From: Candidatus Bathyarchaeota archaeon
Lineage (GTDB): Archaea; Thermoproteota; Bathyarchaeia; Bathyarchaeales; DTEX01
Direction of reading: 5' to 3'
Assembly: GCA_003601835.1 (NCBI GenBank)
Contig: PIYB01000001.1
Span: 1 to 53,758, forward strand
Length of the DNA stretch: 53,758 bases
Shown here: piece after piece, positions 1 through 53,758 of the stretch
How positions within the stretch are numbered: position 1 is the first letter of the stretch
Layout: every line of letters begins with the position of its first letter
The notes under the pieces: generated by a model
Databases searched by the model: none
Seen by the model: only the letters and a program-made list of their open reading frames with translations
Told to the model about the DNA's origin: nothing
Program-made: the position numbers and the translations under genes

Positions 1-1
1 G

Positions 2-370
2 GGGGGAGACAACGCGAGACTCGTTGTCATTATCGCAAAGGACAAAACCGTTGAACGACTCAAAGGCAGCCGACCCATAATTCCCGAGGATCAGCGAAGA
101 GCCCTAGTGGAGTCTCTCAAGGTGGTTGACGAAGCCATCTTAGGCTACGAAGACATGGACATGCTTAAGGTCATAGAAAAGGTGAAACCGGACATAATCG
201 CCTTAGGATATGACGAGGAACAGATAGAGGAAAAACTGAGGAAACTCATAGCTGAAAACAACCTTGCCATCCGCGTTGCCCGGGTAGACCGGTTTAAGGA
301 AAAAAACCTGGTAAGCTCCTCAAAAATAAAAAGGAAGATTATCGAGAACTACCGGAGGAACATGACTTAA
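2..370 (+). CDS. ribL: FAD synthase RibL (archaeal cytidylyltransferase type), 5' end missing
   Basis: The reading frame is open from the window edge, so the N-terminal GTFDxxHxGH nucleotidyl-transfer motif lies outside. What remains (about 122 residues) matches the archaeal FAD synthase family: a strand reading LVVIIAKDKTVERLKG, then PIIPEDQRRALVESLK, then a KPDIIALGYDEEQ segment before a basic tail. These are hallmarks of the TagD/RibL fold, which transfers AMP to FMN to give FAD in the cytoplasm. A GTG at 107 lies inside the conserved fold and is not the true start. The gene converges on the next one downstream. The family is clear; the exact substrate is inferred from archaeal RibL. Confidence 0.85.
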   Translation, partial: GGDNARLVVIIAKDKTVERLKGSRPIIPEDQRRALVESLKVVDEAILGYEDMDMLKVIEKVKPDIIALGYDEEQIEEKLRKLIAENNLAIRVARVDRFKEKNLVSSSKIKRKIIENYRRNMT

Positions 371-497
371 ACAACTCTTTATTCCTTGTAAACCCGCCTC
401 CTCGTTCTTGTCCATGATGCCAAACAGCAGACATGCATGGCTTACATTCCTGTGCTGCGGAAAACGTTAACGTTTCTCCAGTGCCGGTTCAACGGTT

Positions 498-1442
498 CTA
501 TGCAAACGCGGGAATAACTTTTTCTGCGAACAGTTTTGCACCGTCCGTTTTCGGGAAGTCTACGAACCGCAGGATGAAAAGTTCGACGCCTATCTTTGTG
601 TATTCTGAGATTTTTTCCGTGACCGTTTCCGGGCTTCCGATGATGTAGTTTTCCTCTTTATCCATGTCAATGAAGGGGCTGTGAGACGCTGATCTTCTGG
701 CTTCCTCCTCAGTTTCAGCTATGGCAACGATGTTCGCCAAGGTTTTAACGATCTCAGAAACGCTCCTTCCAATATTACCGCAGTGCCTCTTGAGAACGCT
801 CAGCTTCTGCTGGTAGATGCTGGGTGAAACGTTGGGAAGATTCCACCAGTCAGCATGCCGAGCTACAACCTTCAAAGTCATCTTTTCTCCTCCGCCACCT
901 ATCATGAGAGGGGGAACAGGTTCAGGTTTCGGGCTGCAGACGGCTTCTTTGATCTGGTAGTATCTGCCTTTGAACGTGGCTTTTTCCTCGGTCCACATCT
1001 TCTTTATTATCTGAACGGCTTCTTCGAGCTGTTGAATTCTAACCTTAGGCGGGGGAAACGGGTAGCCGTAGGCTACGTATTCATCCTGTTTCCAGCCTGC
1101 GCCGATTCCAAGGACAAACCGTCCTCCAGTTAAGGCTTGAAGAGTCGCCGCCATCTTAGCCAACAACGCAGGGTTCCTATACGAGTTGCAGAGAACAATG
1201 TTTCCAAACGTCAAGTTTCGGAACATTCCAGAAAGGTACGCGACGGATGTGAAGCCTTCCAAGTTAGGCGCGGTCTCGGAAACGAAGTTTGCCCAAGGAA
1301 CGAAGTGATCGCAAACCCAAGCGGAGCTGAAGTCTTGCTTCAGTTCGTTTATGAACTGTGTGACTTGGTTGATGAAGGCTTTACCGGTGCTGCCGTCTAC
1401 TGGAAAAGCTGGGATTCTCAATCCAAACTTTACTTTCGTCAT
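498..1442 (-). CDS. LLM-class F420-dependent oxidoreductase
   Basis: A 314-residue single-domain protein of the luciferase-like monooxygenase (LLM) TIM-barrel superfamily. It shows the N-terminal FGLRIPAF strand, the AWVCDHF segment at about 41-47, the NPALLAKMAATLQALTGGR block and the GIGAGW loop at 112-117, then PVPPLMIGGGGEKMTLK near the middle. Archaeal members use coenzyme F420 rather than FMN, as in methylene-tetrahydromethanopterin reductase, but the substrate cannot be read from sequence. It starts with ATG and lies 72 nt downstream of feoB on the same strand, so it may be a separate unit or weakly read through from feoB. Cytoplasmic. Family call is firm; reaction unknown. Confidence 0.85.
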   Translation of the reverse strand: MTKVKFGLRIPAFPVDGSTGKAFINQVTQFINELKQDFSSAWVCDHFVPWANFVSETAPNLEGFTSVAYLSGMFRNLTFGNIVLCNSYRNPALLAKMAATLQALTGGRFVLGIGAGWKQDEYVAYGYPFPPPKVRIQQLEEAVQIIKKMWTEEKATFKGRYYQIKEAVCSPKPEPVPPLMIGGGGEKMTLKVVARHADWWNLPNVSPSIYQQKLSVLKRHCGNIGRSVSEIVKTLANIVAIAETEEEARRSASHSPFIDMDKEENYIIGSPETVTEKISEYTKIGVELFILRFVDFPKTDGAKLFAEKVIPAFA

Positions 1443-1514
1443 TTTGCTTCATCCGCAGAACTTATGTGCATAATATTATGGCGCTGAGGCTTTTTAGGTT
1501 TGTTTTCTTTTTTC

Positions 1515-3452
1515 TTACGGCAATCCTAGTAGGGAGAAAACTCTGAATACGATGCCGCCTACCAAAAGCGCGAAGAGAACCTCGCTTACCGTTATTAACA
1601 AAGCGTTTTTCCAGCCTGTTTCTTTCACCAGCACAGCGGTTGTTGCAACGCAGGGAATGTAAAGCATCACCACAAGAGTGAACACAACCATCTGTAACGG
1701 AGATAACACAGCTAAGTTTCCTAGGACGGTGGCAAGCATTATCAATGCGAGCTCCTTCCTGAATATGCCGAAGAGAAGGGAGATTCCCATCTCAGGTTCT
1801 AGCCCCAGCCAGTTTACGGTTACAGGGCTCATGATGTTAACGATCAAGTTCAGGTAGCCGAGGACTTCGACGAGTTTTATTATGAACCCGCTTACGATTA
1901 TGAGCGGAAACGCTATAATGATGAACTCTTTCAACCGGAACCATGTTTGGGTAAGAACGGTTTTCAAATGTGGAACCCTGATCTCGTTCATCTCCATTAT
2001 AAGCCCAGTTGGCTCCCCGGGTAATGCTTTGAATGCTATCCTTCCAAGTGTTAGGATTATCGCTAAGTCAATCATGTAGAGTATCAACGCCCATTCCAAA
2101 CCAACGTATTTTCCGACAAGCCCGAGGACAACTACGCTGACGGCGGCGCAAGGAACAAGCGTAACGACAAAGATCGCAAGTAACCGTTCGCGTTCGGTTT
2201 CCATTATCTTGCATCCTAAACATGCGGGAACGTTGCAGCCGAAGGCAAGCATAACGGGAATGAAAGCTTTGCCGTGCAGACCGATCTTGTGCATCACTGC
2301 GTCCATGAGAAAGGCTATTCTGCTCAGGTATCCTGAGTCTTCTAGAGAGAATAATACCAAATAGAAGGGCACAATATACGGCAAAGCTATGGTTACGCCT
2401 GCAATTATGCTTTCCATTATGCCGCCCCAGATTAGCTTCATAGTTACGCCTTCACCGAGAAAACTTTGAAAAACAGGCTCCAGCCTATATAGAAGGTCTT
2501 CAAGGTACCCAGATGTGATGTCGCCGAAGGTGAAGATCGAATAAAAAATTGCGAGAAGAACGCCGAGCATTATCAAATAGCCGTAAACAATGTGAGTTGT
2601 GATGTTATGAATGCGGTCAGTTAAGGTCTGTTTTGTTCCCGGCGTTATCTCCTGAACTTGAGCTGCAATGCAACGGGCAGTTTCATACCTTTCCGAAACT
2701 ATGACGGTTTCACACGGATGACCGTGAAGATTCTCAATTTCTTCAGCAAGTTTTCTGGATTTTTCAAGTATTTCCGGAGCAACCTCACCGATCTGCTTCT
2801 GAATCTCCTCGTCCCTTTCAAGCAGTTTTATGGCAGTCCATCGGGCGGGATACTTGAACCCGACCTTCTCAATAAACTGCGTGAGCTTTTGGATCTGCTC
2901 CTCCACTTCCTTCCCATACTTGATTCTTACCGGTTTAACTCCCCCCTTCTCAACAACCTCAACCGCTCTCTCGAGAAGAGCGTAAACCCCTATGCCTTTT
3001 ATGGCAACCGTCGGGACAACAGGAATTCCTAAGATTCTCTCAAGTTTCTTGTGATCTATCTGTATGCCTTTCTTAGCGGCGATATCGATCTGGTTCAGAG
3101 CTAGGACCATAGGAGTTTCGAGTTCTATAAGCTGCAACGTGAAAAACAGGTTTCTCTCAAGAACTGAAGCATCCACCACGTTGATGACCAGATCCGGCTT
3201 CTCAAAAGCTATGTATTCCCGTGAAACAAGCTCCTCCAGAGAAAAGGTGGAAAGAGAATAGATGCCTGGAAGGTCAATTATGTCAATAAGATACCCTTTG
3301 AAGAAAAGGGTGCCCTCCGCCCTCTCAACCGTTTTACCCGGCCAGTTCCCAATATGCTGATGTAAACCGGTCAAGTAATTGAAAATAACGGATTTACCAA
3401 CATTAGCGTTTCCCGCGAGGGCTATGGTAAGCGTTTTCCGCTTGGTTTCTAC
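1515..3452 (-). CDS. feoB: Ferrous iron transporter FeoB, no standard start codon visible
   Basis: Membrane iron(II) transporter with an N-terminal G domain: G1 GNANVGKS at about residues 14-21, G3 DLPG at 60-63, G4 NQID at 120-123, then a helical spacer and a C-terminal block of hydrophobic segments with the FeoB gate repeats. From the GTA codon given here it is about 645 residues, normal for the family. No ATG, GTG or TTG precedes the G domain in this frame until deep inside feoA and beyond, where the frame encodes non-FeoB sequence. The boundary is therefore the first residue that looks like FeoB, not a proven start. The feoA stop overlaps this point. Possible causes are a base error, a mutated start (GTA for ATG/GTG) or unusual initiation. 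Third gene of the dtxR-feoA-feoB operon. Confidence 0.85.
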
Positions 3453-3733
3453 CGGATTCTCTCCACGAGGATCCTCTCCGCCATACCCCTCCCCAGAGCT
3501 AGCCTTGACCCCCTGACCAATATCTCTACGGGACCTCTGAACGGGGCGGTTTTGACGACCTTCACCTGCGTCCCAGGTGTCAGTCCCATGTCCATAAGTC
3601 TTTTGATGAAGCCTCTGCCTCTGCTTCTGCCTCTGCCTCGTCTTCCCGGTTTGGGGTTCGCCCCGATCGAGATGATTATTGCCTCCTCGTCCGGTCTTAA
3701 GGCTGTTAATGGAATTCTTCGCGGATATCCCAT
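3449..3733 (-). CDS. feoA: FeoA-family iron transport accessory protein with Arg/Gly-rich insert
   Basis: A 94-residue SH3-like FeoA protein that assists FeoB in Fe(II) uptake. The core is clear: IPLTALRPDEEAIIISI, then GFIKRLMDMGLTPGTQVKVV, then PVEILVRGSRLALGRGMAERILV. Between the first strand and the helix it carries an extra Arg/Gly-rich loop (GRRGRGRSRGRG), encoded by a hexanucleotide repeat on the opposite strand (GCCTCT-like units at 3611-3640). Ordinary FeoA proteins have only a short GG-type loop there. Its ATG lies inside the end of the upstream dtxR-like gene (28 nt overlap), so the two are translationally coupled. Its TAG stop overlaps the start region of feoB. Confidence 0.87.
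   Translation of the reverse strand: MGYPRRIPLTALRPDEEAIIISIGANPKPGRRGRGRSRGRGFIKRLMDMGLTPGTQVKVVKTAPFRGPVEILVRGSRLALGRGMAERILVERIR
3611..3640. repeat. Hexanucleotide repeat within feoA
   Basis: Five consecutive six-base units on the plus strand: GCCTCT, GCCTCT, GCTTCT, GCCTCT, GCCTCG. On the coding (minus) strand they encode the alternating Arg-Gly/Ser-Arg-Gly loop of FeoA. Six-base slippage would keep the frame and change only loop length. Confidence 0.8.
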
Positions 3734-4431
3734 CCTTCCACCCCTGAAGAAACACGACTATCTTCTCCTTTCTTTTTAACTTTGACTGCAACGGCGAGTT
3801 CTGGAGGTACTTTTCGGCGGACTTCATCAACCCTCACGTAGATCGGGCTTCCACGTTGAGTTTTCTTAAGCATCTTCACATGGGCTCCAGGTTTCAGCCC
3901 CAGCATCTCGACACGTTTCAGAATGCTGCTCCGTTCATCAGTTATCATCACAACAGTTCCTTCCTCGCCTTGATTAAGGTTCAAAAGCGGCTTAGCTTGT
4001 AACTCTTCTATGATCCCACCGCACCTCGTGGGAATCGGATTGCCATGTGGACATGTTCGAGGCCATTTCAGAACCTTCTCGATGTTTTTAGCAACCTCCT
4101 CGGTTAATCCGTGCTCAAGCTGGCAAGCAGCTTCATGCACCTTGTTCCATTCTATGTGAAGTATGTCTGAGAGAAGCCTTTCGGAAAGCCTGTGTTTTCG
4201 GATGACGCGGAGAGCGATTCTTCTACCTTTCTGTGTAAGTACCACGCCTTTGTACGCTTCATGTTTAACAAATCCCCTTTTTTCCAAGCGTTCCACAGTG
4301 TTTGTAACAGTCCCGGGAACAACCTTGAGCATTTTAACAATCTCGCTTGTTCGAGCCACGCCGTCTCTCTGTTCCAGCCTGTAGACCGTTTCTAGAAACT
4401 CTTCGGTTTGGCTTGTGATCTTCTCGGGCAA
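3706..4431 (-). CDS. DtxR/MntR-family metal-dependent repressor with C-terminal FeoA domain
   Basis: A 241-residue iron- or manganese-responsive regulator. Residues 1 to about 65 form a winged helix (TSEIVKMLKVVPGTVTNTVERLEKRGFV). About 66-140 is the DtxR metal-binding and dimerisation domain, with its HRLSERLL helix and CQLEHGL segment carrying ligand-type Cys/Glu/His, and CPHGNPIP. From about 150 it ends in a FeoA/SH3-like domain (GEEGTVVMI...MLGLKPGAHVKML). It is the first gene of the operon with feoA and feoB, which it overlaps and probably represses when iron is sufficient. An inverted repeat sits in its promoter. Iron rather than manganese as the signal is inferred from the feo linkage. 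Confidence 0.9.
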   Translation of the reverse strand: MPEKITSQTEEFLETVYRLEQRDGVARTSEIVKMLKVVPGTVTNTVERLEKRGFVKHEAYKGVVLTQKGRRIALRVIRKHRLSERLLSDILHIEWNKVHEAACQLEHGLTEEVAKNIEKVLKWPRTCPHGNPIPTRCGGIIEELQAKPLLNLNQGEEGTVVMITDERSSILKRVEMLGLKPGAHVKMLKKTQRGSPIYVRVDEVRRKVPPELAVAVKVKKKGEDSRVSSGVEGWDIREEFH

Positions 4432-4462
4432 GGCGTCCCTCTCGCTTCAACAGCCGCTAAAT

Positions 4463-4476
4463 TACGACGCATCGTA
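4463..4476. promoter_or_regulatory. Candidate operator of the dtxR-feoAB operon
   Basis: A perfect inverted repeat, TACGA-CGCA-TCGTA, lies 31 bases before the dtxR-like start. An AT-rich TATA-like element (CTTAAAA on the minus strand, about 4478-4485) sits just upstream of it, so a repressor bound here would block the transcription start. Its use by the DtxR-like protein is inferred from position only. Confidence 0.4.
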
Positions 4477-4600
4477 CTTTTAAGCTTTTTCCCATATTAC
4501 GCAATCCTCTGTGCATGAAAACGTTAGTACGCATTTAAAGGCGGAAGGCGGCAAAACCTAAAAGGACCTTCCAAGCCAGATGTCTGTTTGAGGGCACGCT

Positions 4601-5446
4601 TTGCTCAGAGTCGGATTTCACGTCTCCATCCAAGGAACAATCGATGAAGCAGTGGACAGAGCCGTCGCATTGGGCTGCAACACCTTCCAGATTTTCACAA
4701 GAACACCTAGAGCCTGGGCAACAAAGAATCTAACGGCGGAAGAAACAGAGGCTTTCATCCGGAAAGTTGACAGGTACGACGTACGACCGGTTTTCGCGCA
4801 CATGCCGTACCTTGTGAACCTAGCTTCACCTAAACGTGACGTTTACCATCGGTCAATTGAAACCTTGAAAGAAGAACTGGAGCGATGCCGGAAGCTACGA
4901 ATCCCGTTTCTGGTTACACATTTAGGCAGCCACCTTGGATTCGGGAAAAAGGAAGGGTTCAGACGGATCGTTAAAGCCGTGAATGAAGCCTTCGAAGATT
5001 CGTCGGGAGAAGTCATGCTTTTGTTAGAGAACACGGCTGGAACACGGAACAGCATGGGAAGCTCCTTCGAGGACATCCAACGCATAATCGCAGGGTTAAC
5101 CCGTCCAGAACGTGTAGGCGTGTGTTTTGACACCGCTCACGCTTATGCTGCTGGCTATGATTTGGGGTCTAAAGCAGCAGTGGACAACACGATCAGAAGG
5201 TTTGATGAAACAATCGGGTTTGAGAGGCTTCACCTTGTTCACCTGAATGATTCCTTAGGTGGTCTAGGTTCACGCATAGACCGGCATGAACACATCGGGT
5301 TGGGCATGATCGGTGAAAAAGGGTTCCACGCCATTCTTCATAGCAAACTCAGACAGCTGCCTTTTATCATGGAGACGCCTAAAGACGAAAGGAGAAGCGA
5401 TGTTGACAACCTTCGGAAGGTCCGGGAGCTGGCTGGCGAACTTTAA
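4601..5446 (+). CDS. nfo: Deoxyribonuclease IV (AP endonuclease, Nfo type)
   Basis: A 281-residue zinc-dependent TIM-barrel endonuclease for base-excision repair, cutting 5' to abasic sites. The signature regions are present in order: FHVSIQGTIDEAVDRAVALGC, NTFQIFTRTPRAW, FAHMPYLVNLASP, VTHLGSHLG, LLENTAGTRNSMGSSFE, GVCFDTAHAYAAGYD, and HLVHLNDSLGGLGSRIDRHEHIGLGMIG, which supply the His, Asp and Glu zinc ligands. Length is typical. The start is a TTG with a GAGGG-type ribosome site before it and a TATA-like ATTTAAAG at about 4533. It is divergent from the iron operon and shares a 170-nt promoter region with it. Confidence 0.93.
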   Translation: MLRVGFHVSIQGTIDEAVDRAVALGCNTFQIFTRTPRAWATKNLTAEETEAFIRKVDRYDVRPVFAHMPYLVNLASPKRDVYHRSIETLKEELERCRKLRIPFLVTHLGSHLGFGKKEGFRRIVKAVNEAFEDSSGEVMLLLENTAGTRNSMGSSFEDIQRIIAGLTRPERVGVCFDTAHAYAAGYDLGSKAAVDNTIRRFDETIGFERLHLVHLNDSLGGLGSRIDRHEHIGLGMIGEKGFHAILHSKLRQLPFIMETPKDERRSDVDNLRKVRELAGEL

Positions 5447-5472
5447 CAGAGACACGTTTTCTCGCACTCAGG

Positions 5473-5646
5473 GTGAAACCCGGCTTGACTGAAAGAAGAT
5501 GTAAAGGCTGCGGTGTTCTGTTGTCAGACGAGGATGTGATGAAGATCCAGCTTGAGGACCGGTCTTGGGAGGTTGTTCCGCTTCCTCTATGTCCACGTTG
5601 CTTCACTGAGCAGCTGCGAAAACGAGTGTGTCAGAAAAGGTGTTAA
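5473..5646 (+). CDS. Small four-cysteine zinc-ribbon-like protein (57 aa)
   Basis: A short frame starting at GTG encodes a protein with an N-terminal RRCKGCGVLL, a middle DRSWEVVPLPLC and a CPRC knuckle, then a basic tail ending KRVCQKRC. Two CxxC pairs about 35 residues apart are what a zinc ribbon needs. It lies 26 nt after nfo on the same strand and 43 nt before the next gene, so all three may be co-transcribed. No good ribosome site is visible at the GTG. I do not recognise a named family. The cysteine pattern and tight packing are the main support. Confidence 0.55.
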   Translation: MKPGLTERRCKGCGVLLSDEDVMKIQLEDRSWEVVPLPLCPRCFTEQLRKRVCQKRC

Positions 5647-5689
5647 CCTTTAAAGCCTTGTAAACGCATCTGTATATGTTTGCAGGTAG

Positions 5690-6406
5690 GTGTCACGGTT
5701 GGTTTTACCTGTTAAGGTTTTTGAGATCATTGATGAAGTTGACTTCGGGTTCATGGTTCAAAAATTGAAGGATTTTCGCGAAGAAGAAACCTATCAAACC
5801 GAATCAGGAGAAACAATCGAGTTAGTCACCGAAATACTGGACCTAAAGGTTGAAGACACAACGGTTTCCGGAATCTTCAGCAAAGACTTCATAGGCACCC
5901 AGTTCTACAAGCGGGAACTGGTTGAACACCCTTCCACAGAAGAAGCGCCTTTCTGGATCGTCCCATACAACGAAAGAAGGTTCCTAATAGTCCTAGCTCC
6001 TTCCGTGGCACGCGGTGTGAAGAAACTTCTCACAGGAAACGTCGCGAACACGCTCAGCCGAATCCTATTCATACGAACGGGCGGAATCGTCGAGGCAAGC
6101 ATACCCAGCGAGACCCTGCGCGAACTGCATGAGTCGAATCCTCAAGCCACAAAACTGATATGGTTTGATCAAGTGGATATCCCCGGCGTCGAAAAACTAT
6201 GCCTAGCCGGCTCAGACGTCGCAAATACCGATCTTTATCAAAACTATCTGAAACACGGTCAAATCTGGTACGTTGTCTTCGAAGCACAACGCCGCGGCAT
6301 AGTTGTCGGGATAACACGGAGCTGCGTCGTCACGTTATTCAGTAAAAGCACAATAGACGAGTTCATTCGATACATCCAAGAGGACATTCTACAACTCATA
6401 CAATAA
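5690..6406 (+). CDS. Conserved-looking hypothetical protein (238 aa)
   Basis: Not recognised. The protein is soluble, with mixed alpha/beta character, no signal peptide and no membrane segments. Features include an acidic N-terminal part (KLKDFREEETYQTESGETIELVTE), a basic middle (RFLIVLAPSVARGVKKLLTGNVANTLSRILF), and a C-terminal part resembling a ligand- or nucleic-acid-binding domain (HGQIWYVVFEAQRRGIVVGI). The start is GTG, preceded by GCAGGTAGGT as a possible ribosome site. It follows nfo and the small zinc protein on the same strand, so a role near DNA repair or nucleic acids is possible, but only from position. Codon usage resembles neighbouring genes. Confidence 0.75.
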   Translation: MSRLVLPVKVFEIIDEVDFGFMVQKLKDFREEETYQTESGETIELVTEILDLKVEDTTVSGIFSKDFIGTQFYKRELVEHPSTEEAPFWIVPYNERRFLIVLAPSVARGVKKLLTGNVANTLSRILFIRTGGIVEASIPSETLRELHESNPQATKLIWFDQVDIPGVEKLCLAGSDVANTDLYQNYLKHGQIWYVVFEAQRRGIVVGITRSCVVTLFSKSTIDEFIRYIQEDILQLIQ

Positions 6407-6491
6407 ACAAGCAAAGGGAAAACACTGCGCCATCCTGAAAGAAGACACCGTCAAGAATCGGGATTTTTTTCTATATAAATGTTCTTTGGAT

Positions 6492-6522
6492 TCTTTCTTT
6501 TCTTTATAAACGAAAAGAAAGA
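6492..6522. terminator. AT-rich inverted repeat between convergent genes
   Basis: Perfect 11-base arms, TCTTTCTTTTC and GAAAAGAAAGA, flank the nine-base spacer TTTATAAAC. The element lies in the gap between two converging genes, with T runs on both strands nearby (T7 at about 6464-6470). The likely role is a bidirectional transcription stop. Archaeal termination depends mainly on U tracts, so the stem itself may be incidental. Confidence 0.45.
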
Positions 6523-6629
6523 GTCTTTCGAATTCTTTTGTTTATGAAGGTTTTTCTTGGGGTACGCCGGTGTGTAACAGCTTTTTTCTGTTTGTAGTTA
6601 GGTGATGATTGTGACTTCCTTGGCTTGTT

Positions 6630-7424
6630 TCAGATTGGAACTGGTTCTCCTGTGAAGTTCCGTTTTATTCTGCCAAGTTCATTCTCAACCTCTTTGAGCT
6701 GGTCTTGGTTGAAAACAGGTCCGTCCTTGCAGACTCTGTATTTTCCTATAACGCAGCTTCCGCATATCCCCATCCCGCAAAGCATAATACGTTCAAGACT
6801 CGCTTGTAGAGGAACCTTATGTCTTACGGACATGTCGTAAATCTTACGTGTCATAACCTCGTTCCCGCACACGTACACCATGTCAAACCGTTCAGCGGAA
6901 AGAATCTTCTCCGCAGCCTCCGTTGCAAAGCCTTTAACCCCGTAGCTGCCGTCATCCGTCGTAAAGATGACCTTTGCATGTCCCTCTTTCTCAAGCCTGC
7001 AAAGCTGGTTGAAGAATATCAGTTCATCACGGGTTTTAGCGCCCTCAATGATGGTTACCCTCACATTTTTGTCAAGAAGCCTGCTGACCAACATCATAAG
7101 CGGCGCCATCCCCGTTCCCCCGCCTACAACCAACACGTTCTCACCGAAAACCTTGAAATGAGAACCATAGGGCCCTCGAACCCCGATAATGTCACCTTTC
7201 TTCATACGGTTAAGCGCCTTGGTTGCTTCACCTACCTCCTTAACCGTTACCGAGGCAACCGTCCTAGACACCGAGGAGACGCTAAGAGGGATCTCGTCAA
7301 CCCCCGGTATCCAAACCATGAGAAACTGACCGGGCTCCGCAGAGGAGCACAAGCTGTCCTTGAAAAAGAAGGTTTTAACCTTGAAAGCCTCATCTATAAC
7401 CGTTTCTATCTTCACCGTTCTCAT
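6630..7424 (-). CDS. pyrK: Dihydroorotate dehydrogenase electron transfer subunit PyrK
   Basis: A 264-residue flavin/iron-sulfur subunit that passes electrons from PyrD to NAD. It has a ferredoxin-reductase-like FAD domain (EPGQFLMVWIP and IPLSVSSV, about 30-53), a nucleotide-binding loop (VVGGGTGMAPLM, about 99-110), and the C-terminal [2Fe-2S] site with Cys 216, 221, 224 and 232 in CGMGICGSC...VC. I chose the ATG at 7424, four bases after the pyrD stop. A TTG ten codons upstream inside pyrD is less likely. It is coupled to pyrD on the minus strand, the usual arrangement for type 1B enzymes. Confidence 0.93.
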   Translation of the reverse strand: MRTVKIETVIDEAFKVKTFFFKDSLCSSAEPGQFLMVWIPGVDEIPLSVSSVSRTVASVTVKEVGEATKALNRMKKGDIIGVRGPYGSHFKVFGENVLVVGGGTGMAPLMMLVSRLLDKNVRVTIIEGAKTRDELIFFNQLCRLEKEGHAKVIFTTDDGSYGVKGFATEAAEKILSAERFDMVYVCGNEVMTRKIYDMSVRHKVPLQASLERIMLCGMGICGSCVIGKYRVCKDGPVFNQDQLKEVENELGRIKRNFTGEPVPI

Positions 7425-7428
7425 CTGA

Positions 7429-8349
7429 TTAACGTCTGTGTGCCAACCCGACAATATCCTTCACCCTTCTGCTCCCTCTCTTCTCGAGATAAGCTGCTAT
7501 CCCTTCTGCAACCGACTTGAAGACACCTAAATCCTCGTAAACTATGGCTGAACCTATCTGAACAGCAGAAGCCCCTGCTAACAGAAACTCAACAGCATCC
7601 CTCCAAGTTCGGACACCTCCGCAGCCTATTACCGGCAGATCCAACCTTTCACTAATCTCGTATACGCATCTAACGGCAACCGGTTTTATGGCTCCCCCTG
7701 ACAATCCACCTATCCTGTTAGCTAAAACCGGGCGAGCAGTCTCAACATCTATAGCCATAGCCTTCACGGTGTTTATAGCCGTAACCGCGTCTGCGCCCGC
7801 GGAAGCCGCAGCCTCAGCGAGCTTCACTATGTCTGCAACGTTAGGCGTTAGCTTGGCAAAAACAGGAACATCCACGCAGTCTTTCACTTCTCTGACCACC
7901 GTTTTAATCATCCTAGGGTTCTGCCCTATCTCGGCTCCCGCTCCTTTCACGTGGGGACATGAAAGGTTCAACTCTAAAGCGTCTGCGCCGGCTGCTGCTG
8001 CCTTCGCTGCGACCTCGGCATATTCTTTCGGTGAATATCCGTAGATGCTGGTGATCAACGGGACTTCCAAGTCGTCCAGTTTCTTGATTTCCTCAGCGAA
8101 TCTGCTGATACCGGGGTTAGGCAAGCCCACAGCGTTCAACAGTCCACACTCAACCTGGATAACGGTGGGATTCGCATAGCCTCTTCTCGGTTGAAGCCCA
8201 ACAGATTTCGTTGTAACCGCCCCTGCGCCGGCGTGAGCTACTTCTCTTAAGATGTCAGCTGAAACACCGAGGATTCCTGAAGCGAGAATCGTGGGGTTAC
8301 GGAGGTTTAGCCCGGCGATCTCAACCTGAAGCCCGGCTGCTTTTTCCAT
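7429..8349 (-). CDS. pyrD: Dihydroorotate dehydrogenase, catalytic subunit, class 1B
   Basis: A 306-residue FMN TIM barrel that oxidises dihydroorotate to orotate, the fourth step of pyrimidine synthesis. It begins with AGLNLRNPTILASG and contains the active-site Cys131 in NLSCPHVKG, the defining base of class 1 enzymes (class 2 uses Ser). FAKLTPNV, NTVKAMAIDVETARP and GGLSGGAIKPVA supply substrate and FMN contacts, and VIGCGGVRTWRDAVEFLLAGASAVQIGSA-type sequence the phosphate site. It starts with ATG, with a TATA-like TTTAAAGG about 40 nt upstream. The adjacent pyrK marks it as the NAD-linked heterotetrameric 1B type. Confidence 0.95.
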   Translation of the reverse strand: MEKAAGLQVEIAGLNLRNPTILASGILGVSADILREVAHAGAGAVTTKSVGLQPRRGYANPTVIQVECGLLNAVGLPNPGISRFAEEIKKLDDLEVPLITSIYGYSPKEYAEVAAKAAAAGADALELNLSCPHVKGAGAEIGQNPRMIKTVVREVKDCVDVPVFAKLTPNVADIVKLAEAAASAGADAVTAINTVKAMAIDVETARPVLANRIGGLSGGAIKPVAVRCVYEISERLDLPVIGCGGVRTWRDAVEFLLAGASAVQIGSAIVYEDLGVFKSVAEGIAAYLEKRGSRRVKDIVGLAHRR

Positions 8350-8533
8350 GACAATCAGACAAGTCTACTTTTGAGGGAATATATTAACCTTTAAACCGCC
8401 AAGGAATCCCAGCGTTCCTGTCTTTCTGTCGCACGCTTGCATTCTCTGATTGTTAGGTGAACCTTATCCCGACAGGGAGAAAACATCGGAGTTAAAAGGG
8501 TCTCACTGCTGACCAAGTTAACAGACGCTCGAC

Positions 8534-11251
8534 CTAAAGCCTGGCTGTGAAGCAATACCTTCCGGATTCAATGTTGAGCCTAAGACGCCTCTCAGACCAG
8601 TCGTCGACCGTGATGCCGGGTTGCTGCTTCACCGGGCGCCCGCTTTCTCGAACACTAGTAGGATCGCTTGTAGGAAGATAAACCGTTGCAGTACAGTTCG
8701 GCGGAACAACAACCTCAAGGGTGAACTGATGGTTCTTCACTGTCCAGTTGCACACTATCTTTCCGTACATGGAGTTGTGCCAAGATTTAACCCATCTCAA
8801 ATCTGCAACCGGGTTCGGTCGGATTATGATGTTTTTGAATCCAGGCTTAGAAACATCTGGATTAATCCCTGCGAGACCCTTGTAGAACCAGGCGCTGATG
8901 TCGCTGAACATGTGATGGTCTCGAGACGCGCTGCCGTCCCAGGTTTCCCAAAGAGTTGTCGCGCCCTGCTTTATCCAGTGTCCCCAGCTCGGAAAATCAG
9001 TTTGAGTTGCAATCGCATAAGCCAGGTCCACACGGCCATGTTCGGTTAAGGCATGCAATATGTATTTGGTTCCCAGAATCCCGCAGTCGATGTGCCTGTT
9101 CTGTTCTTCTACTGCTGCCGCTAACGCCTCCAAAACCTTGCCTTTTTCGTTCTCCTCCACAAGCCCCTGATACAGCGCACATGACATCGAAGTTTGACAA
9201 TTACCGGTAACCTTGCCTGTTTCCAGATTCAGGAATCTTTTACGAAAAGCAGCCTTAACATCCGCGGCAAGTTTAGCATATTTCTCAGCGTCCTCCTTCC
9301 TCCCAAGCAAAGCAGCTGCTCTGGCGACGATTAACGCGTCAACATAATAGTAAGCCGTGCTCGTAACAATCCTTGGACACTTATGCCCTTCAGGCCCACC
9401 GACAGGAGGACACCAGTCGCCAAGCCCGAAATCCACAATGTTTTCTGAAGCCATAGATGTCAGGAAATCCACGTACCGTCTCATGCACTCGTAGTGTTCC
9501 TCCAGTATGCCGGTGTCTCCACAGTACAGGTACAAGTACCACGGAATCAGGATTGTAGCGCTGTCCCACGCCGGTCCGCTGCCCCAGTTATAACCCCAAC
9601 CACCTGTGGGAATGATGCCTGGAAGCTGCCCGTTTAGCCGCTGGTTGTCACGGTGATCCGCTAACCATTTCGTGTAAGCCGTCATCGGGTCAAAGTTGAG
9701 AAGAACCTGTTCAGCTGATATGTGAGCGTCCCCCGTCCACCCGTTTTTTTCTCTGTGCGGACAGTCCGTTGGGATTCCATGGTAATTGTTCACGGTAGAC
9801 CAAAGGGCGCAACGTTGAATGGCATTCAACAGATCGTTCGAACACGTAAATTCTCCCCGCTTTTCAAATGCAGTGTGCACCGCACGTCCACGTATGTTGT
9901 CAAGCGTAGGCGTGCCGGGAAAACCCGTTACCTGGACATATCTAAAGCCGTGATACGTGAACCTAGGCTCCCATACTTCGACGCCTTCCCCTTTCAAAAT
10001 ATATCGGTCCGTCTGGAACTCACCGCTTTTGACGAAACGGTTAATGTTAGACGGGTCAATGTCCCCATCCTCCTTAATCTTCTCGGCGTACCTGAGGACA
10101 ACGGTGGCGCCGGCTGGTCCGCTGACTCTAAGCTGAACCCAACCCGCGATGTTCTGACCTAGATCGTAAACCCATACTCCCGGGCGGACCTCTTTGAGGC
10201 TTACGGGAACAATTGTCTCGGTTATCCGGATGGGGGTCATCTGCTGCGAATGTAGGACACCGCCGGGTCCCGGGACGATGGTCACAGGTTTCCAGTCGCC
10301 GTCATCGTATTCGGGTTTTGTCCAGCCGGGTTTTTCCAGTCTAGCATCATATGTTTCGCCGTTGCGTAGACCGTCGAAGACGATGGGTCCTGTGTTCCAC
10401 CGCCATTTTTTGTCGCTGACTATGACTTTTTCTTCTCCATCCTTGAAACGGATATGGATCTGGAGCAGAAGCTTAGGTTGATCACGCCAAGGAGCCTGTT
10501 GAAAGTTCCAGACGTCCTTTGTGAAACAGTTGTACCAACCGTTACCTAAAATGACCCCAACCGCGTTCTTACCTGTAACGAGAAAATCTGTGATGTCATG
10601 CGTCTGATAAAGCACGGTCTTGTCGTACGTTGTGAATGCAGGCGCCAAAACCTCGTCTCCGACCTTCCGACCGTTCACATATAACTCGTAGTATCCAAGC
10701 CCGCATACGTAAGCCCGTGCGGATGCAACCGTTTTTTTAACCGAGAAGGTGCGGCGAAGCATTGGTGCTGGAGGCGGGTTAGACGGTCCAACCACTATTC
10801 TCGCGCTGCTAATCCACTGGGCTTTCCAATCGTCCTCGTTTAAGAGACCCATCTCCCAATATGAAGGCTGACTCCACGCGCACTCTTTTCCATCCCTATC
10901 CCAAACCTTCACCTTCCAGTAGCAGCCCTGCCTAGAATTCAATTTTTTCCCGCGGTACAAAACGTGAACAGACTGGTCAGACTCAACCTTACCGGAGTCC
11001 CAAAGGTCCCCGACATCACGGTCTAAGGTTTGGCGGCTGCTTGCCACAAGAATCCGGTATGCTGTTTGACGTTGACCCCGCTCGTCAGACTTCAAAACCC
11101 AGCTTAAACGCGGATTAGGCGTCTCAACCCCTAACGGGTTCTTAAGGTAATTGCATTTCAGCTCAGTCACAGTCATGTTTGGATTTGAGAAATCCTTATC
11201 CATTTCCAAGTTCATGCTGGTTCCCCGCATGTATGACTTATCTTTGTGCAT
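8534..11251 (-). CDS. Alpha-L-rhamnosidase, GH78
   Basis: A 905-residue glycoside hydrolase removing terminal L-rhamnose. It has an N-terminal fibronectin-like module (ETPNPRLSWVLKS), the two beta-sandwich rhamnosidase modules (YELYVNGRKVGDEVLAPAFT; VWVYDLGQNIAGWVQLRV), the (alpha/alpha)6 catalytic domain and a C-terminal beta domain. The catalytic block DCPHREKNGWTGD carries the expected D496, general acid E501 and D508. The general base is probably E769 in TLWETWDG. There is no signal peptide, so the enzyme appears intracellular and would act on imported oligosaccharides or glycosides. A TATA-like CTTTTATC sits close to the start. No transporter gene adjoins it. Confidence 0.92.
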   Translation of the reverse strand: MHKDKSYMRGTSMNLEMDKDFSNPNMTVTELKCNYLKNPLGVETPNPRLSWVLKSDERGQRQTAYRILVASSRQTLDRDVGDLWDSGKVESDQSVHVLYRGKKLNSRQGCYWKVKVWDRDGKECAWSQPSYWEMGLLNEDDWKAQWISSARIVVGPSNPPPAPMLRRTFSVKKTVASARAYVCGLGYYELYVNGRKVGDEVLAPAFTTYDKTVLYQTHDITDFLVTGKNAVGVILGNGWYNCFTKDVWNFQQAPWRDQPKLLLQIHIRFKDGEEKVIVSDKKWRWNTGPIVFDGLRNGETYDARLEKPGWTKPEYDDGDWKPVTIVPGPGGVLHSQQMTPIRITETIVPVSLKEVRPGVWVYDLGQNIAGWVQLRVSGPAGATVVLRYAEKIKEDGDIDPSNINRFVKSGEFQTDRYILKGEGVEVWEPRFTYHGFRYVQVTGFPGTPTLDNIRGRAVHTAFEKRGEFTCSNDLLNAIQRCALWSTVNNYHGIPTDCPHREKNGWTGDAHISAEQVLLNFDPMTAYTKWLADHRDNQRLNGQLPGIIPTGGWGYNWGSGPAWDSATILIPWYLYLYCGDTGILEEHYECMRRYVDFLTSMASENIVDFGLGDWCPPVGGPEGHKCPRIVTSTAYYYVDALIVARAAALLGRKEDAEKYAKLAADVKAAFRKRFLNLETGKVTGNCQTSMSCALYQGLVEENEKGKVLEALAAAVEEQNRHIDCGILGTKYILHALTEHGRVDLAYAIATQTDFPSWGHWIKQGATTLWETWDGSASRDHHMFSDISAWFYKGLAGINPDVSKPGFKNIIIRPNPVADLRWVKSWHNSMYGKIVCNWTVKNHQFTLEVVVPPNCTATVYLPTSDPTSVRESGRPVKQQPGITVDDWSERRLRLNIESGRYCFTARL

Positions 11252-11515
11252 TTCCGATAAAAGACTAACCTAAGATTCCTAGATAACACTGAAAAACAGG
11301 TCGCGAAGACATTTCTCGGATGACGTACAACATTGGTTCAAACGTGGGAAGCAACCATCAAAGCATTATGCATCTGTTCCGACAAGCGAAAAGACTGACG
11401 GTTAAGGTTCGGGATTAAACTTTAAACGTGTAAGGTTAGCTATCCCGCGGCGTAGGACGGAAAAGGTTATTCGTTAGGCGGATGAATAACGTTTGGACGT
11501 TAATGGTGAAGGATT

Positions 11516-12754
11516 TTGAGGGCAACCATTGTTCCGTCATTGATTGGAGTACTAGGTTTCGGAGAAGACGGTAAACTTGCTGGAAAAACACTTTTTCCTA
11601 AGAACGCTTCGAAAATCGCCGAGAAACTTGTTGACATAGAATCAGGCAAGCTCATTAACGAGGTTACTGCGCTAGTTGAGGAGCTGAAAAAGAAAGGGTA
11701 CACCATTTTTGTTTTTGAAAACGACAAATTAGCTCGAGCTGTTCAAGCAAAGCTCAACGTAGAAGTTGAGGTTAAGCCTTCGCCAGAGATTGAGGAAGCC
11801 GTGCAAACAGATATTGGAAGATACGGCGTTGAAACCGGTTTCCTTGAGGAAGCTTCCGAGATAGACCAATGGATCCACGACGTCTCGATGGAAATATCGA
11901 GAATAAAGGTCAAAAAAGCCACCGAAAAAAGGGACCTTTTAATCGTGCAAGCAGTCCAAGCCTTAGACGACGTTGACAAAACGCTTAACCTCTTCAGCGG
12001 TCGGATGCGCGAATGGTATGGACTTCACTTCCCTGAAATGGACAGGCTGGTCAAAAAACATGAAACATATGCACATCTTGTACAGAGATTAGGAAAGAGA
12101 GAAAACTTCACGGAAGAGAATCTTGAAAAGGAGGGAATCACGAAAAACAATGCCTCGCAGCTTGCAAAGGCTGCGAAAACCTCGATGGGCGCCGATCTCT
12201 ACGACAAAGACGTTGAACAGATACAGAGATTGTGCAGTCAAATTTTAAGCCTGTACGACACTAGAGCCAACCTGGAGAAGTACATAGAAGAAGTCATGGA
12301 GGAGGTTGCGCCGAACACATCAGCCTTCGCCGGAGCCACCTTAGGAGCAAGGCTTATCGCACTGGCAGGAGGGCTTGAAAACTTAGCTAAGATGCCGACA
12401 AGCACAATGCAGGTGTTAGGCGCTGAAAAAGCTCTGTTCAGATCATTGAAAACAGGTGCGCGTCCGCCGAAGCATGGCATAATCTTCCAGCACGCCCTCA
12501 TTCACGGATCCAAGCGTCGGCTAAGAGGAAAAATCGCGCGGGCTTTCGCAGGCAAACTAGCCATAGCTGTGCGAACCGACGCGTTCAGCGCGGGTTTTGC
12601 TGGCGACAAGCTAAAGGAACAGTTACAGGAAAGAATTGAAGAGATCGAGAAGAAATATCCTGAAAAGAAACGGTCAGAGAAAAAATCCAAAAAAGACAAA
12701 GGTCAATCTAAGGCTATGCGGAGAAGAAGGAAGGAACATGGACGTAAGCGTTGA
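11516..12754 (+). CDS. nop5: C/D-box RNP core protein NOP5 (Nop56/58)
   Basis: A 412-residue scaffold of the archaeal box C/D RNP, linking L7Ae-bound guide RNA to fibrillarin. An N-terminal fibrillarin-binding domain (about 1-120) is followed by a coiled-coil region and the Nop domain, recognisable by FAGATLGARLIALAGGLENLAKMPTS-type sequence and GAEKALFRSL...PPKHGIIFQHALIHG at about 265-335. A lysine-rich tail ends the protein, as is usual. The start is TTG with GGTGAAGG just upstream and a TATA-like CTTTAAAC at about 11419. The stop overlaps the next gene, flpA, so the two partners are made together. Confidence 0.95.
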   Translation: MRATIVPSLIGVLGFGEDGKLAGKTLFPKNASKIAEKLVDIESGKLINEVTALVEELKKKGYTIFVFENDKLARAVQAKLNVEVEVKPSPEIEEAVQTDIGRYGVETGFLEEASEIDQWIHDVSMEISRIKVKKATEKRDLLIVQAVQALDDVDKTLNLFSGRMREWYGLHFPEMDRLVKKHETYAHLVQRLGKRENFTEENLEKEGITKNNASQLAKAAKTSMGADLYDKDVEQIQRLCSQILSLYDTRANLEKYIEEVMEEVAPNTSAFAGATLGARLIALAGGLENLAKMPTSTMQVLGAEKALFRSLKTGARPPKHGIIFQHALIHGSKRRLRGKIARAFAGKLAIAVRTDAFSAGFAGDKLKEQLQERIEEIEKKYPEKKRSEKKSKKDKGQSKAMRRRRKEHGRKR

Positions 12755-13439
12755 GCCGCACCGTGAGTTTCCTAATGTTTTCTGGGTTACGCTTGAAGAT
12801 GGATCTCGGAAGATTGCCACGAGAAACCTGTCGCCGGGCAGAACCGTTTACGGCGAACGGTTGATCACTCTCGGCGAAGACCAGTACAGAATCTGGGACC
12901 CGTTTCGAAGCAAACTTGCAGGCGCCATTCTGAAAGGACTAAATGTGCTTCCGGTCAAACAGGGACATAGAATCCTCTATTTGGGTGCTGCTTCAGGTAC
13001 AACAGCTAGCCACGTATCGGACATCGTTGGCAGAAACGGACATGTTTTTTGCGTCGAGTTTGCACCTCGGTCCATAAGAGACTTGATAAACAATGTGTGC
13101 CGGTTCCGCAGTAACATGTCACCTATTTTGGCTGACGCCAGGTTTCCAAGACGCTATGCAATGCTCGTAGGCAAGGTTGACGCCATATACTGCGATGTTG
13201 CCCAGCCGGAACAGGCTAAGATACTCGCTAACAACGCTAAGGTGCTTCTTAAAACCGATGGTTGGACTATGCTTGCTGTGAAAGCCAGAAGCATAGATGT
13301 CACGAAGAAGCCTTCCGAAATATACAAGCGGGAGATCAAGGTTCTGGAAGACAACGGGTTCACCGTCTCTGAGGTTATCCATCTTGAACCATACGATAAA
13401 GACCACGTAATGGTTGTGGCGAACTACGGGTCTGGATGA
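12738..13439 (+). CDS. flpA: Fibrillarin-like rRNA/tRNA 2'-O-methyltransferase FlpA
   Basis: A 233-residue S-adenosylmethionine methyltransferase that places 2'-O-methyl groups guided by C/D RNAs. Family marks are the N-terminal FPNVFWVTLEDGSRKIATRNL, RIWDPFRSKLAGAILKG, the SAM loop ILYLGAASGTTASHVSDIVG, VFCVEFAPRS, and VDAIYCDVAQPEQA. The start is the ATG at 12738 preceded by GAAGGAA, within the last 17 bases of nop5; longer in-frame extensions upstream are lysine-rich shadows of nop5. This gene order is standard in archaea. Confidence 0.95.
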   Translation: MDVSVEPHREFPNVFWVTLEDGSRKIATRNLSPGRTVYGERLITLGEDQYRIWDPFRSKLAGAILKGLNVLPVKQGHRILYLGAASGTTASHVSDIVGRNGHVFCVEFAPRSIRDLINNVCRFRSNMSPILADARFPRRYAMLVGKVDAIYCDVAQPEQAKILANNAKVLLKTDGWTMLAVKARSIDVTKKPSEIYKREIKVLEDNGFTVSEVIHLEPYDKDHVMVVANYGSG

Positions 13440-13459
13440 TTGTTTTTGCTGCCCGGAAC

Positions 13460-13999
13460 TTATCCTGACGGGTTTTTTAGGTTTGTGTTTTTGACGTAAG
13501 ACAGAATCTCATTCGGATGGGTTACATCTTTCCACATTTGAAGAAAGGCGACGCGTCCAACCGTTTTCCGGATGTCCTTCAGATGTATGTCCCGATCGTC
13601 AACGTAAAGGATCTCTTCTGGCTTCAGATGTGTCCCTTCATCTGAGAGATTCTTAAGTATCTTCCGTAACAGAAGATGTTTTCGAGGATGAAACTCTGCT
13701 GCTACATATCTAAAGAACGGTTCTAGTTCTAAAATGCGGAGAGCTTCTTTAATCTGTTCAGGCTTGTTCCAAGTTGCCAAAGCCAAAACGATTCCTTCGC
13801 TTCTCAGAACCTGCAGCAGCTCCCTTATGCCGCTGAACAGGTTTAAACGGTTTCCCCTTGCGTCTACGAGAGAATCCTCGCCGACCCTTTTGAACGGCAA
13901 CTCAAGAGAAGAAGCATTGGGGTTGTCCCAAAGAGTTTTGTCCGCGTCAAAGACAACAAGGCGAATAGGCAATCTTTTGCACAACACGTTTCTGATCAA
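13460..13999 (-). CDS. HAD-superfamily phosphatase, MDP-1-like
   Basis: A 179-residue HAD phosphatase. Motif I is VVFDADKTLWDNP near residues 15-27, with the DxDxTLW form typical of magnesium-dependent phosphatase-1 (HAD-IIIC). Motif II lies around LALATWNKPEQ and motif IV in ILYVDDRDIHLKDI. There is no large cap domain. Proteins of this group act on phosphotyrosine, small phosphates or damaged glycated residues; the substrate here is unknown. It converges with flpA across a 20-nt gap rich in T and lies 31 nt from the next minus-strand gene, which may share its transcript. Confidence 0.82.
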   Translation of the reverse strand: MIRNVLCKRLPIRLVVFDADKTLWDNPNASSLELPFKRVGEDSLVDARGNRLNLFSGIRELLQVLRSEGIVLALATWNKPEQIKEALRILELEPFFRYVAAEFHPRKHLLLRKILKNLSDEGTHLKPEEILYVDDRDIHLKDIRKTVGRVAFLQMWKDVTHPNEILSYVKNTNLKNPSG

Positions 14000-14030
14000 A
14001 GGTAAAAAAGGGAAAACCGGGAATACAACG

Positions 14031-14813
14031 TTAGAAACGGCTATAACCCAAGTTTTCTTTTAAATATTTCCTGCTCATAGCCATGCTTTCTTTAGGTGTT
14101 CTTTCAGTTCTGTCTTGTTCGACGACCAGCCACTCTACGCCTAAAGGTTCAGCCGCCTTGATTATCGCTGGAAAGTCTATGATGCCTTGTCCTAGCTCGA
14201 GAAACTTGCGAGGCTCCGTTTTCATACCTTCCTCAGTTCCATCCTTCAAGTGAAGATAAGCCACACGGTCTCCGTATTCCTTTATGAATTCCACAGGAGA
14301 CATCCCGCCGCATTTAACCCAGTAAGTGTCAACGCACAACGAAACATGTTCAGGACTCGTGTTCTCAAGTATGATACGGGTTCCCCGCGCGTCATCCACT
14401 ATTTCCTGCCAGTGATTATGGTAACACACCATAACGCCTTGCTTCTTCGCAAGTTTCCCGAACTCCTCAAGACGCGCAGCATTCTTGACGTAATTCTCAT
14501 CCGAGTTTTCTTTTCCTCCGGCACCACTGAACAGAAGATAGTGACCACCAGTCTTGCCGAGAAGACTAACCGCTTCATCAACAGCCTTCGTGTCAGCCGA
14601 GCCTACGTTCATGTGTAGCCCTGCGAGAAGCAATCCGCGTGTAGATAGAACCGCTTTGGGATCAGAGACGTTCTCAAAGTGAGGGACGCCGGCTTCTATG
14701 CCTTCGTATCCTATTGATGCTATTTCGTCTAGAACCTGCGTAAAGTTTGTACGCCCTCTTTCGCCCCAGATAATAAGCTGAACACCAACCTTCATTCTAG
14801 CCAAATTCTTCAC
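14031..14813 (-). CDS. Sugar phosphate isomerase/epimerase-like TIM barrel
   Basis: A 260-residue AP-endonuclease-2/xylose-isomerase-like TIM barrel. It contains IGYEGIEAGVPHF, HYLLFSGAGGKENSDENY, VMVCYHNHWQE, VSLCVDTYWVKCGG, YLHLKDGTEEG and LGVEWLVVEQDRT. The His, Asp and Glu residues at strand ends match the metal-binding set of inosose dehydratase and sugar epimerase relatives. The true substrate is unknown. No secretion signal. It lies upstream of the MDP-1-like phosphatase on the same strand, and a functional link in sugar metabolism is possible but unproven. Confidence 0.8.
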   Translation of the reverse strand: MKNLARMKVGVQLIIWGERGRTNFTQVLDEIASIGYEGIEAGVPHFENVSDPKAVLSTRGLLLAGLHMNVGSADTKAVDEAVSLLGKTGGHYLLFSGAGGKENSDENYVKNAARLEEFGKLAKKQGVMVCYHNHWQEIVDDARGTRIILENTSPEHVSLCVDTYWVKCGGMSPVEFIKEYGDRVAYLHLKDGTEEGMKTEPRKFLELGQGIIDFPAIIKAAEPLGVEWLVVEQDRTERTPKESMAMSRKYLKENLGYSRF

Positions 14814-15007
14814 CTTCAGAAAGGTTCATAATGCTTGGATATTTAAGGTTTAATTCAGCCAATTTGACGCAGAGGCTCAACAATAAACCGGGAAAACAAG
14901 CGATGCGTATGGAGCTCCAAGGATGAACCGGTGTTTTTACGTGATGTTCGCTACAAACATAGAGGCATCTAAAAGAACGGTCAGTCATGCACGTTTTTCC
15001 GGGTGTT

Positions 15008-15427
15008 TCAGGTTATCTCTTTCCCTGTTGTGCTCATCACAAGTTTTCCGTGTTTTACTCCTCTGCAACTTATGAGCCTGTCAGCGAGCTCCCTGATCTC
15101 TTTCGGCATACCCTTCAACGCCAGTATCTCCATGCACATATGTTCATCGATGTGAAGATGCATTGTTGACGCAATGTTTTCATGTCTTTCATGCTGAATC
15201 TCTATTAGCTTCTTCAGAAGCCCACGGGTCTCGTGATCGTACAGAAGCGTCAGCGAACCCATCACCTCGGTTTCCGATCTCTCCCATTCTCTTTCAACAA
15301 TGAAGTTAACGATGAGGTCCCGCACAGCCCTAGAACGGTTGGTGTATGCCCTCGCCTTTATTTCTTTATCAAACTTTTTCAAGAGATCCGGGCTTATTGA
15401 GACGCTAAACCTGATTGTTTTTTCCAA
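15008..15427 (-). CDS. nikR: Nickel-responsive regulator NikR
   Basis: A 139-residue ribbon-helix-helix repressor with a C-terminal ACT-like nickel domain. The DNA-binding part is IRFSVSISPDLLKKFD followed by NRSRAVRDLIVNFI. All four nickel ligands are present with family spacing: His79, His90, His92 and Cys98 (EIQHERH...MHLHIDEHMC). It should repress nickel uptake genes when nickel is plentiful. No nickel transporter, hydrogenase or other nickel gene is in the window, so its targets lie elsewhere. It stands alone between two gaps of roughly 200 and 250 nt. Confidence 0.93.
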   Translation of the reverse strand: MEKTIRFSVSISPDLLKKFDKEIKARAYTNRSRAVRDLIVNFIVEREWERSETEVMGSLTLLYDHETRGLLKKLIEIQHERHENIASTMHLHIDEHMCMEILALKGMPKEIRELADRLISCRGVKHGKLVMSTTGKEIT

Positions 15428-15681
15428 TTTCAGATTCCCCCAGCAGACCGGAACATGACATTTTGGTCTTCAGAATAAATTAAGAGTAAACCACTTATTA
15501 AACGTAAAATCAGCCTCTTAGATGCGCTGGTTTGCTCCGGGAAAAACGTTAACAGCCTTTTAAACCCGATTGACTGCCAGCAGAGATGCTTCTTTCAACC
15601 GAACTGAATAACGGGTGGCTTGCTAAGTCAGAACGTTTTCCGTGAAGGTTCTTGAGAAAAAAGGGAAGACGCAGAGAACGC

Positions 15682-16116
15682 TTATTCGCCTATGACTTTT
15701 ACTAGAACCCTTTTTCTTCTTCGCCCGTCGAACTCGCCATAATATATCTGCTCCCACGGACCTAGGTCCAGCCGTCCGTTGGTTACTGCGACAACCACTT
15801 CCCTGCCCATGATCTGTCTCTTCAGATGTGCGTCAGCGTTGTCCTCTCCTGTTCTGTTGTGACGGTACCGGGAAACCGGTTCGTGCGGCGCCAGTTTCTC
15901 AAGCCATTCATCATAGTCTTGAATGAGACCTGATTCAGCATCGTTGATGTAGACGCTTGCCGTGATATGCATGGCGTTGACCAAGCATAATCCTTCTTTG
16001 ATTCCGCTTTTCCTGACAATCTCCTCAACCCTGCGGGTTATGTTGATGTAAGCCCGCCTTGTTTCAGTGTTGAACCACAAATATTCTGTTATGGACTTCA
16101 AGTCATATTCACCCAT
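15682..16116 (-). CDS. YjbQ/UPF0047 family protein (secondary thiamine-phosphate synthase type)
   Basis: A 144-residue single-domain protein of the YjbQ family. It shows [31 protein letters not shown]-type sequence at about 23-53, the central [42 protein letters not shown], and [26 protein letters not shown] at the C terminus. Conserved His and Asp residues cluster in one face of the trimer in solved relatives. Weak thiamine-phosphate synthase activity is known for the E. coli member, so the physiological role remains open. It lies 115 nt downstream of lysA on the same strand. Confidence 0.9.
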
Positions 16117-16231
16117 CTCACAGATTGTTTCCCAAGTAAATGCGCATTAACGGCTATTAGTGTTTGCCCTAAACTGGAAACGGAAACGTATGTGGAAGAA
16201 AAGAAAAAGTCGGTTTCCCGGTTAAACCAAG

Positions 16232-17521
16232 CTATGCTAGCCAAGGCGGAATCTTCTGTCCTTTCAGGAGATCCTCAAACGTTTCTTTTTCTCTGACCAA
16301 TGCATATTGTCCGTTGTTAACCATAACCTCTGCGCATCTTGGTCTGGAGTTGTACTGTGAACTCATCGAAAACCCGTATGCCCCAGCGTTCAACACAGCC
16401 AGCAAGTCTCCTTCGTGAATCTCCGGTAGGCTTCGGTCCCGCGCCAAAAGGTCCCCTGATTCACATAACGGTCCAGCAACATCGTACGTTTCCTTCTCAG
16501 GTTCATTCAGCCTGTTCGCAACAACTATGGGATGATAAGAACCGTACATTGCAGGCCTGATTAAGGTGTTGAACCCTGCGTCGACGCCTACGAACTTCCT
16601 GAACGGAGTCACCTTCACCGTGTTCACTGTTGTTAACAACACCCCGGCGTCGCAAACAATGTAGCGGCCTGGCTCGATGCAGAACCATGGTTTCCCAAGC
16701 TCGTACTCTTCTATTCTCTTCTTGTAGAGGCTTAGAACCTTCTCTGCGTAGTTCTCTAGGTCTAAGGGTTTTTCTTCCGGTCGGTATGGGACGCCTAATC
16801 CTCCGCCGAAATCAATGAACTCGAAGGTTATTCCAACCTCGTCGTGGACAAGTCGAGCTATTTCCAACATTTTCTCAGCGGCAAGAAGGAAAGGTTCAAC
16901 TGTTAGGATTCCGGAGCCTATGTGCATGTGGATGCCGAATCTTTTCACGCCTGCCTCTTTAGCTGTTCTGTACGCAGTGATCACCTGGTCTTCCCATATG
17001 CCGAATTTCGACATTTTTCCCGCTGTGATGCAATGCTCGTGATGTCCTGCTCCAACCTCAGGGTTCACCCGTACAGACACGATGCTGGGGACGTGAATCT
17101 TAAGCAGCCGCCTCAGCTGGGATAAGGAGTCGATGTTTATTGTGACCTCTGAATCCACTAGGAACCGAAGTTCATCGTTCCTGACGCTTGTGCCAGTGAA
17201 CAAAATTTCCTTAGGCGCGAAACCTGCGTTCAAGGCTAAAAAGGCTTCTCCCGGGCTGACAACATCAATGCAGGCGCCTTCGGTTTTCAGAATCTTCAGC
17301 ACCGAAAGGCTTGTGTTCGCCTTGGCGGAACAGTAGATCCTAATCTTGTCGTAATGCCTTAATAGAGCTTCACGTACATTGCGGTAGTTCTCGCGGATTC
17401 TTCGTTCGCTCATCACGTAGACGGGGGTATCAAACTTTCTCGCCAGTTCTATGGTTGAGACACCGTCGATGTAGAGAACGCCCTCTTGGTTCTCCAACAG
17501 TTCATGTGGGAGACGATTCAT
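16232..17521 (-). CDS. lysA: Diaminopimelate decarboxylase
   Basis: A 429-residue PLP enzyme making L-lysine from meso-diaminopimelate, the last step of the DAP pathway. It has an alanine-racemase-like barrel with the PLP lysine K68 (YCSAKANTS), HMHIGSG at about 198-204, FGGGLGVPY, EPGRYIV, and the substrate-binding motif GPLCESGD at 350-357 with the catalytic-dimer Cys353. I prefer the ATG at 17521. TTG codons at 17587 and 17566 would add up to 22 residues and overlap the asd end. It is the last gene of the dapA-dapB-ask-asd-lysA operon. Confidence 0.94.
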   Translation of the reverse strand: MNRLPHELLENQEGVLYIDGVSTIELARKFDTPVYVMSERRIRENYRNVREALLRHYDKIRIYCSAKANTSLSVLKILKTEGACIDVVSPGEAFLALNAGFAPKEILFTGTSVRNDELRFLVDSEVTINIDSLSQLRRLLKIHVPSIVSVRVNPEVGAGHHEHCITAGKMSKFGIWEDQVITAYRTAKEAGVKRFGIHMHIGSGILTVEPFLLAAEKMLEIARLVHDEVGITFEFIDFGGGLGVPYRPEEKPLDLENYAEKVLSLYKKRIEEYELGKPWFCIEPGRYIVCDAGVLLTTVNTVKVTPFRKFVGVDAGFNTLIRPAMYGSYHPIVVANRLNEPEKETYDVAGPLCESGDLLARDRSLPEIHEGDLLAVLNAGAYGFSMSSQYNSRPRCAEVMVNNGQYALVREKETFEDLLKGQKIPPWLA

Positions 17522-17567
17522 TAACGGTCCGACCTGTTCAAGATTTGAAGGAACTGCTTTGTTCAAG

Positions 17568-18626
17568 CTACAGGATTCCCTTAGCAACCATAAGTTCAGC
17601 GCTTAAGACTCCTGCTCCCGCTGCTCCTCGGATTGTGTTGTGTCCCAAACACAGGTATTTGACGGTCATGATAGGGTCGCTTCGAACCCGCCCGACAACG
17701 ACGCTCATTCCTTTGCCTGCATTTCTATCGAACCGTGGTTGAGGACGGTCATTCTCTTCTCTGACGATTATGGGCTTCTCCGGCGCAGAAGGCAGGTTGA
17801 GCCTTTGCGGTTCCCCCACGAAGCTTCTGAAGGCTTCTTTGACCTCTTCTATGGTTGGCTTGTTTTCAAGCTCAACGTACACGGCTTCTAAGTGTCCATC
17901 CTTCACATCCACGCGGTTGCAGCTAGCGCTTATCGTCATGTTTGCGGGTTGAATACTGTTGCCGTTGAATGTTCCTAGAATCTTTCTGGTTTCGCTTTCC
18001 ATTTTTTCTTCTTCGTTCGGAATGTACGGTATGACGTTGTCAATTATGTCCAGAGAAGGAACGCCAGGGTAGCCGGCGCCACTCAAAGCCTGCATTGTTG
18101 AGACGATTAGCTGTTTCACCCCGAACCCCATAAGCGCCTTCAGCGTTATTGCCAGCTGAATTGTGCTGCAGTTCGGGTCCGTAGATATGAAGCCGTTCCA
18201 TCCTCGGTTTTTCTTCTGGACAGGTATGATGCCTAGATGCTCCGGGTTCACCTCGGGGATTATCAACGGAATATCTGCATCCATTCTGTGTGCGCTGGCT
18301 TTGCTGACAACTGGGTATTCAGCTGCAAACTCTTCTTCTACTGGTCCAGCGACGCTTCCCGGCAGAGCTGAGAAGACAAGATCTACGTCGGCTGCTTCTT
18401 TCACTTCCTTCACCCGCGTGTTGACCACCGTCATCTCACCGATTTCGTTTGGCATATCGGTTTCAAGCCGCCATCTGCAAGCTTCTCTATATTTCTTGCC
18501 TGCGGAACGTTCTGACGCGGCGAGAACGGTTATTTCGAACCACGGGTGTCCTCGGAGTATCTGGATGAATCTTTGTCCAACCGTTCCTGTTGCGCCTAAT
18601 ATTGCAACTTTACGTCTCAAGTGCAT
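17568..18626 (-). CDS. asd: Aspartate-semialdehyde dehydrogenase, archaeal/fungal type
   Basis: A 352-residue NADP-dependent enzyme reducing aspartyl phosphate to the semialdehyde. The N-terminal nucleotide loop is ILGATGTVGQRFIQIL, the catalytic cysteine is Cys153 in STDPNCSTIQ, and the substrate region includes SGAGYPGVPSLDI and SASCNRVDVKDGHLEAV. Its start overlaps the end of ask by 17 nt, and its end lies close to or within the lysA start region. It sits at the branch to lysine, threonine and methionine. In this operon it feeds DapA. Confidence 0.95.
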   Translation of the reverse strand: MHLRRKVAILGATGTVGQRFIQILRGHPWFEITVLAASERSAGKKYREACRWRLETDMPNEIGEMTVVNTRVKEVKEAADVDLVFSALPGSVAGPVEEEFAAEYPVVSKASAHRMDADIPLIIPEVNPEHLGIIPVQKKNRGWNGFISTDPNCSTIQLAITLKALMGFGVKQLIVSTMQALSGAGYPGVPSLDIIDNVIPYIPNEEEKMESETRKILGTFNGNSIQPANMTISASCNRVDVKDGHLEAVYVELENKPTIEEVKEAFRSFVGEPQRLNLPSAPEKPIIVREENDRPQPRFDRNAGKGMSVVVGRVRSDPIMTVKYLCLGHNTIRGAAGAGVLSAELMVAKGIL

Positions 18627-19788
18627 CCCTCACAACCTTAACCGCATCATCAATCTTCGACTCGTCAACGAAGAAGTTTATCGTGGACTTACTAGTCGTA
18701 GCCTCAACTATATTTATGCCTTTTTCTGCCAAGGCACCTGAAACCTTGGCTATCCAACCAGGGGAATCCACAAAAGCAGGGTTCGTCAGCTCAATCAACC
18801 CAATATGGCTTTTGAGACTCAAGATTTTGCAAACGCCGAGATTGTGCAGGTCGTTCATCAACGCCTTAGGCTTCTCCGACGAGGTGAACACGGTTAACGA
18901 AACTCTTCCCGTGCTGATCCCGTAGATAGGCCTGTTCCCGAAAGATGCGATGATCTTGCTCACGTTCTCGGGATTAATGTCACATACCACGCTGACTGCG
19001 GAAAGACCCTTCTTCTCCGCTATTTCAGAAGAATTCGGGTTGAAAACCCCAACGATTTCCGTTCCTTCCGACACGATGCCGTTTGAGAAACGGACAACCC
19101 TGAGCCTCTGATGGGCAAGCTTGTATCTAAGAGCCTCCGCCTTGATTATCTTCGCTCCGCCGTAAGACATGGCGAACATCTCATGAATATCCAGCTTCTT
19201 AAGCGGCTTGGCTTGGGGAACCATTCTGGGGTCAGCTGACATCACCCCTTCCGTTTCCTTCACGAGCACAACCTCGTCTGCTCCGAGACAGTTTGCAAGG
19301 ATCAACGCTGTTGTGTCGCTTCCCCCTCTTCCAAGCGTAGTTATGTTTCCATGTTTATCTCGTCCAAGAAAACCGCACACAACAACGATTTTCCTGCCGA
19401 GAAGTGGCTTCACGTGACGCCTAACACGTTCACAGGTCTCTGTCATGTCTGGCTTGGCATTTCTGAAGTTGGAATCCGTTATGATGGGCCAGCGTTCATC
19501 ATCCGGGTCGAGGTATACTGCGTCTGCGCCTTGAGCCTTCAGCGCGGAGCAGAAGATTCGGGCGCTGGTTCTTTCACCCATCGAAACTATGTCTGCGTAG
19601 TCTCTGTCGTTTACGTTGCCAACTTGTGACATGACCTCAATCAGACTGTTGGTGGTCCCGGCCATCGCTGACACAACGACAACGATCTCGCTGTACCCGG
19701 ATTCCACAACCATTTCAGCAGCTTTTCTGATCTTTTCTCCTGATTCGAGGTCAGCTCCGCCGAATTTGATAACAGTGCTCCTAGGCAT
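18610..19788 (-). CDS. ask: Aspartate kinase
   Basis: A 392-residue amino-acid kinase that phosphorylates aspartate, the first committed step to lysine. The kinase domain begins VIKFGGADLESG (more often KFGGTSV in the family) and includes VVVVSAMAGTTNSL, FLGRDKHGNITTLGRGGSDTTALILA and VYLDPDDERWPI. Residues from about 260 form two ACT domains (LSAVSVVCDINPENVSKI; IGLIELTNPAFVDSPGWIAKVSGALAEKGINIVEA-type), which usually give feedback control by lysine or threonine. It lies 40 nt downstream of dapB and overlaps asd. Confidence 0.94.
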   Translation of the reverse strand: MPRSTVIKFGGADLESGEKIRKAAEMVVESGYSEIVVVVSAMAGTTNSLIEVMSQVGNVNDRDYADIVSMGERTSARIFCSALKAQGADAVYLDPDDERWPIITDSNFRNAKPDMTETCERVRRHVKPLLGRKIVVVCGFLGRDKHGNITTLGRGGSDTTALILANCLGADEVVLVKETEGVMSADPRMVPQAKPLKKLDIHEMFAMSYGGAKIIKAEALRYKLAHQRLRVVRFSNGIVSEGTEIVGVFNPNSSEIAEKKGLSAVSVVCDINPENVSKIIASFGNRPIYGISTGRVSLTVFTSSEKPKALMNDLHNLGVCKILSLKSHIGLIELTNPAFVDSPGWIAKVSGALAEKGINIVEATTSKSTINFFVDESKIDDAVKVVRDALET

Positions 19789-19828
19789 CGTTTTTCCTCA
19801 CCCTGCTTCTGAAGAAAGGGGCTTGTTC

Positions 19829-20617
19829 TCAGCTTAGCACATCGTCCATGCCGTAGATTCCCGGTTCTGTTTTTCGGCATATCCACTCGGCTGCATATAA
19901 GGCTCCCTGTGCGAAGACGCTTCGAGAAAAGGCGGTGTGTTCAACACGTATCATTTCGTGAGGCCCAGCGATTATGAGGTCATGAACCCCGGGGACGCCT
20001 CCCGTCCTTGCTGATAGAATCTCCAGTTCACCGGGTTTTCTCGGGTTTATTCCTTCTCTTCCGTGAACAACCGTTGAGTATCCTCTTGCCTCTGAGACGA
20101 GCGCGCCGAGCTTCTTAGCTGTTCCGCTGGGAGCATCTTTTTTGCCCGTGTGGTGGACCTCAACTATGCTGAAGTCGTAGTCCGAAGGCAGCCGCGCCAA
20201 CGTTTGAACAAGCTGAAACACGATGTTAACCCCAATCGCATAGTTCGGTGAAAAAACGGCTGGAACCTTTTCAGCCACACCGCTTCTGAGCTTCCGCATC
20301 TGCTCTTCGCTAAGCCCAGTTGTTCCCATAACTATCCGCTTGCCCAGAGCAGCCACCCGGGGAAGGTTTGACACCTCTGCTTCAGGCGTCGCGAACGAGA
20401 TATAAACATCAGCATCTCTTACAGCCTCTTCCAAACGGGAAGAATCAACTATCTCAACATCTGAGGGACATATTCCCGCCTCGCTGAGGGTTTTTCCGAT
20501 ATCCGGATGTCCTTTCGCCTCGACCGCTCCGACAATCGTAAACCCGCGTGCAGCAGCCTCCCTCAGAAGGATGCGTCCCATTCTGCCAGCTGCGCCTGCT
20601 ACGCATATTTTAACCAT
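19829..20617 (-). CDS. dapB: 4-hydroxy-tetrahydrodipicolinate reductase
   Basis: A 262-residue NAD(P)H-dependent reductase converting HTPA to tetrahydrodipicolinate. The N-terminal Rossmann loop is GAAGRMGR at 8-15, then VYISFATPEA, MGTTGLSEEQ and the substrate-binding EVHHTGKKDAPSGTAKKLG at about 153-171, with the catalytic His-His-Lys. The ATG at 20617 gives a normal N terminus and overlaps the dapA end by eight bases. A longer frame starting 14 codons upstream is only dapA read in another frame. Confidence 0.95.
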   Translation of the reverse strand: MVKICVAGAAGRMGRILLREAAARGFTIVGAVEAKGHPDIGKTLSEAGICPSDVEIVDSSRLEEAVRDADVYISFATPEAEVSNLPRVAALGKRIVMGTTGLSEEQMRKLRSGVAEKVPAVFSPNYAIGVNIVFQLVQTLARLPSDYDFSIVEVHHTGKKDAPSGTAKKLGALVSEARGYSTVVHGREGINPRKPGELEILSARTGGVPGVHDLIIAGPHEMIRVEHTAFSRSVFAQGALYAAEWICRKTEPGIYGMDDVLS

Positions 20618-21647
20618 AAGAAAGTCCCCGCCAGCTATTTTCGTTGTAAAGCCTTTCACCTAAGTCAACGTCGAAAAAGGATTCTATGGGCTCAAGTATC
20701 TCAGGAGTCTTCTCATAGACGGTTCTCGCCACCTTCAACACTTTCTGCAAGCCTTTCTCCGTCATCTTCCCCAAAGGCCGTCTGCAAGGACCAGAAGGCA
20801 TGCCTAGAATGTTCATAAGAGTCTTGTAAGGTAACGGGTTCCTCGCCTTGCACAAGGCAGGACCGTACGGTGTGGCCTCCTCAGTTTTAACGGTGACCAT
20901 GCTGAACAACGGTTTCAGCGACTCGTAGAGTTTTTTGCATTCTTCACTTTTACCTTCAAGAGCTGCCTCCACAAATCTCTGAACGGCGCCGGGTGCAACG
21001 TTTGAGGCTACTGAGACCACTCCGCTTGCAGCAATTTCCGGGTCCGTCATCATCACGTACGTTTTGTCATCGTCACCTGAAAGGATGTCGAAGTCTTCTC
21101 CGCACAGCCTTCGCGTGAGCTTCATGTTATCTAGGCTTCCTGTTGCTTCCTTGACCGCTCTCACGTTTTCGAATTTTGAATGAAGAACAGCAAGGTCTTG
21201 CGGCAACAGCTGGGTTCCGCTTCTACCCGGGATGACGTATGGAATTATCTGAACTTCGGGGAACTGTTGAGCTATGGGCTCGACGTATTCCTTTCTAATC
21301 TCAAGGGAACTGGGACCATTATAATAGGGGTCCACAAGCAGGACACATTCTACGCCACGCTCTGAAACTTCTTGAGTGGCCTCAATTGATTCCTCCGTGT
21401 TGTTGCTTCCAGTTCCGCCGATTGTAAGCGCCTTTCCCCCTACGTAGTCATAGACCTTTTCTATTACCTCTATGTGTTCCCCCCAGCTGAGGGTTGGACT
21501 TTCACCCGTTGTCCCAACTGCAAGTATGCCGCTTACACCTTGTTCAATCTGAAACTCGACTAGGCTTTTCAGTCCTTCATAGTCGACTTCACGGTTTTCT
21601 TTCATAGGTGTTACCGTAGCCGTGTAACATCCACTGAATTTGCGCAT
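20610..21647 (-). CDS. dapA: 4-hydroxy-tetrahydrodipicolinate synthase (DHDPS/NAL family)
   Basis: A 345-residue class I aldolase-fold enzyme condensing pyruvate with aspartate semialdehyde. It shows AVGTTGESPTLS at about 43-54, DPYYNGPS, the active-site Tyr137 in PYVIPGRSGTQ, and the Schiff-base Lys166 in VRAVKEATGS. It is about 50 residues longer than the bacterial norm, with a C-terminal tail (GERLYNENSWRGLSYG). Operon context with dapB, ask, asd and lysA makes the DHDPS role strong, although the fold alone cannot exclude other aldolases. It is the first gene of the operon; a TATA box and palindrome lie upstream. Confidence 0.92.
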   Translation of the reverse strand: MRKFSGCYTATVTPMKENREVDYEGLKSLVEFQIEQGVSGILAVGTTGESPTLSWGEHIEVIEKVYDYVGGKALTIGGTGSNNTEESIEATQEVSERGVECVLLVDPYYNGPSSLEIRKEYVEPIAQQFPEVQIIPYVIPGRSGTQLLPQDLAVLHSKFENVRAVKEATGSLDNMKLTRRLCGEDFDILSGDDDKTYVMMTDPEIAASGVVSVASNVAPGAVQRFVEAALEGKSEECKKLYESLKPLFSMVTVKTEEATPYGPALCKARNPLPYKTLMNILGMPSGPCRRPLGKMTEKGLQKVLKVARTVYEKTPEILEPIESFFDVDLGERLYNENSWRGLSYG

Positions 21648-21686
21648 TCAACGTCACCTTGTCAACGTGTGATGTTCAGAAGCCGG

Positions 21687-21694
21687 ATATTTAT
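21687..21694 (-). promoter_or_regulatory. TATA box of the lysine operon
   Basis: On the minus strand this reads ATAAATAT, about 40 nt before the dapA start, leaving a short leader of roughly 13 nt after the expected transcription start. It is the strongest TATA-like element in the gap. Confidence 0.55.
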
Positions 21695-21709
21695 GTTTTT
21701 CGTCCTTCA

Positions 21710-21726
21710 TTTACGAAAATCGTAAA
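21710..21726. promoter_or_regulatory. Palindromic operator candidate upstream of dapA
   Basis: TTTACGA-AAA-TCGTAAA, perfect 7-base arms with a 3-base spacer, lies about 15 nt upstream of the dapA TATA box. Its inner nine bases, CGATTTTCG on the minus strand, recur in the palindrome upstream of the Lrp-family gene at 24008-24020. A site upstream of TATA fits either activation or repression by an Lrp-type protein. Confidence 0.55.
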
Positions 21727-21827
21727 AAATTCATGGCCATACCGAATAAAGATCCATGACGATAAAAAAGAGGAAGAAAGATTCCAGAAGACGAAAGCTC
21801 AGCGGCAGCCTCGTGCATCAACAGTTT

Positions 21828-23063
21828 TTAACGAGGTCTGTTCATTCTGACAAAAACCATGTCTTGCACAGGGACCGATGCGCATTCCAGCTCCAAAACT
21901 GATATCGGGTTGTCCGGAGCCTCCTCAGGTAATCCGCTGAATTTCACTCGGAACTCATCTTGTTCGTAGTCCACTGGTTCCCCTTTGGGCAGAAGCTTTG
22001 CAGAGAGCACCTTTGTCCGCAACCCACCGATTGCCCATTCCTGACCCGGCCAGAAGTAAACGTGAACATACAGCGTGTTACCTTTGCGAGTGAAGTTAGC
22101 GAAGGCGGAACGTTTCACGTTGCATCGTTCAGCGCCGTAGATTGTGTGACCGTACTTGTCCATCCATCCGCCTATCGTGTTCAGAATGCGAACGGATTCT
22201 TCAGGTACTGAACCGTCCGGTTTAGGTCCTATGTTAAGAAGGTAGTTGCCTCCGTCCCGGGCGCAGGTGATGAGGTTTCGAAGGATACGTTTCGGCGTCT
22301 TCCACGCATCGTCAGCCTTATGGTATCCCCAGCTGTCGTTCATGGTCATGCAAGCTTCCCATGCACGTCCTTCAGGCTCACCTCTCACGTGTTGTTCCGG
22401 CGTGCTGAAATCTTCAGGAAGCCCTGTTCTGTTGTTTATGATGATGTCCGGCTGCAGCTCCCGAACCATTCGATTCATCTCTGCAGCTTCCCATTGTTCA
22501 GGGGTAAGCGGCCAGTTCACATCGTACCAAAGTATGTCTATTTTACCGTAGTTCGTCATCAGTTCCCTGACTTGACCGTGAATGTACTTGACGAACCGTT
22601 TCCGGGCGGCTTCATCCTTTGCACATTTTGCCCCGTCAGGATGATGCCAGTCCATCAGAGAATAGTAGAAGCCTATTCGGAGGCCTTGTTCTCTGGCGGC
22701 GTTAACATATTCTGCTACCAAGTCTCGTCCACAGGCTTGTTTCGAAGCGCAGTAGTCTGTTAGCTTCGTGTCGAACAGGCAGAATCCTTCGTGGTGTTTA
22801 GTCGTCATCACCATATATTTCATGCCGGCGCGTTTTGCCAGTTTAGCCCAGTCCCTAGCAGCGTTCGGTTTAGGGTTGAATTTTTTTGCGAGTTTTTCGT
22901 ATTCGGCAACGGGGATGCCTTCGTTCTCCATCGCCCATTCGTGTCGCCCAATAAGACTGTAGAGTCCCCAGTGAATGAACATCCCGAATTTGGCTTGATG
23001 CCACCATTTCATCCTTCGGATTCTGTCTTTCTCCTCGGGAGTGAGAACCTTGTTTTCAGCCAA
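21828..23063 (-). CDS. Alpha-L-fucosidase, GH29
   Basis: A 411-residue retaining glycosidase removing L-fucose. Family marks are WWHQAKFGMFIHWGLYS at about 20-36, KYMVMTTKHHEGFCLFDT, GLRIGFYYSLMDWHHPD, the probable nucleophile Asp181 in KIDILWYDVNW, and NLLTCARDGGNYLLNIGPKPDG-type sequence (NLITCARDGG here). A short C-terminal beta domain follows. No signal peptide, so intracellular. The start is TTG, with a TATA element (CCGGTATAAAC, minus strand, about 23087-23097) placed for a leaderless or nearly leaderless transcript. It may work with the GH78 rhamnosidase on deoxysugar-rich glycans. Confidence 0.92.
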   Translation of the reverse strand: MAENKVLTPEEKDRIRRMKWWHQAKFGMFIHWGLYSLIGRHEWAMENEGIPVAEYEKLAKKFNPKPNAARDWAKLAKRAGMKYMVMTTKHHEGFCLFDTKLTDYCASKQACGRDLVAEYVNAAREQGLRIGFYYSLMDWHHPDGAKCAKDEAARKRFVKYIHGQVRELMTNYGKIDILWYDVNWPLTPEQWEAAEMNRMVRELQPDIIINNRTGLPEDFSTPEQHVRGEPEGRAWEACMTMNDSWGYHKADDAWKTPKRILRNLITCARDGGNYLLNIGPKPDGSVPEESVRILNTIGGWMDKYGHTIYGAERCNVKRSAFANFTRKGNTLYVHVYFWPGQEWAIGGLRTKVLSAKLLPKGEPVDYEQDEFRVKFSGLPEEAPDNPISVLELECASVPVQDMVFVRMNRPR

Positions 23064-23265
23064 ACTGTTCAGTCTCTTTTCTAGATGTTTATACCGGTTT
23101 AGCTAATGCTTGAAGATGGATATAATTATATTCAGGCATCCCTGTGCAGAACGCTTAAACAAGATTCATTTTTAGCTGAGGAACAAAACATGTTTCTGAT
23201 ACTGGTGGAAAAATGCGACAAAAAGTTCGAACCGCCCGTTCGCTAGGCTTTAATAACCAATCACT

Positions 23266-23403
23266 GTGTCTATTGAACAAGCAAAGGAGAAGCTGGGGCT
23301 AGGTATGGCTAAGGCTATCAAGGAAATCGGGGTCAACGCGGAAATGCTGGCGGGTCTCCTTAAGAAGCTCTACAAGGAAAAGAAGAAACTAACTAGTTAC
23401 TAA
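23266..23403 (+). CDS. Small helical protein (45 aa), unknown
   Basis: A short frame beginning GTG encodes VSIEQAKEKLGLGMAKAIKE, then IGVNAEMLAGLLKKLYKEKKK and LTSY. The pattern is strongly amphipathic and helical with a lysine-rich C terminus and normal coding bias. A TATA-like CTTTAATAA lies about 20 nt upstream, so the transcript may be leaderless. It has no recognised family. Either a DNA/RNA-associated peptide or a small regulatory protein would fit, but nothing proves it. Its support is the codon pattern and the promoter. Confidence 0.45.
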   Translation: MSIEQAKEKLGLGMAKAIKEIGVNAEMLAGLLKKLYKEKKKLTSY

Positions 23404-23663
23404 AGTGAACCGTTTTCTCCGTTTTTCGTGAACCGCCGTTTAATTAGCTACGTTTCCCCCGCCTGTTTAAGCTGACCGAGAAAACCGGTTTCGCCCGTTC
23501 TTTAGATTTCATTCAACACGGATTAACAAATGGCTCACTGGTCTTCATTGTGCGGACGGCGTTCTCGATTTTAGTTTGAATCATTTCACGTGGCAATGCA
23601 ACACCGTAGGAAACCTCTTTTTATTGAATGCGCTATAGACAATCCTGTAAAGGGTGTCAAGTA

Positions 23664-23960
23664 ATGCCTAAGAGTGGAATGGAGGTTAGTGAAAAAGGGT
23701 TCGTAAATTTTGCGGTGTCAAGCGCTTCATTTCCGTATTTTCTAACAGACCAGCAAGCGAAGCTTATGTATAAATCGTTTAAAAAGAAAGGATGGACTCT
23801 TGTTGACGCGGAGAAGTTCAGGAAAATCCGGGAGATGGTCAACAAGATTCCGAAGCCGTACTATTCCATTTTGTTCTCTCTTGAACCTTGGCGGGATGTT
23901 GTTGTTAAACACGTCAAAGAGCTCAAAAAACTCTTGAATAGTGATGAACAACAAACGTGA
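23664..23960 (+). CDS. Hypothetical protein (98 aa)
   Basis: Not recognised. From the ATG at 23664 the protein reads MPKSGMEVSEKGFVNFAVSS, then YFLTDQQAKLMYKSFKKKGW and a helical C-terminal half (KPYYSILFSLEPWRDVVVKHVKELKKLL). It is small, soluble and basic. An in-frame ATG 36 bases upstream overlaps the promoter (TTTTTATTG, about 23616-23625), so the later ATG fits better, with AGGGTGT as a possible ribosome site. It precedes the Lrp regulator, but the 98-nt gap carries a separate promoter for that gene. Confidence 0.6.
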   Translation: MPKSGMEVSEKGFVNFAVSSASFPYFLTDQQAKLMYKSFKKKGWTLVDAEKFRKIREMVNKIPKPYYSILFSLEPWRDVVVKHVKELKKLLNSDEQQT

Positions 23961-24007
23961 TGTTGTCGTTTAAGTTGAAGAATCTGGCAGAACGATGGCT
24001 GCGCAGC

Positions 24008-24020
24008 TGCGATTTTCGCA
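24008..24020. promoter_or_regulatory. Palindromic operator candidate upstream of the Lrp-family gene
   Basis: TGCGA-TTT-TCGCA is a perfect 13-base inverted repeat. It lies 7 nt upstream of the TATA element TTTTATTT (24028-24035) and 38 nt before the ATG. Its core CGATTTTCG is identical to the core of the dapA palindrome. This is consistent with autoregulation by the Lrp protein. Confidence 0.55.
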
Positions 24021-24027
24021 AAAAAGC

Positions 24028-24035
24028 TTTTATTT
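24028..24035 (+). promoter_or_regulatory. TATA box of the Lrp-family gene
   Basis: TTTTATTT starts 31 nt before the ATG at 24059, which places transcription start at or within a few bases of the start codon (leaderless). Confidence 0.55.
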
Positions 24036-24058
24036 TTCGTAGAGCTTAGTCTGCAACC

Positions 24059-24451
24059 ATGGATGAAATTGACCTAAAGATTCTCAAGATTCTTAAACAA
24101 AACTCGCGGGCAAAATACGTAAGGATCGCTGAGTCCGTGGGCTTAACTGAAGGAGCGGTAAGAAGAAGAATAAGGGCGCTTACTGCAACCGGCATAATCA
24201 AGCGTTTCACCGTTGAAACTGCCGCCGAGTTTGAAGGCATAGTTCTTGTGGAAACCATGCCGACGACAACCAAGAACATAACATCAACAATTGAGAAGAT
24301 AGCGACACGGGTCTTCGAGGTTTCAGGAGACTATGATGTCGCCGCTTTGATTCAAGCTTTTACGATGGACGAGCTGAACAGGAAGATAGATGAGATCCGG
24401 AAGCTCCCAGGAGTCCAAAACACAAATACTCTGATAAAACTCACAGACTAA
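24059..24451 (+). CDS. Lrp/AsnC-family transcriptional regulator
   Basis: A 130-residue regulator. Residues 1 to about 60 are the AsnC-type helix-turn-helix (IDLKILKILKQNSRAKYVRIAESVGL, then EGAVRRRIRALTATGIIKRF). The rest is the RAM/ligand-binding domain (VLVETMPTTTKNITSTIEKI, FEVSGDYDVAALIQAFTMDELNRKIDEIRKLPGV). It resembles the LysM-type archaeal Lrp proteins that respond to lysine. A palindrome in its own promoter matches one before the dap operon 2.4 kb away, so control of lysine genes and of itself is the leading inference. The ligand is not proven. It converges with the tyrA gene. Confidence 0.92.
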   Translation: MDEIDLKILKILKQNSRAKYVRIAESVGLTEGAVRRRIRALTATGIIKRFTVETAAEFEGIVLVETMPTTTKNITSTIEKIATRVFEVSGDYDVAALIQAFTMDELNRKIDEIRKLPGVQNTNTLIKLTD

Positions 24452-24479
24452 ACGCGAACGCAGCCAGTCACAAATCTTT

Positions 24480-25346
24480 TTATCTTTGAAGGGCTTTCAA
24501 CGCCCGGTACATTTTTTCGTAGGCGCTTGCGAAGGCGCTGTCTTTCAGCAGCAAGCTTCGTGTGTCAGCGTACATCTGGGCGAAACGTTTCGCGTCCTTT
24601 TTTGAGATGTGCTGCATTAACGTCTTAGCTCTGGAGAGAAATTTTTCTAGGTACTGTGTTGTGTATTCGTTGCTCATCTGTATCGAAGCGTACAGCTCAG
24701 GGTTTTCCGTCATAACTCCTTCGCAGAGAATCAGCTGCAAAGCGAAGGTTGTACCGCCAAGCTTTTTGAGGGTTTCAAGGTTTTCTTCACCTATCACCGA
24801 GCCGAAGGCAATGTTCAAGAAGTGAGGCAGTGAAAGCGTTAACGCCATAGCCCGGTCATGTTCCTCCGCTTCGACAACAATCAGATCAGCACCCGGGAAA
24901 AAAGTCTCAGCCAACTGAAGCTCAGATGATGGATCAGAAATCGGGATCAAAGCTACCTTCTCGTTTACTGTTCCTTCTGCACCTGGACCGAAAAGCGGAT
25001 GAACAGAAACTGTTTTCACTCCTCGCTGCGCAATTTTTTCCAAGACTGGAACCACACGTGACTTAAGCGAAGATATTTCCATTATCACGGCTGAACGGTT
25101 GATGTGGGACGCTATTTCCATTAGAACCTTCGGTGTAACCTCGATGGGTGTTGACACCACAATTAGCTCTGCCCCTTGCACGGCGTCAACATTGCTTTTG
25201 GCAGGATTGACTCCCATAACCCTTGCCGCAGCTTCTGCTTCATCAAGGTTAATGTCTGATATTGTTACTTCGTGTCCTTGATTTAGGAAATGGGTTGCAA
25301 GCCATCTTCCCATCCTTCCCGCCCCGCCTATTATGGACACTTTCAA
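24480..25346 (-). CDS. tyrA: Prephenate dehydrogenase
   Basis: A 288-residue NAD(P)-dependent enzyme of tyrosine synthesis. The Rossmann loop is IIGGAGRMGRWLA near residues 4-16, followed by ELIVVSTPIEVTPKVL, MEISSLKSRVVPVL, VSVHPLFGPGAEGT (the HPxxGP motif that contacts prephenate) and a helical C-terminal dimer domain. No chorismate mutase or ACT domain is fused. The mutase is the next gene upstream, 29 nt away on the same strand. Some archaeal relatives act on arogenate, and this cannot be told apart here. Confidence 0.9.
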   Translation of the reverse strand: MKVSIIGGAGRMGRWLATHFLNQGHEVTISDINLDEAEAAARVMGVNPAKSNVDAVQGAELIVVSTPIEVTPKVLMEIASHINRSAVIMEISSLKSRVVPVLEKIAQRGVKTVSVHPLFGPGAEGTVNEKVALIPISDPSSELQLAETFFPGADLIVVEAEEHDRAMALTLSLPHFLNIAFGSVIGEENLETLKKLGGTTFALQLILCEGVMTENPELYASIQMSNEYTTQYLEKFLSRAKTLMQHISKKDAKRFAQMYADTRSLLLKDSAFASAYEKMYRALKALQR

Positions 25347-25375
25347 CGATGAATCCCCCTAACACTTGTGTAGCT

Positions 25376-25699
25376 TCAAGTTTTTTGCTTAAGCATCTCG
25401 TGCTGAACTCGTTTGGATTCTTCAAGGAGAACTTGGAGAAGCTTAGAACCAAAATCTTTGTCAATTGCTTCCTTCTCGCACAGTTCAAGAATCTTACTTT
25501 CGAGCTTTTCTTCGACTTTCACGTTTGTTACAGGAAGATTTTCTTCAGCCTTAATTTTAGCAATCTGTTTCGCCAGTCGAAGCCTTTCTCCGCACAACCT
25601 AAAGATTTCCATGGTCACTTCCTCAATTTTCCTTCGCAGCTCTTCCAAACTGGGCTCGTTGTTCAAAAGCTGATCCTCCAGCAAACCGTAGAAACGCAC
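25376..25699 (-). CDS. Chorismate mutase, AroQ type
   Basis: A 107-residue all-helical AroQ-fold enzyme converting chorismate to prephenate. The sequence has the family pattern SLEELRRKIEEVTMEIFRL, then ERLRLAKQIAKIKAEENLPV, and a C-terminal helix. Active-site Arg/Lys residues (RRK, R in ERLRLAKQIAKIK) are present. The start is GTG 23 nt from a TATA element (CTTTTATAAG, minus strand, 25722-25731), so the message is nearly leaderless. It forms an operon with tyrA, giving two consecutive steps to tyrosine. Confidence 0.88.
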   Translation of the reverse strand: MRFYGLLEDQLLNNEPSLEELRRKIEEVTMEIFRLCGERLRLAKQIAKIKAEENLPVTNVKVEEKLESKILELCEKEAIDKDFGSKLLQVLLEESKRVQHEMLKQKT

Positions 25700-25721
25700 C
25701 GAAGTAGTATGCTGTTGTTAT

Positions 25722-25731
25722 CTTATAAAAG
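25722..25731 (-). promoter_or_regulatory. TATA box of the chorismate mutase-tyrA operon
   Basis: CTTTTATAAG on the minus strand, 23 nt before the GTG start. This spacing is that of a leaderless archaeal transcript. Confidence 0.55.
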
Positions 25732-25762
25732 TGAGATTTTGTTTTCCAAAAAACGTGCAGCC

Positions 25763-26431
25763 TTACGCGTCAGGTTCGATGAAACGTGGAAGTTCTCTTA
25801 TGTCGCGAATGGCTTTGAACCCCGACTCTTGAAGACGCCCAGCATACTGTTCGCGTCTCGCGCCGACAAGGATAAACCGTATTCCAGCTTTTCTGGCGCA
25901 ATCCACATCTAACCAGTGATCTCCAACAAACAAAGCCTCATCAGCTGAAACATTCAAAAGCCTCAAAATGTGGGACGCGTGTTCCGGGTTAGGTTTAGGG
26001 TTTTCAACGTCGTCTCTGGCGGAAACAGCATCGAAAAGCCTGGTGAGCTCAAACTTGGCAAGTATCCTCTCAGCGTATTCGCGGCAGCTTCTGGTCATAA
26101 GCCCCAGCTTCAGATTTCTTGCCTTCAAAAAACGTAGGGTTTCCGGCACACCTTCAACCAATGTGGCGCCTTCAAGGGATTGAAGCTCCACTTCGTTCAT
26201 TATCTCATTAATCTTTGTCAAGACATTTTTGATATACTCTTTAGTGAAGCCTTTTTGCTGAAGGTCTTTTACGGCTCTGGTGGTTATCTCGTAATTCAAC
26301 ATCTCTCGGCTGAGCAGACCCCGTGTGACCCCGGCATCTTGAAGGTAATCAATGATTCTACGTTTCATCTCCTCGAAGTAGATGGTTGAATTGATCAGTG
26401 TCCCATCAAGGTCGAAGATGACTGCCTTCAA
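25763..26431 (-). CDS. HAD hydrolase, phosphoglycolate-phosphatase-like
   Basis: A 222-residue HAD phosphatase with a helical cap. Motif I is VIFDLDGTLINS at 4-15, motif II LGLMTRSCREYAERIL, motif III around KPNPEHASHILRLL, and motif IV VGDHWLDVDCARKAG. This is the subfamily IA layout, seen in phosphoglycolate phosphatases and nucleotidases. Substrate unknown. The chorismate mutase promoter lies in the 63-nt gap downstream of its 3' end, so the two are independent units on the same strand. Confidence 0.85.
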   Translation of the reverse strand: MKAVIFDLDGTLINSTIYFEEMKRRIIDYLQDAGVTRGLLSREMLNYEITTRAVKDLQQKGFTKEYIKNVLTKINEIMNEVELQSLEGATLVEGVPETLRFLKARNLKLGLMTRSCREYAERILAKFELTRLFDAVSARDDVENPKPNPEHASHILRLLNVSADEALFVGDHWLDVDCARKAGIRFILVGARREQYAGRLQESGFKAIRDIRELPRFIEPDA

Positions 26432-26517
26432 CGAAACTCAACCAATGGAGATTATTCGCTTTTGCCTGTAGCCTTCACCTGCGATTCGGGTGCGGTGCCG
26501 GTTTCAGCTAAGCATGG

Positions 26518-27558
26518 TCACGGGTTATCCTTGGGTTTTTTGAGACACTGTTCTACGACCCACATTACTCTCCGGACGCTTTCAGGGGTAATCTTGAGAG
26601 GGGCACCGTGCCTTAATGTTTCGTACAGATCCTTGTAGAATCTTAACGCTGATTTTACGTATTCCTCTTTTTTCTCCCAGGTTTCTTCTTTCCAAGGAAT
26701 CTGTTCAGCGTTGTAGCTTCGGTCCGGCGTAGGCTCCGTTTGCACCTGCCGTGGAGGAAGATCATCTGGGTTGAAATACTTCCATCTGAGGAAAGATGTG
26801 TTGCCAGTTAATCCGCCTTGGGTTCCCATCACTAACCATCGGTTCTGCGGATAAGCGCATCCCCGAGTGACCTCTATATCCAGCAAAGGTGATTCAGGCG
26901 CCTTCAAAATTATCTTCACATGGTCCTCCGCATCACCTAACGTTAGAGTCCTCTGTAGGTCGCAGAAGATTTCAGGTTCGTTAGGACCAAGCAGCTGAAG
27001 CGCCTGGTCTATTGTGTGAACAGCGTTGTTTCTAAGCTCGCCGCCTCCGAACTTTTTCAGAGTCTGCCAATCCCAACGTCTACCGAACGAGTGGGTGCAG
27101 ATTCGTATGAGAAGCACGCGTCCAAGTTTTCCAGATTGGATGACTTCTTGAACTTTCATGAAATCAGCGTCGTATCTTCGGTTTTGGAACACGGTTAACA
27201 ACTTTTTTGTTTTCTTGGAAGCTTTGATCATGGCGTCTGCTTCAGCCAAATTTGTTGCCATGGGTTTTTCGCAGATCACGTTTTTCCCCGCTTTTAACGC
27301 CTTGATGGTTTGAGGGGCATGCAGATAACTCGGGGTGGCTACCACCAAAAGTTCAATGTCGTCGTCTTGAACAAGCGACTCGAAGTCAACGTAGGTTTTG
27401 CAGCCGAATCTTTGGGCAGCTTCCTGTCGGCGTTCTTCAATCGGGTCGAGGACTGCTGTCACTCTGTAGAGATCTGGAAGATGCCCTAACGCGTTAGCGT
27501 GAATTCTCCATCCGCTTCTGCCTAGTCCTGCGATGGCGACTTTTACTTTTTCGTTCAT
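26518..27558 (-). CDS. Gfo/Idh/MocA-family sugar dehydrogenase
   Basis: A 346-residue NAD(P)-dependent oxidoreductase. The Rossmann loop is VAIAGLGRSGWRIHANALGHL, followed by VVATPSYLHAPQTIKALKAGKNVICEKPMATNL with the family EKP motif near residue 100, and a C-terminal alpha/beta domain including GGGELRNNAVHTIDQALQLLG, the usual catalytic His-D region. It overlaps no neighbour but lies 37 nt downstream of a sugar isomerase-like gene on the same strand, a common pairing in inositol or unusual-sugar breakdown. Substrate unknown. Confidence 0.9.
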   Translation of the reverse strand: MNEKVKVAIAGLGRSGWRIHANALGHLPDLYRVTAVLDPIEERRQEAAQRFGCKTYVDFESLVQDDDIELLVVATPSYLHAPQTIKALKAGKNVICEKPMATNLAEADAMIKASKKTKKLLTVFQNRRYDADFMKVQEVIQSGKLGRVLLIRICTHSFGRRWDWQTLKKFGGGELRNNAVHTIDQALQLLGPNEPEIFCDLQRTLTLGDAEDHVKIILKAPESPLLDIEVTRGCAYPQNRWLVMGTQGGLTGNTSFLRWKYFNPDDLPPRQVQTEPTPDRSYNAEQIPWKEETWEKKEEYVKSALRFYKDLYETLRHGAPLKITPESVRRVMWVVEQCLKKPKDNP

Positions 27559-27595
27559 TTTTCATCTCCCTCTTCTTCAAGCCATTTTTCTTTGT

Positions 27596-28357
27596 TCAGC
27601 GGTAGACATCGAAAAGGTATCTAGCGAACTTTGGTACACCTGTTTTAGCATCCTCTTTCTCTTCATATTCGATGGAAAGGAACCCGTTGTAGCCTCCTGC
27701 TTCAAGAATCTTTTTTATTCTTTGATAATCGAGTTTTCCCCCTCCAGCCACGCTTACCTTTGCGTGAGCGTGAACCGCATACGGCACGGTCTGAGCGATC
27801 ATTTCATAGGTGGATTCTCTATAGTTACCGAGATCAAGGTTTATCCCAAGCCACGGCGAATCAACTTCCTTAATTATCTTAACAACGTTCTCCGCTGTCG
27901 CGGTGATCCCGCCATGGTTTTCCAAGGCGACCACAACACCCCTGTTTTCAGCGTAACCCATGCAGGATTTAAGCGAGTCTATAGCCCACTTGGTTGTCTC
28001 CGCTAAGGTGTAGCCTTCTGGCACGTATCCACCGAACACCCTAAGGCATGGTGCTCCCAGCTCATAAGCCATGTCCAACCCTTCCTCCACATTCTTCACC
28101 GTCTCATCCCTGACCGAGGGATCAGGATCGCAGAAGTTAGTTGAGATTCCGGCGCCGGAGATCGGTAGCCCGTGAACAAGTGCAACCCGTTTGAGACTCC
28201 GCAGATATGTAGGCTCGTTTGAAGGAAGCCAGTAGAGCGTTAACTCGACGCCGTCAAGCCTAAGACGGTGAGCTTCTTTGATGAAATCCTCGTAACTCAT
28301 TTTTCCCTCCTTAAGGTATTCACGGTATGAGTAAGCCGCACAACCAATCTTAATCAT
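27596..28357 (-). CDS. Sugar phosphate isomerase/epimerase-like TIM barrel
   Basis: A 253-residue metal-dependent TIM barrel related to AP endonuclease 2 and xylose isomerase. It has GCAAYSYREYLKEG, RLDGVELTLYWLPSNE, GISTNFCDPD, CLRVFGGYVPEG, VALENHGGITATA, LGINLDLGNYRES, HAHAKVSVAGGGKLDY and YNGFLSIEYEEKEDA; the Glu, Asp, His and Glu at strand ends are likely metal ligands. It lies upstream of the Gfo/Idh dehydrogenase and probably shares its transcript and pathway. It is not closely similar to the paralog at 14031-14813. Confidence 0.87.
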   Translation of the reverse strand: MIKIGCAAYSYREYLKEGKMSYEDFIKEAHRLRLDGVELTLYWLPSNEPTYLRSLKRVALVHGLPISGAGISTNFCDPDPSVRDETVKNVEEGLDMAYELGAPCLRVFGGYVPEGYTLAETTKWAIDSLKSCMGYAENRGVVVALENHGGITATAENVVKIIKEVDSPWLGINLDLGNYRESTYEMIAQTVPYAVHAHAKVSVAGGGKLDYQRIKKILEAGGYNGFLSIEYEEKEDAKTGVPKFARYLFDVYR

Positions 28358-28496
28358 GCGTCTTCGCCTTGCTCATACATGTGGATAACATATTTTATAA
28401 CAAAAACGGTTAAGACCTGAAAATGTTCTGAGCTCCCGGCATTCACTGCGCACAGTAAACGTGAAATCACATTTGGGAAGCAAAGGATGGTTTTGG

Positions 28497-29816
28497 TTAA
28501 GGGGTCAGCCTGAACCGGTCTCGCGGGTAGAGAACGACTTCCCTTATGTTCTTTATCCCCGTCAACATCATCACCAGTCTTTCAAGCCCTATTGCCCATC
28601 CAGCGTGAGGCGGCATACCATAGTCAAAGGCTTGAAGATGATATTTGAACGATTCTGGATGCAAACCTTGTTCCTTAAGCCTTTTCAACAAGACTTCCTT
28701 GTCGTGGACCCGTGTGCCGCCTGAGGCTATCTCGATCCAGCTCCACATCAGGTCGAATCCTTCGCTTATCTCAGGATTGTCCTGACGCGGCTTGATGTAA
28801 AAAGGCTTCAGATTGCTTGGCCACTCTGTTATAAAGTAAAAGTAGGGATGGATCGCGCCTAATGTGCGAAAAGCGGGGGTTGGAATGTCTTCGCCCCAAT
28901 GGATTTCAATGCCTTTCGCCTGCAGCTCCTCGACGACTTGAGTGTATGTCAAACGTTTGAACGGAACTTTAGGCTCTGGAACCTTATGTTTCAAGATTTT
29001 GAGTTCTTCTTGGCATTCTTCGTTGACCTTTTTGCAAACGTTATACATTAGTTTTTCAGCAACATTCATAACGTCCTCTGCGGTTGCGAAGGCCTGTTCA
29101 ATGTCTATCGACATGAACTCTGTTATGTGCCGTCTTGTGTGTGACTTTTCAGCTCGGTATGCGGGGCCGATCTCGTAGACTTTCTCGAAATCGATAACCA
29201 GCTGTTCCTTGTAGAGCTGAGGGCTCTGAGCTAGAAAAGCCTCACGTTCAAAATAGACTATTGGAAAAAGCGCAGCTCCACCTTCAGTTGCAGAGGCAAT
29301 TATCTTAGGCGTGTTTACCTCCAAGAAACCGTTCTTTGACAGGAATTCTCGAACAGCTTCCAAAACCACGTGTCTGACTTTGAAGATTGCTTGGCTTCTG
29401 TCGCTTCGCAGGTCTAAAACGCGGAAGTCCAGCCTCACATCGATCTCAGCGGGGGTTCTGCCCGTGATGTCCAAAGGCAAAGGTTGCTTTGCAGCTCCAA
29501 GTATCTTTATGTTGTCGGGTACAATCTCGGCGCCTCTTGGAGCTTTGTCCATCTTCTTAACTGCGCCTTTAACGGCGATACAGTCCTGCCTATGCAGCAA
29601 ACCTGATTTTGCCACAATTTTCTGGTCAGCGGCATCTTGAGGTACTGTTATCTGAACCGTTCCTTTCCTGTCTTGGAGAATGATAAATCTTATGCCGCCT
29701 AGGTCCCTGATTTCCCGGACCCAACCCATCACGACGACTTGTTTTCCGTCTAGCTGAGGGTTAATGTCTGTTGAATAATGGGTTCTACGCCAGTCTCCAA
29801 GCTCGTCGGTTTTCAT
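28497..29816 (-). CDS. aspS: Aspartate--tRNA ligase, archaeal type, possibly non-discriminating
   Basis: A 439-residue class IIb synthetase. The N-terminal OB fold (about 1-110) reads the anticodon. The catalytic domain has motif 2-like FRAEKSHT-type sequence (YRAEKSHTRRHITEFMSIDIE) and motif 3 GWAIGLERLVMML near the C terminus, then REVVLYPRDRFRLTP. At two positions I recall as separating discriminating (Trp, Lys) from non-discriminating (His, Pro) archaeal enzymes, this one has Arg34 in GWVREIRDLGG and Pro93 in KAPRG. The Pro suggests tRNA-Asn may also be charged. ATG at 29816 chosen; a TTG nine codons upstream overlaps the KH gene. Confidence 0.94.
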   Translation of the reverse strand: MKTDELGDWRRTHYSTDINPQLDGKQVVVMGWVREIRDLGGIRFIILQDRKGTVQITVPQDAADQKIVAKSGLLHRQDCIAVKGAVKKMDKAPRGAEIVPDNIKILGAAKQPLPLDITGRTPAEIDVRLDFRVLDLRSDRSQAIFKVRHVVLEAVREFLSKNGFLEVNTPKIIASATEGGAALFPIVYFEREAFLAQSPQLYKEQLVIDFEKVYEIGPAYRAEKSHTRRHITEFMSIDIEQAFATAEDVMNVAEKLMYNVCKKVNEECQEELKILKHKVPEPKVPFKRLTYTQVVEELQAKGIEIHWGEDIPTPAFRTLGAIHPYFYFITEWPSNLKPFYIKPRQDNPEISEGFDLMWSWIEIASGGTRVHDKEVLLKRLKEQGLHPESFKYHLQAFDYGMPPHAGWAIGLERLVMMLTGIKNIREVVLYPRDRFRLTP

Positions 29817-29832
29817 CTTGATGACTCCGCTG

Positions 29833-30342
29833 TTAAGCCGCAAATTCGACTCTAAGAGTTAACCCCTGCGCTTTTTTAGCGATCTCCTTCAAAGCGTTTA
29901 TGTACTTTGAAGCTCTTTTCTTTTCTCTTCCTCTAAGGATGACCCTTGTTTCAGTTGTTCCATCAGGCAACCATATTCGGTTTATGGTCAGGACATCCAT
30001 CGGCGCGAAAAGATCTTCCAAAAACTTTCTCTCATTAGAATTATTTTCCAGCACACGAATTGTTTTCTTGGTTTTTCGTTCCAAAAACCTGACTATTTTC
30101 CCGCCGTAGCTTAAAATCTTCGCTATGTCCCCTTGCCCTACAAAGATGGCTAGAACGCCGTTTGCTTCAACTGCCTTGTATAAATATACGTCTTGAAGAG
30201 GAGGGTATTCATCTTCTATGGACATGAGTAGGCGGCCTATCTTGATGTCTAGTTCGGTTACCTCACCTTTCTCAACTTTTTTCTTGCATTTGGAGCATAA
30301 CATTCCGCTCTTCAGGCAGAACTGACATAACTCCATTCTCAC
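29833..30342 (-). CDS. Archaeal KH-domain, NusA-like RNA-binding protein
   Basis: A 169-residue protein with an N-terminal zinc knuckle (CQFCLKSGMLCSKCKKKV, four Cys) followed by two KH-like segments, including VEANGVLAIFVGQGDIAKILSYGGKIVRFLE with a GxxG-type loop and VILRGREKKRASKYINALKEIAKK. Such proteins are conserved in archaea, often beside aspS, and are annotated as NusA-like or transcription elongation-related. RNA binding is firm from the fold; the exact role is uncertain. It ends 16 nt before the aspS ATG, so both are probably co-transcribed. Confidence 0.8.
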   Translation of the reverse strand: MRMELCQFCLKSGMLCSKCKKKVEKGEVTELDIKIGRLLMSIEDEYPPLQDVYLYKAVEANGVLAIFVGQGDIAKILSYGGKIVRFLERKTKKTIRVLENNSNERKFLEDLFAPMDVLTINRIWLPDGTTETRVILRGREKKRASKYINALKEIAKKAQGLTLRVEFAA

Positions 30343-30403
30343 CGATTCTAGTACCCTCCTAAAATAAAGGAGGTGCGACGGAGCGTTGTTTTTGTGTTTG
30401 TGT

Positions 30404-30682
30404 TCACCGCGTCAACGTTATCTCGATGGTGCTCACGTTTGTGGACGATTCGCCCCCTTCACCAACTTGAAGCTGTTCTGTTCCGATGCTGATGTTGCCC
30501 ACTTTTACGTCAGGTAGGAATCTTCGTCTTGCGATTTCCACGACATCGACTGCTCTGCTTATTGCTCGTCCTCTGGCTTTGATGCTTACTTCCTTAGCTC
30601 CGCCATGAAACAGGGTTATACAAGCCAGGACATAGTTCATCACGGGCTTACGTCCAATCAACACTGAATTGTTTTCTGACAT
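30404..30682 (-). CDS. albA: Chromatin/RNA-binding protein Alba
   Basis: A 92-residue Sac10b/Alba protein, an abundant DNA- and RNA-binding architectural factor. The [17 protein letters not shown] segment carries the conserved Lys that is acetylated in Sulfolobus. [24 protein letters not shown] and the C-terminal strand STIEITLTR complete the fold. A loop of glycine, glutamate and serine (GEGGESS) lies before the last strand. It has its own promoter, in the gap to rpl40e, and stands 61 nt upstream of the KH gene. Confidence 0.95.
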
Positions 30683-30793
30683 TTCACCGCCTCACTCCTT
30701 TGTCTTTCTATACGTTGTGAACTTATTGCTCTTTAACCACCAATAAATATCTTACGGTATTAACGTTAGAGAAAAAAGTCTGAAACCAAAAGG

Positions 30794-30800
30794 TATATAT
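30794..30800 (+). promoter_or_regulatory. TATA box of the eL40 gene
   Basis: TATATAT preceded by the purine-rich AAAAGG, which looks like a BRE. Transcription should start about 25 nt later, near 30822, giving a leader of about 25 nt before the TTG. It is the best match to an archaeal promoter in the window. Confidence 0.65.
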
Positions 30801-30846
30801 TGGGTTCTAACGGGGATGAATATCAACAGCACAGGGATGAGAACTG

Positions 30847-31008
30847 TTGCCGATCACAGACCCGCTGAAAAGAAGCATAGCTCAAAAAAGAAGGCTATAC
30901 ATGAAAATATGCCGTAACTGCGGAGTGAGGAATGCGCCAACTGCGAAAAAATGCAGAAAATGCAGAAGCAAAAACCTTAGATGGAAGAAAAGAGAGAAAT
31001 CTCGCTGA
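30847..31008 (+). CDS. rpl40e: Ribosomal protein eL40
   Basis: A 53-residue zinc-ribbon protein of the large subunit. It reads DPLKRSIAQKRRLYMKICRN, then CGVRNAPTAKKCRKCRSKNL and a basic tail. The four cysteines are in CRNC and CRKC, spaced as in archaeal L40e. The start is TTG (the common archaeal form begins MPITDP). GGGATGAG just upstream serves as ribosome site, and a strong TATA box lies 47 nt before the codon. It diverges from Alba. Confidence 0.93.
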   Translation: MPITDPLKRSIAQKRRLYMKICRNCGVRNAPTAKKCRKCRSKNLRWKKREKSR

Positions 31009-31056
31009 GTTTTTACGTTTCAAAAAAAGATGCGTCTAAGAATAAGCATCATTTTT

Positions 31057-31791
31057 CTAGGCATTTATTTCAAGTATTATCTCAACTTGGCAGCTTTGCG
31101 GGATGTTCATCTTCTCCTTCCAAGCGTCGCCAACCGCAATCATAGCGAATATCCCCGACACCTCAGCCTTTGCTTTCTTAACGAGGTTAAGAAGTGCCAG
31201 CTGGGTTTCTCCGCTCTTTATTATGTCATCGACTATGAGAACGCTGTCCCGTTTCTTTATCGAGTCTCTTGGCAGATACAGAGTCACGGTGTGACCTGAA
31301 CCGTTCAATGTGTAGGTTTCTTCGATGAAGGAGGATACGCCTACTTCCTTGGTTGATTTTGCAATCACAACGTTTACGCCTAAAGTGCTGCCGACTATTG
31401 TTGCCAAGGGAACACCGTCAACAGCCGCCGTTAAAACCTTAGTTATCCTTTTACCAGCGAATTTTGCAAGCGCATAGTTTGCAGCCTGGTTCAGGAGGTT
31501 TGTATCTCCAATTATGGATGTGTTGTCAAAAAACCCTTTGTTGTTGAATTTTATTCTCCGTCTGAACTCGGATTCTAAACCCACAATTTTTGAAAGGGTT
31601 CCCCATAGCTGCTGGGCTCTTTCAGTGTTGGGGAGAACGTGTCCCTTCACGTATCTGCTGAGAACCGTTACTGGAAGACCGGTTTTGCCTGAGAGCTCTC
31701 GGTAGGTGTACCGTCTTTTCGCTGTTCGAAGAAGCTCAACTGTTGCTAGGCGAAATTTTAAGTCTTCAACGTGAGTTGACATGTTTATCAC
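31057..31791 (-). CDS. HTH-phosphoribosyltransferase regulator (GfcR-like)
   Basis: A 244-residue protein with an N-terminal helix-turn-helix (RRYTYRELSGKTGLPVTVLSRYVKGHVLP, about 26-54) joined to a type I phosphoribosyltransferase domain. The PRPP motif is VLIVDDIIKSGET near residues 198-210. It belongs to the orotate-PRTase-like group with fused HTH, of which haloarchaeal GfcR controls sugar catabolism. Whether this one regulates sugar or pyrimidine genes cannot be told. The start could be either of two ATGs (31791 or 31782); a TATA element GTATAAAAA lies at about 31830. Confidence 0.87.
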   Translation of the reverse strand: MINMSTHVEDLKFRLATVELLRTAKRRYTYRELSGKTGLPVTVLSRYVKGHVLPNTERAQQLWGTLSKIVGLESEFRRRIKFNNKGFFDNTSIIGDTNLLNQAANYALAKFAGKRITKVLTAAVDGVPLATIVGSTLGVNVVIAKSTKEVGVSSFIEETYTLNGSGHTVTLYLPRDSIKKRDSVLIVDDIIKSGETQLALLNLVKKAKAEVSGIFAMIAVGDAWKEKMNIPQSCQVEIILEINA

Positions 31792-31933
31792 TTCGCTGTC
31801 ATGTCAGATAAAGTCGGAATCCTTTTTTATACATGAATTTTTAAAGTTTTATTTATCTTTTTCCGTTAAGACGGCGGCGTCATACACATTTCTTAAAGAG
31901 GTCAACAAGCAGCATATTCCGGCTTATCGACGC

Positions 31934-32029
31934 GTGAAAACCGAAAAAGAAATGAACGAAGCTGACAAACATTTCGCTGAATGCAAGATTCTTCACCGTT
32001 GGGTTTGGAAGGCGTTGGAGGATGGGTAA
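31934..32029 (+). CDS. Very small possible protein (31 aa) upstream of an unknown gene
   Basis: From GTG the frame reads VKTEKEMNEADKHFAECKIL, then HRWVWKALEDG. The frame stays open upstream as far as 31781, but that part runs through the divergent promoter and has no start that fits. The C-terminal sequence looks coding (balanced composition, normal codons). Its stop overlaps the ATG of the next gene by eight bases, suggesting translational coupling. No known family. It could be a real leader protein or a shadow. Confidence 0.3.
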   Translation: MKTEKEMNEADKHFAECKILHRWVWKALEDG

Positions 32030-32354
32030 TGTGAAAGACAAAACTGTGAGGGTGAAGTCTTGGGAAGAGATGAGGCGCCTGATAATTCTTCATCATCCAC
32101 GGAGCGTCATCTACAATATTGAGAAAGGCGTGCCAGCTGGAAACCTTGAAAACCTCAGAATAATCTTGCCTACAAGGGGAACACAGTATGTTTTTATTGA
32201 TTCAGCGGCAGGAGACAGTCTTAGGAAAACCGGCGTAAAGTTGCATAAAGACAAATCTGGAAAGATTTACGTAAGGGATGAAGATGTAGCAAGCTTTGTA
32301 AAATCAGAATCAGGGATTGAGGATCTAAACGTATATTCTTACTGGACAATATAA
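32022..32354 (+). CDS. Conserved-looking hypothetical protein (110 aa)
   Basis: Not recognised. The protein is basic and soluble with alternating helices and strands, including SWEEMRRLIILHHPRSVIYNI, ILPTRGTQYVFIDSAAGDSLRKTGV, and a DEDVASFVKSESGIED tail. The first ATG (32022) is used here; a GTG three codons later is possible. It is read with the preceding short frame. No domain is clear to me. A small-ligand or nucleotide-binding role would be speculation. Confidence 0.65.
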   Translation: MGNVKDKTVRVKSWEEMRRLIILHHPRSVIYNIEKGVPAGNLENLRIILPTRGTQYVFIDSAAGDSLRKTGVKLHKDKSGKIYVRDEDVASFVKSESGIEDLNVYSYWTI

Positions 32355-32484
32355 CGTCTAAAAACGTTCTATAGTTGAATGAACAGTTTTTAATGGAAAC
32401 AGATTTAAGGACAAGATGTTCTGTATTCGAAGGATGCCAAATGCGGCATACGAAAGAATGTTGTAACGGGGGATTGTCTGAGAT

Positions 32485-32880
32485 ATGAGCGGAAAACGCA
32501 AACGAGATAGCCATGTTAAAATCATCTACAAGCCTGCGAAGGAGATTGTGATTTTAGACTACTTCCAGTTCTCGAAGGAAAGGTTGAACCAGATGTTTGC
32601 AAGGGTGATTCACGCCGGTCTACCAGCAATGGCTCAATGGGCGGAAGGGGTTCTCTTCATCCATTCCCCATTGATTCCTGACACCAATGACCTGATGGAA
32701 AACTATTTGAAGGGAAGAATCTTTTGGAGTTCCGTCAGCTTCGTTTTGATGCCGAAATATACACCTTCCATCAAGGTCAGCGGCTTAGAGATTCCAGTTG
32801 TTGACGTTTCTGAACATCCTGTGCTGCGAGAAACCGCAAGATGGCTTAAGGAACAAGCCAAACCTGTGGACAAATCATAG
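32485..32880 (+). CDS. Hypothetical protein (131 aa)
   Basis: Not recognised. It begins MSGKRKRDSHVKIIYKPAKE, then hydrophobic-aromatic strands (IVILDYFQFSKERLNQMFAR; MAQWAEGVLFIHSPLIPDT) and a tail with a C-terminal helix (LRETARWLKEQAKPVDKS). There are no membrane segments or cysteine motifs. It follows a 130-nt gap, so it likely has its own promoter. Codon use and length support a real gene; function is unknown. Confidence 0.65.
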   Translation: MSGKRKRDSHVKIIYKPAKEIVILDYFQFSKERLNQMFARVIHAGLPAMAQWAEGVLFIHSPLIPDTNDLMENYLKGRIFWSSVSFVLMPKYTPSIKVSGLEIPVVDVSEHPVLRETARWLKEQAKPVDKS

Positions 32881-32982
32881 GCGCCGTGCAGCCTGACCAC
32901 GAGTATTATTCGTCCACCTGTTCGTTAATTAGGCTTAAATACCTCGTTATATTCTTTTATTTTTAAATCGGAGGACCAAATC

Positions 32983-34845
32983 TTGTATGGCTACGCCGGA
33001 AGAATTTTAAGAGTGAATTTATCGAACGGCAAGACACAGGTCATCCCTCTAAGCGAGGAATACGCGAAAAAATACATCGGCGGAATAGGACTCGGAATGC
33101 GTTTGCTGATAGAAAACTCGAAACCCGGCACCGAACCTTTCAGCCCCGAAAACCCGTTGATTCTCACGACAGGACCGTTCAGCGGAACAATGGCGCCAAC
33201 CGGTGGGAATGGGCACGCCTTCGTTTCTAAATCTCCTCTAACAAACGGTGTTGGTGAAGCCAAGTCACACGGATTCTTCGGCGCAGAACTGAAGAGAGCT
33301 GGATATGATGCGGTGATCATGGAGAACGCATCGAAGAAACCGGTGTATCTGTGGATAGACGACGACAGCATTCAGCTTATGGATGCGAAACATCTTTGGG
33401 GAAAGTCACCTCAGGAAACCGAGGAAACTATCCGGGAAGAGTTAGGAGACTACTACATTCGCGTCGCAGCCATCGGGATGGCTGGCGAAAAGCTCTCTCG
33501 CGTTGCTTGCATTATGAACGATAGGACACGAGCAGCGGGACGAACAGGTATGGGTGCGGTTATGGGTTCAAAGAATCTCAAGGCTATAGCTGTCCGAGGG
33601 ACAAAAGATGTCAAAGTTGCTAAACCTGAGGAGTTCTTAGAGTTCGTGAAGATGATGCATGAACGGATGAAGGGTCCCGCGACAACCAAGTATAGAACCT
33701 TGGGAACGCCGTTGAATGTGTTGGTTCATAACTCTCTTGGCGCTTTGCCGACGAGAAACTTCACGAATGCTGTCTTTGAAGGCGCTGAACACGTTAGCGG
33801 AGAATACCTTAATGAACGGTTTATCGTGAAAATTAATGGTTGCTCATCCTGTGCTATGCGGTGCGAACACATAGCTGTTGTTCCTGAAGGCCCCTATAAA
33901 GGCACGACCACACGGGTAGAGTATGAGCCTCTGTGGGCTTTCGGTCCTCACTGCGGTGTAGACAGGCTTGACGCAGTGATAAAGGCAATGGAACTATGCA
34001 ACTATTATGGGCTGGACAGTTTGTCAACAGGCAACATTGTGGGCTTCGCTATGGACTGTTTCGAACACGGCATCCTAACTGAGAAAGACACCGACGGGTT
34101 AGACCTTAGTTTCGGCAACGCTGAAGCAATCGTAGAACTTGTTCACAAGATAGGTAAACGGGAAGGGCTCGGCGACATTCTGGCGGAAGGCGTGAAAAGA
34201 GCGGCTGAAAAGATTGGGAAAGGTGCTGAAAAGTATGCTAATCACATTAAGGGGCTTGAGATGACGGGGTACGACATTCGCGGTTTGAAGACCGCTGCCA
34301 TAGGATATGCTGTTTCGTTCCGTGGAGCTGACCACAACCGTCACGGAGCATATGGACTTGACCTGAAAGGAACTGTTGACCGTTTCAAAGTTGAGAAGGG
34401 TAGAGCTAAGCTCGTAATAGACATTGAAAATCTCTACACAGTAATCGACTCCCTCATCATCTGCAAGTTCTCCAGAGGCACATATTACAAAGGCTTCGAA
34501 GATCTCGCTCGATACTACACGCTTGTCACAGGCTTGGAGATGACCGCAGAGGAGCTTGAAAGGACGGGCGCAAGAATAAACGTGTTAGGAAGACTCTTTA
34601 ACGTTAGAGAAGGGTTCACAAGGAAGGATGATCATCTGCCAGCTAAGGTTATGAGCACCCCGATTCCAGACGACACGGTGTCTAAGGGAAGCTACATCAC
34701 TCAGAAGGAGCTTGATTTCATGCTGGACGACTACTATTCTACAAGAGGATGGACCCGAGAAGGCGTTCCAACGATTGAGAGCCTTAAAGAAGTTGGGCTG
34801 GAGGACTTGGCGTACATAGTTAAAGACAAGATCAGGGAGCAGTGA
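32983..34845 (+). CDS. Aldehyde:ferredoxin oxidoreductase, tungsten-pterin type
   Basis: A 620-residue AOR-family enzyme that oxidises aldehydes to acids with ferredoxin. It begins GYAGRILRVNLSNG, the family N terminus, and includes TGPFSGTMAPTGGNG, VAAIGMAGEKLSRVACIMND, GRTGMGAVMGSKNLKAI and the [4Fe-4S] ligands Cys287, Cys290 and Cys294 (NGCSSCAMRC), with Cys494 as fourth ligand. The start is TTG with GGAGG about 8 nt upstream. Its end is 15 nt before a four-cluster ferredoxin-like gene, which is probably its electron-carrying subunit. Substrate range is not set by sequence. Confidence 0.93.
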   Translation: MYGYAGRILRVNLSNGKTQVIPLSEEYAKKYIGGIGLGMRLLIENSKPGTEPFSPENPLILTTGPFSGTMAPTGGNGHAFVSKSPLTNGVGEAKSHGFFGAELKRAGYDAVIMENASKKPVYLWIDDDSIQLMDAKHLWGKSPQETEETIREELGDYYIRVAAIGMAGEKLSRVACIMNDRTRAAGRTGMGAVMGSKNLKAIAVRGTKDVKVAKPEEFLEFVKMMHERMKGPATTKYRTLGTPLNVLVHNSLGALPTRNFTNAVFEGAEHVSGEYLNERFIVKINGCSSCAMRCEHIAVVPEGPYKGTTTRVEYEPLWAFGPHCGVDRLDAVIKAMELCNYYGLDSLSTGNIVGFAMDCFEHGILTEKDTDGLDLSFGNAEAIVELVHKIGKREGLGDILAEGVKRAAEKIGKGAEKYANHIKGLEMTGYDIRGLKTAAIGYAVSFRGADHNRHGAYGLDLKGTVDRFKVEKGRAKLVIDIENLYTVIDSLIICKFSRGTYYKGFEDLARYYTLVTGLEMTAEELERTGARINVLGRLFNVREGFTRKDDHLPAKVMSTPIPDDTVSKGSYITQKELDFMLDDYYSTRGWTREGVPTIESLKEVGLEDLAYIVKDKIREQ

Positions 34846-34859
34846 AAGGAGGAATCGTG

Positions 34860-35357
34860 ATGGCTTCAATTCATGCTAGAAAATTCGTGTCCGCAGACCC
34901 TGACAAATGCGTAGGCTGCTGCGTATGCGAGTACGCGTGTTCCTACGAGAAAGAGAAAGCTTTCAACCCTGTGAAATCCCGGATCAGAGCAGTTCGACTA
35001 GATTCCGTTATTAACATGGCTGTAACCTGTAGGCTGTGCGAAAACGCTCCTTGCGTGAACGCGTGTCCCAGAGACGCTTTGACACAGTCAGAAGAGACCG
35101 GCATCATCATGGTTGATGAGGACAAATGCAATGGTTGCGGATGGTGCATCGAAGCTTGTGACTATGGAGCTATTATGCTTCATCCTGACAAGAAAGTAGT
35201 CTTTGTATGCGACCTCTGTGACGGCAACCCTAAATGCGTGGAATGGTGCCCAGAAGAAGCTTTGGACTTTGTCACTGCTGATGTTTTAGCTCAGAAAGCT
35301 CGGATTACGGCTATAAAGAAACTGTTCCAAGAAGCCCTGACACAAAAGTCCGAGTGA
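34860..35357 (+). CDS. Four-cluster ferredoxin-type electron transfer subunit of AOR
   Basis: A 165-residue iron-sulfur protein. Four cysteine groups are seen in order: CVGCCVCEYAC, CRLCENAPCVNAC, CNGCGWCIEAC and CDLCDGNPKCVEWC, enough for four [4Fe-4S] clusters as in HycB/DmsB-like subunits. A strong ribosome site (AAAGGAGG) lies 7 nt before the ATG at 34860, which favours it over the GTG three bases earlier. It immediately follows the AOR gene in an operon and should pass electrons from AOR to a ferredoxin pool or membrane partner. Confidence 0.9.
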   Translation: MASIHARKFVSADPDKCVGCCVCEYACSYEKEKAFNPVKSRIRAVRLDSVINMAVTCRLCENAPCVNACPRDALTQSEETGIIMVDEDKCNGCGWCIEACDYGAIMLHPDKKVVFVCDLCDGNPKCVEWCPEEALDFVTADVLAQKARITAIKKLFQEALTQKSE

Positions 35358-35447
35358 CTACATCCAACCTTCTTTCTACATAAGTCTCGTTCCAAAGCCG
35401 TTTTTCCAGAGGTTAATATGGCTGATTGTGTCGAGCTTGCTTAAAGG

Positions 35448-35705
35448 TCATTCGATCTTTATTATGCGCCTTTTCTCCAAGCGTCTAAGAGCATCATAAA
35501 ATTCGCTTTTTTGTTTTCCTTGAAGTTTGAAATGCTGAATCATGTCTTTGATGGATGACCGGGGTTTACCTTGTCTTCTTAAATGGTTTTGTAAGTATCC
35601 GACAACGAGACGCTCGATTCTGCCGCATTTCCAGGTTGTGTTCCGGAGAAGAACGGCTATTGCTTTGAACATTTTCTGGGTTTCTTTTTTGGATCGTCTC
35701 GCCAT
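35448..35705 (-). CDS. Small basic, winged-helix-like protein (85 aa)
   Basis: Not assigned to a named family. It reads MARRSKKETQKMFKAIAVLL, then WKCGRIERLVVGYLQNHLRR and SSIKDMIQHFKLQGKQKSEFYDALRRLEKRRIIKIE; the last part has the helix-turn-helix-wing rhythm of a winged helix. High Arg/Lys content suggests nucleic-acid binding. It is alone on the minus strand between the AOR operon and the acyltransferase. Confidence 0.6.
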   Translation of the reverse strand: MARRSKKETQKMFKAIAVLLRNTTWKCGRIERLVVGYLQNHLRRQGKPRSSIKDMIQHFKLQGKQKSEFYDALRRLEKRRIIKIE

Positions 35706-35874
35706 CCGATCTCCTCATCCCATAAAAACCTAGATCGGTATTTATGTGTATCTGAAATTTTAATTTCTAACGTAAATATCCTATTGAAAGATTTTTCCTG
35801 AAAAACGGTGCTGTAAACCTTTTTTTCTCCGAAACCTTGAAAAGGCTTATCGTCGAAGAAAAGGTGGATTGCTT

Positions 35875-36579
35875 ATGAAAGGTTTCATCTCGCAAAAGGC
35901 TCAGATCGAAGGATGCGTGGAACCAAGCGCCGTGATTCTAGGCGAAACCGTGGTAGGTTCCAACACTTTTATCGACAGAGACGTCATAATAGGCTATCCT
36001 GTTGAGGATACGCTTAGGATTTTAAGGTTATCCCGTTCATTCAACGTAAAAGGTTTAGATGACCACAGCAGAGGAGCAAAAATCGGAAGAGAATGCATAA
36101 TCCGTTCAGGCACCGTTATATATGAGACTGCAACTCTAGGCGACAAGGTTAGGACCGGTCATAACGTTCTGGTGAGAGAAGGCACCACCGTTAGAGAAGA
36201 AACCCTTATTGGAACCTCGGTGAAACTTGACGGTGCCGTAAAGATCGGTAGAAGAGTGAAAATACAATCAAACGCCTATCTTCCACACTTAACAGTCATA
36301 GAAGACGACGTCTTCATAGCGCCCAATGTCTGTTTCACCAATGATCCGTACCCTCAAAGCGGACGCCTTGTAGGCTCAGTTGTAGAAAAGAACGCCGTTA
36401 TCTGCGCTAACGCTACGCTGCTACCTGGAGTAAGAATAGGGCAAAACGCCGTTGTGGCTGCCGGCTCCGTTGTCACAAAGAATGTTGCACCTAGCCAAGT
36501 TGTCGCCGGGAACCCTGCTCGTTTTCTTATGAGCCGTGAAGAGTTTGACAGGAAAAGACAGGTTTGGGAAAAGGGCTAA
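35875..36579 (+). CDS. Hexapeptide-repeat acyltransferase (LbetaH)
   Basis: A 234-residue left-handed beta-helix protein. Repeats of the [LIV]-G-x4 pattern run through almost the whole chain, for example AVILGETVVGSNTFIDRDVIIG, LGDKVRTGHNVLVREGTTV, GRRVKIQSNAYLPHLTVIED and CANATLLPGVRIGQNAVVAAGSV. It ends with the ATG/VVAGNPARFL motif found in sugar O- or N-acetyltransferases. Sugar acetylation on surface glycans is a reasonable guess. Start: the second ATG-like codon at 35875; a TTG two codons earlier is possible. It may share a transcript with the cyclase gene downstream (51-nt gap). Confidence 0.85.
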   Translation: MKGFISQKAQIEGCVEPSAVILGETVVGSNTFIDRDVIIGYPVEDTLRILRLSRSFNVKGLDDHSRGAKIGRECIIRSGTVIYETATLGDKVRTGHNVLVREGTTVREETLIGTSVKLDGAVKIGRRVKIQSNAYLPHLTVIEDDVFIAPNVCFTNDPYPQSGRLVGSVVEKNAVICANATLLPGVRIGQNAVVAAGSVVTKNVAPSQVVAGNPARFLMSREEFDRKRQVWEKG

Positions 36580-36630
36580 ATACTGAGGCATAAAGATTCT
36601 GCTTGTGAAGCCCCTGCTTGGTGGAAAAAC

Positions 36631-37284
36631 ATGATTGACATCTCCCAGTACAGGATAATTGATCTTTCCGCTGAAATAAAACCGGGAATCCTGAAGGTGA
36701 ACGGAGAATACGTTCACGGGAACCAGCCTAGAAGGTTCGAGATACGTCAGTTCATATATGCTCCTGACAAGGCTTTGATGCATTGGGTTGAAACTGAGAC
36801 CCACATAGGAACCCATGTTGAGCTTCCTGCGCATCTTACTGACGGAGCAAAATCTGCCTCTGAAATGCCCATCGAATCTTTCATCGGTGAAGCAATAGTC
36901 TTGAAGTTCCATTCGTTGAAACCGGAAGACGTACAAGGAAAACCGATAACGCCGTCTCACTTAGCTAACGTGAAGAAAGGAGACATCGTGCTGATGTGGA
37001 GCCCATACCAAGGCAACGAACAACCCTACATTTCACCAGAATCCGCAGAATTGCTCGCTGAAAAACCAGTGAAGATGGTTGGAATCCAAAACATTAAAGT
37101 TGAAGCACCCGGCGGCTCCATGGCAACGCACATCAACCTGCTGAAGAACGAGATTCCGCTGATCGAAGGCTTAGTTAACCTCGAAAAAATTCAGAAAGAA
37201 AGAGTGTTCTACATCGGTCTCCCATTGAACGTAGCTGGTCTTGACTCTTCATGGATCAGAGCCATAGCTCTCGAGCCACGGTGA
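36631..37284 (+). CDS. Cyclase-family metal-dependent hydrolase (kynurenine formamidase-like)
   Basis: A 217-residue protein of the cyclase family (Pfam PF04199). The signature region THIGTHVELPAHLTDGAKSA carries the HxGTHxDxPxH-type metal motif, with Glu in place of the usual Asp. MGIQNIKVEAPGG-type sequence (MVGIQNIKVE) and HINLLKNEIPLIEGLVNLEKI complete the fold. Relatives hydrolyse N-formylkynurenine, isatin or make polyketide rings. Here the substrate is unknown. It begins with ATG 51 nt downstream of the acyltransferase. Confidence 0.87.
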   Translation: MIDISQYRIIDLSAEIKPGILKVNGEYVHGNQPRRFEIRQFIYAPDKALMHWVETETHIGTHVELPAHLTDGAKSASEMPIESFIGEAIVLKFHSLKPEDVQGKPITPSHLANVKKGDIVLMWSPYQGNEQPYISPESAELLAEKPVKMVGIQNIKVEAPGGSMATHINLLKNEIPLIEGLVNLEKIQKERVFYIGLPLNVAGLDSSWIRAIALEPR

Positions 37285-37377
37285 GAAGAAAAACGGCTTG
37301 AAACAAAAGATTAGGAACAGCATCCTAACTTTTTCATTCAGGGAATCTTGTCTTGAACCCGGATGCATGCAAAAGTT

Positions 37378-38181
37378 TTAAGGTTTTCTGAAGATGCGGT
37401 AATCCACGAGTTCAATGTTTTTCTTTAGAATTACCTCTTTGACTCTGGAGCTTAAAAGACACCTTAGTTCGGCTGCTCGATGGTTTCCAACGCCTAGTTT
37501 CATCACGTCAGCAGGTTCACTGTGAACTAACGCCTGCCCATCTGGGGATTCGACAAGAAGATGGTTCACCAGAAGCCAAAGCCCAAGTGTTAATGCTTCC
37601 AGCTGCTTCACCAAGATTGTTTCCTTTGCCCATGGAGGCTTAGAGTAGACGCCGGGCACAAATTTTTCCCCGGATTTTCCTGAAACCGGCAGTCCGTATT
37701 CTTCGGAGAGCTCCATGATGGCTTTGGTGAAAATGTTTTCTTTTCCCCGTTCTTCGTATCTTATGTAGTGAGCGTCGGGGTAACAGAGCTTCACGCCCCA
37801 TTTTTTCAAAAGCTCTATCTGCGCCTTGAGCTCCTTTTTTACCTCATTGAACTGGGGGTTAGCTTCAAAGAATTCTCTGGGCGAGTTGTGGAGAAAACCG
37901 TCTTCGTCTACGATGCTTGGAATCTTATCGTACGGTAACACAGGTCTCCAAGAGTATCCTTTCCATTCTCCGATAACTGAAAGATGCGCTCCGATACACC
38001 ATGAAGGGTTAGTCTTAGCCATTTCAGCTGCTTCTTTAGCTCAAGGTGCAGCTGCGATGATGGCGGCGCAGGTTAAGATTCCTTGTTCAAACGCCTTCAT
38101 TACAGCTAGGTTGCACGAATGAAGCAGCCCCATATCGTCGCCTCTAACTATGAGCCTTATTTCTCGTTCAGAAGAAACCAT
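37378..38181 (-). pseudogene. YdjC/ChbG-type deacetylase interrupted by one in-frame TGA
   Basis: The frame from ATG 38181 encodes REIRLIVRGDDMGLLHSCNLA, with the metal motif RGDDxG, and continues to CAAIIAAAP. A TGA then falls at 38043-38041, and the same frame resumes as AKEAAEMAKTNPSWCIGAHL to a normal end at 37378 (267 codons plus stop). In this family the interrupted site is usually Trp (PWF or similar), so one G-to-A change, TGG to TGA, explains it. No other defect is seen. ATG at 38022 is only an internal Met. Probably a recent pseudogene; readthrough of UGA is the alternative. The gene removes N-acetyl groups from chito-oligosaccharides in known relatives. Confidence 0.75.
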
Positions 38182-38264
38182 CCTCGTCACCTTGAGAAAC
38201 AGAATGGGCTGTTCTCTAATTAAGCCTTCGCCGTCCTAAGAACACGTGAAACCTGATGTTAGCT

Positions 38265-39299
38265 CTATTCTAGACCGGAGCGGTTGAACGGACAGACCTT
38301 TATGCACGTCGAGCAGCTTGCGCCGTTCTTACGCCAGAACATGAAACACTTCTCAACGTTAACGTACCATTTTAAAGCCCCGGGATTGTTAGACCGGCAT
38401 GCAATCTCGTAGCTGGGTTTCTCGGATGTGGAGATGGCTCCCACCTCGCAAGCTTCGGCGCAAAGCTTACATTTTTCACAGAACTCCTTTATCCCAAACT
38501 CGATAGGCTTGTCCGTTTCCAACGGGAGATCCGTAAAAACTTTGCAGAGCCTGACTCTTGGACCAAACTCAGATGCTATCAAGAGACCGTTTCTGCCTAG
38601 TTCTCCAAGTCCGGCGTCAATGGCGAGAGGAATACTTAAAGCCGTGTCGTTTCCGCACGGCATCGCTTCGTAGCCTAAGTTACGGATGAACTGTCATATG
38701 CATGTTAGAACAAAATCCATCTTCGAATATCCTACGCCTGTAACGGCAGAGGCAAGAGGACTGGGAGACGTGGCGATGGCATCGGCATCCATCTCGATCG
38801 CCATCACGATTACGTTTTCTAAATTGTCGGGAACATAGGCATCTGCGTAAACCCAGTTCTTATTGAGCTTAGTTACGCCCACCAACGAAGCGCCGAACAG
38901 TCTAGCCGCATATTTAAGGCGTTGGCTCATCTCATGCAGGTCATCAACCTTGATTCTCTTCGCATGCCAGTTTTCCTCAGCTAAACATAAACAGTTTCTT
39001 GGAACGTCACGGGAGAACGGTTCTAGTCTGTTCCGCCGGTAACCTCGTCTAAGAACGCGTTGAACCGCGCGGGAGGCGTGTGCTAGGGCGAAGTCAATCG
39101 GTGAATATTCGGTTTTTGTGTCTCTTCCTGTACCGCGTTTCTCGGTGATGTGTTTCTTCCAAAAACCGTCCCATGATGGGTCCCATCTTATTCTTCCGAA
39201 GATTGTGTTTTTGCTGTTAAACCTTTGAAGTTTAGATGGGTCAATGACGTATGGCGGTTTATCAACGGTCTTAACTTTAAACCGAGGTCTATGTGTCAT
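38265..39299 (-). pseudogene. Reductive-dehalogenase-like 4Fe-4S protein interrupted by one in-frame TGA
   Basis: The frame runs from ATG 39299 to a TGA at 38696-38694, then continues in the same frame as QFIRNLGYEAMPCGNDTAL to 38265. The family is RdhA-like: GYSKMDFVLTCI before the stop and GNDTALSIPLAIDAGLGELGRNGLLI after it, followed by CEKCKLCAEAC and CSTCIKVCP for two [4Fe-4S] clusters. In relatives the interrupted position is variable, often Ala. The C terminus ends soon after CPFNRSGLE and is short. No twin-arginine signal is visible at the N terminus, as in cytoplasmic non-respiratory members. Likely decayed; UGA recoding is possible but not favoured. Confidence 0.72.
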
Positions 39300-39448
39300 C
39301 TTTGTTTCCGTTCCTTTTTTACGCCGTGTTCTTTGTTCCTTTTTTCATTAAACGGTTTCCGCTGTTACCGGTGTTCTGGGTAACCTGCATCTACGTTTCA
39401 AGGGTAGCTCTGTTGTTGTATAGAAAGCAAAAATAAGTGTACTTAAAG

Positions 39449-39464
39449 AACGTGAATTCACGTT
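39449..39464. promoter_or_regulatory. Sixteen-base perfect palindrome upstream of UPF0147
   Basis: AACGTGAATTCACGTT lies six bases upstream of the TATA element TTATAT (39470-39475) that should drive the UPF0147 gene. Its position just 5' of TATA fits a regulator site. No partner protein is evident. Confidence 0.45.
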
Positions 39465-39503
39465 TAAGCTTATATCTCTGTTTCTTGTTTTATAGGATAA
39501 CAG

Positions 39504-39522
39504 GACACGCTTTCTGCGTGTC
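39504..39522 (+). promoter_or_regulatory. Hairpin in the 5' leader of UPF0147
   Basis: Seven-base arms GACACGC and GCGTGTC flank a TTTCT loop. If transcription begins about 25 nt after the TATA box, the stem sits at the very start of the leader, about 30 nt before the ATG at 39553, where it could affect RNA stability or translation. No known riboswitch is recognised. Confidence 0.4.
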
Positions 39523-39552
39523 GGATGCTTATTGGGTCAGAGGGGATTAAGA

Positions 39553-39831
39553 ATGGTTAGTAAGAAGAAACTGAAGGAATACGAAGAAAGAATAAAACAG
39601 GCTATGTTCATTCTCGGTCAAGTTTCAGAAGACACAACTACTCCACGAAACATTAGGAGAGCCGCCAAAAACTCGATGGATACGCTTCAGTCAGAGGATT
39701 ACACATTAGGCGTAAGGGCGTCCAACGCAATTTCCATCCTTGACGAGATCCTACAGGATCCAAACATGCCGCCTTACACCCGTGTTAAACTTTGGAACGT
39801 AATGAGCCTTCTTGAAGCGATAAAAGACTAG
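39553..39831 (+). CDS. UPF0147 family protein
   Basis: A 92-residue all-helical archaeal protein of UPF0147. It reads KLKEYEERIKQAMFILGQVS, then TPRNIRRAAKNSMDTLQSED and the family-typical ASNAISILDEILQDPNMPPY before TRVKLWNVMSLLEAI. Function is unknown but the family is widespread in archaea. The ATG at 39553 has AGGGGATT upstream; seven codons of in-frame sequence before it are probably leader. The promoter carries a palindrome and the leader a hairpin. Confidence 0.9.
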   Translation: MVSKKKLKEYEERIKQAMFILGQVSEDTTTPRNIRRAAKNSMDTLQSEDYTLGVRASNAISILDEILQDPNMPPYTRVKLWNVMSLLEAIKD

Positions 39832-39957
39832 CCCGCGAAACCCGTATATCCAGGTCTCCTGCACAAGCATTTTTTCTTTGAATCATCATCCCTCAATGTA
39901 AACGCTTTATAACAGGCAGCAAGCAAGATGTTACTGCGGAACAAAGCAGAAGGATAA

Positions 39958-40973
39958 GTGATTTGCGTGCCTAAGGAACTTGTCGCTGTAGCTCCTGGAG
40001 AAGTAGCTATAAGAGAATATGAAGAGCCTCTTTTGGCGCCGAATCAGGTTCGTATAAAAAGCGAGTTGTCTGCGGAGAAACATGGCACCACGATGTCCAT
40101 TTACAGGGGAATCTCTCCTCTTTCAGACAAAAGGTATGACTCGGAGCTAGGTTTGTTCCTTCCTAAAAGTCATGCTGGAGGCTGGACAGCTTCGTTTCCG
40201 ATGAAGTTGGGGAACATCACTGTTGGAACGGTGACAGAGTTTACGGTTATCTGCCGATTAGAGAGACCCATACGGTTAACGAGGAAGCCGTTAATCTTGC
40301 GCCGGAAACATTAAGCAATGAGAACCTTGTTTGCATTGATCCAGCTGTGGTTGCGCTTATGGGCGTCCGTGAAGGACATGTAAGGGTCGGGGACACCGTG
40401 GCCGTGTTCGGGTTGGGGGCAATCGGGCTTATGGCTGTTAGGCTAGCGAAAATTTCAGGTGCGTTGAAGATTGTAGGGGTTGAGCCGTTCGAAAGAAGGA
40501 GGCGGCTTGCTGAAACGTATGGGGCTGATGTGACTTTAGACCCGTTTGAGAGCGATGTTGGGTTGCAGATCAAGGAGATCACGGAAGGCAAAGGTGTGGA
40601 CATCTCCATAGAGGCAAGCGGGTCGTACAGCGCTTTACATCAAGCGATTAGATCGACGAGGTATGGTGGTACAATTGTTCCGGTCTCATGGTACCACGGT
40701 GAAGCCAAAGGTTTGAATCTAGGTGAGGAGTGGCATTTCAACCGTCAAATCATGGTGTCCGGGGCCCGTGTAGAAAGCGAACCGTACCGGGATTATCCTC
40801 TTTGGAACAGAAAGCGCATCTACAGGACCGTTATAGAGCTGTTTAAACGGAGACTGCTGACAAGCGAGGGGATGCTGTGTCCCATTGTTCCATTCGAAAA
40901 GGTTGTTGAAGCTTACAATATGCTTGTGGAGAAACCTGAAGAAACCGTTAAATTAGGTGTCACGTACGTATAA
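39958..40973 (+). pseudogene. Zinc-type/MDR alcohol dehydrogenase with frameshifting deletion
   Basis: Two pieces in different frames make one medium-chain dehydrogenase. The first (GTG 39958 to about 40231) has the N-terminal GroES-like part ending MKLGNITVGTVT. From GGT at 40230 the other frame reads DRVYGYLPIRETHTVNEEAV through AVFGLGAIGLMAVRLAKISG (NAD loop) to the end at 40973. The sequence usually between these (a loop of about ten residues) is missing, and both sides meet at GGTGAC (40230-40235), so a deletion between short repeats is likely. The result is a shifted frame and no functional enzyme. The zinc-ligand Cys/His set is incomplete. Confidence 0.8.
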
Positions 40974-41015
40974 GCTGCCGGGGAAAAACGGCGGTCAAGC
41001 AGGTGTGTTGAACAG

Positions 41016-42071
41016 TTGCCGTTACGTGAAGCTATGCTTTACGAACGTCTTCCGGGTAATCGTGTGAGATGTAACCTCTGTGGACGGCGATGTTTGATCC
41101 CTGAAGGCGGCTATGGATTCTGCCGTGTTAGAAAAAACCAGTCGGGCAAGCTTTATTCTCTTAACTATGCTAAGGCTTGTGCAGCTCACGCTGATCCTAT
41201 TGGTAAAAAGCCTCTGGTGCATTTTCATCCTGGCGCTTTAGTTATGTCCATAGCAACCGTTGGATGCAATTTTCGCTGTCGGTTCTGCGATAACTGGTCG
41301 ATAAGTCAGGAAACGGATATTCGCGGCACATATTTTCCTCCGGAAACGGTTGTCAAAGCAGCTCGGGAACATGAATGCCAAGGCATCAGCTACACGTACA
41401 CGGAGCCAACGGTTTTCTTTGAGTACGCTTACGACACAGCTGTTTTGGCTCACAAACAAGGGTTGTTCAACACTTTTGTGACTAACGGGTACATGACGCC
41501 TGAAGCCGTCAGAACTATTGCTCCATACTTGGACGCGGCGACGGTTGACTTCAAAGGCGGCGGCGACCCTGAGTTTTACAAGAGATTCTCTTCTGTTCCT
41601 TCCGTTAACCCGATTTACGAGTCTCTTAAAGAGATGAAGCGGCAAAACATCCACGTTGAGGTTACGAACCTTATTGTGCCGAAGATAGGTGACTCGATGG
41701 ACGGGATTGTTGAGCTCGCAACGTGGATCCGTGAGAACCTAGGTGCCGACACGCCTTTTCACCTTTTGAGGTTTCATCCAGATTACAAGCTCAACAACAT
41801 CAGCTCAACCGAGATCAGGACTCTTGAGGAAGCATACGAGGCTGCAACCGAATCCGGTTTGAACTATGTTTATCTGGGAAATGTTCCGGGTCACCGGTAT
41901 GAAAACACGTACTGTCCCGAATGCGGGGAGCGGCTCATCGAAAGATACGGGTTCAGCATCGTCAAATGGAGGTTAACCGAGGACATGAAGTGCCCAAGCT
42001 GCGGGAAAAAGATTCCCATCGTAGGCAAGTTTCACAAGGAAGGTTTCTCGTTTCCGTATTCTCTGCTCTGA
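41016..42071 (+). CDS. Radical SAM enzyme, AmmeMemoRadiSam system type (AmrS-like)
   Basis: A 351-residue radical SAM protein. The N-terminal CNLCGRRCLIPEGGYGFC is followed by the SAM cluster motif Cys84-x3-Cys88-x2-Cys91 in GCNFRCRFCDNW, then SYTYTEPTVFFEYAYD and VTNGYMTPEAVRTIAPYLDAATVDFKG, typical of this family and of pyruvate-formate-lyase-activase relatives. A C-terminal zinc ribbon (CPECGERL, CPSCGKKI) closes it. The usual partners, an AMMECR1 and a Memo-like protein, are not adjacent here. Start is TTG. It lies just after the broken dehydrogenase. Confidence 0.88.
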   Translation: MPLREAMLYERLPGNRVRCNLCGRRCLIPEGGYGFCRVRKNQSGKLYSLNYAKACAAHADPIGKKPLVHFHPGALVMSIATVGCNFRCRFCDNWSISQETDIRGTYFPPETVVKAAREHECQGISYTYTEPTVFFEYAYDTAVLAHKQGLFNTFVTNGYMTPEAVRTIAPYLDAATVDFKGGGDPEFYKRFSSVPSVNPIYESLKEMKRQNIHVEVTNLIVPKIGDSMDGIVELATWIRENLGADTPFHLLRFHPDYKLNNISSTEIRTLEEAYEAATESGLNYVYLGNVPGHRYENTYCPECGERLIERYGFSIVKWRLTEDMKCPSCGKKIPIVGKFHKEGFSFPYSLL

Positions 42072-42151
42072 TCGTTCAATGGAACACGAGTTTACATCCT
42101 TTCTTTTTTTGGGAATCAGATTAACCGTCTTACGCAGCGTTAATAAGATTG

Positions 42152-42157
42152 TTTTAT
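42152..42157 (+). promoter_or_regulatory. TATA box of the second radical SAM gene
   Basis: TTTTAT lies 29 nt before the ATG at 42181, so the transcript probably begins at or next to the start codon. This also argues against using the earlier in-frame ATG at 42079. Confidence 0.5.
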
Positions 42158-42180
42158 CCTCACTTGTCTATAGAAGATCA

Positions 42181-43272
42181 ATGTGGCGCATTATTAGGAG
42201 AGACGCAGCAACAGTCCTGAACGACGAGAAGGCGCGGCGTAGTCTAGCCAGATATTTTGCGGTTATGCAGGATGAGAAGCCAGCCAAATACGTGATTGCC
42301 AAGAAGATTCCAGCGGATTTTGATGAAAACGATTCCGTTCAGAAACTATGGGACATTCATGAAAACCTTCTGGCAGAATTCTTTCGTCTGCAGCAGGATG
42401 TGGACAGCCGGAAAGAAGATTTGGATGCGATGGGAAAACCTGAAAAGTCGTTTCTCGACTTGAAAGCAGAAATAGCAACCCGAATCCTCGAAAGCTGTCA
42501 TTTCTGCACGAGACGTTGCGGGGTCAACCGGTTAGGCGGGAACCTTGGCTACTGCAAATGTGGCTCAGAGATCACGGTTTCTTCCATGTTTGAGCATTTA
42601 GGTGAGGAGCCTGAGCTGGTTCCTTCCGGTACAATCTTCACCATGGGCTGCACGATTCGTTGCCTTCACTGTCAGAACTGGACTATATCCCAATGGTTTG
42701 AGAACGGAGAAACATATTCGCCTCGCAGGTTGGCGTTGGCAGTCGAACGGTTACGAAGAAACGGGTGTAGAAACGCCAATCTTGTCGGCGGGGAACCTAC
42801 ACCTTGGCTTCAACAATGGCTGCAGACGTTTAAACATGTAAACGTCAATGTGCCGGTTGTTTGGAACTCTAATTCCTACTACAGCGAAGAGACGGCTACC
42901 CTTCTCGCCGGCTTCGTTGATGTGTATCTTTTGGACTTCAAGTACGGGTCTAACGAGTGTGCGGAAAGGATTTCTGACGCGCCGAACTATTGGGAGGTGT
43001 GCACGAGGAACCATCTGTTTGCGAAAAAACACGGTGAACTCATCATCCGCGTCCTAGTTTTACCTGGGCATCTTGAGTGCTGCACGAAGGTTATTCTGAA
43101 CTGGATTGCTGAAAACCTAGGTAGAGACACGAGGGTTAACATAATGTTTCAGTACCGACCTGAATGGAGGGCTTATGAGGTTCCTGAGCTTAGAAGAAGA
43201 TTAACCGGCGCCGAGAGGAGAAGAGCCTTAGAGCTCGCAAAAGAGGCGGGTCTAGCAAACTTCATAACGTAG
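42181..43272 (+). CDS. Radical SAM protein, PflA-like, with extra N-terminal domain
   Basis: A 363-residue radical SAM protein. Residues 1 to about 90 are a helical segment (RFAVMQDEKPAKYVIAKKIP region; WDIHENLLAEFFRLQQD). CHFCTRRCGVNRLGGNLGYCKC supplies a Cys-rich site. The SAM cluster is Cys157-x3-Cys161-x2-Cys164 in MGCTIRCLHCQNWTISQW, and NLVGGEPTPWLQQWL is a partner motif. It is not a close copy of the neighbour. I chose the ATG at 42181 because TTTTAT at 42152-42157 gives a leaderless message; the frame upstream looks non-coding. Its substrate is unknown. Confidence 0.87.
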   Translation: MWRIIRRDAATVLNDEKARRSLARYFAVMQDEKPAKYVIAKKIPADFDENDSVQKLWDIHENLLAEFFRLQQDVDSRKEDLDAMGKPEKSFLDLKAEIATRILESCHFCTRRCGVNRLGGNLGYCKCGSEITVSSMFEHLGEEPELVPSGTIFTMGCTIRCLHCQNWTISQWFENGETYSPRRLALAVERLRRNGCRNANLVGGEPTPWLQQWLQTFKHVNVNVPVVWNSNSYYSEETATLLAGFVDVYLLDFKYGSNECAERISDAPNYWEVCTRNHLFAKKHGELIIRVLVLPGHLECCTKVILNWIAENLGRDTRVNIMFQYRPEWRAYEVPELRRRLTGAERRRALELAKEAGLANFIT

Positions 43273-43283
43273 CTTCTTATATA

Positions 43284-44122
43284 TTGTCGTCTGATAAGCT
43301 CCAGAACAAATTAGGCGGGTTCACTGATTCGCTGGAAACCAGGGTTAGAGATGTTTTAGAACTGGGTTTTGAGGCTAAAACGGAACACGGTAACCCTTTC
43401 GTTGACGTAGTATTTGACTGCAAGTTCACCGCCCCTTCGGGAAAAGAATGGGTGGCTCCCGGATTTTATGATGGGCAAGGAACGTGGAAGGTAAGGTTTT
43501 CTCCAAATGAGGGGGGACGCTGGACCTACGAAACCGTCACCAATGTTGAGGATTCAGGTCTCAGAGCAAAAGGCGAGTTCGATGTTTCTGAACCGGACAA
43601 ACCGGTTAGAGGGTTCCTTAAAACTTGCCCGGGTAAATATTGGGGTTTAGAATACGAGTCAGGCTTCAGGTCAGTCCGTACCATCCTCCTGAAGGATACA
43701 ACGACTGGCAAACCCGGTCAACCTGGCCGTGGCAAGGGTCTCCGCAAAAACCAAATTTTGACGGATTCAACCTTGAATATTTCCGCACTGTGGACAAGGT
43801 TGTGCGTTTAGCCTCAGACCTAGGCATCGGGTTTGAGATGATAATGGAGGCGTGGGGGTTTGAATACCCCTTCAATCAACGGGATGTTTTTCTGCCCGAG
43901 TATGAGGAGCTGTGGATGAGGTATCTTGTCACCGGATATGACGCCTTCACCAGCGTCTATATATGGACGTTGATGAACGAGTACGAATACTATCCGGACG
44001 GTGACTGGCGCTACAATCGGGCAGCCGTCCTTTGGACAATAAATGTTCACACCTTCCGAAGCCGCTACGAGTTTCATCTTTTCTTTAAGCATAACAATCT
44101 AAAAGGCGAACATCGAAATTGA
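43284..44122 (+). pseudogene. DUF5060/DUF4038-type glycoside hydrolase, broken and truncated
   Basis: The first frame (from 43284) encodes an immunoglobulin-like DUF5060 module (VDVVFDCKFTAPSGKEW, RWTYETVTNVEDSG, GFLKTCPGKYWGLEYESG). At about 43650-43670 it switches frame to VRLQVSPYHPPEGYNDWQTR, with the start of the TIM barrel that should follow much later missing. It then runs through FDGFNLEYFRTVDKVVRLAS and IWTLMNEYEYYPDGDWRYN before losing homology after about 44030. So there is an internal deletion with frameshift plus C-terminal loss. It follows two radical SAM genes and marks the end of the decaying stretch. Confidence 0.7.
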
Positions 44123-44225
44123 TCTCTTTCCATTTTCAAGAACTTCAGTGTTGTTCACATACCTTCTCTAAGAGTCACCGAGAACCTTTCATACACGGGG
44201 ACACAAGAAATAAAATTGTAATCTC

Positions 44226-44238
44226 GTATTGTAAATAC
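44226..44238. promoter_or_regulatory. Palindrome at the HTH gene transcription start
   Basis: GTATT-GTA-AATAC, 5-base arms, lies between a TATA-like AAATAAAA (44208-44215) and the ATG at 44247. A protein bound here would block transcription start; autorepression by the HTH protein just downstream is the obvious guess. Confidence 0.45.
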
Positions 44239-44246
44239 AGATTGAT

Positions 44247-44531
44247 ATGACGAGGAAACGGTCCAGACTAGAGATCTACCTTGACATTCTCCGAACAGTG
44301 AAATCAGGGGTTAACAGGCCTACCAACATAATGTACAAATGCAATCTCGCGTGGAAACCCTTCAAAAGAATCCTCAGCGCACTTGTAGACAACGGGCTAA
44401 TAATGAAGATAGAGAAGGGAAACAGGAAGATCTATGAACTTACCGATAAAGGACAGTTCATGCTGAAATATTTCGAAACAGCGGAAGCTATACTCGTGGA
44501 CCTCAGAGAACCAAACGAAGTATTCAGCTAA
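44247..44531 (+). CDS. Winged-helix transcriptional regulator (COG3432-like)
   Basis: A 94-residue DNA-binding protein of the archaeal small wHTH group. It reads RKRSRLEIYLDILRTVKSGV, NRPTNIMYKCNLAWKPFKRI and LSALVDNGLIMKIEKGNRKI before YELTDKGQFMLKYFETAEAI. The NRPTxIMYKxNL motif is common in this family. It opens the pilus locus and converges with the peptidase gene; a leaderless promoter with a palindrome precedes it. Control of the pilus genes is possible but not shown. Confidence 0.87.
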   Translation: MTRKRSRLEIYLDILRTVKSGVNRPTNIMYKCNLAWKPFKRILSALVDNGLIMKIEKGNRKIYELTDKGQFMLKYFETAEAILVDLREPNEVFS

Positions 44532-44571
44532 CAAGCCAACCTTTTTTTGAGAACCCGCATCGTCGCCAGTC

Positions 44572-45390
44572 TTAAACCGTGGCGAAAACGGGAAAAACCT
44601 GAAGAACCAGCCACGATATGAAGTCTCCAACAAAAAGAGCGGCAACAAATCCAAGGGTGATGAAAATCAAGAACGGCAAACCAGGTGTCACCCATACTTT
44701 TCCGTCTACCTCGTTAAGGAGTTCCTCAAACCGTTCTTCGTCTTCTTCGCTGCTTTCTTCTTCCAAAGCAGGAAATAGCCTCAGCCGGCGGGCTGCCTCT
44801 CCGTCTTCGTCTCTTGAAAACTGTTCCAACAGCATGTAATGAGACCCGTCTTTTAGCTTTTGTGAGCTAACTTTGAAACCGGTTGCGAACGCCAAAATCT
44901 TGCTCCAAACCGGCTCGTTTTCAAGCCCCTCAAACAATCTTCCGTTCTCTTTTATTAACTGAATCGTGTTATAACCTGCAATCCCCAGCACCAATAGTGA
45001 AGCCGCCAAAACAGCGTTACCCAACACTGCTAACGGGAAAAAAGGAACCCGCCCAGCGAGGTAGCCACTGACAATAGACGGGTAAATGGGCAGCGCCAAA
45101 CCTAGACAGATCAAGGCTTTCGCATCGGCGCCTCCGAAGAAGCCTGCATAGAAAAGAATCAGGGAGATGGCTGTTGTGATGCCGATGGAGATCAGCCATG
45201 CGTAAGGGATCAGCCCGTAGCCGACGGAGCTGTCAACATAAAACTGAAGCAACGTGAGGGCCACAGCCGTCGGAGCATAGGCTGCCCATACTTTGTTTGG
45301 GACTTCTCGCGTCTTGAAGTCGTACCATGAGCTGAGACCTAGGAAGAAAAAGGTTATCAAAACTCTTGAAACTTCAAGCAGCTCATTCAT
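44572..45390 (-). CDS. Archaeal prepilin peptidase (A24 aspartyl protease), with acidic loop
   Basis: A 272-residue membrane protease that cleaves class III signal peptides. The two catalytic Asp sites are D24 in SWYDFKTREVPN and D89 in GGADAKAL. Four hydrophobic segments flank them (about 5-20, 37-54, 63-82, 92-140 region) and a last one is near the C terminus. Between is a long cytosolic loop rich in Glu and Asp (EEESSEEDEERFEELLNEVD) that archaeal relatives such as FlaK lack or have shorter. It is divergent from three pilin-like genes, its expected substrates. Confidence 0.87.
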   Translation of the reverse strand: MNELLEVSRVLITFFFLGLSSWYDFKTREVPNKVWAAYAPTAVALTLLQFYVDSSVGYGLIPYAWLISIGITTAISLILFYAGFFGGADAKALICLGLALPIYPSIVSGYLAGRVPFFPLAVLGNAVLAASLLVLGIAGYNTIQLIKENGRLFEGLENEPVWSKILAFATGFKVSSQKLKDGSHYMLLEQFSRDEDGEAARRLRLFPALEEESSEEDEERFEELLNEVDGKVWVTPGLPFLIFITLGFVAALFVGDFISWLVLQVFPVFATV

Positions 45391-45622
45391 TCCTTACACC
45401 CAGACAACGATGTTGTTAAGACCGTTCGAGACGAGTTCGCACAACCTCTAAGAATAGTCTGGAGCTAAATATCTCGTTTATGGACCTAGAAACCATCGCT
45501 GAAAACAGTTGCGTCCTTCATTTTTTCTATTTTTCTGTGATATATACTGAAAAGCCAGACTATGTCTTCATAACCCATTTATCAATCGTAACCTCACACA
45601 CTTGCTTAAAGGTGATAAAGCA

Positions 45623-46117
45623 GTGACGAAAAGCATGTTAAGGAACAAGAGGGCTCTGAGCCCAGTCATCGCCACGGTTATCCTGATCTCCGTTACAATC
45701 GTCGTCGCAGTCTCAGTAGCATACTGGATGGGCTCAATAGCAGGCGGATACACAAGCTTCGAACAAATAGAACTACCAACAACGTACGCGAAGGCTATTT
45801 CTTCACCGTTCACTGGATGGAATGTGACGATTGAACTTAAGAACACGGGTTCAGCTGATGCTACAATCGACAACTTCTTCGTTAACTCGATTCCTCTCAA
45901 AGACTATACTTGCGGTGTCCGTCTATACGTTAACGGTCAGAACCAGACAGACGACATTTCATCGCTAAGCATATCGGTTACTAAAGGCGGATCAGCGACG
46001 CTTGTTCTTCAGATTGAACAGAGCAGCAGCGACGGATTCACATCAGGCACTAGAATCGACATGAAGCTCCACACTGCCGCTGGCAGGGAATATCCTGCTC
46101 AAGTGAAGCTTCCGTAG
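45623..46117 (+). CDS. Type IV pilin-like protein 1 (archaeal pilin N-terminal domain)
   Basis: A 164-residue surface filament subunit. The class III signal is LRNKRALSPVIATVILI, with cleavage expected after Ala11 just before LSPVIATVIL, the archaellin/pilin hydrophobic helix. The mature part is Ser/Thr-rich and beta-strand rich (WNVTIELKNTGSADATIDNF), probably glycosylated. Start: GTG at 45623 preceded by AAAGGTGAT; a TTG at 45602 is less likely. A TATA element (GATATATAC) is near 45540. First gene of the pilin run. Confidence 0.87.
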   Translation: MTKSMLRNKRALSPVIATVILISVTIVVAVSVAYWMGSIAGGYTSFEQIELPTTYAKAISSPFTGWNVTIELKNTGSADATIDNFFVNSIPLKDYTCGVRLYVNGQNQTDDISSLSISVTKGGSATLVLQIEQSSSDGFTSGTRIDMKLHTAAGREYPAQVKLP

Positions 46118-46167
46118 ACGGCTCGTCCCTCTTTCCCCCTCCTATTTTTCGTCCGGGTTGAGCAGAA

Positions 46168-46623
46168 ATGAGGCTACTCGGTAACAGGAAAGGTCTTGCG
46201 CCCGTTGTGGCGACGATAATCCTGTGTGGAGTAGTTCTCACGATAGGCATAAGCGTCTGGTCCTTGACGTACAGCATAAGCAGCGGTCTAGAGTTAGACT
46301 ATTATGAAAGCGTTAAACGCCAGATAGATAAGGTAAGCGAAAGGTTCACTGTTGAACACGTAGCCTACGATAATGATACTAACACTTTGCGCGTTTGGGT
46401 TTATAACTATGGAACCGTCGACATCAATGTTGACGTGTACGTTTTCTTCGGGTCAAGCATAAACGGAAGCAACACGAACGGCACTTCTATCTCTAGTGGG
46501 AACTATGTTGAGATACCGGTTTCAGTCGGAGAGCTCAACGTGGGAAGCGAGCTCGTAATTGAAGTAATCAGCAGGAGGCAAAACACTGTATACGCAACAT
46601 ACGTTGTTCAGGAATCTTCGTAA
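46168..46623 (+). CDS. Type IV pilin-like protein 2
   Basis: A 151-residue pilin. The N terminus LLGNRKGLAPVVATIILCGV has the class III signal (Arg-Lys-Gly before a hydrophobic helix), cleaved probably after Gly9. The mature part is strand-rich with Asn/Ser/Thr (NGSNTNGTSISSGNY) and a C-terminal VISRRQNTVYATYVV. It begins with ATG 50 nt after pilin 1 and its stop overlaps the third pilin-like gene by 20 nt. It is a different sequence from pilin 1, so a mixed pilus or a minor pilin is likely. Confidence 0.85.
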   Translation: MRLLGNRKGLAPVVATIILCGVVLTIGISVWSLTYSISSGLELDYYESVKRQIDKVSERFTVEHVAYDNDTNTLRVWVYNYGTVDINVDVYVFFGSSINGSNTNGTSISSGNYVEIPVSVGELNVGSELVIEVISRRQNTVYATYVVQESS

Positions 46624-47368
46624 AAAGAAATCCGGCATGGCCACAATCCTCGGTATGCTCATCTTCATAGGGATCCTTTTCACCTGTGTCCTGCCCTTTT
46701 TCCTCTACATCAACCAAGTGAACAGCCTTTACGACCAAACTGTTGTTGAGATGAAGCAGTTCGATCAGGACAGAGCCTTGGAAAAGATTGATGTCTACGC
46801 GTATCCCCTCAGCCAGACGAGCAACGAACTCAGTGTCTATGTCAAAAACCAATGTCCTCTCTCAGTGGAAATAGTCAGAATCTGGGTTGAAGACGAATGC
46901 TTTGAATATTCCCTGCAGGTTCCAGGCATGGGGCATAACACCACTGAATCCATTAACATTGGAGACCTGTTGCCTCAAACAGAAGGTGAGACTGAATCCT
47001 ACAAAGTCAAGGTCACAACTTCCAGAGGCAACACGTTCTCTTCGCTCACCAATCCTCTTCAATATTCCAACGGTTCAGGTTGGGCTGGCGGGCCGTCCTT
47101 TGCAATCAACATCGTGATTGAACTGGACAAGGGGGTCTATTTCTTTAATATTCATGTTGAGGACAGCGGGGGCACAACTGTGTACGATGAGGATGTTTGG
47201 GTAATTCTCGAAAGCGGTATAATGAGAAATGTGAATGTTGACGGACCCGACACTTACCACGTAGAGATTACCCAGACTCATGGACCCGACAAAACATGGT
47301 CCACGGATGTCGAGATCACTACGGAAGAACCAACGAAATGGGTTTATCCACCAAGGGACTACTGGTAG
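46604..47368 (+). CDS. Pilin-like protein 3 with long extracellular domain
   Basis: A 254-residue protein with an N-terminal class III-like signal (RNLRKKKSGMATILGMLIFI) followed by a hydrophobic helix and a larger exposed domain. That domain has Asn-rich, beta-rich sequence (NPLQYSNGSGWAGGPSFAIN; ESGIMRNVNVDGPDTYHVEI). Start is TTG overlapping pilin 2. The signal has Met rather than Leu/Ile-Ser-Pro after the cleavage site, less canonical than the others, so it may be a minor pilin, tip adhesin or assembly component. Confidence 0.75.
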   Translation: MFRNLRKKKSGMATILGMLIFIGILFTCVLPFFLYINQVNSLYDQTVVEMKQFDQDRALEKIDVYAYPLSQTSNELSVYVKNQCPLSVEIVRIWVEDECFEYSLQVPGMGHNTTESINIGDLLPQTEGETESYKVKVTTSRGNTFSSLTNPLQYSNGSGWAGGPSFAINIVIELDKGVYFFNIHVEDSGGTTVYDEDVWVILESGIMRNVNVDGPDTYHVEITQTHGPDKTWSTDVEITTEEPTKWVYPPRDYW

Positions 47369-47510
47369 TTTTTCTAAGATGAGTTTCAAGTACATAGATC
47401 ATATTCATAAGTCATTTATCAGCTGCCTTTCCAGTTTTCCGTATATGTAGTTGAAACCATAGTGGCCTCAGCGAATCGGTGAATGCAGGTTTCTCCGTAA
47501 CGAGGGATGA

Positions 47511-49211
47511 ATGTACTTGGAAAAACCAAAAAAGGATGCCAAAGAGAGAAAATCGAAGCTTAAGAAGAAAGAAGCAAAGGAAAAAAGCGGAATTAGCGGA
47601 ATCTTCAAGGCTTTGTTCTCGAGGAAGAAAGAGGAGAAACCTGCGGAGAAAAAGGTTGTTAGAGAAAAGAAGAAGCGTAGACCCAACTACAAGATCATTG
47701 AGAGCTATTGGATACATAATCCCCTCGCCAAAGTTAACATCGCTTCCGCAAACGGTAACATACAATATATTGTTGAGGAGGCTGAACTCTCTCTCCGAGA
47801 AAAGAACGCGTATCAGAAGATTGTTTCGTTAATAACGAAGGAGCTATCCTCACCTGAAACCTTGAACATAGACCTGAACGCCTACATATTGTCGGAAGCC
47901 AAAAGGCTGGCGAAGAAGTATAAACGTAGCTTAGGAAGGTTCAGCGCGGAGTCTTGGAAAAGAATCTACTATTACGTTATTCGAGACTTGGCGGGTTACG
48001 GCAAACTAGACGTTCTGATGAACGATCCCAACATAGAAGACATCTCCTGCAACGGTCTTAACAGGCCCATCTACATTTGGCACAGAAAGTACGAAAGCAT
48101 CCCCACAAGCATCGAGTTTACAGAAGAAGAGGAATACGATAATTTTATTCTCAAGCTTGCCCACATGGGAGACAAACACATATCCAGCGCGCATCCGATG
48201 CTGGACGCCATGCTTCCCGGGAGACACAGGCTTGCAGCCACCTTCAGACACGAAGTCTCAACCTTCGGCAGCAGCTTCTGCATCAGAAAATTCCGAGAAG
48301 ACCCCTTTTCAATAGTCGATCTGATCAAGATCGGTACAATTAACGCGACGCTGGCTGCTTACCTCTGGATTCTCTTGGAGAACAAGATGAGCTTAATGAT
48401 CATTGGAGGAACAGGCGCCGGCAAAACAAGCATGCTGAACGCTCTTATCAGCTTGATAAAGCCTAACGATAAAATTGTGACGGTTGAAGAGATCGCTGAA
48501 CTAAACACAAATCATGAGAACTGGGTTCAGCTCACCAGCAGACAAGGCTTCAAGTTTGGAGCAGCGGATGAAACATCCATCAGCCTCTTCGATCTTGTGA
48601 AGCTCAGCCTCCGTTACAGACCTGACTACATAATTGTCGGGGAAGTGAGAGGCGAGGAAGCCTACGCTCTGTTCCAAGCCGTTGCAACGGGGCACGGCGG
48701 CATCTGCACAATGCACGCTGACAGCCTAGATCATGCGGCTAAACGTTTAACGTCTCCTCCTATGAACGTGTCCGAAGTTTATGTTCCGCTCATGAACGTT
48801 GGGATCTACGTTTCACGGGTGGAGCTGCCGAAGAAAAAGATGGGGTTAACGTTTGGCAGAAGAGCTAGAAACATCTGGGAAATCATCGACTACGGTGAAT
48901 ACAACCTGATCTCAGAATGGTCGCCTACAGAGGACACCTTCCACGTCAACCTAGAAAAAAGCATTCTATTAGAACGGATCGCTGCTAAGAAAGGCTTAAC
49001 TAAAGAAGATCTTCTAGCGGAGATTAAGCGAAGAGAAAAAGTTTTGACGAAAGTATTGCGGTCCGGCAAAAGAAGCCAAAAAGAGGTCACGGAAGCCATC
49101 ATAGAATACTACAACGAAACGGGGAAAAAAAGGTTACATAGGAAACGCAAGAGAACCGTGCCAAAAGTAACATTGCAAGTTGAACAGCCCCCATGTACCT
49201 ACGCTGCGTGA
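47511..49211 (+). CDS. Type II/IV secretion ATPase (TadA/FlaI family)
   Basis: A 566-residue cytoplasmic hexameric ATPase that drives pilus assembly. A basic, Lys-rich N-terminal region (about 1-60) precedes the GspE-like N-terminal domain. Walker A is GGTGAGKTS at 299-307 and Walker B IIVGEVRGEEAY at about 374-385. The His box is in GHGGICTMHADS. The ATG at 47511 is 143 nt after pilin 3. The TGA stop overlaps the platform gene start region. This is the TadA/FlaI-type motor, partner of the following TadC-like protein. Confidence 0.93.
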   Translation: MYLEKPKKDAKERKSKLKKKEAKEKSGISGIFKALFSRKKEEKPAEKKVVREKKKRRPNYKIIESYWIHNPLAKVNIASANGNIQYIVEEAELSLREKNAYQKIVSLITKELSSPETLNIDLNAYILSEAKRLAKKYKRSLGRFSAESWKRIYYYVIRDLAGYGKLDVLMNDPNIEDISCNGLNRPIYIWHRKYESIPTSIEFTEEEEYDNFILKLAHMGDKHISSAHPMLDAMLPGRHRLAATFRHEVSTFGSSFCIRKFREDPFSIVDLIKIGTINATLAAYLWILLENKMSLMIIGGTGAGKTSMLNALISLIKPNDKIVTVEEIAELNTNHENWVQLTSRQGFKFGAADETSISLFDLVKLSLRYRPDYIIVGEVRGEEAYALFQAVATGHGGICTMHADSLDHAAKRLTSPPMNVSEVYVPLMNVGIYVSRVELPKKKMGLTFGRRARNIWEIIDYGEYNLISEWSPTEDTFHVNLEKSILLERIAAKKGLTKEDLLAEIKRREKVLTKVLRSGKRSQKEVTEAIIEYYNETGKKRLHRKRKRTVPKVTLQVEQPPCTYAA

Positions 49212-49230
49212 GGAGGATGAAAAAGGAAAA

Positions 49231-50967
49231 ATGCTTGAAGATTTCTGCTACGCCCACTTCAGCAGTCTCGGTCGCAGTTTGTTACGCGTATTCAAGAGAA
49301 TAGAGGATGATATGGAAGCTGCAAACATGCGGCTTCATCCTGAAGTTTATCTTAGCATGATCGGTTTCATAACCTATTTGGCAACCGTGGCTTCGGTTGC
49401 ATTCTTGATCTTAGTCTTGCTTGACGTAATCCCGTTCTTTCTTCCTTTTCCGTTCATGCTGCTCTTAGTTATGTTGCCTCCTCTTGTGACGCTGCTAATC
49501 GGCGCCCTTATCCCTAAACTCATAGTCTCGAACAAGATTTCAGGGCTCAAAAACGAGATTCCCTACGCCTCAATGTACCTCAGCGTCATGGCCAGCGGCG
49601 GGCTTACCCCTTATGCAAGCCTGTTAAGGTTAAGAGACACTGAGCTACTGCCGAAACTTAGGAACGAGATCGGTAGAATCGAACGGATACTTCTCTCAAC
49701 AGGCATGGATCCTGTTTCAGCTATGGCGAAAGCTGCTAAGGCTCTGGGCTTAAAAGAATATAAGGAGCTTTTGCTGGGTTACGCTTCAACTTTGAGGACG
49801 GGCGGCGACATTCTTCATTATCTTTACAGCCAAACGGAATCGATGTTTAGGCGGATGGCTCTGCGCATAAAAACCATGGGTGATCACATGGCGATGCTTA
49901 TGGAAGGCTACACGATCATCGCCATTCTAGGAACCTTAGGCGTATACATGATATTCATTGTGTCTCTGAGCTTCCCTCAGTTTCAAGCGTTACCGCCTGA
50001 GATGTTCTTCACGTTTTCTTTCGCTTTGTTGCCCGGGATATCAATAGCCTTCCTATATTTCGCGGACACCATGCAGATCAACTATCCCATCTCCCAGTGG
50101 AAGGCTTATTTAGCTCTCGCGGCGTCTGCTCCTGCCGGGATTTTCATGCTTTCCCAAACTGTTCTCCCCTATTTCGTAGAAGGGTTTCCAAGTATTCCGT
50201 TCATGATGCAGATACCTGTGGTCATCCGGGGTCTGCTTTCTTTACGGGAAGGCTGCGAGCCAGCTTTAGGCATGGCAGTTAGCCTTGGTACACTTTGTTT
50301 GCCTATGGTTATTTCGGATCGTTACTTTTCCAAGGCAGACAAAGGAGTACTTGAAGGAGTAACGAGCTTCCTGAGAGACCTTGTTGAGAACAGAAAAACG
50401 GGTTTAAGCCCTGAAAGAAGCATACAATTACTTGCAAACAGAGACTACGGAAAATTCACGAAATACTTGAAACTTATGAGCGCGGAGATCAGTTGGGGTA
50501 TACCATTGAAACGGATCTTCGAGGACTTCAAGAGTAAAGTGCGGAACTGGATTTGTCTCGTCAACCTGTATCTTCTGATTGACACGATAGAGGTCGGAGG
50601 AGGAACCGAAGAAAGCTTAGAAACGTTAGCCGAGTTCGCGGAGCAAACCAGAGAACTAGAGCAAGAAAGGCATTCTTCGTTGGCGCCGCTTTTCATAGTT
50701 CCTTACATGGGTGCAGCGATCCTTACGCTTACAACGATCTTGCTGCTACAGCTTTTCACGAACATGAGCGTGATGGGCGGAACCCAGATTGCTACTAAGG
50801 AATTGACGAAGATGCTGATTACGCCTCTTATCCTTCACTCTTTCACTCTGGGCATAGTGACGGGAAAGATTGTTTCCGGAAGAGTCTCAGCGGGATTCAA
50901 ACACGCCATAATACTTATCATGGTGTCCATAGCAGGAATTTTTGCGGGAACCCACATAGTGCTTTAA
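49231..50967 (+). CDS. Pilus assembly membrane platform (TadC/FlaJ-like, T2SSF)
   Basis: A 578-residue polytopic membrane protein. The N-terminal half has hydrophobic segments around 41-60 and 80-106, a cytosolic domain with SMYLSVMASGGLTPYASLLRL and GMDPVSAMAKAAKALG, then more membrane segments; the C-terminal half repeats this type II secretion F pattern (YLLIDTIEVGGGTEESLETLA). That duplication is typical of archaeal FlaJ-like platforms. I chose the ATG at 49231, with a GAGGAGG site about 16 nt upstream just after the ATPase stop. A TTG at 49180, overlapping the ATPase gene, would add 17 residues. It works with the ATPase to polymerise pilins. Confidence 0.87.
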   Translation: MLEDFCYAHFSSLGRSLLRVFKRIEDDMEAANMRLHPEVYLSMIGFITYLATVASVAFLILVLLDVIPFFLPFPFMLLLVMLPPLVTLLIGALIPKLIVSNKISGLKNEIPYASMYLSVMASGGLTPYASLLRLRDTELLPKLRNEIGRIERILLSTGMDPVSAMAKAAKALGLKEYKELLLGYASTLRTGGDILHYLYSQTESMFRRMALRIKTMGDHMAMLMEGYTIIAILGTLGVYMIFIVSLSFPQFQALPPEMFFTFSFALLPGISIAFLYFADTMQINYPISQWKAYLALAASAPAGIFMLSQTVLPYFVEGFPSIPFMMQIPVVIRGLLSLREGCEPALGMAVSLGTLCLPMVISDRYFSKADKGVLEGVTSFLRDLVENRKTGLSPERSIQLLANRDYGKFTKYLKLMSAEISWGIPLKRIFEDFKSKVRNWICLVNLYLLIDTIEVGGGTEESLETLAEFAEQTRELEQERHSSLAPLFIVPYMGAAILTLTTILLLQLFTNMSVMGGTQIATKELTKMLITPLILHSFTLGIVTGKIVSGRVSAGFKHAIILIMVSIAGIFAGTHIVL

Positions 50968-51183
50968 CAAGGTTCAATAAAGACATTAACGCTGCGAACG
51001 ATGATTCTGCTTGGTTGCCATGGCAAGTTTCCTACAATTCAGAGATGCACAGCAACGAAGTAAATTAAACAATACATGTCACCGATACAGATGAGCTATT
51101 CATAACTCTTTTTACTGTTCTGTATGGTCTTACTATCACACGCAGGTTCTGTAACTATTCCACTATAGTCAGAAGGACGGCGA

Positions 51184-53160
51184 ATGTCAAGGAAACAAAG
51201 TGAAGGGTTAACAATCATTATGCTCCTGTTTTGCTTAAGTCTAACGCAAGGAGTCACAACGCTGCCGTCAAAGGCTGTAACACAGCCGCAGTTCATCCAC
51301 GATTATGGTAATTGGACTTACATAAGCAAGCCCGGTTTACCAGTCAAAATCAATGCAGGCAATATTTCAATAGGCAATAATCACACCTATATCTGCAACT
51401 TGAAGGCAGGAGCAAAGTATCATATCTACTTTTACGGTGACTGGGTTGACTATGATCCCTTAACTAACAAAACCGATTACGACATCTTCGTCTATGACCC
51501 AACGGGACGCGAAGTATCAATGCACACAGAATCCGCGGGACTACCAGAACATCTGGGCACAACAGTGTATGATCCATTTTTCATCCCAGAGACGTCTGGA
51601 AACTACAGTTTCGTCATAAGAAACGACGACAAGGAAAGCCGAGGCGCAAAGGCTGGCACGTTTATGATAATTGAGCATTTAGAATGCAACCGGTGGTACG
51701 AAATTTTCATCTCCAGAAAACCGGGTGAAGAACCTTTCGAAGACGCGTATTGGGCCTACGAATTTGCCACTTCAAGCGAAAGAATAGAGGTTTTAGTTGA
51801 AGTGCCTGATCCGCCCGAGGCATACTTGGACATGTACGAGGCTCAGCTGTATCTTATGGCGAACCCGTCTCAAGGTGTGGGAACAATGTTGAACGGCATG
51901 CCATTACCGTGGGAGCTTGGACTGTACGGTGAAATGCATGATTCGGGGATTTATGGTGGTTACCGACTGGACGCTGAAGGATTCAGACATGTGAACGCGT
52001 CTGCAAGCTGCGAATATTACGGTCAGGACATGCTGATTGATTATGTTCTTCCCAGTGCGGCTGCGGGAACAGGTAACGAGACATCTTCCGATGCTAACCG
52101 TTTGTTTCTTTATCATCTAGCCTTGATCGCTGAGAACGGAGAAGGCGTCATAAGGTTCATGTTCAAAACAGATTTCACTCCTCCGTCATTAAGTATTGAG
52201 AACCCAATTGAAAGCGCCTACTCCGACCAGGAAGTGGATGTAACGGCACATGCATACGACGGAGAATCCGGATTGAAAAGCGTTCTTCTGAATTATACGA
52301 CAACCGATTGGGAAAACTGGACTGCTGTTGAAATGTCCCTTTCTGAGAACGACACATACGTAGCCAAGATACCCATGCAGTCACCTGGCAGCACAGTCAA
52401 GTACAGGGTTACCGCTTCTGACATGGCTGGAAACATGGTGCAACAGGAAAACTCGTATGTAGTGAAGAGCAAAACCGATATGTCTATTGCGCTGTCGAAG
52501 ACCGTTCTCGATAGCGGAGAAAGTATAGGCGTTAACGGCTGGATATCCCATGGCTCGGTAACGGTGACGCTTGACTACACGTGGCAAAACACTCATTTCC
52601 TGAGAACCGTATTAGCCGACAGCGACGGACATTTTACCGATGAATTCACACCTGACAAGGCGGGAACATGGACCGTAACCGCGAAATGGTCCGGCAACCA
52701 AGAATGTTTTCCGGGTTCAAGTAACACTGTGAAGTTCACGGTTGAAAAGGTTTCGACGTCAGTAACGTGCAGCGTCAACAAAGCAACGATGGTCACGGGT
52801 GAAACGGTGGATGTCACCGGGTACGTTTTGCCTGCGGAAAGAAACATGAAGGTGATATTAAGGTTCACGAAACCTGATGGAACAACAATTGAGCGGGAAA
52901 CCTATACAAGCTCTGACGGCTCCTACGAACTGATAGCGTTCAAACCTGGTGTTGTTGGTCGGTGGCAGGTTCAAGCAACCGTGTCCGAAGATGAAGCTCA
53001 TCAATCTTCATCCAGCAGCAAAGTAAACTTCGTCGTCAACGAAACCTGGCTAAACCAGTACAAACTATACATAATAGGCGCAGCTGTAGCCGCCATAATC
53101 GTGGTCTCCATAGTGATTCTTCTTTCTCGCAAGAAAGAAGAGATAGAGGAAGAAGAATAA
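51184..53160 (+). CDS. Membrane-anchored cell-surface protein with Ig-like repeats
   Basis: A 658-residue secreted protein. Residues 1-30 form a signal peptide (LTIIMLLFCLSLTQGVTT). The N-terminal part has Asp-rich, strand-rich sequence (DYDIFVYDPTGREVSMHTES). Around 336-428 is an Ig/fibronectin-like module (DVTAHAYDGESGLKSVLLNY). Two more Ig-like repeats follow at about 430-522 and 523-620, each with a SxxVTxS...GETV/SI...VTGY/NGW pattern. The C terminus is one membrane helix (IIGAAVAAIIVVSIVILL, about 627-648) and an acidic tail. Its place after the pilus genes suggests an adhesin or pilus-associated surface protein. Confidence 0.85.
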   Translation: MSRKQSEGLTIIMLLFCLSLTQGVTTLPSKAVTQPQFIHDYGNWTYISKPGLPVKINAGNISIGNNHTYICNLKAGAKYHIYFYGDWVDYDPLTNKTDYDIFVYDPTGREVSMHTESAGLPEHLGTTVYDPFFIPETSGNYSFVIRNDDKESRGAKAGTFMIIEHLECNRWYEIFISRKPGEEPFEDAYWAYEFATSSERIEVLVEVPDPPEAYLDMYEAQLYLMANPSQGVGTMLNGMPLPWELGLYGEMHDSGIYGGYRLDAEGFRHVNASASCEYYGQDMLIDYVLPSAAAGTGNETSSDANRLFLYHLALIAENGEGVIRFMFKTDFTPPSLSIENPIESAYSDQEVDVTAHAYDGESGLKSVLLNYTTTDWENWTAVEMSLSENDTYVAKIPMQSPGSTVKYRVTASDMAGNMVQQENSYVVKSKTDMSIALSKTVLDSGESIGVNGWISHGSVTVTLDYTWQNTHFLRTVLADSDGHFTDEFTPDKAGTWTVTAKWSGNQECFPGSSNTVKFTVEKVSTSVTCSVNKATMVTGETVDVTGYVLPAERNMKVILRFTKPDGTTIERETYTSSDGSYELIAFKPGVVGRWQVQATVSEDEAHQSSSSSKVNFVVNETWLNQYKLYIIGAAVAAIIVVSIVILLSRKKEEIEEEE

Positions 53161-53279
53161 TCCAGTGTTCATTCTCTTCTTGTTTCGTCAGCTTTATGAT
53201 CCAAGCGAAAGCACAGTTTTTTCGGTCATTTTTTCCATTAATATCTCAAAAGAACAAGCAAACATTGTGGTGTCCAGTG

Positions 53280-53300
53280 TTTAGAACAGTGTGTTCTAAA
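53280..53300. promoter_or_regulatory. Twenty-one-base palindrome upstream of the beta-propeller gene
   Basis: Nine-base arms TTTAGAACA and TGTTCTAAA flank the spacer GTG. The site lies 47 nt before the TTG of the beta-propeller gene, after the stop of the Ig-repeat protein. It could be an operator for the downstream gene or a hairpin ending the upstream message; the lack of a following T run favours the operator. Confidence 0.5.
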
Positions 53301-53347
53301 ACATAGGATTATGAGGCTCTCGCTGCAACAACGTTACGGTGATATCT

Positions 53348-53758
53348 TTGAATAAAAAAGAACAATCTAGCTTTGCTTCATTCGATAAACATCTGTTCAC
53401 TAAGGCGTCCGCAGCAGCCGTGATGGGCATAACCTTGGGACTCGTTTTTGTCAACCTAGCTTGGTGGATAAGCGTTGCGCCAGAACCAGCAGTTTATGCT
53501 GGACACCCGGTTCTACTGAGGTTTTCTTCTTACTCGGAGCTAAAGACGTATCTAAACGAAACTTCTGATAGATTGCAGTATTATTACTGGAATGTCAGAG
53601 GCGGACTACCGTCGGCTGTTACTTTTTCAGAGTTCAAGAGCGCTTCTGTTGATATTGATTTTTCAAAGACAAACATTCAGGTTGAAGGGGTGGATGAGGC
53701 TGACATAGTGAAATGCGACGGTGAATATATATATCTCGCCTTAAACGAAAGGAACGGA
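53348..53758 (+). CDS. Beta-propeller domain surface protein, 3' end missing
   Basis: The frame starts at TTG, preceded by GGTGAT, and runs off the window after 137 residues. It has an N-terminal hydrophobic segment (about 21-42, AAAVMGITLGLVFVNLAWWI) that serves as signal or anchor, then FSKTNIQVEGVDEADIVKCD, the hallmark N-terminal motif of the secreted beta-propeller family (Pfam PF09826). Such proteins are exported and bind to the cell surface. The propeller blades lie outside. It may be co-regulated with the Ig-repeat protein upstream. Confidence 0.85.
   Translation, partial: MNKKEQSSFASFDKHLFTKASAAAVMGITLGLVFVNLAWWISVAPEPAVYAGHPVLLRFSSYSELKTYLNETSDRLQYYYWNVRGGLPSAVTFSEFKSASVDIDFSKTNIQVEGVDEADIVKCDGEYIYLALNERNG

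Follow-up and report, generated by a model that had tools for sequence, protein, structure and literature searches.

Two adjacent TGA-interrupted genes in a bathyarchaeal genome are probably recent pseudogenes of a decaying accessory segment

Introduction

Two neighboring genes on the minus strand of a 53,758-nucleotide stretch of Candidatus Bathyarchaeota archaeon DNA (contig PIYB01000001.1, hereafter the window) each carry a single in-frame TGA within otherwise conserved sequence. Are these genes pseudogenes, or is UGA read as an amino acid at these sites? An annotation made from the sequence alone (the initial annotation) left two hypotheses standing: recent pseudogenes in a decaying segment, or context-dependent readthrough or recoding of UGA in this lineage. 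The genome (G000) is a draft of 67 contigs, 85% complete, from which we sampled stretches totaling approximately 549 kb, including the window. Comparisons drew on genomes of the same family, order, and class.

Results

The first gene (37378 to 38190, minus strand) encodes a YdjC/ChbG-like carbohydrate deacetylase and is interrupted at 38041 to 38043. When this TGA is read through, the frame matches PF04794 (E 3e-34) over profile positions 1 to 262 of 266. The second gene (38265 to 39299, minus strand) encodes a reductive-dehalogenase-like (RDH) Fe-S protein and is interrupted at 38694 to 38696; read through, it scores 204.6 bits against TIGR02486, for which the cut-off is 160.35. The sequence bears out the positions and strand first reported for both stops. 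Each frame is open apart from its one TGA, with conserved family sequence on both sides.

We then examined which residue homologs carry at each stop. For the RDH-like gene, we compared 80 loci in named genomes, mostly Bathyarchaeota and Lokiarchaeota, taking order-level relatives first. The site is Gly in 58 homologs, Ala in 19, and Ser in 3, and a stop in none. The initial annotation had described this stop as lying at a variable site, which is incorrect: with Gly, Ala, or Ser in 80/80 homologs, the site is conserved. The lesion is probably a GGA to TGA change, a single step, at a conserved Gly. For the YdjC-like gene, the site is Trp in a paralog from the same genome (contig C54), in another genome of the class (G003), and in PDB 8jqe, while it is Tyr in 2i5i. 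A scan of genome contigs with a single YdjC protein gave no relatives, and a class-wide search found a full relative in only one other genome (G003), so the ancestral residue is based on few sequences. Within that small set, the nearest relatives uphold the earlier proposal that this stop occupies a family Trp position, one step (TGG to TGA) from the intact codon. Intact codons in homologs of the same lineage had been named beforehand as a sign of decay, and intact codons are what the alignments gave at both sites, though in homologs that share the order of this archaeon and not its genus. Given that the sites were ancestrally Gly in one gene and Trp in the other, a single meaning of UGA cannot restore both proteins.

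Apart from the stops, both genes are clean. The RDH copy deviates at 4 of the 55 columns on which the 33 other sequences agree without exception (median deviation 0), which may reflect relaxed constraint; all RDH homologs are about 61% identical to it or less. It nonetheless retains its Fe-S cysteine motifs and most of the columns that are invariant across the family. Across the two genes there is one lesion each, with Fe-S cysteine and metal-site motifs kept, which suggests that both were functional until recently and that their inactivation is recent. In another bathyarchaeon (G027, L193:4001-4939), a gene of the same RDH family has been broken independently, by several different stops and a frame disturbance; the RDH gene thus appears dispensable.

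The genomic context of the two genes differs among relatives. In G009, a genome of the same family, the gene order of the window is kept (AFOR, ferredoxin-like, hexapeptide protein, cyclase, UPF0147, dehydrogenase, AmrS, radical SAM, hydrolase), except that only about 168 bp lie between the cyclase gene and UPF0147, where the window has the YdjC-like and RDH-like genes. The segment missing from G009 corresponds to 37285 to 39531 of the window. In two further genomes, G008 and G017, UPF0147, the dehydrogenase, and AmrS are also neighbors, but other genes lie upstream of them. The remaining 20 genomes of the family all lack the RDH gene of the window. Taken with the synteny in G009, this marks the YdjC-RDH block as accessory in the family, whether by gain here or by loss elsewhere.

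Two more broken genes, which the initial annotation did not report, lie close to this block. The first is a zinc-type medium-chain dehydrogenase pseudogene (39955 to 40973, plus strand) with a deletion of about 40 bp and a frameshift near 40230 to 40240: the frame of the N-terminal part runs out near 40235, and the C-terminal part is encoded in a different one. Its homologs comprise 10 open frames of 352 to 372 codons, found in eight genomes of the same family and two others of the order, and DNA alignment with these intact homologs shows 40 bases missing. At the deletion junction, the sequence GGTGACAGAG can be read as the expected codons in either frame; the deletion may therefore have arisen by slippage between short repeats. 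The second is a glycoside hydrolase remnant (DUF5060 plus an apiosidase-like domain; 43284 to 44122, plus strand) with an internal deletion, a frameshift, and a C-terminal truncation; its PF16586 and PF13204 matches fall in two different frames. At the same place, G009 has a far longer hydrolase copy (L248, from 11397), part of which adjoins a run of N. The genes between these lesions are intact. UPF0147 (39532 to 39831, plus strand; PF03685, E 1e-32) is flanked by broken genes and is 93% identical to its G009 counterpart. The AmrS-like gene and a second radical-SAM gene (41016 to 43272, plus strand; TIGR04337, 320 bits), likewise flanked by broken genes, are 77 to 79% identical to G009 and contain no stops.

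These neighbors bear on two alternatives. One is that a near-cognate tRNA reads UGA at low level, so that both nonsense alleles would keep part of their function and a low level of expression. According to one report, in-frame stops that are under purifying selection are widespread among bacterial genes (PMC7918605), and the YdjC-like and RDH-like genes are both otherwise clean. However, readthrough could not rescue the frameshifts and deletions in the neighboring genes, the two sites need different residues, and the stop is conserved in no homolog; we consider this explanation very unlikely. The other alternative is that the lesions are sequencing or assembly errors and that the cell itself carries unbroken genes. 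Although the draft status of the genome, at 85% completeness in 67 contigs, lends this some plausibility, the lesions differ in kind, with two base substitutions alongside a clean deletion of 40 bp and a hydrolase that is truncated, and the interleaved conserved genes show no breaks relative to G009. We give sequence error a very small probability.

To place the four broken genes in the context of the genome, we compared 734 ORF frames of at least 120 codons from the relative G008 with the sampled stretches, where 254 found a match. Beyond the dehydrogenase of the window, there was one clear further pseudogene in approximately 160 kb aligned, so the rate is low. This pseudogene (L077:5540-6443, on contig C9) has one TGA and a frameshift. 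The comparison also gave a possible split gene (L141) and an isolated TGA near the end of a gene (L070). Stops in matches at L124 and L127 were discarded, as these were judged to be spurious antisense frames.

TGA is used as an ordinary stop in this genome: among 128 conserved genes of the sampled stretches, 39 end in it. The initial annotation had excluded wholesale reassignment of UGA, and this count agrees; we reject genome-wide reassignment because TGA is a normal stop. No tRNA with a UCA anticodon was present among the tRNAs found in G000, and these included no tRNA-Trp of any kind, probably owing to introns and incompleteness. Of all single-step routes to a stop codon in the YdjC-like and RDH-like genes, 30 to 35% lead to TGA, so two TGA codons out of two lesions are expected about 1 time in 10. 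Chance is the best reading of the shared codon. Four broken genes in approximately 7 kb are more notable than the common codon, and they fit an accessory stretch that is no longer under selection.

Some Bathyarchaeota encode selenocysteine, and a PSTK-SelB fusion has been described in this group (PMC9499178); we therefore searched for the selenocysteine machinery here. SepSecS was detected in 3 of 61 genomes, all belonging to one other family of the order. In these genomes it lies near a PSTK-like frame of 706 to 790 codons (G026:C92, G060:C98, and G039:C234), consistent with the reported fusion. These observations are what would favor selenocysteine insertion, or another dedicated recoding of UGA, in the YdjC-like and RDH-like genes. 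Against it, SepSecS is absent from all 21 genomes of the family, including G000, and the 85%-complete G000 has no match to PSTK. SelB and tRNA-Sec, which the initial annotation had singled out as things to look for, gave nothing over cut-off in G000: all SelB matches score below it, as do the best tRNA-Sec matches, which fall on ordinary genes for tRNA-Cys and tRNA-Ser. Two tRNA-Cys (GCA) genes are present in this small archaeal genome (G000:C61:29974-30046 and G000:C17:58680-58751), and both are among those best subthreshold tRNA-Sec matches. No Rfam element was found at 37000 to 40000, although Rfam may lack models for archaeal SECIS elements. The sites themselves argue in the same direction. 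Homologs have Gly, Ala, or Ser at one UGA, the nearest relatives have Trp at the other, and neither site is Cys or Sec; G026 and G060, which carry both SepSecS and an RDH gene, have Gly at the RDH site. On the site residues and the machinery, we reject selenocysteine; the probability of any dedicated recoding is extremely small. The proposal of context-dependent recoding finds no support, given the differing ancestral residues, the absence of TGA from all 80 RDH homologs (0/80), and the lack of detectable selenocysteine machinery in G000.

Discussion

The YdjC-like and RDH-like genes are very probably pseudogenes of recent origin within an accessory region that is decaying, with no special reading of UGA. 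Of the two original hypotheses, decay is the one that the comparative sequence data favor: homologs carry intact codons at both sites, deletions and frameshifts mark the genes nearby, and the block is missing from a relative with the same gene order. One nonsense substitution would have inactivated each gene, TGG to TGA at a Trp codon in the YdjC-like gene and probably GGA to TGA at the conserved Gly codon in the RDH-like gene. The accessory block lies in a stretch where the dehydrogenase (40-bp deletion) and the hydrolase (deletion, frameshift, and truncation) are also broken. The likely cause is that selection no longer maintained sugar-related and redox functions that were dispensable, and the YdjC-like and RDH-like genes presumably yield no useful full-length product.

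For annotation, four genes within 37378 to 44122 should be marked as pseudogenes. Readthrough of UGA, if true, would mean that Bathyarchaeia decode this codon in a new way, but the data speak against it. We regard this UGA-recoding candidate as closed, the pattern being explained by ordinary gene decay.

Comparison with known systems leads to the same place. Archaeal selenoproteins, known from Methanococcales, Lokiarchaeota, and some Bathyarchaeota, likewise have an in-frame TGA within a conserved archaeal gene. In the window, however, homologs have no Cys or Sec at the sites, Rfam gave no SECIS element, no selenocysteine machinery was found, and the TGA is not conserved. Reassignments of UGA to Gly and to Trp (NCBI codes 25 and 4) recall the ancestral residues of the two sites, but here TGA is a normal stop in 39/128 conserved genes, and the sites would need two meanings. 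Ordinary prokaryotic nonsense and frameshift pseudogenes are the closest match: in accessory regions they result when dispensable genes suffer single substitutions or small deletions, while homologs elsewhere and the conserved genes in between stay intact. The window does not differ from them in anything substantive; both of its nonsense lesions simply happen to be TGA.
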